Shown here one piece after another: positions 1 through 33,478 of a stretch of 33,478 nt of DNA. The notes under the pieces were generated by a model that saw only the letters and a list, made by a program, of their open reading frames with translations, had not been told where the DNA came from and did not search any database. The stretch is taken from positions 1 to 33,478 of the forward strand of contig NCHN01000036.1 in the NCBI GenBank assembly GCA_002281875.1, read 5' to 3'. A program made the translations under genes and the position numbers. This stretch comes from Sphingobacteriia bacterium 24-36-13 (GTDB lineage Bacteria > Bacteroidota > Bacteroidia > Chitinophagales > Chitinophagaceae). Each line of letters opens with the position of its first letter. Positions within the stretch are counted from its first letter, which is position 1.

Positions 1-11
1 ATCAAGCCATT

Positions 12-67
12 GAACCGTGACCTTCCCGATTCCATCGGGACGCTCTAGCCAACTGAGCTAACCCCCC
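12..67 (-). pseudogene. tRNA-like fragment, third unit
   Basis: This third unit matches the middle one through the D-arm and anticodon-like arm and reads ACGGTTC at the T-arm position. The sequence after it (GGCTTGAT) runs to the window edge, so whether a complete tRNA gene follows cannot be seen here. It lacks a 3' acceptor strand within the visible bases. Confidence 0.6.
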
Positions 68-103
68 ATTTATTTTTATTTCAAAAGAACAATCAAGCCC
101 ATT

Positions 104-159
104 GAACAGTGACCTTCCCGATTCCATCGGGACGCTCTAGCCAACTGAGCTAACCCCCC
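104..159 (-). pseudogene. tRNA-like fragment, middle unit
   Basis: This second unit has an intact D-arm and a perfect five-base anticodon-like stem with loop ATGGAAT. The variable region AGGTC is followed by ACTGTTC where a T-arm should be, with no complementary strand after it. It differs from its neighbours by few bases and by one extra G in the following GGGCTTG, which explains the 92 versus 91 period. It is probably not an amino-acid acceptor. Confidence 0.6.
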
Positions 160-194
160 ATTTATTTTTATTTCAAAAGAACAATCAAGCCATA

Positions 195-250
195 GAACCG
201 CGACCTTCCCGATTCCATCGGGACGCTATAGCCAACTGAGCTAACCCCCC
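195..250 (-). pseudogene. tRNA-like fragment, promoter-proximal unit
   Basis: This is the first unit downstream of the promoter at 260-290. The D-stem carries a substitution (TAGC instead of GAGC), so it no longer pairs fully, while the anticodon-like stem TCCCG/CGGGA is perfect. The seven-base loop ATGGAAT would place GGA at the anticodon, with U33 and A37 present. A GGA (serine) anticodon would normally go with a long variable arm, which is missing. The unit ends near GGTTC with no matching T-stem or acceptor 3' strand, so it is unlikely to be a working tRNA. Confidence 0.6.
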
Positions 251-259
251 ATGAGATTG

Positions 260-290
260 CAAATGTAAGCGGCGGCTGCTAATCCCCAAA
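260..290 (-). promoter_or_regulatory. Bacteroidota-type promoter reading into the tRNA-like array
   Basis: On the minus strand, TTTG (287-290) is followed after exactly 19 bases by TACATTTG (260-267). This is a full match to the Bacteroidota housekeeping consensus TTTG-n19-TAnnTTTG. The predicted transcription start, about seven bases further, lies near 254, just before the first G of the tRNA-like unit. The same kind of promoter precedes the real tRNA at 16446. It suggests that the array is, or recently was, transcribed. Confidence 0.7.
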
Positions 291-365
291 ATTAGTTTTG
301 GTCCAAAATCACAATAAAACCGCCTATTTCTCGTTGTACTTGACAGATAAGTTTAAGTGAACATC

Positions 366-1610
366 ATGAGAAATAGCCAATTATTCATAGTCTTCTGCCT
401 CTCTACAGCAATTGTGCTTTCGGCTTGTAAAAAGGAAGTTGATAAACCTGCAGATCAGCAGGAAACCACTGAAGATAATAGCCCACCCATTGGGGGTGCC
501 ACGGCGGTGTTTAGAGACACTGTTTCAGTGAAAGACGGTGAAGTAACCATCACTTATGCTAAGTCTGATGCCTGTTATCCAAGCAACGAAATTTTTTCTT
601 TTACTGCTTCTGCAGCTGGCATTCCTGCTGGGGCTAAATATGTGTGGGAATTTGGGGATGGCAAATCGCTTACAGGAACAACGGTAAGAAATATGTATCG
701 TAATCCTGCAACTTATACTATCATTTTACAGATCAAGAATTCTGCAGATGTATTGATTCATAAAGCTTCTGTTTCAGTAAAAGCATTGGGGCAACAAGTA
801 ACGCCTACTGCTATTTTTTCCAGTGCACTGCCCGACATTAATTATTTAAACAACATGACTTTTACCAGTAGGTCTACTGTTCCTACTGGTACAATTGTAG
901 ACCATTTATGGGATTGGGCCGATGGTACTACCAACAATAGTTCTAATTCTTTCATGCCAAAGAATTTCCCTAAAGTTCCAGAAGATAAAACCTATAATGT
1001 TAAGTTGATTGTATCTGCTAATTCAGGTTGTAAAGACACGGCTTCTTTAAACGTTTTCGTGCCTGCTTCCTATAATATCAGTGGGAACTTTACTGCTGAA
1101 CAATTTGATGCTTGTACCAATGAGTATTTTATTTTCACTCCAACTGCAACTGGCGTTCCTGCAGGTGCTGTGTACACATGGGATTTTGCAGATGCTACTG
1201 GTTTAGTAACAGGTAGCCCTGTTAAAAAGCAGTTCACTTATCAGAACGATTACGATGTTAAAATGACCATTGCTTTAAAAGGTAAAATCATTTATCAAAC
1301 GCATAAGCCTGTTCGTGCTTTTGGTCAGAACATAAAGCCCAAAGCCTTGATGTTAAAGAATGTCGTGAGTTCTACTTCTACCAAAGAAATATGGGCGTTC
1401 TATAGTCAGTCTAATATTCCGCACGGGTATTTAACTGGATATAGATGGGAAATGCCTTTTAACAGAGTAGATGACAATTTCAACACAATTGTAGAACAAG
1501 AATATACCAAAGCAGCAACGCCTACGAATTATTCTGTTCGTTTAATAGTGACTAGTAATACCGGTTGTAAAGACACAGCCGTTGCTAATATAACCGTACC
1601 GGCTAAATAA
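366..1610 (+). CDS. PKD-repeat lipoprotein (first of a tandem pair)
   Basis: A 414-residue secreted lipoprotein. A hydrophobic signal peptide ends in the lipobox LSAC with Cys21 as lipidation site, followed by Lys-Lys-Glu. The rest contains about four PKD-type beta-sandwich modules arranged as two similar pairs. Modules 1 and 3 carry W-[ED]-F-[GA]-D, and modules 2 and 4 each end in SGCKDTA or TGCKDTA followed by a short strand. PKD modules usually mediate protein or glycan contact at the cell surface; no catalytic domain is visible. ATG at 366 is preferred over the GTG at 357 because it gives a typical short n-region. The next gene, 9 bp downstream, is a clear paralogue. The function is unknown; a surface or adhesin-like role is inference. 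Confidence 0.85.
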   Translation: MRNSQLFIVFCLSTAIVLSACKKEVDKPADQQETTEDNSPPIGGATAVFRDTVSVKDGEVTITYAKSDACYPSNEIFSFTASAAGIPAGAKYVWEFGDGKSLTGTTVRNMYRNPATYTIILQIKNSADVLIHKASVSVKALGQQVTPTAIFSSALPDINYLNNMTFTSRSTVPTGTIVDHLWDWADGTTNNSSNSFMPKNFPKVPEDKTYNVKLIVSANSGCKDTASLNVFVPASYNISGNFTAEQFDACTNEYFIFTPTATGVPAGAVYTWDFADATGLVTGSPVKKQFTYQNDYDVKMTIALKGKIIYQTHKPVRAFGQNIKPKALMLKNVVSSTSTKEIWAFYSQSNIPHGYLTGYRWEMPFNRVDDNFNTIVEQEYTKAATPTNYSVRLIVTSNTGCKDTAVANITVPAK

Positions 1611-1619
1611 GCCTACCCA

Positions 1620-2858
1620 ATGAAGCAGTTAAGTGTTTTGTTCCTTGTTGGCTTTATGGCAATCCTTCTTTTTTCTTGTAAAAAAGAGGCGGATATAGAT
1701 TTGGATAAATTGGTGCAAGTAGACTCTGTTCAAATTACAAAGGGAGCAATTGTTACGGTGGCTCGCGATACCACAATCGTAACTTATGGAAATGTGGAAG
1801 CGAAGTTCAGCCAAACTTCTACCTGCTATCCTTCTAAAGAAGTATTCACATTTTCAGCATCGGGTGTTGGCTTACCTGCAGGTGGTTATTATAGTTGGAG
1901 TTTTGGGGATGGGAATATCGCAAACGGCGCAACCACTACCCATTCATACCAAGCTGCTGGTTCTTTTGTAGTGACTTTAATGGTGATGGCCAATGCCAAC
2001 AATATGTTGGCTAAAGTGAGTTTTGGTGTAAAAGCCTTGGGTCAGCAAACCAAGCCAGAAGCCATTTTCACCACCAAGTTCGATTTTCCACAGAACATTA
2101 ATTACGTCACATTCAATAGTGCTTCTTCCATTAATCAAGGAGATATTATTCAATTCAAATACAATTGGGGAGACGGAACCGAATACATTAGTTCAGTGGG
2201 TTTGGTACGGCATGAGTTCCCAAAAAAAGTGAATGATACCAGTTATGCTGTTAAGCTTACTGTACTATCAAATTTTGGTTGTACCGATGATACCACTGTT
2301 CAAGTAACTATTCCAGGTATGTATAGTATTAAAGGAAAGTTCAAAACAGAATCCATTGATGCATGTACCAATGAAAGAATTTTATTTACGGCAGAAGCAG
2401 AGAATGTGCCTACTGGGGCAGTTTATGAATGGGATTTTTCAGATGGAACAGGTCCCAGAACAGGTAATCCCATTCTTTACAAATACAAGCACCCCAATGA
2501 TTATGATGTAATCATGACCATAAAATTAAACGGAAGAGAAATTTATAAGACTAATAAATTAGTGAACTCAAAAGGAGAGAACCCTAGGCCTAAAGCTGTT
2601 TTTGAAGAGACCCTTGTTTGGGATTATCCTACTTCACAACGATGGTCCTTTAATAGTAAATCTACCATCCCTACCAGTACCATTGATTCTTATCATTGGA
2701 ATTTCGGAAATGGCAATACCAATAATGAATTCTATAGTTTCATTGAAACCAGCTACAATAAAGAAACTATTGGTAAATCTTACACAGTTCAATTAATTGT
2801 AACTGGAAATGGTTGTGCGGATACTGCTAGAAAGACCATTACGATTCCTCCTAAGTAA
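1620..2858 (+). CDS. PKD-repeat lipoprotein (second of a tandem pair)
   Basis: A 412-residue paralogue of the upstream gene, 9 bp after its stop and therefore probably cotranscribed. The signal peptide ends LLFSC with lipid Cys20, again followed by Lys-Lys-Glu. Shared blocks include CYPS-[NK]-E, the FGDG motif of module 1, VKALGQQ, DACTNE and GAVY-x-WDF in module 3, so the two-pair module layout is conserved along the whole length. Sequence between the blocks has diverged considerably, which points to an old duplication. No enzymatic domain is seen. The role may be binding or structural at the outer membrane; this is inference from the PKD fold only. Confidence 0.85.
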   Translation: MKQLSVLFLVGFMAILLFSCKKEADIDLDKLVQVDSVQITKGAIVTVARDTTIVTYGNVEAKFSQTSTCYPSKEVFTFSASGVGLPAGGYYSWSFGDGNIANGATTTHSYQAAGSFVVTLMVMANANNMLAKVSFGVKALGQQTKPEAIFTTKFDFPQNINYVTFNSASSINQGDIIQFKYNWGDGTEYISSVGLVRHEFPKKVNDTSYAVKLTVLSNFGCTDDTTVQVTIPGMYSIKGKFKTESIDACTNERILFTAEAENVPTGAVYEWDFSDGTGPRTGNPILYKYKHPNDYDVIMTIKLNGREIYKTNKLVNSKGENPRPKAVFEETLVWDYPTSQRWSFNSKSTIPTSTIDSYHWNFGNGNTNNEFYSFIETSYNKETIGKSYTVQLIVTGNGCADTARKTITIPPK

Positions 2859-2960
2859 ATAAAATTTATCGTATCGGGAAATTCTTAAGTTATTGCCTAT
2901 CAATATATAAATCATATTTTATATTATTGGTATATTTATTGCTGTGTGTATAACAATAAA

Positions 2961-3368
2961 ATGAGACCCATGAAATTTATTCTATCAACCATCATAGTTG
3001 TTTTTGCTTTTGTGAGTTGCAAAAAGGATTCTAGTCCTGAAATTGACCAAAGAATAGTTGTTAAATATGAAATATTGGCAACCTCAAAGTTTACTAATCC
3101 AAGTTGGGTATATATTACTGAAAGTCCGGGTAAAGAATTGCCTACGAATATGCTAATAACAGATTCTGTTTGGAGTGCTGAATTTAAATTTCCTAAAGGA
3201 ACTCCGTTAAAGTTTGAAACTGGGATTGCATTAGTAGGAATTAATCAATCATTTGTTTCTTCTATTTATTTTAATGGGGTCAAAAAAGCTACATTGGTCC
3301 CGAGTATTACTGCTAATGTAAATAATACTACAAGAGGCTCTACTAAACTCGAAATAGTGGTTGAATAA
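2961..3368 (+). CDS. Small lipoprotein of unknown function
   Basis: A 135-residue protein with a signal peptide ending FVSC (Cys20) followed by Lys-Lys-Asp, the same lipoprotein opening as the two upstream genes. The mature part is rich in beta-strand patterns (VVKYEI, WVYITES, AEFKFPKG, SIYFNGVK) and ends in a hydrophobic strand, as expected for one small beta-sandwich. The strand order loosely resembles MmpS-like accessory proteins, but there is no diagnostic motif and I do not assign that family. ATG 2961 or ATG 2970 could be the start; the GTG at 2946 would add an unlikely N-terminal tail. It stands 102 bp after the PKD pair and may have its own promoter. Confidence 0.75.
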   Translation: MRPMKFILSTIIVVFAFVSCKKDSSPEIDQRIVVKYEILATSKFTNPSWVYITESPGKELPTNMLITDSVWSAEFKFPKGTPLKFETGIALVGINQSFVSSIYFNGVKKATLVPSITANVNNTTRGSTKLEIVVE

Positions 3369-3446
3369 TTCTTTTCGCATTGTTTTAATTGAGTTGATGT
3401 GCAGCTTTACATAAGAAAAGGATTTTATGCAAGTGCATTTCTTATA

Positions 3447-3468
3447 TTTAGTTTAATTTCAAACTAAA
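3447..3468. promoter_or_regulatory. Inverted repeat before the M28 peptidase gene
   Basis: TTTAGTTT and AAACTAAA form a perfect eight-base dyad around a six-base spacer, ending eight bases before the start codon at 3477. It could be an operator or an mRNA hairpin covering the ribosome entry region. No T-run follows, so it is not a standard terminator. Confidence 0.35.
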
Positions 3469-3476
3469 CTAGCAAG

Positions 3477-5129
3477 ATGTACAAAATATTCAAAACAGTA
3501 TTGGCTATACCGTTTATAATTGCCTGCTCCAGTCAGAGTAATAAGTTTAATGAAGAAGACGGTCTCTCCGTTTTCAATGTCGACTCGCTCAAAAAGCATA
3601 TTTCAGTTTTGGCTTCAGACGACTTTATGGGGCGAAAGCCTTTTACTGAAGGAGAAACCAAAACAGTGGCTTACCTGCAGGAACAATTTAAGCAAATGGG
3701 GCTAGAGCCTGGTAATGGGGATAGTTATATTCAAGAAGTGCCCATGGCCAATATTTTGGCAACTGCTGCTCCTAATATGCAAGTAAAATCTGCAAAAGGA
3801 AATTTCAATTTAAAAGCTTTTGACGATTATATTATTTGGACAGATAAAACCGATTCAAGCATCAGTTTAGACAATGCAGAATTGGTTTTTGCAGGATATG
3901 GCGTTGTGGCTCCAGAGTACAATTGGAATGATTATGCTGGATTGGATGTTAAAGGAAAAGTGGTTATGGTGATGGTGAACGATCCTGGTTTTTGGGTAGG
4001 TGATACCACCCTTTTTAAAGGGAAAGCCATGACTTATTATGGTAGATGGACCTATAAGTTTGAGGAAGCTGCAAGGCAGGGTGCCAAAGGTTGTTTAATT
4101 ATTCACAATACCGCTGCAGCTAGTTATCCATTTAGTGTACAACAAAATAGCTTTAATACCACTCGTTTGAAATTAGATAATCGTGGAAAGAATATTCCCA
4201 ATTGCGATGTGATTGGTTGGGTGCCCGAAAAAATTTCGCACCAATTATTTGCAGCAGCTGGTTTTGATTCTAGTTTATTAGTAAAAGCCAATCAACCTGG
4301 TTTTAAGGCAGTACCATTGGGTTTGCAATTAAGCACTACCATGAATGTAAAAGCTAGTTTTAATAAATCTAGTAATGTGGTTGCGAAAATTACTGGCACT
4401 AAAAGACCTGATGAAGTGATTATTTATACTGCGCATTGGGATCATTTAGGTATAGGTCGCCCAGATAAATCAGGTGACTCTATTTACAATGGTGCCTTAG
4501 ACAATGCATCAGGTACAGCGGGCTTATTAGAAATGGCAAGGGTATTCAAAAATATGAAAGTTAAGCCCGAACGTACGATTGTGTTTTTAGCAGTTACCGC
4601 AGAAGAACAAGGGTTATTAGGTTCTGCATATTATGCAGAAAATCCAATTTATTCAGTTAAAAAAACTGTGGCCAATATCAATATGGATGGGCTCAATCGC
4701 TTTGGTAAAACCAAAGATATGGTGGTAGTTGGGCAAGGCCAATCGGAGCTAGAAGATTATTTAAAAGAAGCCATTGAAAAAACTGGTGGATACCTTTCAT
4801 TTGATACGCATACAGAAGCAGGGTACTATTATAGATCCGATCATTTTAATTTTGCTAAAGTAGGTATCCCTGCATTATTTGCTAATAATGGGGTAGATGT
4901 GGTTGGTAAAGGAAAAGAATATGGGGAGACTTTAGAAAATGAATATACCAGTAAAAATTATCACCAGGCTTCTGATAATTATGATGCAGCAACTTGGACT
5001 GGAGATGGTGCCATCAACGATTTAAAATTATTGTTTACTATTGGTCGTAGAATGGGTTTTGAAACTAGTTTTCCAAAATGGAAAGAAGGTTCCGAATTTA
5101 AATTGATTAGAGAAAAAAGTAACAAATGA
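3477..5129 (+). CDS. M28 family metallopeptidase, lipoprotein
   Basis: A 550-residue zinc aminopeptidase of the M28 family, anchored as a lipoprotein (lipobox ending at Cys17, IIAC). A protease-associated (PA) insert occupies roughly residues 130-250 and includes the stretch YGVVAPEYNW. The catalytic domain follows, with the expected metal and catalytic residues in order: HWDHLG (His320), GALDNASG (bridging Asp), AEEQG (catalytic Glu and metal Glu), NMDG (metal Asp) and SDHF (metal His). It probably removes N-terminal residues from peptides in the periplasm or at the outer membrane. Its stop codon overlaps the next start as ATGA, so it heads an operon with the PLP enzyme and the GMC oxidoreductase. 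The exact substrate cannot be told from sequence. Confidence 0.93.
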   Translation: MYKIFKTVLAIPFIIACSSQSNKFNEEDGLSVFNVDSLKKHISVLASDDFMGRKPFTEGETKTVAYLQEQFKQMGLEPGNGDSYIQEVPMANILATAAPNMQVKSAKGNFNLKAFDDYIIWTDKTDSSISLDNAELVFAGYGVVAPEYNWNDYAGLDVKGKVVMVMVNDPGFWVGDTTLFKGKAMTYYGRWTYKFEEAARQGAKGCLIIHNTAAASYPFSVQQNSFNTTRLKLDNRGKNIPNCDVIGWVPEKISHQLFAAAGFDSSLLVKANQPGFKAVPLGLQLSTTMNVKASFNKSSNVVAKITGTKRPDEVIIYTAHWDHLGIGRPDKSGDSIYNGALDNASGTAGLLEMARVFKNMKVKPERTIVFLAVTAEEQGLLGSAYYAENPIYSVKKTVANINMDGLNRFGKTKDMVVVGQGQSELEDYLKEAIEKTGGYLSFDTHTEAGYYYRSDHFNFAKVGIPALFANNGVDVVGKGKEYGETLENEYTSKNYHQASDNYDAATWTGDGAINDLKLLFTIGRRMGFETSFPKWKEGSEFKLIREKSNK

Positions 5130-6076
5130 TTACCAAAGCAGCCATAGAAAAAGCACACGAAAAAATCAAGCCATTTATTCATCATACGCCTGTACTAACC
5201 AATAGCAGTATAAATGAAATGGTAGGTGCGGAACTTTTTTTCAAGTGCGAAAATTTTCAAAAAATTGGCGCGTTTAAAATTAGGGGAGGAATGAACGCAG
5301 CCCTTAGTTTGAGCCCCGAACAAATTGCTAAGGGGTTGGCTACACATTCATCTGGCAATCATGCACAAGCTATTGCGTTTGCTTCAAAAACATTGGGCAC
5401 CAAAGCTTTTATTGTTATGCCTGAAAATTCTCCCGCAGTTAAAGTGAATGCAGTAAAAGGGTATGGCGCGCAAGTCATATTTTGTGCACCTAATCAACCA
5501 GCTCGGGAAGAAGCGCTCAATAAAATTGTTGCGGAAACGGGCGCTGAGTTTATTCATCCTTATGATGATGATAGAGTAATCACCGGACAAGCAACTTGTG
5601 TGAAAGAATTAATTACAACAGTTCCAACAATTGAAATTGTTTTTACACCTGTTGGTGGAGGCGGTTTATTGTCGGGCACTGCATTGGGTGCTCATTATTT
5701 TAAACCAACTATACAAGTATATGCTGGTGAGCCAGAAGGTGCCGCAGATGCCATTTTAAGTTTTAAGTCGGGTAAAGTAGAAAAAGCTCCCTATGTAAAT
5801 ACTATTGCTGATGGCTTATTAACTACTTTAAGTGAACGAACCCTTTCAATTATACGCGAATATGTTACTGATATTTTTTTAGTCTCGGAAGCGGAAATAA
5901 AAGCGGCTTTACGATTGGTATATGAACGAATGAAAATTGTGGTAGAACCCAGCTGTGTAGTGCCTTTAGCAGCAGTAATTAAATACAAAGAATTATTTAA
6001 AGGCAAGAAAATAGGCATTATTTTAACTGGGGGTAATGTAGACTTGAAAAAATTTGCTGATTGGTTTAATGATTAA
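5126..6076 (+). CDS. PLP-dependent threonine/serine dehydratase or serine racemase
   Basis: A 316-residue fold-type II PLP enzyme. Lys51 in GAFKIRGG is the Schiff-base lysine, SSGNHAQ (about residues 76-82) holds the substrate carboxylate, GGGGL (about 177-181) holds the PLP phosphate, and PSC near the end precedes the final TGGN motif. The length matches catabolic threonine dehydratases and serine racemases, which lack the C-terminal regulatory ACT domains of biosynthetic IlvA. It would deaminate L-threonine or L-serine to the 2-oxo acid, or racemise serine; the two activities share these motifs. The start overlaps the peptidase stop by four bases and the next gene follows after 5 bp, so translation is probably coupled. 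Release of amino acids by the peptidase upstream would fit, as inference. Confidence 0.92.
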   Translation: MITKAAIEKAHEKIKPFIHHTPVLTNSSINEMVGAELFFKCENFQKIGAFKIRGGMNAALSLSPEQIAKGLATHSSGNHAQAIAFASKTLGTKAFIVMPENSPAVKVNAVKGYGAQVIFCAPNQPAREEALNKIVAETGAEFIHPYDDDRVITGQATCVKELITTVPTIEIVFTPVGGGGLLSGTALGAHYFKPTIQVYAGEPEGAADAILSFKSGKVEKAPYVNTIADGLLTTLSERTLSIIREYVTDIFLVSEAEIKAALRLVYERMKIVVEPSCVVPLAAVIKYKELFKGKKIGIILTGGNVDLKKFADWFND

Positions 6077-6081
6077 AGTAT

Positions 6082-7770
6082 ATGCCTGAACAGAATACCC
6101 AGTTTGATGCAATTGTAATAGGGTCCGGAATCAGTGGAGGATGGGCTGCAAAAGAATTATGTGAAAAAGGATTAAAAACTTTGGTTCTCGAACGTGGTAG
6201 AAATGTGGTGCACAAAAAAGATTATCCTACGGCCAACTTTAATCCTTGGGACATGCCGCATAGAGGAAAAATTCCTCCCCCAGAAATGGACCTTGATCCC
6301 ATTGTAAGCAATTGTTATGCTTATAAAGAAGACACCAAACATTTTTTTGTAAAAGACAAAGAACATCCATACATACAAGAGAAACCGTTTAGTTGGATTC
6401 GTGGCTACCAAGTTGGTGGGAAGTCTTTGTTATGGGCACGGCAAACACAGCGATGGAGTAAATACGATTTTGAAGCACCACTTAGAGATGGCTTTGCAGT
6501 TGACTGGCCAATACGTTACAATGATATTGATCCATGGTACAGTTATGTAGAAAAGTTTGCTGGTATTAGTGGTAATAAAGATGGATTAGACGTATTACCA
6601 GATGGTGAGTTTTTACCTGCATGGGAAATGAATTGCGTAGAGAAAATTCTACAAGAAAAAATAATGCAAGCTTACCCTGATAGACATGTTATTCAAGGAC
6701 GATGTGCGCATTTAACTGAGCCCACTGCTGAACATTTAGCTCAAGGAAGAGGACAATGCATGGCCAGAAAATTATGTGAGCGTGGATGTCCTTTTGGGGC
6801 TTATTTTAGTTCAAATAGTTCCACTATTCCAGCTGCTGAAAGAACGGGTAATATGCATTTGAAAACCAATGCAGTGGTTGAATCAATTGTATACCATGAT
6901 CAAACCAAAAAAGCTTCGGGGGTTAGGGTAGTAGATGCAATTACGCATGAAGTAACCCTTTATTCTGCTAAAATCATATTTGTAAATGCTGCTTGTTTAA
7001 ATACGAATTTAATTTTGCTTAATTCAAAAAGCAATCGCTTTCCTAATGGCTTAGGCAATGACAATGGATTATTAGGTAAATACATTGCTTTTCACAATTA
7101 TAGAGGAAATATTACTGCACAATTTAAAGGCCCATTAGATCAATACTATTATGGTAGAAGACCTACCCAAGTGATGATGCCTAGTTTTAAAAATGTATTG
7201 AAGCAAGAGACTGATTTTTTACGAGGATATATGGTGCATTTTAGTGCATCACGTGCAGGAAGGCCTAATGTGGATGGAGTAGGGGCTGCATTTAAAGATG
7301 CAATTACAGAGCCTGGCGATTGGAGCATTTATATGATGATGCAGGGCGAAACCATACCAAAAGAAACCAATCAAGTTTCATTAAGCGAATATGAAAGAGA
7401 CAATTGGGGAATTCCGCAATTAGTTGTATCAGTAGATTATGATGAGAATGATGAAAAATTACTCCAAGACTTTTTTAAAGAAGGAAAAGCCATGTTAGAA
7501 AAAGCGGGCTGTTCTAAAATTAATACTTGGGATAGTAAGCAGCCTCCTGGTTTAGACATACACGAAATGGGTGGGGTAAGAATGGGTAAAGACCCCAATA
7601 CCTCTATGTTAAATCAATTCAATCAATTGCACCATTGCAAAAATGTTTTTGTAACAGATGGGGCTTGTATGACTTCTACTGGAAATCAAAATCCATCACT
7701 TACATTTATGGCACTTACCGCAAGGGCTGCTGATTATGCAGCAGCACAATTTAAAGAAGGGAGACTATAA
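6082..7770 (+). CDS. GMC family FAD-dependent oxidoreductase
   Basis: A 562-residue flavoprotein of the glucose-methanol-choline family. The N-terminal FAD motif is GSGISG (Gly14, Gly16, Gly19), with an acidic strand end at LVLERGR. The C-terminal active-site pair is HEMGGVRMG and GNQNPSLT, the usual His/Asn catalytic region. A cysteine-rich segment, C-x5-C-x3-CP (near residues 231-242), is common in the bacterial alcohol or sugar dehydrogenase branch. No twin-arginine or Sec signal is present and no gluconate-dehydrogenase subunit 3 gene is adjacent, so it is likely cytoplasmic or needs an unlinked partner. It is the last gene of the 3477-7770 operon. The substrate (an alcohol, sugar or polyol) is unknown. 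Confidence 0.92.
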   Translation: MPEQNTQFDAIVIGSGISGGWAAKELCEKGLKTLVLERGRNVVHKKDYPTANFNPWDMPHRGKIPPPEMDLDPIVSNCYAYKEDTKHFFVKDKEHPYIQEKPFSWIRGYQVGGKSLLWARQTQRWSKYDFEAPLRDGFAVDWPIRYNDIDPWYSYVEKFAGISGNKDGLDVLPDGEFLPAWEMNCVEKILQEKIMQAYPDRHVIQGRCAHLTEPTAEHLAQGRGQCMARKLCERGCPFGAYFSSNSSTIPAAERTGNMHLKTNAVVESIVYHDQTKKASGVRVVDAITHEVTLYSAKIIFVNAACLNTNLILLNSKSNRFPNGLGNDNGLLGKYIAFHNYRGNITAQFKGPLDQYYYGRRPTQVMMPSFKNVLKQETDFLRGYMVHFSASRAGRPNVDGVGAAFKDAITEPGDWSIYMMMQGETIPKETNQVSLSEYERDNWGIPQLVVSVDYDENDEKLLQDFFKEGKAMLEKAGCSKINTWDSKQPPGLDIHEMGGVRMGKDPNTSMLNQFNQLHHCKNVFVTDGACMTSTGNQNPSLTFMALTARAADYAAAQFKEGRL

Positions 7771-7773
7771 AAG

Positions 7774-8589
7774 TTAGTTAGATTTTAATTTCCAAAGCTG
7801 TCCTTCGTAAAAAAAAGGTTTCAGTTGAATATAATATTTATCTGGGTCAGCTATAAAGTCGTACATTAAATTAAAGTGTTGCTTCATATAGCTGTAGAAC
7901 TTAGGTTTGCTATAAAACCAACACGTATATGAAGCAGGTGTACCATAAAATTCTGGTGGTACATGTTGTATGGCTATTCTATCTCGGTCTTCATCGTTAA
8001 AAGCAATATAGTCTATGTATAAATACTTAACCCCGCTCATACGTATTTGGTCAAGTAACTCGTAAGTCTTTTCAATATATTGAATAACACCAGAAAAAAT
8101 GATGATATCGGGTTGATGGTGTTGCAGGCATTCTTCTAAAGAGTAGTAAAAATGTAATCTATCGTGTTCAAATTCTTTTCTACCAATCTCAACATAATTG
8201 GGTTGCTCAACAATGCACCAGTTCAAATTATGCACTGATTTTAAAAACAGTTTTTTATGATTATAAGTGGTACCTAAGGAACCCCCAAAATCGAGCACGG
8301 TTAAATTGCAATTATTTTCTGCAGCAACATGTAAAAGTGTTGATAGCATTGCAAAATTCATCTTCGGATTATCGTACACAATGCCGTCTCGCTCATAAGC
8401 CACTTCACCATTCACTACTTTTCTTGTGGTTTCTCTTATTTTTTCAACAATGCTTTGCTCATCATAACCTTTAGCTATTTTATTGGCTTCAGCAAAATTT
8501 TCATAATCTCCCTTCCAACCATATTTAAAACTATACCAATAAAGGGTTCTGAAAATTGGAGGTATAAATTGCTTCAATAAATAGTTCAT
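7774..8589 (-). CDS. TIGR04325-type methyltransferase
   Basis: A 271-residue class I SAM-dependent methyltransferase. The N-terminus carries the family signature W-x-G-x-Y-x-x-F and GYD. The SAM-binding motif I is LDFGGSLG (about residues 97-104), followed by an acidic position in the second strand (IVEQP) and the motif IIFSGVIQYIE where other members have a similar strand. TIGR04325 proteins are often found in polysaccharide or O-antigen loci, but no glycosyltransferase neighbours are present here. It is convergent with the GMC gene with only 3 bp between the stops, and it lies 69 bp downstream of the gamma-glutamyltransferase gene on the same strand. The acceptor molecule is unknown. Confidence 0.85.
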   Translation of the reverse strand: MNYLLKQFIPPIFRTLYWYSFKYGWKGDYENFAEANKIAKGYDEQSIVEKIRETTRKVVNGEVAYERDGIVYDNPKMNFAMLSTLLHVAAENNCNLTVLDFGGSLGTTYNHKKLFLKSVHNLNWCIVEQPNYVEIGRKEFEHDRLHFYYSLEECLQHHQPDIIIFSGVIQYIEKTYELLDQIRMSGVKYLYIDYIAFNDEDRDRIAIQHVPPEFYGTPASYTCWFYSKPKFYSYMKQHFNLMYDFIADPDKYYIQLKPFFYEGQLWKLKSN

Positions 8590-8658
8590 AATATTCTATA
8601 AAAATACAATATCTAATTTCATCTAAAAAATTTACGGGATACTTTTTTTAATGTTTTT

Positions 8659-10380
8659 TTAATATCCAGCCACAGAATCATCTCCTCTTCTATCTGCTGC
8701 TGCTTCTCTAAGCTTGTTGGGCAATATTCTTATGCCATCTGTTCTTCCAATACTGCTTCTGTCTTTTAGTGTATAACCCATTTTTTGAAGTGCTTCTTTG
8801 GTTTTAGGATTGAAATTGTTTTCAATCATTACTTCGTCGGGTAACCATTGGTGGTGAAATTTAGGAAGGTCAATCGCATCTCCTATTTTCATATTGAAGT
8901 CAATGATATTTACCAATGCTTGGTAAACAGATGTTGGAATAGTAGTTCCTCCTGGAGTTCCTATTACTATATATGGTTTTTTATTTTTTAACACTAGGGT
9001 AGGTGTCATTGAGCTCAACATTCTTTTTCCTGGAACAATAGAATTGGCTTCTCCTCCCACAGCGCCAAACATATTAGGAACACCAGGTTTTACACTAAAA
9101 TCATCCATTTCATTATTGAGCAAAAAACCTGCACCTCCTACTACCACTTTAGATCCATAACTGCCATTTAATGTTGTGGTTACAGAAACGATATTTCCAG
9201 CAGCATCAACTACACTTAGGTGCGTAGTTTCTTCGCTTTCTTTAATAACTCCTGCGTTTACCTCCTTGCTATTTCCAGCTTTATCTGGGCTATAATCACT
9301 CATTCTTTGTGATAAATAAGCTTCGCTAATCATGGTTTTTACGGGAACTTTCCAAAAGTCTGGGTCACCCATATGTTCTGCTCTGTCTGCAAATGCCCTT
9401 CTTTCCGCTTCAATCATTAATTGCACCGATTGAAGAGATTGAAATCCCATTTTGGATACAGGATATTTTTCAATCATTTTCATCATTTGTGCCAATAAAA
9501 TTCCTCCACTGCTGGGGGGAGCAAAGCTGACTACTTCGTGGCCTCTGTAATTGAATACAATGGGTTCTCTAAGTTTAGCGGTATAATTTTTTAAATCGGA
9601 ATGCGAAATAATGCCTCTACCTCTTTCCATTTCAGCAACAATTAGGTCGGCTGTTTTACCACCATAAAAACCCAATGCCCCTTCTTTTTGAATTCGCTCC
9701 AAAGTATATGCTAACTCTTTTTGAATTAAAGTATCTCCCACTCTCCAACGGTTTGGTCTATAAAAAGCAGTTGGTTGAGTACTGAATCTAGCAATGGCAT
9801 CTTTAATGCTATTAATACTTGCAGCTTCTTTTTCTGTTAATACAAAACCTTTGGCAGCAATATCAATAGCGGGTTGAATAAGTACTTCAAAAGGAAGCTT
9901 GGCATAAGCATGTGATGCAAATAAACCTGCTATGGTACCTGGAATACCAGAAGCTAAATGCCCATGTTGTGATAAATTAAGTTGTGCATTGCCATTTTTA
10001 TCGAGATACATATCTCTGGATCCTTTTTCTGGAGCTGCTTCTCTATAATCTATACCTATTAATTCTCCATTTGTTTTTCTTGCCAATAGGAAACCACCAC
10101 CACCAATATTACCTGCATTAGGGAACACAACTGCTAATACCAATTGCGTGGCAATGGCTGCATCAAATGCATTTCCTCCTTTTTTCATAATGGCTGCACC
10201 AACCATACTGGCCAGCGGATGCGCACTACTTACCGCAGCTTGTTTAAACTCTGCTCTTTTTACTACTGTATAATGATAAGGATCAATATCTTTATTTGGT
10301 CCTACAATCGAAGCAATTTGCTGTCCGTTAGTTTGTTGTATGGTACCTAACCAAACTAACCCTATTAAATATTTTCTCAT
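8659..10380 (-). CDS. ggt: Gamma-glutamyltransferase
   Basis: A 573-residue precursor of a periplasmic N-terminal-nucleophile hydrolase that cleaves the gamma-glutamyl bond of glutathione and related peptides. Hallmarks are AVVFPNAGNIGGGGF in the large subunit, the autocleavage and nucleophile site TTHLSVVD (Thr385), NNEMDDF, and MLSSMTPT plus GTPGG in the small subunit. ATG at 10380 is chosen because it begins a clear signal peptide (MRKY, then a hydrophobic run ending NGQ). An in-frame ATG at 10440 would add 20 charged residues before the signal and leave only 10 bp to the divergent gene. It is divergently arranged with an M14-like peptidase, which suggests linked peptide or glutathione use. 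Confidence 0.95.
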   Translation of the reverse strand: MRKYLIGLVWLGTIQQTNGQQIASIVGPNKDIDPYHYTVVKRAEFKQAAVSSAHPLASMVGAAIMKKGGNAFDAAIATQLVLAVVFPNAGNIGGGGFLLARKTNGELIGIDYREAAPEKGSRDMYLDKNGNAQLNLSQHGHLASGIPGTIAGLFASHAYAKLPFEVLIQPAIDIAAKGFVLTEKEAASINSIKDAIARFSTQPTAFYRPNRWRVGDTLIQKELAYTLERIQKEGALGFYGGKTADLIVAEMERGRGIISHSDLKNYTAKLREPIVFNYRGHEVVSFAPPSSGGILLAQMMKMIEKYPVSKMGFQSLQSVQLMIEAERRAFADRAEHMGDPDFWKVPVKTMISEAYLSQRMSDYSPDKAGNSKEVNAGVIKESEETTHLSVVDAAGNIVSVTTTLNGSYGSKVVVGGAGFLLNNEMDDFSVKPGVPNMFGAVGGEANSIVPGKRMLSSMTPTLVLKNKKPYIVIGTPGGTTIPTSVYQALVNIIDFNMKIGDAIDLPKFHHQWLPDEVMIENNFNPKTKEALQKMGYTLKDRSSIGRTDGIRILPNKLREAAADRRGDDSVAGY

Positions 10381-10434
10381 ACGGTAATTTACATTTTTTA
10401 TCGGGTTTTCATTCCCTTTCTTCCTATTTTCATG

Positions 10435-10448
10435 GTTCATTAATGAAC
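10435..10448. promoter_or_regulatory. Perfect 14-bp palindrome between divergent ggt and M14 genes
   Basis: GTTCATTAATGAAC is fully self-complementary and lies in the 70-bp gap between the divergent starts at 10380 and 10451, only two bases before the peptidase ATG. The symmetry and position suit a dimeric repressor site serving both genes. No regulator is encoded next to it, so this is inference. Confidence 0.4.
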
Positions 10449-10450
10449 AT

Positions 10451-12943
10451 ATGAAGAAATTATTATTTGGACTTTTATGTCTTGGCTTTTCGTTGACAAC
10501 AATTGCACAATCGGTTCCAAGTCCTGAACAATTTTTAGGATATAAAGTAGGTACTCGCTTTACGCGTCACCATCTTATAGTAGAATATGTAAAAACGGTG
10601 GCAACTGCAAGGCCTGATATGGTAAAAGTTGAAAAATATGGTGAAACCAATGAAGGAAGAGAATTGATGTTGGCTTTTGTGAGTACGCCAGAAAACATGC
10701 AAAAGCTAGATCAAATTCGCATCAATAATTTGCGAATGGCTGGTTTAGCTAAAGATAAAGCAGCCCCACAAACAGAAAATGCACCTGCTATTGTTTGGTT
10801 AAGTTATAATGTGCACGGTAATGAAGCTTCTTCTTCAGAAGCATTTTTGTTAACCATTCATGCTTTAACCGATCCAACTAATGCTCAAACTAAAGAGTGG
10901 TTAAAAAACACAGTGGTTGTTTTAGATCCTTGTATTAATCCTGATGGAAGAGATCGCTATATTAATTGGTATAACTCGGTAGTGGGTAAAAATTACAATG
11001 CAGATCCAGCTTCAAGAGAACATGCAGAACCTTGGCCAGGGGGCAGAAGCAACCATTACAATTTTGATTTGAATAGAGATTGGGCTTGGCAAACACAGGT
11101 TGAAACCCAACAACGTCTAAAAAAATACCAAGAGTGGATGCCTCAAATTCACGTAGACTACCACGAGCAGGGTTTTAATGAGCCTTATTATTTTGCACCT
11201 GCGGCGGAACCGATCCACGAAGTAATAACGCCATGGCAACGCGATTTTCAAGTGATGATTGGTCGTAATCATGCAAAGTATTTTGACCAGAATAATTGGT
11301 TGTTTTTTACCAAAGAAAGATTTGATTTATTGTATCCTTCTTATGGTGACACTTATCCAGTATATAATGGAGCAATTGGAATGACGTATGAGCAAGGTGG
11401 TATTAGAGCTGGTTTAGGCATTTTAAATGAAGACAATGATACGTTAACCTTGGTAGACCGAGCAGCCCATCATTTTACTACAGGCTTATCTACTATTGAA
11501 ATTGCTTCAAAAAATAAAGGCAAATTGTTGGCTGAATTCAAGCAATTTTTTGATGATAGTAGAGCTGGTAAAATTGGTGAATACAAAACCTATGTTTTTA
11601 CTGCAAAGGATGAAAATAAAATGGCTGCTCTAAAAAAATTACTTAACCAAAATGGCATTGAATACGGTGTTTTGGGTAGTAAAACATTTAGAGGGTTCAA
11701 TTATTTTACTGGAAAAGATGATTCATTTACCGATGAAGGAAATCATATTGCAGTTAGTGCTTTTCAGCCAAGAGCAGTAATGGCTAAAGTTTTATTAGAG
11801 TCAAGAACAGTGGTAACCGATTCGAATACGTATGATATTACTGCTTGGGCTGCTTCATATGCTTATGGAATTAAAGGCTATGCAGTTAAAGAAAGACTTA
11901 CTGTAAACCCAGAAACGGCAAGCAATTCATCCGTAGTTACAATCAATAGCAACTATGGCGCATTGATTCCTTACACCTCTTTTAGCAGCGCTAAAGTTTT
12001 GGCTTATTTATTAAAGAACGGCGTGAAAGTTCGTTTTGTGGAAAAGCCTTTTACTTATAAGAATAAAAATTACGATAGGGGTACTTTGGTTATTTTAAAA
12101 ACCAGTAATCAACAAAATTGGATAACCATTTTAAATAATGCTTGTGCACAATTTAATGTTCAAGCAGATGCAGTTGAAACTGGTTTTATGGATAAGGGCT
12201 CAGATTTTGGTTCACCTGATATAAAAAATATAGCAGCTACTCCTAAAGTTGCTATGTTAACTGGTGAGCAGAGTTCATCATTAGCAGCAGGAGAAGTATG
12301 GCATTATTTCGATAAAATTTTAGAATACCCAATCACGCTTTTAAATGCAGTGGATATTGCTCGGTATAATTTGAAGAACTATGATGTAATCATTATCCCA
12401 GATGGTAATTATAGAAGCTTAGGTGAAAAAGCTACTGGAGATAAGTTAAAAGATTTTGTACGTGGAGGTGGTAAGCTAATTGCTTTAGAAAATGCAATGG
12501 CATTGATGAGTAGATCCGATTGGGGTATTAAATTAAAGGAAGCTAAGTTTGATAAGGCCGATGATTCAGTTAAAAAATATGCGAATAGAGAAGTAGATTA
12601 TATCACCAATTCTATTCCTGGAGCTATTTATAAAGTTGATTTAGACAATACTCATCCTTTGGCTTTTGGATATCCTGAATTTTATTATACCCTTAAGCAA
12701 GATGGCAATGTGTATGAAATGATGAAGGATGGTTGGAACGTTGGCACCATTAAAAAAGAAGCCTATGTAACAGGATTTGCCGGTGCTAAATTAAAGCCCA
12801 ATTTAAAAGATGGAATGTTGTTTGGTGTTCAAGATATGGGGGCTGGAACAGTAGTCTATATTTCTGAAGATCCTTTATTTAGAAACTTCTGGGAAAATGG
12901 TTATTTGCTAATTGCCAATGCAGTATTTTTAGCGGGTAAGTAA
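10451..12943 (+). CDS. M14 family zinc carboxypeptidase-like protein, secreted
   Basis: An 830-residue exported metallopeptidase. A signal peptide ends near TTIAQ. The M14 domain (about residues 25-370) shows the zinc motif HGNE (His122, Glu125), NPDGRDRY with the substrate-binding arginine region, NFDLNRDW, the third-ligand region HVDYHEQ (about 234-240) and a late YEQGG that could hold the catalytic Glu. The long remainder contains strands typical of a class I glutamine-amidotransferase-like Rossmann domain (about 590-740: VAMLTGE, YDVIIIPDGNY, FVRGGGKLIALEN), as in several large Bacteroidota M14 proteins. It probably trims peptides outside the cytoplasm. It is divergent from ggt, and its 3' end meets the TonB-dependent receptor gene at a shared terminator. 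Confidence 0.9.
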   Translation: MKKLLFGLLCLGFSLTTIAQSVPSPEQFLGYKVGTRFTRHHLIVEYVKTVATARPDMVKVEKYGETNEGRELMLAFVSTPENMQKLDQIRINNLRMAGLAKDKAAPQTENAPAIVWLSYNVHGNEASSSEAFLLTIHALTDPTNAQTKEWLKNTVVVLDPCINPDGRDRYINWYNSVVGKNYNADPASREHAEPWPGGRSNHYNFDLNRDWAWQTQVETQQRLKKYQEWMPQIHVDYHEQGFNEPYYFAPAAEPIHEVITPWQRDFQVMIGRNHAKYFDQNNWLFFTKERFDLLYPSYGDTYPVYNGAIGMTYEQGGIRAGLGILNEDNDTLTLVDRAAHHFTTGLSTIEIASKNKGKLLAEFKQFFDDSRAGKIGEYKTYVFTAKDENKMAALKKLLNQNGIEYGVLGSKTFRGFNYFTGKDDSFTDEGNHIAVSAFQPRAVMAKVLLESRTVVTDSNTYDITAWAASYAYGIKGYAVKERLTVNPETASNSSVVTINSNYGALIPYTSFSSAKVLAYLLKNGVKVRFVEKPFTYKNKNYDRGTLVILKTSNQQNWITILNNACAQFNVQADAVETGFMDKGSDFGSPDIKNIAATPKVAMLTGEQSSSLAAGEVWHYFDKILEYPITLLNAVDIARYNLKNYDVIIIPDGNYRSLGEKATGDKLKDFVRGGGKLIALENAMALMSRSDWGIKLKEAKFDKADDSVKKYANREVDYITNSIPGAIYKVDLDNTHPLAFGYPEFYYTLKQDGNVYEMMKDGWNVGTIKKEAYVTGFAGAKLKPNLKDGMLFGVQDMGAGTVVYISEDPLFRNFWENGYLLIANAVFLAGK

Positions 12944-12984
12944 GCGATTTCTTAATTAAGTAAAATAATTGTTTAATAAAAATT

Positions 12985-13028
12985 TAAAGGGTTAAGGATA
13001 AAGTAATCATACTTTCCTTAACCCTTTA
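12985..13028. terminator. Bidirectional terminator between convergent genes
   Basis: A perfect 14-bp stem pairs 12985-12998 (TAAAGGGTTAAGGA) with 13015-13028. Inside it a further AAGTA/TACTT stem closes an ATCA loop, with a two-base bulge. It lies between the convergent M14 gene (stop 12943) and the receptor gene (stop 13050). Reading leftward it is followed by a T-rich tract, so it most clearly ends the receptor transcript. Confidence 0.75.
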
Positions 13029-13049
13029 TTGTTATTCAAATTAATGAAC

Positions 13050-15422
13050 TTAGATTTTGATATTCAATGCCAACATAAAGTTTCTTCCTGCCATTGGGTA
13101 ATAAAAATTCTCTGTGATTACACCACCTCCTGCAAAATAGCTGAACGTGTAGCCATTGGGCTCATACTTTTTATTATATAGGTTGTTGAGCTGAAAAATT
13201 AATTGTGCTTCTTTTAAAAATTTGCGCTTTATGGTATATATGACTCTAAAATCTTGTGTATAGAATCCATTTAGTTTTCTCTGTTCATTTTGGGTATTAT
13301 CCAAGTATTGTTTACTGACCCATTTATTTAATAAACTCAATTCAAGGGCTTGTATTGGGGTAAAATTGATACCCATTGCTGCAACTAAAGAAGGTGAAAA
13401 AGAAATGTCTTTATTCTGGTGCTCAAAGCTTAATTGACCGCCATTGTCATAGTCATCAATGTATTCTGTAAAAGCCTTGATTTTGTTTTTACTAAAACTG
13501 ATATTTCCGTTCATATTCAACCAGCTTTTTACTGCTGCTGCCGCTTGTATCTCTATTCCAGCTCTATAACTATTAGGTATATTGGTTCTAGTATATGCAC
13601 CCACATCGTTAATTGCACCTGTTAGTACAAGTTGATTATTGTACTTCATATAATAGGCAGTAACGCCAAAAGAATACTTGTTATTTTTTTGTTCCAGTCC
13701 TAATTCCCAATCGTGCAATGTTTCATGAGTAGGTTGATTTAATTGACTAGCTTGAAAGTCGTCTCTATTGGGCTCTTTACGAGCAATGGCATAACTAAGA
13801 TAACCACTCCAATTGTTTTTATTATAGGCTATTCCTGCTTTTGGATTAAAGAAGGTAAATGATCTACTAATATTTAATGTTGGATTGTCACTAAATCCAT
13901 TCATTGTATGCTTAACTGTTCTTAGTTGTAAGTCTGTAAAAAGAGATATGTTTTTTGCAATATTGTATTGCCATTTTGCATAAATATTCGCGTCTTTTTT
14001 TGTTGCTGGTAGGTCATAATATTTATACCCAGTAGGAACTGTTCCAACTTCCATAAAAGGAATAGTTCCGAAGTGACTTCCTTGGTATACAGACCAACCT
14101 CCTCCTAAAGTAAATTCCTGTTTATTTTTTTTATATTGCAATGAAATGATTTGACCATAGAAATCATTGTCGAGCCAACGCTGCCTTACTAAATTGGTTC
14201 TTGTGATGGTATTGCCAGCCACCACTGCATTCGGAAGTCCATATCTTGAAAAACGTTGGTCTGCTTTATATTCTTCATAATAACCATTTCCCTTTGTTAA
14301 AAAGAATGCGGTATTAAACGACCAATAATCATTGATGGCAGTATTGTAAAATAATTGATAATGCGTTTGAGTGTAATTATCTGTTTGATTTTCGTAGGGG
14401 CTACCCGCTTTTTCCGTTCCAGCAGGATTATTGGTGCGATCCGTAATTAACAAGGACTCTGCTACTCCGTACCATGCTTGATAAGTTTTTTCCTTTCCTG
14501 AAAATACATTTAATCTAAGCGATGATTTTTTGTTCAAGTAGGCTGCACTAATATAAAATGATTTTAAATCACTAGCAGCCCTATCTATAAACCCATCACT
14601 AGTGATTTTGCTTATTCTGGCATCTACTGTAAAATGATTGCCCATTAATCCAGTACCTGCTTTGATGGTGTTTTTAATGGTATTAAATGAGCCAATACTA
14701 TTATTGAATTCTGTGTATGCTTTGTCATTGAATTCATTGGTACTCATATTCAAGGTTGCACCAAAAGAGCTTGCTCCATTGGAAGAAGTTCCTGCTCCTC
14801 TTTGAATTTGTATGCTATTTACCGAAGAGGAAAAATCAGGTAGGTTTACAAAGAAAGTACCCATGCTTTCTGCGTCATTATAGGGTATACCATTTAATGT
14901 TACGTTTATCCTAGTTGCATCTGTTCCTCTGATTCTAATACCAGTATAGCCTACTCCATTTCCTGCATCTGCATTTATTACAACAGCTGGAGTTTGATTT
15001 AATAAAAATGGAATATCGGTTCCTAAATTTAATTTGGTTATTGACGATTTATTTAAATTGGTTTTGGTAAATGGGGAGCGGTCACTTGCTCTAATAGCTT
15101 TTACCTCTAATGGTTGAAGGAATAATTGAAAGGGCTTTAATTCGAAAATATGTACTTTGTCAAAATTGGATGGGATGGTAAAAATGCCATTTTCGAAACC
15201 AATACTACTAATAGTCAAACTCCCAGATTTAAGAACATTGATTGTAAAGAATCCCTGCTCATTGGCACTTATTTGACGGTTGCCCATAATAATGGTAGCT
15301 CCTCCAATGGGATTGCCATTGTCTTTTTCTACAACTTGACCTTTGAATGTGTTGGAACTTGTTTGTGCAGCAATCAATAAGCTGAATAGCATGAAAGCTG
15401 TTGTTCCCATAATTTTTTTCAT
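13050..15422 (-). CDS. TonB-dependent outer-membrane receptor, TPP-riboswitch controlled
   Basis: A 790-residue outer-membrane transporter. A signal peptide ends LLIAAQ. A CarboxypepD_reg-like domain (about residues 27-105, including GQVVEKDNG and IGGATI) precedes the plug (about 120-240, with IRIRGTD, LNGIPYND and IQRGAG) and the 22-strand barrel, which ends with the typical aromatic-flanked strand NFMLALNIKI. The leader contains a TPP riboswitch, so the likely cargo is thiamine or a thiamine precursor. Thiamine-regulated receptors of this type are known in Bacteroidetes from comparative work on thiamine regulons. No inner-membrane partner such as PnuT lies next to it. ATG at 15422 is used; an in-frame ATG four codons on (15410) is an alternative. 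Confidence 0.92.
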   Translation of the reverse strand: MKKIMGTTAFMLFSLLIAAQTSSNTFKGQVVEKDNGNPIGGATIIMGNRQISANEQGFFTINVLKSGSLTISSIGFENGIFTIPSNFDKVHIFELKPFQLFLQPLEVKAIRASDRSPFTKTNLNKSSITKLNLGTDIPFLLNQTPAVVINADAGNGVGYTGIRIRGTDATRINVTLNGIPYNDAESMGTFFVNLPDFSSSVNSIQIQRGAGTSSNGASSFGATLNMSTNEFNDKAYTEFNNSIGSFNTIKNTIKAGTGLMGNHFTVDARISKITSDGFIDRAASDLKSFYISAAYLNKKSSLRLNVFSGKEKTYQAWYGVAESLLITDRTNNPAGTEKAGSPYENQTDNYTQTHYQLFYNTAINDYWSFNTAFFLTKGNGYYEEYKADQRFSRYGLPNAVVAGNTITRTNLVRQRWLDNDFYGQIISLQYKKNKQEFTLGGGWSVYQGSHFGTIPFMEVGTVPTGYKYYDLPATKKDANIYAKWQYNIAKNISLFTDLQLRTVKHTMNGFSDNPTLNISRSFTFFNPKAGIAYNKNNWSGYLSYAIARKEPNRDDFQASQLNQPTHETLHDWELGLEQKNNKYSFGVTAYYMKYNNQLVLTGAINDVGAYTRTNIPNSYRAGIEIQAAAAVKSWLNMNGNISFSKNKIKAFTEYIDDYDNGGQLSFEHQNKDISFSPSLVAAMGINFTPIQALELSLLNKWVSKQYLDNTQNEQRKLNGFYTQDFRVIYTIKRKFLKEAQLIFQLNNLYNKKYEPNGYTFSYFAGGGVITENFYYPMAGRNFMLALNIKI

Positions 15423-15459
15423 TTTTTAAAATGGTTTTAAAAATTAAATAATGGGAACA
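15402..15459 (-). promoter_or_regulatory. Hairpin enclosing the receptor start codon (possible riboswitch expression platform)
   Basis: On the minus strand, a leader segment (15446-15459, TGTTCCCATTATTT) pairs at 13 of 14 positions with codons 3-7 of the receptor gene (15402-15415). The 30-base A+T-rich loop between the arms holds the start codon at 15420-15422. Such a structure could control ribosome access in response to the TPP aptamer just upstream. It is seen in sequence; the regulatory role is inference. Confidence 0.5.
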
Positions 15460-15494
15460 GGGAAATGCAATAGGAGAGGTATCCGAAAAATGTA

Positions 15495-15580
15495 TCACCT
15501 TCCCTTCGCAGGAATTACCCTGTTCAGGTTCAACGGGTATTTCTCAGCCGAACTAATAATATGTTCAGCACCCCGAGGAC
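15495..15580 (-). ncRNA. TPP riboswitch (THI element)
   Basis: Minus-strand sequence contains the conserved parts of the thiamine pyrophosphate aptamer in order: TCGGGGTGC, a short variable P3 arm, GGCTGAGAAATACCC, ACCTGAACAGG, GTAATTCCTGCG and AAGGGAAG. The CUGAGA bulge and the GGG/CCC and CAGG/CCUG pairings match the known P2 and P4/P5 layout. The outer P1 stem looks weak in this copy. It ends about 70 bases before the receptor start codon and has no obvious intrinsic terminator, so control is more likely at translation. Confidence 0.93.
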
Positions 15581-15584
15581 AATG

Positions 15585-15592
15585 CAAAAATA
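15585..15592 (-). promoter_or_regulatory. -7 box before the TPP riboswitch
   Basis: TATTTTTG on the minus strand matches TAnnTTTG exactly and would start transcription near 15578, at the first bases of the aptamer. No TTG is found at the usual -33 distance, so the promoter is only half supported. Confidence 0.5.
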
Positions 15593-15658
15593 GTTCTTTC
15601 TTTTTTAAAGAGGGTGTAACTTTCTGCTTGTTCAACCGTTTTAATAAAAAATCACGCT

Positions 15659-16387
15659 ATGAAGAAACAAATTCTACTCATTATAAGTGCATTCATTTTT
15701 GCAATAGGATTTGCGCAAGATGAAAAAAAATTGGTATTCGATGCAAACGCTCAAGAGCGTAAAGTAGGGCCATTTAACGGTATAGAAATTTCTGGAGCCA
15801 TCACTTTGTACTTATCACAAGGTAAAGAGGAAGCTGTGGCAGTAAGTTCTAGTGAACCTGAATTATTAGAAAAAATAAAGACTGTAGTAAGGAATAATAC
15901 TTTGTATATATCCCTTGATACTAAAGGGATGAGCTGGAAAAAATGGGGCAATAATCAAATAAAAGCCTATGTCACATTTACCGATTTAATAAAGTTAGAA
16001 GCTTCAGGAGCTTGCAATATCAAATCGGCTGGCAAAATGAAATTAGCCGATTTAAAAGTTGAATTATCGGGTGCCAGTGATTTTACAGGAGACCTTGAAA
16101 TGGGCAGTATTCGAGTAGATTTAAGCGGTGCTTCTCAAGTAAATTTAAAAGGGACTGCAGATAAAGCAACTTATTTGGCCAGTGGAGCGAGTAGTATTAA
16201 AGCCTTTGATTTTTCTGCAAACTTTTGTAAGATTGATGCAAGCGGTGCTTCATCTGTTCGGGTTCTTGCCAATAAAGAAATTAGCGCAGAAGCAAGTGGG
16301 GCAAGCAGTATACAATATAAAGGGGAAGCAATGATTAAAGATTTTAACAGCAGTGGAGCTTCATCTGTTAAACGTAAAACCGACTAA
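15659..16387 (+). CDS. Head-GIN domain (DUF2807) secreted protein
   Basis: A 242-residue exported protein. A signal peptide ends IGFAQ. The rest is a DUF2807 (putative auto-transporter adhesin, head GIN) domain that forms a right-handed beta-helix, seen here as recurring turns SGAS, SGAC and ASGASS at fairly regular spacing from about residue 110 to the C-terminus. The opening region, with VGPFNGIEISGAI and LYLSQGKEEAV, is characteristic of the family. There is no lipobox, so it is probably periplasmic or secreted. It is divergent from the thiamine-regulated receptor, with the riboswitch leader between them, and precedes the initiator tRNA. The biological role of these proteins is not established. 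Confidence 0.88.
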   Translation: MKKQILLIISAFIFAIGFAQDEKKLVFDANAQERKVGPFNGIEISGAITLYLSQGKEEAVAVSSSEPELLEKIKTVVRNNTLYISLDTKGMSWKKWGNNQIKAYVTFTDLIKLEASGACNIKSAGKMKLADLKVELSGASDFTGDLEMGSIRVDLSGASQVNLKGTADKATYLASGASSIKAFDFSANFCKIDASGASSVRVLANKEISAEASGASSIQYKGEAMIKDFNSSGASSVKRKTD

Positions 16388-16400
16388 ACATTAAATAATA

Positions 16401-16432
16401 TTTGGTTGCTAAGTTTCTAAAACCTACTTTTG
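16401..16432 (+). promoter_or_regulatory. Promoter of the initiator tRNA gene
   Basis: TTTG (16401-16404) and TACTTTTG (16425-16432) are separated by 20 bases, a good match to the Bacteroidota consensus. Predicted transcription starts near 16438, a few bases before the tRNA 5' end at 16446. Confidence 0.7.
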
Positions 16433-16445
16433 CAACCCATTACAT

Positions 16446-16517
<72 letters not shown>

Positions 16518-16523
16518 CAGCTT

Positions 16524-16548
16524 AAAGGCCCTTATGGGGCCTTTTTTT
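16524..16548 (+). terminator. Intrinsic terminator after the initiator tRNA
   Basis: AAAGGCCC (16524-16531) pairs with GGGCCTTT (16537-16544) around a five-base loop and runs directly into T residues up to 16548. This is a standard Rho-independent terminator. Confidence 0.9.
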
Positions 16549-16612
16549 ATGGGTTTATATGAACTGCCTTCACTGGCAGCAAGGAGATTGCCTAAATAAT
16601 GATTAAATTGAA

Positions 16613-17488
16613 TTGGTGAAAGCAGGTTTTGTAAATATTTTTGGTAAGCCCAACGCGGGTAAAAGCACTCTACTAAATGCATTAATAGGAGAGAAGATGG
16701 CTATTGTTTCTCCTAAGGTTCAAACAACCAGACATCGTATTAAAGCCTTTTTAAATAAACCCGGCGAATACCAAATCATCTTTTCTGATACACCAGGTAT
16801 TATTGACCCTAAGTATAAGCTTCATCAAAAAATGATGGATTCGGTTAAAGGTGCATTGGAAGATGCAGATTTAGCTTTATTAATGGTTGATGCGAATGAT
16901 AATTTTGAGGAATGTGATGCTATTTTTTCTGCCTTAAAGTTGAAAGTGCCTGCTTTGCTTATTTTAAACAAAATTGATATTGCGGGAAATGGAAAAATTG
17001 CAGAAGCAGAAGCTTTTTTTGCCAATAAACCTTACTGCAAACAATTGGTGAAAATTGGTGCCCTTCAAAAATTGCACCTAAATAAACTTTTAGCGGTAAT
17101 TGTTGGCATGTTGCCTGAAGGAGTTCCATTTTACAATGAAGACGATTTAAGTGATTTGCCAACTCGTTTTTTTGTGTCTGAAATGATTCGAGAAAAAATA
17201 TATGAATTGTTTGCAGATGAAATACCCTATCACACCGCGGTATTGGTAAACGAGTACAAAGACAAGGGAAATATTGTAAAAATTCAGGCAGATATTATTG
17301 TTCATAGAGAAACACAAAAAGCAATCATAATTGGCGAGAAAGGATCAATGATTAGGCAAATTGGCATTCAGGCAAGAAAAGACATTGAAGCTTTTGTACA
17401 GAAGAAAATATTTTTAGAGTTATTTGTAAAAGTGCGTCCTAAATGGCGCGACAATGACCTTCAATTAAAAGAATATGGTTATCAATAA
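16613..17488 (+). CDS. era: GTPase Era, ribosome assembly factor
   Basis: A 291-residue Era GTPase that binds 16S rRNA during 30S subunit maturation. The G-domain motifs are GKPNAGKST (about residues 11-19), DTPG (about 59-62) and NKID (about 119-122). The C-terminal KH domain has IIIGEKGSMIRQIG and the final LFVKVRPKWRD. There is no usable ATG: in-frame choices are TTG at 16613 and GTG at 16616, just before KAGFVNI, which is where Era proteins normally begin. A frame-shifted six-codon ORF, ATG at 16599 to TGA at 16617-16619, overlaps the GTG. An AAGGAG lies at 16581-16586. It is followed by der 35 bp later. Confidence 0.95.
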   Translation: MVKAGFVNIFGKPNAGKSTLLNALIGEKMAIVSPKVQTTRHRIKAFLNKPGEYQIIFSDTPGIIDPKYKLHQKMMDSVKGALEDADLALLMVDANDNFEECDAIFSALKLKVPALLILNKIDIAGNGKIAEAEAFFANKPYCKQLVKIGALQKLHLNKLLAVIVGMLPEGVPFYNEDDLSDLPTRFFVSEMIREKIYELFADEIPYHTAVLVNEYKDKGNIVKIQADIIVHRETQKAIIIGEKGSMIRQIGIQARKDIEAFVQKKIFLELFVKVRPKWRDNDLQLKEYGYQ

Positions 17489-17523
17489 ATGATAACTGAT
17501 TACCTCAATTAGAATTATACAAA

Positions 17524-18837
17524 ATGAGTTACACCGTTGCAATTGTTGGAAGACCCAATGTAGGAAAAAGCACTTTCTTTAATCGTTTATTAGAACAGCG
17601 TAAAGCCATTGTAGACGATATAAGTGGTGTTACACGTGATCGCCAATATGGTGTTGCCGACTGGAATGGTAAATCTTTCAATCTTATAGATACTGGGGGG
17701 TTTGTTCCGCAAAGCGAAGACATTTTCGAAGTTGAAATACGCAAGCAAGTTAAAATTGCTATTGACGAAGCCAATGCCATTATTTTTATGGTAGACGTAG
17801 CAACAGGTATTACCGACCTTGACGAAGCAATGGCCGATCTTTTACGTAGAAGTAGTAAGCCAGTTTTTGTTGTAGTTAATAAAGTAGACAATGGTACAAG
17901 AGAACTTGAAGCAACTGAATTTTATAGCTTAGGATTCGAGCATACCTTTTTTATTAGTAGTATTTCTGGGAGCGGAACTGGTGATTTGTTGGATGGTGTA
18001 GTAGCAAATATAACCGATGAAGAAGGACAGGAAAGTACCATTGATAGTGAATTACCAAAGTTTGCCATTATAGGTCAACCAAATGTGGGTAAATCTTCGT
18101 TATTGAATGCGTTAGTAGGTGAGGAAAGAACTATTGTAAGTAATATCGCTGGAACTACTAGAGATACCATACATACCCATTATAAACTTTTTCAGAAAGA
18201 GTTTATGCTCATTGATACTGCAGGTATCAGAAAGAAGAGTAAAGAGAAAGACGATCTTGAATTTTATTCCATCATCAGGGCCATCAAAGCAATGGATGAA
18301 GCAGATGTTTGTTTGTTGGTGATAGATGCACACAAGGGAATTACAGCACAGGATATAACCATCTTTAGTTTAGCAGCAAGAAAGGGTAAGGGTATCGTAA
18401 TGTTGGTCAATAAATGGGACTTAATTGAGAAAGAAACCAACACTGCCCGTGATTACGAAAAATTACTCAAGCAAAAAATGGCTCCCTTTAATGATGTGCC
18501 AATTCTGTTTATATCAGTAACCGAAAAAACAAGGATATTCAAAGCAATCGAAACAGGATTAGCTGTTTTTGAAAATCGCCGCAGAAAAATTGCTACTTCT
18601 ACTTTAAATGAAGTGATGCTTAAAGCAGTGGAAAATTACCATGCTCCAGTAGTTCGTGGCCATTCTATAAAAATCAAGTTTGTGACGCAGTTACCTACTC
18701 CAGTACCTTCATTTGCCTTTTTTACCAATTTCCCTGATGATATCAAAATGCCTTATAAAAATTATTTAGAAAACCAATTAAGGGCCAATTTTGACTTTAA
18801 GGGGGTTCCAATCCGCATATTCTTCAGAAAGAAGTAA
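17524..18837 (+). CDS. der: GTPase Der (EngA), double G-domain ribosome assembly factor
   Basis: A 437-residue protein with two tandem GTPase domains followed by a KH-like domain, the layout unique to Der. The first G domain has GRPNVGKST (about residues 8-16), DTGG and NKVD. The second has GQPNVGKSS (about 182-190), DTAG and NKWD. The KH-like end contains the conserved VRGHSIKIKF and the last residues IRIFFRKK. It acts in late 50S subunit assembly and is essential in most bacteria. It lies 35 bp after era on the same strand, and the pair is probably cotranscribed. Confidence 0.97.
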   Translation: MSYTVAIVGRPNVGKSTFFNRLLEQRKAIVDDISGVTRDRQYGVADWNGKSFNLIDTGGFVPQSEDIFEVEIRKQVKIAIDEANAIIFMVDVATGITDLDEAMADLLRRSSKPVFVVVNKVDNGTRELEATEFYSLGFEHTFFISSISGSGTGDLLDGVVANITDEEGQESTIDSELPKFAIIGQPNVGKSSLLNALVGEERTIVSNIAGTTRDTIHTHYKLFQKEFMLIDTAGIRKKSKEKDDLEFYSIIRAIKAMDEADVCLLVIDAHKGITAQDITIFSLAARKGKGIVMLVNKWDLIEKETNTARDYEKLLKQKMAPFNDVPILFISVTEKTRIFKAIETGLAVFENRRRKIATSTLNEVMLKAVENYHAPVVRGHSIKIKFVTQLPTPVPSFAFFTNFPDDIKMPYKNYLENQLRANFDFKGVPIRIFFRKK

Positions 18838-18870
18838 AAAATCAGGAATTTTGGAAAATTTTAGGAAAAT

Positions 18871-18903
18871 TTTGGCTTTAATACCCAAATTACCCTATTT
18901 TTG
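18871..18903 (+). promoter_or_regulatory. Promoter of the small repeat lipoprotein gene
   Basis: TTTG (18871-18874) and TATTTTTG (18896-18903) lie 21 bases apart and match the Bacteroidota consensus. Transcription would start near 18910, leaving an A-rich leader of about 27 bases before the ATG at 18937. Confidence 0.7.
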
Positions 18904-18936
18904 CGACCAAATAAAAAAACCCAAAAAACAAGTACA

Positions 18937-19119
18937 ATGAAAAAAGTATTCGCAATTCTAGCCGTAGCAGGTTTAATGACTGCTTGTAACAACGCTGAAA
19001 CAACTGAAGCAACTGCAGATACTGCTGCTGCAACTGTAGACACTGCTGCTGCAACTGTAGACACAACTGCTGCTACTGTTGATACAACTGCTGCTGCTGT
19101 TGATACAACCAAGAAATAG
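18937..19119 (+). CDS. Small Thr/Ala/Val/Asp repeat lipoprotein
   Basis: A 60-residue protein too small for most gene filters. A signal peptide (MKKVFAIL onward) ends with lipobox LMTAC, making Cys17 the lipidated residue. The mature part of 44 residues is almost entirely a seven-residue repeat of the type T-A-A-A-T-V-D, present about four times, with a Lys-Lys end. At DNA level this is a 21-base repeat around GCTGCTGCAACTGTAGACACT. It has a strong consensus promoter and a strong terminator, so it is likely well expressed as a single-gene transcript. Small abundant lipoproteins of this kind may coat or space the envelope (inference). I do not recognise a named family. ATG 18937 is the start; longer in-frame TTG starts would disrupt the signal peptide. 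Confidence 0.8.
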   Translation: MKKVFAILAVAGLMTACNNAETTEATADTAAATVDTAAATVDTTAATVDTTAAAVDTTKK

Positions 19120-19147
19120 TTAATACAAGTACTCGTTACTAATATTA

Positions 19148-19161
19148 CTTCTTGCAAGAAG
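19148..19161. repeat. Perfect 14-bp palindrome next to the terminator
   Basis: CTTCTTGCAAGAAG is completely self-complementary and ends one base before the terminator stem at 19163. It could extend the transcript-end structure or bind a protein; nothing in the sequence decides this. Confidence 0.4.
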
Positions 19162-19162
19162 G

Positions 19163-19194
19163 TCCTCCCGATAACAATCGGGAGGATTTTTTTT
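19163..19194 (+). terminator. Strong intrinsic terminator after the small lipoprotein
   Basis: TCCTCCCGAT (19163-19172) pairs perfectly with ATCGGGAGGA (19177-19186) around the loop AACA and is followed by eight T residues. The inner TCCCGAT/ATCGGGA core is the same as the anticodon-like arm of the repeats at 1-251. Confidence 0.93.
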
Positions 19195-19196
19195 GT

Positions 19197-19219
19197 GCCA
19201 GTTTGTACCAAAAACTGGC
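19197..19219. repeat. Inverted repeat upstream of lon
   Basis: GCCAGTTT and AAACTGGC form a perfect eight-base dyad around a seven-base spacer, between the terminator and the lon gene. No T-run follows. It may be a regulatory site for lon or a leader structure. Confidence 0.35.
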
Positions 19220-19264
19220 TTGTTGAACAGATGGCATTAATATTGTTTTATTACTCCTTTTATC

Positions 19265-19282
19265 AATGGAAATTTTTCCATT
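19265..19282. promoter_or_regulatory. Inverted repeat 33 bp before the lon start
   Basis: AATGGAAA and TTTCCATT form a perfect eight-base dyad around two T residues, within the presumed lon promoter region. The compact symmetry suits an operator. The regulator is unknown and no known heat-shock element was recognised. Confidence 0.4.
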
Positions 19283-19314
19283 TCATTTTTGTGACAATTT
19301 GACCCGAGTAGAAT

Positions 19315-21717
19315 ATGGACAAGCGTAAATTAATTTTTAAGTCTGAAGATGAGACCGATTTTATGCCAATTATTCCCATCAATGAACAAGACGGGGAGCT
19401 TGACAATAATTTGGTTATTCCTAATGAATTACCCATTCTTCCACTAAGAAATACAGTATTATTTCCTGGAGTAGTTTTACCAATTACCGTTGGAAGAGAT
19501 AAAAGCATCAAAGCAGTAAGCGATGTGTATAAAACCGACAAATTGATTGGTGTAATTGCACAAAAAGATGCCAATATAGAAGAGCCTGAACCCAAAGATC
19601 TTTGCAAAATAGGCACAGTAGCCAAAATTGTAAAGCTCATAAAAATGCCTGATGGCGGAACAACCATTATCATTCAAGGTAAAAAACGCTTTGAATGGAT
19701 GGAGATGTTGAGTGATGACCCTTATTTTAAGGCCAGTATTCAACTTTTTACAGAAGCAGATGCACCTGATACAGAAGATTTCAAAGCTTATGTGAGCACA
19801 ATCAAGGATTTGGCAGCGCAAATTATTCAACTCTCCCCCAATTTGCCAACTGAAGCTTCCATTATTCTAAAGAATATAGAGAACCCTGCTTTTTTAATCA
19901 ATTTTGTAAGCAGTAATTTGAACAGCGATTTACTAGAAAAACAACAACTTTTAGAAATCAATGACGTAAATGAAAGGGCTATAAAACTGGTTCATATTCT
20001 TCAACGCGAATTACAATTTGCAGAATTAAAAGATAAGGTAACTAATAAAACCAGAACGGAATTAGACAAACAACAACGCGATTATTTTCTTCAACAGCAA
20101 TTAAAGAGTATTAAAGAAGAATTGGGTGGAGATACCAATGAAAGAGAGATTGCTGAAATGAAGAAAAAGGCCGAGACAAAAAAATGGCCTGAAGCTGCAA
20201 AAAATGCATTTAAAACTGGTATTCAAAAGTTAGAAAGAATGCATGCGTCTACCCCTGATTATTCTGTGGTGTATAATCATTTAGACTTAATGTTAGATCT
20301 TCCTTGGGATGAATATACCAATGACAATTACGATTTAAAGAATGCTAAAAAAGTATTAGACATTGACCATTATGGCATGACTAAAATAAAGAGCAGGATT
20401 CTTGAATACTTGGCTGTTTTAAAATTAAAGGGTGATATGAAAAGTCCCATCCTTTGTTTTTTAGGCCCTCCCGGAATTGGTAAAACCTCTTTAGGTAAAT
20501 CTATTGCACATGCAATTGGTAGAAAATATGTGCGATTAAGTTTGGGTGGTTTACACGACGAAAGTGAAATTAGAGGGCATCGGAAAACCTATATTGGTGC
20601 TATGCCTGGTAGAATTTTGCAAAATATTCGAAAGTGTAAAACATCTAATCCTGTAATGATTTTGGATGAGATTGATAAGATTGGATCTGACCATAGGGGA
20701 GACCCATCTTCGGCATTACTAGAGGTATTAGATCCTGAACAAAATCATACTTTTTATGATAACTATTTAGAATTAGAATACGATTTAAGCAAAGTACTAT
20801 TTATAGCTACTGCTAATAATCTACAAAATATTCAGCCTGCTTTAAGAGATCGTTTAGAGATTATTGATTTAAGTGGTTATGCAATAGAAGAAAAAGTTGA
20901 AATAGCAAAGCGACATTTGGTTCCAAAGCAAAAAGAAGCACATGGTTTGGCCAAAGTAAACTTCAAGATAAACGATAAGGTATTAGAAAAAGTGATTGAG
21001 CAATACACCCGAGAGAGTGGGGTACGTGAATTAGATCGTCAACTTGCTTCTATTATGCGTTTTCAAGCAAAAGAAATGGCATTAAAGGAGAAAGTTAAAT
21101 TGAATTTAACGGCTGCTGATGTTGAAAAAATTCTCGGTCAACAACGTTACAGCAATGAAATTTATAAAACAGCCAATATGGCTGGAGTAGTAGTTGGATT
21201 AGCTTGGACGTATGTAGGTGGGGATATACTATTTATTGAAACCATTTTAAGTGATGGTAAAGGTGAATTGAAATTGACTGGGAATTTGGGGAATGTAATG
21301 AAGGAAAGTGCAACAACAGCTCTTAGTTATATTCAAGCCAATTATAAAAAACTAGGTATTGATCCAGAGTTGTTTAAAAACAAGAATATACATATTCATG
21401 TTCCTGAAGGAGCTGTTCCTAAAGATGGTCCTAGTGCAGGTATTACGATGTTAACTTCTATTACATCCGCATTTACTGGACGAAAAGTAAAGCCATTTTT
21501 AGCAATGACTGGTGAAATCACTTTACGTGGTCAAGTATTACCTGTTGGTGGAATTAAAGAGAAAGTATTGGCTGCAAAAAGAGCCGGGTTAAAAGAAATA
21601 GTGTTATGTCATCTCAATCAAAAAGATGTGGCTGAAATAGACAGTAGTTTTATAAAAGGATTACATTTCCATTATGTAAAAACCATGCAGCAGGTTGTTG
21701 ATTATGCGCTTGTATAG
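19315..21717 (+). CDS. lon: ATP-dependent protease Lon
   Basis: An 800-residue LonA-type protease that degrades damaged and regulatory proteins in the cytoplasm. The N-terminal substrate-binding domain begins near LPILPLRNTVLFPG (about residues 40-53). The AAA+ module has Walker A GPPGIGKTS (about 383-391) and Walker B VMILDEIDK (about 447-455). The C-terminal serine protease domain has the catalytic Ser707 in KDGPSAG and the catalytic Lys in GGIKEK (about 748). Length and domain order are normal for LonA. It stands alone after a strong terminator, with dyad elements in its upstream region, and is followed by porQ after 18 bp. Confidence 0.97.
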   Translation: MDKRKLIFKSEDETDFMPIIPINEQDGELDNNLVIPNELPILPLRNTVLFPGVVLPITVGRDKSIKAVSDVYKTDKLIGVIAQKDANIEEPEPKDLCKIGTVAKIVKLIKMPDGGTTIIIQGKKRFEWMEMLSDDPYFKASIQLFTEADAPDTEDFKAYVSTIKDLAAQIIQLSPNLPTEASIILKNIENPAFLINFVSSNLNSDLLEKQQLLEINDVNERAIKLVHILQRELQFAELKDKVTNKTRTELDKQQRDYFLQQQLKSIKEELGGDTNEREIAEMKKKAETKKWPEAAKNAFKTGIQKLERMHASTPDYSVVYNHLDLMLDLPWDEYTNDNYDLKNAKKVLDIDHYGMTKIKSRILEYLAVLKLKGDMKSPILCFLGPPGIGKTSLGKSIAHAIGRKYVRLSLGGLHDESEIRGHRKTYIGAMPGRILQNIRKCKTSNPVMILDEIDKIGSDHRGDPSSALLEVLDPEQNHTFYDNYLELEYDLSKVLFIATANNLQNIQPALRDRLEIIDLSGYAIEEKVEIAKRHLVPKQKEAHGLAKVNFKINDKVLEKVIEQYTRESGVRELDRQLASIMRFQAKEMALKEKVKLNLTAADVEKILGQQRYSNEIYKTANMAGVVVGLAWTYVGGDILFIETILSDGKGELKLTGNLGNVMKESATTALSYIQANYKKLGIDPELFKNKNIHIHVPEGAVPKDGPSAGITMLTSITSAFTGRKVKPFLAMTGEITLRGQVLPVGGIKEKVLAAKRAGLKEIVLCHLNQKDVAEIDSSFIKGLHFHYVKTMQQVVDYALV

Positions 21718-21735
21718 TTGTAGTTTTAATATGGA

Positions 21736-22761
21736 ATGATTATTAAGAAAATAGTAATAAGCATATTTTTTTTCATTGCCACTGAGTCTTTAGCGCAAAC
21801 ACTCGGTGGCAATGCTGTTTATAATTTTCTATCTCAACCAGGTTCTGCACAAGTGGCTGCGCTAGGTGGCATCAATATTAGTAATCAGAGCAATGATGTT
21901 TCTATGAGTTTAGGAAATCCTGCTTTATTAAGAAAAAGTATGCACCAGCAAATAGCCACATCTTTTAATGGTTTTTTAGCAGGGATTAGTAATTATAGTG
22001 CAGTCGCATCTTATTTTCAAGAGCGACATCAAATTAATTGGGGTATTGGATTACAATATTTGCATTACGGAAATATTACCCAAACTGATGCTGCTGGAAA
22101 TGTATTAGGTACTTTCAAACCGAATGATTTTGCACTTCAATTCTTGTTGAGTAAACAATACAATAACTATTTCTACATAGGAGCAGCTGCAAAGTTTATT
22201 CAAAGCAATTACGGCATATATCGTTCTTCTGGAATTGCTATGGATATTGGTCTTACTTATACGGACACTTTAAATCAAATTCAAGCATCGGTTGCCATCA
22301 AAAATATGGGCACCCAATTAAGCACTTATGGAGGTGCTGCCAAAGAAGAATTGCCTTTTGATTTGCAAGCGGGAATAAGTAAGCGATTAGCCAATGCTCC
22401 TATTCAATTTTCTTTAACAGCCCATAATTTACATCGATTAAATATATTGTATAACGATACTGCATTTAATGCATCGGAGGGCGATTTAAGAACAGCAGGA
22501 TTTTTACAGAAAACCTTTGCCCACCTTATTCTTGCTACGCAGTTTTACCTAAACGAAAAAGTTGAAATCAGTTTAGGGTATAACTTTTTAAGAAGACAAG
22601 ACCTCAATATCTTTAATGCTACCAGTGGTTTGAATGGACTAACAGCTGGAGCTGGCTTCATGCATAAAAAACTTCATATTCGTTATGCAACAGGCTTTTA
22701 CCAGCAAAAAGTTTTTCATCAGTTTACCCTCAATTTCAATTTTGCAGGGAAACCACTTTAA
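21736..22761 (+). CDS. porQ: Type IX secretion system protein PorQ
   Basis: A 341-residue outer-membrane beta-barrel protein. After a signal peptide ending SLAQ, it carries the family opening LGG-x-x-x-YNFL, then ALGG-x-NIS and a SLGNPALL-like turn. Alternating hydrophobic strands run to the end, with final strand FTLNFNFAG. PorQ belongs to the type IX secretion attachment complex (with PorU, PorV and PorZ) that handles C-terminally tagged cargo in Bacteroidota. Its start follows the lon stop by 18 bp, so the two are probably cotranscribed. No other por/spr genes are visible in the window. A broader PorV/PorQ-family reading is the main alternative. Confidence 0.85.
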   Translation: MIIKKIVISIFFFIATESLAQTLGGNAVYNFLSQPGSAQVAALGGINISNQSNDVSMSLGNPALLRKSMHQQIATSFNGFLAGISNYSAVASYFQERHQINWGIGLQYLHYGNITQTDAAGNVLGTFKPNDFALQFLLSKQYNNYFYIGAAAKFIQSNYGIYRSSGIAMDIGLTYTDTLNQIQASVAIKNMGTQLSTYGGAAKEELPFDLQAGISKRLANAPIQFSLTAHNLHRLNILYNDTAFNASEGDLRTAGFLQKTFAHLILATQFYLNEKVEISLGYNFLRRQDLNIFNATSGLNGLTAGAGFMHKKLHIRYATGFYQQKVFHQFTLNFNFAGKPL

Positions 22762-22795
22762 GAAATTATTTTTTCAACAAATCGTTTTTAATTCT

Positions 22796-24329
22796 TTAAA
22801 AATCAAATTGAATACCCTGTGCTAGTGGTAATGTATTTCCATAGTTAATGGTATTGGTTTGTCTACGCATATAGGCTTTCCATGCATCGCTTCCACTTTC
22901 TCTACCACCACCAGTTTCTTTTTCACCTCCAAATGCACCCCCAATTTCTGCCCCACTGGTTCCAATATTTACATTAGCAATACCACAATCACTTCCATTG
23001 GCAGAAAGGAATAACTCTGCTTCTCGCATATTAAGGGTCATAATTGCTGAAGACAATCCTTGTGGTACATTGTTTTGCATAGCAATTGCCTCCTCTAAAT
23101 GGCTGTATTTCATTACATATAAAATAGGCGCAAAAGTTTCGTGTTGAACAATGGACAATTCATTGGTAACAGCTGCAATGCAAGGCTTTACATAACAACC
23201 ACTTTCGTATCCGGCACCGTTAACTACACCACCTTCCACTAAAAATTGACCACCTTGTGCTTTACATTGTTCTATAGCATTTAAATACATTTTAACGGCA
23301 TCTTGGTCTATTAATGGTCCTACATGATTAGTTGCATCTAAAGGATTTCCAATTTTTAGTTGGTCGTATGCTTTTACTAGTTTAGCAGTAAAAGCATCAT
23401 ACACAGACTCATGTATAATTAATCTTCTGGTGCTTGTACAACGTTGTCCTGCAGTACCTACTGCCCCAAATACACAACCAATTAGTGACATATCTAAGTC
23501 GGCATCTTTAGAAATAATAATGGCATTATTGCCACCTAATTCTAAAATACTTTTACCTAATCTTGCTGCTACAGCTGCACTTAACGCTTTACCCATCCTA
23601 GTAGAACCAGTTGCAGATACCAATGGAATTCTAGTATCATTGCTTAACCATTCACCTACTTCACGCCCACCTTGTATTAAGCAGTTTACACCTTCGGGAA
23701 CATTGTTTGCCATTGTTTGCTTCAAAAACTTTTGCAATAATATGTTGGACTGCAACACCACAAAGAGGAGCTTTTTCACTGGGTTTCCAAATGGTTGTAT
23801 TTCCACAAATCCATGCTAAAGCTGCATTCCAACTAAATACAGCAACAGGAAAATTAAATGCTGAAATAATTCCCACTATGCCCAATGGATGCCATTGTTC
23901 ATACATTCTATGTTGTGGACGTTCACTGTGCATAGTTAATCCATACAATTGACGCGAAAGCCCTACAGCAAAATCGCAGATATCTATCATTTCCTGAACT
24001 TCGCCATATCCTTCTTGTAAACTTTTGCCCATTTCATAGCTCACTAATTTACCCAAGGGCTCTTTATTTGCTCTTAGTGCATCCCCAATTTGGCGAACGA
24101 TTTCTCCTCTTTTAGGTGCAGGCCAGTTTCTCCATAATTTTGCAGCACCCAAACTCGTTTGTATCAACGAATCATAACTGTTTTTATCTACAGATGTTAC
24201 AGAACCAATTTTCTTACCATCAACCGGGGAAAAAGAGTCAATATTTGATCCATTTGAATTGATCCAAATAGTACCTGAAGAAACACCTTGATTGTGTTGT
24301 TGCAAACCCAACTGCTGCAAAAATTCCAT
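22796..24329 (-). pseudogene. amaB: ALDH7-type aldehyde dehydrogenase, frameshifted by a 10-bp duplication
   Basis: Two overlapping reading frames together make one aldehyde dehydrogenase of the ALDH7 (alpha-aminoadipic semialdehyde / piperideine-6-carboxylate) type, which oxidises a lysine-breakdown intermediate. The N-terminal part has PAPKRGEIVRQIGDALR, FNFPVAVFSWN and WKPSEK. The C-terminal part has LELGGNN (catalytic Glu), GTAGQRCTSTRR (catalytic Cys), GGAFGGEK and INYGNTLPLAQGI. The frame breaks where the 10-base unit at 23701-23710 is repeated at 23711-23720. Removing one copy restores EANNVPEG and a single 507-residue protein, the normal family length. The second half keeps good codon structure and all catalytic residues, so the break is recent, reversible or a sequencing or assembly error. 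Confidence 0.9.
23701..23720. repeat. Exact 10-bp tandem duplication inside the aldehyde dehydrogenase gene
   Basis: CATTGTTTGC occurs twice in direct succession on the plus strand. On the coding strand this is GCAAACAATG twice. Because 10 is not a multiple of three it shifts the frame, and deleting one unit joins the two halves of the ALDH7 frame exactly. Confidence 0.97.
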
Positions 24330-24346
24330 AATATGATATTTTGCAG

Positions 24347-24354
24347 CAAAGTTA
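24347..24354 (-). promoter_or_regulatory. -7 box before the aldehyde dehydrogenase gene
   Basis: TAACTTTG on the minus strand matches TAnnTTTG and lies 17 bases before the ATG at 24329. No TTG is found at the usual -33 distance, so support is partial. Confidence 0.4.
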
Positions 24355-24379
24355 CATCCTAAATTCTAATAGACGAAGG

Positions 24380-25078
24380 TTAACCAAGTTTAGAAACCGA
24401 TAAAAGTTGATCGTAAACATTGTTGTAACTACTACCAATGGGTACTTCTTTTCCAGAAATCCAGATTTTTGACTTACTAAATTTTTCAATTTTATGAATA
24501 GGAACAATAAATGATCGATGCACCCTTAAAAAATCTCTGGATGGTAGTTTGTCGCTTATACTTTTTAGCGTCATTAAGGTTAAAACAGGAGAGGGCTTAA
24601 TGTATATTTTAATATAGTCGTCTAATGCTTCAATTAGTTCAATATCTTTTAAATTGATTTTCATTATTTCGTAATTCACTTTTACGAAAATTGAATTGAG
24701 CTGAAGTTCCTGGGAACTTAAAAATTCTAGGTATTCTTTTGCTTTATAACATGCTTTTAAAAAACGGTCGTATTCAAACGGTTTTAACAAGTAGTCTACA
24801 GCGTCTACAGAAAAACCTTCTACTGCAAAATCCTTGTAAGCAGTAGTGAATATAACAATAGGCTTAACAGTTAAACTTTTATAAAATTGAAGCCCATTGA
24901 TATCGGGCATTTGAATATCTAAAAATAATATGTCAACTTTATTTTGTTGTAAATACAATCTTGCTTCATCGGTGTCTGTAAAAGTTTTCTCTAATGATAG
25001 GAATGAAATTTTACTGCAATATTCTTTTACAACTTCTAACGCCAATGGCTCATCATCAATTGCTATACATTTAATCAT
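24380..25078 (-). CDS. LytTR-family response regulator
   Basis: A 232-residue two-component response regulator. The receiver domain (residues 1-120) has the acidic pair Asp8/Asp9, phospho-acceptor Asp54 in FLDIQMPD, FTTAY with the switch Thr, and Lys99 in LLKPF. The C-terminal LytTR DNA-binding domain (about 135-230) includes IELIEALDDYIKIY, the family motif FLRVHRSFIVP and a final PIGSSY. It would bind direct-repeat sites and activate transcription when phosphorylated. Its start overlaps the stop of the sensor kinase gene by four bases (ATGA), so the pair is one translational unit. Target genes cannot be inferred from position alone. Confidence 0.95.
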   Translation of the reverse strand: MIKCIAIDDEPLALEVVKEYCSKISFLSLEKTFTDTDEARLYLQQNKVDILFLDIQMPDINGLQFYKSLTVKPIVIFTTAYKDFAVEGFSVDAVDYLLKPFEYDRFLKACYKAKEYLEFLSSQELQLNSIFVKVNYEIMKINLKDIELIEALDDYIKIYIKPSPVLTLMTLKSISDKLPSRDFLRVHRSFIVPIHKIEKFSKSKIWISGKEVPIGSSYNNVYDQLLSVSKLG

Positions 25079-26166
25079 GAAAGGGTATTAATTTCAAGGT
25101 TAACAATATAATAGCCATTTTCAGTTAGGTGGCTTAATTGGTGTTTTTCTGGATACAATAATTCTAATCTCCTTTTTACATTATTTATGCCAATACCTGT
25201 GTTTTCCATCATATTGTTTTCTGAATGAACAATATAATTTTTAGCATAAAAATATATAGTATGTTCAGTTGCTTTAAGATTGATTTCAATGCTGCTTTGT
25301 TCTTTGGTACTCACCCCATATTTAAATGCATTCTCAACAAATGGAATAAAAATTAACGGAGCAACCAGTAGGGGGGCGGTGTTGCCCTCAATGTTAAAAT
25401 TCACTTGAACCTTATCCGTTAATCTTACTTGTTGTAATTCTATATAATTATGAATAAATGCAACTTCATTTTCTAGCGGCACTAAATTTCTTTCTGTTTC
25501 TGTAAGTATATAACGCATAATAGCAGAAAGCTTTAAAACGGCATGGGCTGTTTTATCACTTTTTACTATAGCTAAAGAATAAATATTATTAAGTGTATTA
25601 AAGAAAAAATGCGGATTCACTTGCGATTTTAAGAAAGAAAGCTCGGTGTTAATTCTCTCATGTTCTGTTTCTTTTCTATTTTGTTCTGTTTGTAACCAGC
25701 GCCTAACTACTTCAATACATGCCCCAAAAGTGATTACTAATAAGAACAAAACAGTATTGAAAAAATCTGCATAAGGTCTTCTTCTAATTCTTCCAATTCT
25801 ATTTCCTCTATTAATGCCCCTTGTGTTTTCAGTTACATTTAAAGGAATTTCAGGAGGATAAATCATCATCGCCAATGTGCGAGGCACATATAGAAAGAAA
25901 AGTAAACATCCAATTAAGCTTAGAATATACAAGAACCATTTTTCTTTGATGAGTAATTTCGGAATCAACACCATGGTATTTAAATAGTAGAATACCATGA
26001 GCATAATATTGTTAAGAACAATTACTGTGAGCATATGATTGCTCATGCTAAAATCTCTTAACCTAGGAAAAAACACCAAGTAGGGTAAAAAGAAAAAGCA
26101 AAGCCAAGCAGCTAAATGTGCTACATATTGTATGGCCCTGTTTTTATCTGAAATGGTCTTAATCAT
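25075..26166 (-). CDS. LytS/YehU-type sensor histidine kinase
   Basis: A 363-residue membrane kinase of the His_kinase (PF06580) class. Four hydrophobic segments are visible (about residues 13-34, 45-63, 77-94 and 136-152). A basic, arginine-rich loop of about 15 residues (RGINRGNRIGRIRRRP) lies before the fourth segment. The phospho-acceptor is His186 in QVNPHFFFN. The ATPase part has FVENAFKYG (N box) and TGIGINNVKRRLELLY (G box). There is no extracytoplasmic sensor domain, so sensing probably involves the membrane segments. ATG 26166 is preferred to the TTG at 26181. It is cotranscribed with the LytTR regulator. Confidence 0.94.
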   Translation of the reverse strand: MIKTISDKNRAIQYVAHLAAWLCFFFLPYLVFFPRLRDFSMSNHMLTVIVLNNIMLMVFYYLNTMVLIPKLLIKEKWFLYILSLIGCLLFFLYVPRTLAMMIYPPEIPLNVTENTRGINRGNRIGRIRRRPYADFFNTVLFLLVITFGACIEVVRRWLQTEQNRKETEHERINTELSFLKSQVNPHFFFNTLNNIYSLAIVKSDKTAHAVLKLSAIMRYILTETERNLVPLENEVAFIHNYIELQQVRLTDKVQVNFNIEGNTAPLLVAPLIFIPFVENAFKYGVSTKEQSSIEINLKATEHTIYFYAKNYIVHSENNMMENTGIGINNVKRRLELLYPEKHQLSHLTENGYYIVNLEINTLS

Positions 26167-26191
26167 AATGTTTGGTACCAATGGGTATATC

Positions 26192-26225
26192 CAAATGTAG
26201 GGTGTATGCGCTTTATTTAATCAAA
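26192..26225 (-). promoter_or_regulatory. Promoter of the kinase/regulator pair
   Basis: On the minus strand, TTTG (26222-26225) is followed after 22 bases by TACATTTG (26192-26199), a perfect -7 box. The spacing is at the long end of the 17-23 base range reported for Flavobacterium promoters. The predicted start gives a leader of about 20 bases to the ATG at 26166. Confidence 0.6.
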
Positions 26226-26246
26226 ATGGGGCCGAAAATAGGCTTA

Positions 26247-27170
26247 TCATCGGTGAATTTCGGCGTATAAATGTTGAACCAAACCATCTGCAAGCCCTAT
26301 TTTAGGCACATAAATCTCGTCTGCATCAGCCCAACGCATTACATTAATATAAATTTGTAATGCTGGTACTATAACGTCAGCTCGGTCGTTTCTGAGCTTA
26401 TAAATATTAATCCTGTCTTCTAAGGAAAAATTCGAAATCTCTTTATAATAGTCTTTCAGTAAATCTAAACTGAGGGGTTTACCATCCTTCTTCTTGCTCA
26501 ATGAAAAAACTTTATTGATATTTCCACCAGTTCCAATGGCAATAATTTTCTTGTACCCCTTGGTTGCCGATTTAATATAGTCCTTCATTTCATTCCATTT
26601 ATAATCGTCTACCATATCTTTTAAAAGTCGAATAGTTCCAATATTAAATGAACGTTTAAAAGTTAGTTTGCCGTCAGTAAAAAAAGTGAGTTCTGTACTA
26701 CCACCACCTACATCAATATACATATAGCTATTGGCTACATCCATATTCTCTGCAATATGGTTTTCATATATTATAGATGCTTCTAAATCTCCACTGATTA
26801 TTTCAATACCTAGCCCGGTTTCTAGTTTTACTTTTCTAATTATATCTGCAGAATTAGAAGCATCCCTCATTGCACTTGTGGCACATGCAATCACTTCTTT
26901 TACATTATACGCATTCAATAAATGACTATAGGCTTTCATGGTTTGAAGAATCATCCCCCTTTTTTCCTTGGAGATTTCTCCATTAGCAAATACATCAAAG
27001 CCCAATCTTAGGGGAACCCTTACCAAATTCAATTTATTGAATTGGGGTTTTCCATTTTTATCATTGCTTACTTCAACAATTAATAATCTTGCTGCGTTAC
27101 TTCCTATATCAATTGCTGCTAGCCTCACTGGTGGTATTGTTTTTTCTGAACAGGTAATGATAGGTCTCAA
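26247..27170 (-). CDS. ppx: Ppx/GppA family exopolyphosphatase
   Basis: A 307-residue phosphatase of the ASKHA fold, about the length of the short Ppx/GppA proteins. Motifs are AAIDIGSNAARLLI (phosphate 1), CATSAMRDA, YIDVGGGSTELTF (phosphate 2) and IAIGTGGNI. It would release phosphate from the ends of polyphosphate or remove the 5' phosphate of pppGpp; short forms without the C-terminal HD domain occur widely. The ATG at 27170 lies 62 bp inside the end of ppk1. A GTG at 27128 just before RLAAIDIGSN is a credible alternative that reduces the overlap to 20 bp. The close link with the polyphosphate kinase gene supports a polyphosphate role. Confidence 0.92.
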   Translation of the reverse strand: MRPIITCSEKTIPPVRLAAIDIGSNAARLLIVEVSNDKNGKPQFNKLNLVRVPLRLGFDVFANGEISKEKRGMILQTMKAYSHLLNAYNVKEVIACATSAMRDASNSADIIRKVKLETGLGIEIISGDLEASIIYENHIAENMDVANSYMYIDVGGGSTELTFFTDGKLTFKRSFNIGTIRLLKDMVDDYKWNEMKDYIKSATKGYKKIIAIGTGGNINKVFSLSKKKDGKPLSLDLLKDYYKEISNFSLEDRINIYKLRNDRADVIVPALQIYINVMRWADADEIYVPKIGLADGLVQHLYAEIHR

Positions 27171-29202
27171 TTTGTGACCTAATTTTCTTTTTTCCTACGG
27201 AAGGTACATAGTTGTTGGCTAATTCACTGTTCAGAATTCGGGCTTTTACATTGTCTCTTAACTGAATGTGGATAATATCAATCAATTCCTGTTTGATGGT
27301 AGGGTCTGTTATCGGAACTGCTGCCTCTACTCGATGATTAAGGTTTCTTACCATCCAATCTGCACTAGATATATATACTTTTTCTTTACCCAGATTATGG
27401 AAAATCATTACCCTAGAATGTTCTAAATATTCATCTACAATACTAATGGCTTTAACTGGCTGTTTAAATTTCTTTCTATCTATTTCGGCACAAAATATAC
27501 CCCTGACAATCATTTCAATTTTTACCCCTGCAGCTCCCGCAGCATACAATTTATCTATCAGGCTTGCGTCACTCAAAGAATTTACTTTTAAAATGATTCC
27601 AGCTGCTTTGCCTGCTTTTGCGTGTTTAATTTCTGAATCAATGAGCGCATATAATTCATTACGCATATTGGTAGGGCAAACCATGAGGGTTTTACAAGAC
27701 TTTAAAAGTAATGTTCCGGCTTTCCAATTTTCTAAATAGCGAAACATCTTATTAATATCGTTCATGATATTTCTATTAGAAGTAAGCAAGCAGTGGTCTC
27801 CATAAACTTTGGCTGTTTTTTCATTCAAGTTTCCGGTGCTTACAAATCCATAATGGGTGGTCCTGGTTCCCTTTCTTTTATTAATCACACAAAGCTTTGC
27901 ATGAATTTTCATTTTGGGTACCCCTAATAAAACTTTAACTCCTTCTTCTTCTAAAATCTTCTTCCATTCTAAATTGGCTTCCTCGTCAAATCGAGCTTTT
28001 AATTCCAACATAACCACTACTTGTTTGCCGTTACGTGCTGCATTAACTAATGCATTGATGACTTTAGAATTAGACGCCAAACGATAGGCAGTTATTTTAA
28101 TGGAAATTACTTCTGGATCCATTGCTGCTTCTCTCAGCAAATCTATAATGGGGTCAAAAGCATGATAGGGGAAATGAAGCATCACATCTTGCTTCAAAAT
28201 GATGTCTGTAACTCTTAATGAAGTTTGTAATGACTTAGGTATAAATGAAGCCCTTCGCGTACTTTTATTATTGAGGATATCAGGAAAATCCATGAAATGC
28301 CTAAAGTTGTGAATACGGGCTCCAGGAATAATATTACTTTTCCTATTTAAGCTTAGCCTTCTAATTAGATACTCTAATAAACCTGGATCCATTTCTTTGT
28401 CGTACACGAATCTTACAGGCTTGCCCTTTCTTCTATTTTTAATACCCTTCTCAATTTTTTCGGCAAAGCTGGTACTGATATCATTGTCTAAATCTATTTC
28501 TGCGTCTTTGGTTACTTTAAACACATGCGCTTCAAAAATATCGTAGCCAAAATAAGAGAAGATAACAGGTAAGTTAAATCGTATCACATCTTCTAATAGA
28601 ATGATGTTTTTCTCGTCTTTCTTAGAAGGCAATAGAATGAACCTTCCAACTGCTTTAGTAGGAATTTCAATCAGTGCATATTTTTGTTGATAGGCAGAAT
28701 TTTTTTTGCGCATCACTACCCCTAAAAAAATACTCTTATCTCTTAAGTAGGGAAGCTGTGGCAGGGTTTCTATCATTAGAGGAATGATATTTGATCGTAC
28801 TTCTTCGTCAAAAAACTTTCTTACAAATTGTTGTTGAATTTTAGTTAGCTGTGTTTCAGTAACAAGCGTAATTTTTTCTTTTTTTAATTCCTTTTGAATA
28901 CCGTCCCAAATTCGATTAAACTCATTTTGTTGTTGCAAAACGGTCATCTGAATTTGGTCAAGAATTTTTTGGGGATCCTCTTCCATATACATATTGAGTT
29001 TCTTTCTTTTTTCTGAAAACTCAATCATGCGTTTTAATGTAGCAACCCTAACCCTAAAAAACTCGTCTGTATTATTTGAAAATATTCCTAAGAATCGAAT
29101 CCGCTCCCTTAATGGAACGGTTGCATCATTGGCTTCTTGCAATACACGTGCATTAAAACTGAGCCAACTTATATCTCTTTGAATCAAGTGGTTTTTTGAC
29201 AT
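27109..29202 (-). CDS. ppk1: Polyphosphate kinase 1
   Basis: A 697-residue PPK1, which makes long-chain polyphosphate from ATP reversibly. The start has the family motif RDISWLSFNARVLQEA. The catalytic His434 lies in KIHAKLCVI, and the second active-site histidine is in EHSRVMIFHN. Other conserved parts are FPYHAFDP, ELKARFDEEANL and GFVSTGNLNEKTAK. ATG at 29202 is used because the first PPK1 residues follow it directly; a TTG at 29223 would add seven atypical residues. It overlaps ppx at the 3' end, and the adenylyltransferase gene precedes it by 52 bp, so a four-gene minus-strand operon is likely. Confidence 0.97.
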   Translation of the reverse strand: MSKNHLIQRDISWLSFNARVLQEANDATVPLRERIRFLGIFSNNTDEFFRVRVATLKRMIEFSEKRKKLNMYMEEDPQKILDQIQMTVLQQQNEFNRIWDGIQKELKKEKITLVTETQLTKIQQQFVRKFFDEEVRSNIIPLMIETLPQLPYLRDKSIFLGVVMRKKNSAYQQKYALIEIPTKAVGRFILLPSKKDEKNIILLEDVIRFNLPVIFSYFGYDIFEAHVFKVTKDAEIDLDNDISTSFAEKIEKGIKNRRKGKPVRFVYDKEMDPGLLEYLIRRLSLNRKSNIIPGARIHNFRHFMDFPDILNNKSTRRASFIPKSLQTSLRVTDIILKQDVMLHFPYHAFDPIIDLLREAAMDPEVISIKITAYRLASNSKVINALVNAARNGKQVVVMLELKARFDEEANLEWKKILEEEGVKVLLGVPKMKIHAKLCVINKRKGTRTTHYGFVSTGNLNEKTAKVYGDHCLLTSNRNIMNDINKMFRYLENWKAGTLLLKSCKTLMVCPTNMRNELYALIDSEIKHAKAGKAAGIILKVNSLSDASLIDKLYAAGAAGVKIEMIVRGIFCAEIDRKKFKQPVKAISIVDEYLEHSRVMIFHNLGKEKVYISSADWMVRNLNHRVEAAVPITDPTIKQELIDIIHIQLRDNVKARILNSELANNYVPSVGKKKIRSQIETYHYLFRKNNTTSEASSN

Positions 29203-29254
29203 GGTCAAATATACTTTATACAATAAAAACCTTGTGTTAAGTCTTTGCTACAAA

Positions 29255-29752
29255 CTATGAGTAAGACTTTTTAATATGCGCTATGATGCCTGTAGTAGAG
29301 AATCCTTCCACAATTGGGTTAATGACTACTCTTCCTCCATTGGCAATGACTTCTTTTGACCCTACAATTTGGTCAATGGTATAGTCTCCCCCTTTTACAA
29401 TTACATCGGGAAGCAGTTCTTGAATTAATACTAAAGGGGTGTCTTCTTCAAAAACCACGACTGCATCTACGACCGCTAAATTGCTGAGCATAATGCTTCT
29501 GCTTGTTTGATTATTGATGGGACGTTCTGGGCCTTTTAACCTTTTTACACTATCGTCGCTATTAACACCAATAATTAAAATATCTGCTTCTGATGCAGCT
29601 TGGTTTAAGGAGAAAATATGCCCCTCGTGTAGAATATCAAAACAGCCATTGCTAAAAGCAATCGTTTTGTTGTTTACCCGCCATGCTGCTACTTGTTTTT
29701 TTAAGGTTTCTAGGGTAAAGATTTTATGAGAAATTGCGTTAGTTGCTTTCAT
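29255..29752 (-). CDS. rfaE2: D-glycero-beta-D-manno-heptose 1-phosphate adenylyltransferase-like (RfaE2)
   Basis: A 165-residue nucleotidyltransferase. The cytidylyltransferase-type motif is NGCFDILHEGH (about residues 36-46), the middle part has VNSDDSVKRLKGPERPI, and the end has VKGGDY and GFSTTGII, which holds the second nucleotide motif. This matches the C-terminal adenylyltransferase domain of HldE when encoded as a separate protein. It would form ADP-heptose from heptose-1-phosphate and ATP. No other heptose gene is in the window, so the true sugar substrate is open. It overlaps the end of the membrane-protein gene by 14 bp, which indicates one operon. Confidence 0.9.
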   Translation of the reverse strand: MKATNAISHKIFTLETLKKQVAAWRVNNKTIAFSNGCFDILHEGHIFSLNQAASEADILIIGVNSDDSVKRLKGPERPINNQTSRSIMLSNLAVVDAVVVFEEDTPLVLIQELLPDVIVKGGDYTIDQIVGSKEVIANGGRVVINPIVEGFSTTGIIAHIKKSYS

Positions 29753-30752
29753 GTGTTATTTTTTTGTTGTACCAAGGAAGTAGCCCCAAGCTGATGAAGC
29801 CAACAATTAATACAATGATGAATTGAGCAAACCATTGTAGGGTGCCGTTGGCAAAGCCCAGTTCAAATCCTACTCCGTTTTTCTCTAAAACTTTGGCAAT
29901 AAAATAGGCGTAAGCACCTATACCGCCAGGGGTAATAATCATTCCAATACTTCCAAAAGCAAGGGCTGAAACTGCAGCGGCTATACCCAAATTGCTGGTA
30001 CCTGCAGTTGCATAAAGTCCAATCCAGGTACCTACAATATAAAGCCCCCAAATAAGTGTACTATAAATAATGAAAAGGCCTTTTTGTTCCAATTGCCTAA
30101 TGCTACTCAACCCTTCCCAAACCCCCGCAATAATTTTGCTAAAAACCGATACAATCTTATTATGGGGTAATTTTTTAATGATGACAATAGTTCCTATTAT
30201 AATAAATAGCAATATAAATACAATGATGCCAATTTTGAAAAAAGGGATATCAGCTTGATCCGTTTTAAATAAAGGCCTTAATAGCTGACCAGCATATTCT
30301 CCTACTACATCAAATTGACTGATTAAAGCAATTACAAATACCAATCCAAGCGAAATCACATCAAATGCCCTTTCTACTAATATGGTCCCCACTAATTTGT
30401 CTGCAGGTACTTTTTCGTATTTGGCTAAAAGGGTACATTTCAGTAATTCTCCCAATCTGGGAACAGCTAAATTGGCTAAATATCCAACCATCACTGCAAA
30501 AAACACATTCGGCGTTCTGGGGGTATAACCCATTGGTTTCATCAAGATTTTCCATCTTAAGGATCGAATGAAATGGCTAGCGGTCAGAATTAAAAAAACG
30601 GGGATTAATAACCAATAATTGGCATTTTGAAGGGATTTTTTGAAATCTCCCCACTTTTCTGGGGGTATTTGTTGCATACTCCACCAAACTAAAAACAGGC
30701 CTAAGCCTAGAAAAAACAAGTATTGAAGTATAGAAAACCACTTTTTTCTCAT
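29739..30752 (-). CDS. Flippase-like membrane protein (LPG synthase transmembrane / UPF0104 family)
   Basis: A 337-residue integral membrane protein with about eight hydrophobic helices. Signatures of the lysylphosphatidylglycerol-synthase transmembrane family are HFIRSLRWKILM, NLAVPRLGELLKC, a GTILVERAFDVISL helix and TPGGIGAYAYF near the C-terminus. The catalytic lysyltransferase domain of MprF is absent, so it is more likely a lipid transporter or flippase than a synthase. Its last 14 bp overlap the RfaE2-like gene. It is divergent from the glycogen-synthase-like gene, with a 171-bp gap between starts. The transported lipid is unknown. Confidence 0.88.
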   Translation of the reverse strand: MRKKWFSILQYLFFLGLGLFLVWWSMQQIPPEKWGDFKKSLQNANYWLLIPVFLILTASHFIRSLRWKILMKPMGYTPRTPNVFFAVMVGYLANLAVPRLGELLKCTLLAKYEKVPADKLVGTILVERAFDVISLGLVFVIALISQFDVVGEYAGQLLRPLFKTDQADIPFFKIGIIVFILLFIIIGTIVIIKKLPHNKIVSVFSKIIAGVWEGLSSIRQLEQKGLFIIYSTLIWGLYIVGTWIGLYATAGTSNLGIAAAVSALAFGSIGMIITPGGIGAYAYFIAKVLEKNGVGFELGFANGTLQWFAQFIIVLIVGFISLGLLPWYNKKITHESN

Positions 30753-30877
30753 ATTTCAAAGATACCATATTTGGCTTTCCTAAGTTAAAAATGGCAGGGG
30801 CAGGCTTCGTTTACCGATTTTAATAGTTGATTATCAATCAAAAACGAATACAGTAGTGTATTTCACGCTATATTTCG

Positions 30878-30885
30878 TAACTTTG
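30878..30885 (+). promoter_or_regulatory. -7 box before the glycogen-synthase-like gene
   Basis: TAACTTTG matches TAnnTTTG exactly and would place the start near 30892, about 32 bases before the ATG at 30924. No clear TTG lies at -33, so support is partial. Confidence 0.5.
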
Positions 30886-30923
30886 CAAACTTATTCAGGG
30901 TCAGGTTCTAAAAAGAAGTGTTC

Positions 30924-31742
30924 ATGTCTACAAAGAAAAGGATATTATTTATTGCCACTGAAATGTCTCCGTATTTGGAATTAACGGAGTTTGCAGAAGT
31001 AATAAATAAACTTGCTATTAAAAGCAACGACAGCGGTTTAGAAGTGAGATGCATCATGCCGCGTTTTGGGGTGATTAATGAGCGCAGACATAGATTACAC
31101 GAAGTGGTAAGATTGTCTGGAATCAATGTAACTGTTGACAACGATGATCATCCATTACAAATTAAAGTGGCTTCTTTGCCAAATGCAAGATTGCAAGTCT
31201 ATTTCTTGGAAAATGAAGATTTTTTCAAGCGCAAGCAAATTTTTCATGACGACAATGAAACCTGGTTCGACGATAACGATTTAAGAACTGTATTTTTTTG
31301 TAAGGGGGCATTAGAAACTGTCAAAAAATTTGGATGGCCTCCTGATATTATTCACTGCAGTGGATGGATGAGTGGATTAATTCCTGCTTATATTAAGACC
31401 GCGTATAAAAAAGAGCCTGTTTTTGGGAATAGTAAAGTAGTATTTACCATTGGTCAAAATACCTTTGAGGAAAGCCTTGGTGCTGATTTCTTAAAGCGAG
31501 CTGTAATCAATGTAAATATAAAAGACAAAGACTTAGATGCTTTTAAAGACAGCAACAATACAGCTATGTTTAAAGGCGGTGCTCATTTTGCAGATGCCAT
31601 TTCATTTGGTTCAGACATTATTGATAAAAAACTGACTGATGAATTTTCTAAAGTAAAGGGCAAAAAAGTAGTTCCATTTAAAGGATGGGATTCTGATTTA
31701 ACAGAGTATTTAGAATTGTACAACGACCTTGCGGGTAAGTAA
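30924..31742 (+). CDS. Glycogen/starch synthase N-terminal-domain protein (probably non-catalytic)
   Basis: A 272-residue protein matching only the N-terminal GT5 half of glycogen synthase. Recognisable parts are ILFIATEMSPY at the start, VRCIMPRFG, VYFLENEDFF and PDIIHCSGWMSGLIPAY. Full enzymes are about 470 residues or more; the whole C-terminal nucleotide-sugar-binding domain is missing. The KTGGL motif that normally follows the first strand is replaced by LELTEF. Catalytic glycogen synthesis is therefore unlikely, and a binding or regulatory role is inferred. The stop is clean and a DUF4270 gene follows after 9 bp, so this is a compact gene, not a random truncation. ATG 30924 is preferred to the GTG at 30918. 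Confidence 0.85.
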   Translation: MSTKKRILFIATEMSPYLELTEFAEVINKLAIKSNDSGLEVRCIMPRFGVINERRHRLHEVVRLSGINVTVDNDDHPLQIKVASLPNARLQVYFLENEDFFKRKQIFHDDNETWFDDNDLRTVFFCKGALETVKKFGWPPDIIHCSGWMSGLIPAYIKTAYKKEPVFGNSKVVFTIGQNTFEESLGADFLKRAVINVNIKDKDLDAFKDSNNTAMFKGGAHFADAISFGSDIIDKKLTDEFSKVKGKKVVPFKGWDSDLTEYLELYNDLAGK

Positions 31743-31751
31743 AACCAGAAC

Positions 31752-33236
31752 ATGTTAGCTAATTTTAGACTGCGGTTATCGCATATTTTTTTCCTACTTA
31801 TTTTGTTTGTTTCAGCAGCATGTACCAGAATTACTACCACCGAATTAGGTGGTGGACTAATTCCTATTGTAGATGGCGTGAATACTTTTGACACCATCTT
31901 GGAATTACAAACTGATACTTTTGAAGAAACTGATACCACCAGGGTATACAATTCTGATAATATGGTAATTGGTGCTATTACCAATGATCCACTATTTGGA
32001 AGAACTTCAGCTGAATTAAATTTCGAATTATATCCATCTTTCTATCCCTTTTCTGTGCCAGGATCTAAAGATAGCTTAGTCGTAGACTCTGCTGTGTTGA
32101 TTTTGAGTTACAAAGGATTTTATGGAGATTCAACACAACCGCTTCAAGTTAATGTTCAAGAAATTAGCCCGGCAACTCCTTTGAGTCCATTTATTAGTTA
32201 TCCTGTTAATCATCCTACAGTATACCCTATTAATACAATTGGAAGTTTAGGTAATACGGCTACTATTGATATTAGAACACTTAGTGATTCTGTAAACAAT
32301 AGATATGAAAATAGCAACAATCAAATTAGAATCCCGCTAAGGTCAGATGTTGCAAGAAGATTTTTAAGAGATTATGATTCAACCAATGCTTATAGAAACG
32401 ATAGTACGTTTAAATCTTTCTTTAAAGGGTTTTCTGTAAAAGTACAAGCGACTAATCCTGCCAATGCATTGTTGTACATTAATTTATTAGATACCAACAC
32501 CAAGCTTGCTTTGTATTACAATACCAGTAGTACTGGCGCAACTGTTAGAGATACTTCGGTAGCATATTTTAAATTTAATTCTGCGGCAAGTGCTTATGCC
32601 AATTATATCGTACGTAATACAGCTGGTGCAGAAATTAATAACCATATTACTACTACATCTAAACCAGATTCATTGGTATATGTGCAAAGTTTTCCGGGCA
32701 CTTATGTTCGTATTAGAATTCCCAATTTACAAGGCTTAAGTAATAGAATCATACACCGCGCAGAGTTAGTGGCAGAGCAGGTTCCCGACGATAATAATCT
32801 GTTAACATTAGACCGTTATTTTCAAGCACCTCGCTTGTTGTTGTTGAGTGCCTACGATTCTGCCAAGAAACAAAAAAGAAATATTCCCAACGATTATTTA
32901 GTGAGTACGCAAGGCCCTAACACAGTTGATTTTGGTGGATTTAGAACTTTTAAAACAGTCAACGGATACGATAGAGTAGCTGCTTACAATTTCATCATCA
33001 GTAGATATATACAAGGAATTGTTACTAGAAAAGATTCTTCTTTTACACTAAGACTTTCTGCACCATCTAATGATTCTTTAAACTTTACTCCACCATATCC
33101 CAACAACTTAGTTTCTCAAATGTATTATCTTAATGCAGCTGTTGGAAATGAAGTTGCCAATGGTAGAGTTAGATTGGGAGGTGGAACGCATAGCAGATTT
33201 AGAATGCGTTTAAGGTTAGTGTATTCAAAACTTTAA
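31752..33236 (+). CDS. DUF4270 family lipoprotein
   Basis: A 494-residue lipoprotein with signal peptide and lipobox VSAAC (Cys24). The N-terminal part carries the family features ELGGGLIP, GAITNDPLFG and then SLVVDSAVLILSY. The remainder is beta-rich, with the segment RIIHRAELV and a closing GGGTHSRFRMRLRLVYSKL-type strand. DUF4270 proteins are widespread outer-membrane lipoproteins of Bacteroidota with no established function. It lies 9 bp after the glycogen-synthase-like gene, a pairing I recall from other Bacteroidota genomes. No enzymatic motif is visible. Confidence 0.9.
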   Translation: MLANFRLRLSHIFFLLILFVSAACTRITTTELGGGLIPIVDGVNTFDTILELQTDTFEETDTTRVYNSDNMVIGAITNDPLFGRTSAELNFELYPSFYPFSVPGSKDSLVVDSAVLILSYKGFYGDSTQPLQVNVQEISPATPLSPFISYPVNHPTVYPINTIGSLGNTATIDIRTLSDSVNNRYENSNNQIRIPLRSDVARRFLRDYDSTNAYRNDSTFKSFFKGFSVKVQATNPANALLYINLLDTNTKLALYYNTSSTGATVRDTSVAYFKFNSAASAYANYIVRNTAGAEINNHITTTSKPDSLVYVQSFPGTYVRIRIPNLQGLSNRIIHRAELVAEQVPDDNNLLTLDRYFQAPRLLLLSAYDSAKKQKRNIPNDYLVSTQGPNTVDFGGFRTFKTVNGYDRVAAYNFIISRYIQGIVTRKDSSFTLRLSAPSNDSLNFTPPYPNNLVSQMYYLNAAVGNEVANGRVRLGGGTHSRFRMRLRLVYSKL

Positions 33237-33266
33237 TCATCTACAACCATATAAAAACTATATTCA

Positions 33267-33478
33267 ATGCCTTATTTATTTACTTCTGAGAGTGTTTCTG
33301 AAGGACATCCGGACAAGGTAGCGGACCAGATATCTGATGCGCTGATTGACCATTTTTTAGCGTTTGATCCACAGAGTAAAGTGGCTTGCGAAACCTTGGT
33401 AACCACTGGTCAGGTGGTATTAGCGGGTGAAGTAAAGTCTAAAGCTTATTTAGATGTACAAGAGATTGCTCGTGGGGT
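33267..33478 (+). CDS. metK: S-adenosylmethionine synthetase, N-terminal part (cut by window edge)
   Basis: The first 70 codons of methionine adenosyltransferase, which makes S-adenosylmethionine from methionine and ATP. The start [21 protein letters not shown] holds the active-site region (SEGHPDK, including the ATP-phosphate-contacting His and the nearby Asp). It is followed by DALID, then [16 protein letters not shown]. The gene continues past the window. It starts 30 bp after the DUF4270 stop on the same strand, so it may be read from the same transcript. Confidence 0.96.

Follow-up and report, generated by a model that had tools for sequence, protein, structure and literature searches.

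A tandem array of tRNA-Ala(GGC) 5' halves as a candidate footprint of a GIY-YIG nuclease cassette in a Bacteroidota tRNA gene

Tandem repeats that carry a piece of a neighbouring tRNA are known from the rtT repeats of the E. coli tyrT operon, and small single-domain GIY-YIG proteins are known from the UPF0213 group (PDB 1ywl type), for which we know of no tRNA-gene context. In T-even phages, SegB is a free-standing GIY-YIG homing endonuclease that cuts in tRNA genes, and according to the part of the account available, tandem amplification of tRNA-Tyr requires both the nuclease activity of SegB and phage recombination genes (PMC13096335). In fungal mitochondria, the accessible part of a second source describes mobile ORFs of the LAGLIDADG or GIY-YIG type that replace the ends of genes, as in Allomyces atp6 (PMC3630166). 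The open-access literature, in the parts that we could search and with subscription journals and preprints mostly outside it, yielded no description of GIY-YIG genes with broken tRNA copies in Bacteroidota, and in the portion consulted of a 2006 survey of GIY-YIG proteins we met no link to tRNA genes (PMC1564403).

Here we analyse a 33,478-nt stretch of DNA from Sphingobacteriia bacterium 24-36-13 ("the window"; contig C51 of genome G000 in our numbering), which begins with a tandem array of tRNA-Ala(GGC) 5' halves, together with related loci in other Bacteroidota. Like the units of this array, the rtT repeats are tandem and contain a piece of the adjacent tRNA, but they are 3' pieces located downstream, and they are not known to have an arm-replacing hairpin or a nuclease. 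SegB is similar in that a GIY-YIG nuclease lies beside a tRNA gene and a tRNA segment is amplified in tandem by homologous recombination; however, it belongs to a phage and not to a chromosome, its 718-bp repeat consists of a whole tRNA plus segB rather than broken halves, and the available part of the account describes no arm-replacing hairpin (PMC13096335). In that same part, the preferred SegB motif is given as RAWTSGAAC, which looks like the complement of a T-loop. The fungal mobile ORFs are comparable in that the ORF follows a gene with an element-borne end and the native end is displaced downstream. In contrast to our locus, they concern 3' ends of organelle protein genes, with no 5' copies, arrays or hairpins in the portion of the source at hand (PMC3630166).

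Read on the minus strand, bases 250-1 of the window comprise three head-to-tail units of 91-92 nt (250-160, 159-68 and 67-1; Table 1), the last of them incomplete. Because base 1 is also the first base of the contig, the third unit is cut off there, and at least three units are present. A repeat search placed direct repeats at 7-98, 99-190 and 190-281, with spacings of 92 and 91, bearing out the three repeats of about 92 bp reported by the first-pass annotation; the 190-281 repeat scores just 73% because the repeat register overruns the unit into the promoter. Each unit opens with the 27-nt 5' half of tRNA-Ala(GGC), GGGGGGTTAGCTCAGTTGGCTAGAGCG, followed by TCCCGATGGAATCGGGA, and the loop ATGGAAT is present in the units as had been claimed. 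One correction concerns where the units end. They do not stop in the anticodon arm: 3' of the hairpin, each retains AGGTC, a T-loop-like remnant (GTTC) and an A/T-rich spacer. The TTTG-n19-TACATTTG motif at 290-260, which we take to be of the Bacteroidetes promoter type, lies next to the first unit, as that annotation had it.

Table 1. Features of the array at the start of the window; mismatches are counted against GGGGGGTTAGCTCAGTTGGCTAGAGCG.
Feature	Position	Strand	Remark
TTTG, upstream promoter element	287..290	-	19 nt ahead of TACATTTG
TACATTTG, downstream promoter element	260..267	-	9 nt ahead of first unit
Unit 1 (outermost), tRNA-Ala(GGC) 5' half	224..250	-	1 mismatch
Unit 1 hairpin TCCCGATGGAATCGGGA, replaces anticodon arm	207..223	-	
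Unit 1 remainder: AGGTC, T-loop-like remnant, spacer	160..206	-	
Unit 2, tRNA-Ala 5' half	133..159	-	0 mismatches
Unit 2 hairpin	116..132	-	
Unit 2 remainder: AGGTC, T-loop-like remnant, spacer	68..115	-	
Unit 3, tRNA-Ala 5' half	41..67	-	0 mismatches
Unit 3 hairpin	24..40	-	
Unit 3 remainder, ends at contig start	1..23	-	

The structural tRNA and covariance-model scans that had been proposed for the array gave no intact tRNA, either with ARAGORN or with Rfam at the gathering score. In a lax Rfam scan, two of the three units reached 26.2 and 22.9 bits, under the cut-off of 29, and none of the units has a complete cloverleaf with acceptor and T stems. We found no further copies of the unit in the source genome beyond the array. 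A 68-nt query from the tRNA-Ala of a relative (G011) found no match to the 3' part of the gene in this genome, an empty answer that weighs little. A profile of the small nucleases described below detected no small GIY-YIG nuclease in it, and the only two GIY-YIG domains found in it lie within frames of 609 and 452 aa. Elsewhere on the source contig are a TPP riboswitch at 15484-15585 (-) and an ordinary tRNA-Met at 16446-16518 (+).

The orthologous locus could be recognised in seven fetched loci by its divergent neighbour gene (366-1610 of the source contig), and here vacant and occupied alleles occur at one and the same place, as is seen with homing endonucleases. In two vacant loci (L028 and L030), the promoter is followed after 8 nt by an intact tRNA and a terminator-like sequence. 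In an occupied locus from a Sediminibacterium relative (L006), the 5' side consists of the promoter, 9 nt, one unit, the intact tRNA and a terminator-like sequence, after which come a GIY-YIG ORF, AGAGC with a hairpin, a tRNA 3' half and a second terminator-like sequence. When the outer flanks of L006 are joined, the left through nt 27 of the unit and the right from after the second hairpin, they align to the vacant gene and reproduce it except for precisely the 16 nt of its anticodon arm. L005 is laid out in the same way, with a stop early in its nuclease frame; L007 resembles L006 on its 5' side and is masked from inside the tRNA onward, and other loci likewise contain masked stretches.

In L005 and L006, the unit is thus followed directly by an intact tRNA-Ala(GGC), in line with the earlier suggestion of a duplicated lead-in to a real tRNA outside the window. 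It had been proposed to look left of base 1 for further copies and an intact tRNA; the contig begins there, the assembly lacks the region in which relatives have the intact tRNA, and it is the relatives that show it. The missing left part of the source contig presumably follows the same plan. The suggestion that the array is expanding fits the unit numbers, which differ among relatives whose flanks are 93-94% identical: G067 has no unit, G011 has one, G061 has one and another that is partly masked, and the source contig has at least three.

Two of these relatives carry something larger. In G061 (contig C13, L004/L232) and G067 (contig C12, L031/L233), the same tRNA-Ala gene is interrupted just 3' of the anticodon arm, and an island-like stretch ends in another tRNA-Ala 5' half, which has a promoter of its own, and in a complete tRNA, 18.2 kb away in G061 and 16.4 kb away in G067. 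The nuclease frame at the far end of the island is interrupted by a stop in G061 and cut short in G067; the broken frames in G011, G061 and G067 would fit decay. One could therefore read the arrays as scars of integrase-driven islands attached at the tRNA-Ala gene, for which the 16-18 kb between two 5' halves, and the new promoter plus complete tRNA where that stretch ends, would speak. However, the junctions in G061 and G067 retain the natural arm CTTGCATGGCATGCAA and have no hairpin, unlike the units, and in G061 units persist beside the island junction. No such island was seen in the other fetched stretches, a weak test as most of these span 3 kb. We rejected integrase scars on account of the missing hairpin and regard this origin as highly improbable.

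Across relatives, a search with a 91-nt query gave matches in 42 of the 101 genomes of the genus and in 175 of the 294 in a sample of the family (E of 0.001 or better), though many of these matches are merely 27-29 nt of ordinary tRNA-Ala. ARAGORN and inspection of the fetched loci (L004-L121) placed the units immediately 5' of an intact tRNA-Ala(GGC). After repeats of the same sequence plus upstream stretch had been dropped, 48 distinct tRNA-Ala(GGC) genes remained, of which 30 have 1-7 units upstream and 18 have none. Units of the same kind thus recur before tRNA-Ala(GGC) in many relatives, the search in related genomes having been proposed earlier, and for this reason the array is more than a chance arrangement. 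The 5' halves of the units follow the tRNA of their own genome, with a mean of 0.97 mismatches to it, and none at all in 17 of 30, compared with 7.5 to other variants; at the 18 loci whose tRNA is not the commonest one, the units are closer to their own tRNA in 16 and equally close in 1.

A TAnnTTTG box lies within 40 nt ahead of the first unit at 18 of the 30 unit-bearing loci, 8-11 nt away in 14 of these 18, and directly before the tRNA at only 2 of the 30. At the 18 loci without units, it lies before the tRNA in 16, at 8-11 nt in 13 of them. Since the promoter precedes the first unit and in vacant loci precedes the tRNA, the first unit holds the place of the tRNA. One exception is L013 (G046), where the promoter is included in the duplicated stretch. 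In 10 occupied genomes the intact tRNA has the same sequence as in 8 vacant ones and so has not been recoded against cutting, and we set aside the idea of a recoded, cut-resistant tRNA.

On the other side of the gene, a duplicated 3' half lies downstream of 14 of the 48 tRNA-Ala(GGC) genes, 12 of the 30 with units and 2 of the 18 without, and a nuclease is found at 9 of the 30 unit-bearing loci versus 2 of the 18 others. At 16 of the 30, some of them near contig ends, there is neither nuclease nor 3' copy. The arrays could alternatively have arisen by plain tandem duplication of the tRNA front, through slippage or unequal crossing-over, the extra copies losing function and the nuclease settling next to these genes independently. 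The 16 bare loci speak for this. The regular spacing and near-identical copies within arrays, and the duplicated promoter of G046, would be expected from such a process. Yet it does not account for the placement of 5' pieces before and 3' pieces after one tRNA, nor for joined flanks that give back the vacant gene but for a single arm. It also leaves unexplained the new hairpin considered below, and we judge plain duplication to be unlikely. An age order of the units, which would have pointed to nesting, was not significant: outer units appeared older than inner ones in 7 of 13 arrays, inner ones in 3, with 3 ties (two-sided p 0.34).

Is the nuclease tied to tRNA genes more generally? A profile built from eight GIY-YIG proteins, independent of the hairpin pattern and hence free of its bias, matched 56 of 79 genomes of the class at 1e-8. 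Y6, Y17, G19, R27 and E63 are invariant in all eight proteins, consistent with a catalytic domain, and Pfam PF01541 (GIY-YIG) was found in 3 of 3 tested proteins of relatives. These proteins are similar in size to the single-domain UPF0213 group; PDB 1ywl was the sole structure match of the small nuclease (E 8.8e-05), and tblastn with one of the GIY-YIG proteins found no phage homologue. We studied the better-scoring 90 of more than 150 nuclease matches (30 + 60), and dropping L184, which has no passing ORF, left 89 loci, in which 108 ORFs or pieces of ORFs were scored; L125 and L152 coincide, and overlap among a few others is possible.

At 42 of these 89 better-scoring loci (L125 and L152 being one place), a tRNA on the same strand ends within 100 nt upstream of the GIY-YIG domain, and the tRNAs span 16 isotype-anticodon classes. 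With about 50 tRNA genes per 4 Mb, an assumed density, fewer than 1 in 1000 ORFs would be so placed. Opposite-strand tRNAs within 400 nt number only 2. At 25 of the 42 tRNA-adjacent loci, the final 30 nt of the tRNA reappear behind the ORF with at least 20 of 30 positions matching, and at 16 with at least 27 of 30, a similarity of 20 of 30 being reached by 0.1% of shuffled regions; at the other 17, no tRNA 3' copy was found within 350 nt. Thus at 25 of the 42 loci, the putative native end lies 3' of the ORF and the putative replacement upstream, as in gene-end replacement. The nuclease frames that we inspected stop at or before the hairpin, and in L046, L078 and L124 the stop codon is the TAG of the TAGAGC that opens the broken tRNA copy, so that ORF end and copy abut.

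Nine more of the 89 loci have a tRNA within 400 nt downstream of the ORF. Three of these were read (L146, L177 and L178), and in each the ORF sits between a hairpin-broken 5' copy and an intact tRNA-Arg or tRNA-Glu, mirroring the usual order. The remaining 38 comprise 13 with tRNA-like motifs only, 18 with CGAAG/CTTCG repeats, 2 at a contig end and 5 at which nothing was noted. The 18 loci with CGAAG/CTTCG flanks, for example CACCCTGAGCGTAGTCGAAG, have no tRNA nearby and include L143, L162, L187, L192, L194, L196, L198, L210 and L211; perhaps they are a second, repeat-associated niche of the nuclease.

The units of tRNA-Ala(GGC) carry a TCCCGA-loop-TCGGGA hairpin where the anticodon arm belongs. 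The pattern AGAGCN-TCCCGA-N2-9-TCGGGA occurs in 15 of 60 genomes of the family and 31 of 247 of the phylum, and the reversed control pattern had no match in the listed genomes of either set. In 31 of the 43 pattern loci that we examined, an intact tRNA lies on the same strand no more than 600 nt away, with isotypes that include Lys, Arg, Val, Met, Gly and Ala. The other 12 are L062, with an opposite-strand tRNA only (by reading, its displaced copy is itself on the same strand as its tRNA), four near a contig or locus edge, including the source contig, one that is the working tRNA-Ala of G534, and six without a called tRNA. Arrays extend to other isotypes as well: tRNA-Thr is preceded by 5' units in L019 and followed by eight 3' units in L051.

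The hairpin does not appear to be a palindrome that is freely dispersed. In 40 family genomes, TCCCGA-N2-9-TCGGGA has 357 forward matches versus 59 for the reversed control (more in 31, fewer in 5, equal in 4), and in the one genome that we followed, G151, reading places 30 of 35 TCCCGA hairpins in tRNA-derived fragments, where they occupy D, anticodon or T arms. We rejected a freely dispersed palindrome as the source, though 5 of the 35 are not tRNA-derived. The displaced tRNA-Gly and tRNA-Val copies of L119 (2000-2100) and L100 (1450-2200) have an extra T-arm hairpin besides the one in the anticodon arm.

A perfect stem of at least 6 bp is present in 22 of 25 displaced 3' copies, versus 11.7% of shuffles (the stems of L154 and L170 may not be substituted ones); over the same span, working tRNAs have such a stem in 6 of 25, all of them with Ala or Pro arms that are long by nature. 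Stem sequences vary (TCCCGA, TCCCGC, TTCCGA, TCTCGTCA, TCCGCC and others), so that what is shared across the class is a hairpin and not one sequence. Because the TCCCGA stem was part of the queries or patterns by which many loci were retrieved, its frequency there is biased. The stem does not mirror the arm of the host tRNA: in Algoriphagus sp. A40, the tRNA has CTACAC/GTGTAG and its three units have TCCCGA. The hairpin may destroy a cut site, mark the ends of a cassette, or stop broken halves from misfolding with the real tRNA. A complete tRNA-Ala(GGC) of G534 (L107, 1481-1554, -) has TCCCG/CGGGA, which indicates that such a stem is possible in an apparently working tRNA.

Could the units be functional RNA, either a selected leader that forms strong hairpins and tunes the processing or supply of tRNA-Ala or a source of small RNAs or decoys? 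Because they lie between promoter and tRNA, the transcript should include them, and the tRNA is probably transcribed through them. One unit folds at z = -1.99, and the stem is highly intact, with 138 distinct perfect contexts versus 7 with one mismatch, many loci having been fetched by the exact pattern. But the few mismatches, seven in all (2 G-U, 3 A-C, 2 other), do not lean towards RNA-type wobble, the similar hairpins of 3' copies are located beyond a terminator, units come and go among relatives with almost the same flanks, and 18 of the 48 tRNA-Ala genes do without them. A functional RNA therefore seems improbable to us.

We favour, with moderate confidence, a reading of the array as the 5' footprint of a tRNA-Ala(GGC) gene that was invaded by a GIY-YIG cassette with a spare tRNA and then multiplied by recombination. 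A small GIY-YIG endonuclease cassette would enter the tRNA gene, splitting it in the anticodon arm and delivering a complete replacement tRNA, by which we propose that the cell retains a working tRNA. The original 5' half would remain at the native promoter and the original 3' half would be displaced to downstream of the nuclease ORF; with a hairpin in place of the natural arm, neither half, in our proposal, could be a tRNA. Identical halves would then recombine, probably in response to breaks, and so multiply 5' units upstream and 3' units downstream. Direct-repeat recombination between the tRNA 3' half and its copy could delete the nuclease and the 3' copy, leaving a solitary 5' array.

This account is built, at the level of sequence, on the nested layout, the vacant and occupied site, the identity of units with their tRNA, the displacement of the promoter and the same-strand link between GIY-YIG genes and tRNAs of many isotypes, all of which a comparison of the loci shows. 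It supposes in addition that the nuclease cuts tRNA genes and that cutting drives insertion and amplification. Counting against the cassette are the 16 of 30 arrays with neither nuclease nor 3' copy, the source genome without a small nuclease, the non-significant age order, the same tRNA in occupied and vacant genomes, the 17 of 42 tRNA-adjacent nucleases with no 3' copy within 350 nt, and the duplicated promoter of G046. The interpretation in the first-pass annotation is partly supported as a whole; the GIY-YIG nuclease genes, the mirror-image 3' halves and the same arrangement at tRNAs of many isotypes go beyond it.

More tentatively, these loci may belong to undescribed, phylum-wide selfish cassettes in the tRNA genes of Bacteroidota, each made of a single-domain GIY-YIG nuclease and a complete spare tRNA, with the same hairpin on both sides marking the ends and making the halves uncuttable, and with repeated cuts in the spare tRNA ratcheting up the 5' arrays upstream and the 3' arrays downstream. 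Genes for tRNAs are familiar landing sites of integrases. At the loci described here, very small nuclease genes seem to enter essential tRNA genes, over many isotypes, within an arm, and to do so with impunity by bringing a spare tRNA along. Odd tRNA calls at such loci (tRNA-???, tRNA-Stop) would then be explained as displaced copies. If the proposed cutting is true, the cassettes would give phage SegB and fungal gene-end replacement a counterpart on the bacterial chromosome, and would offer a natural system for break-driven tandem amplification.
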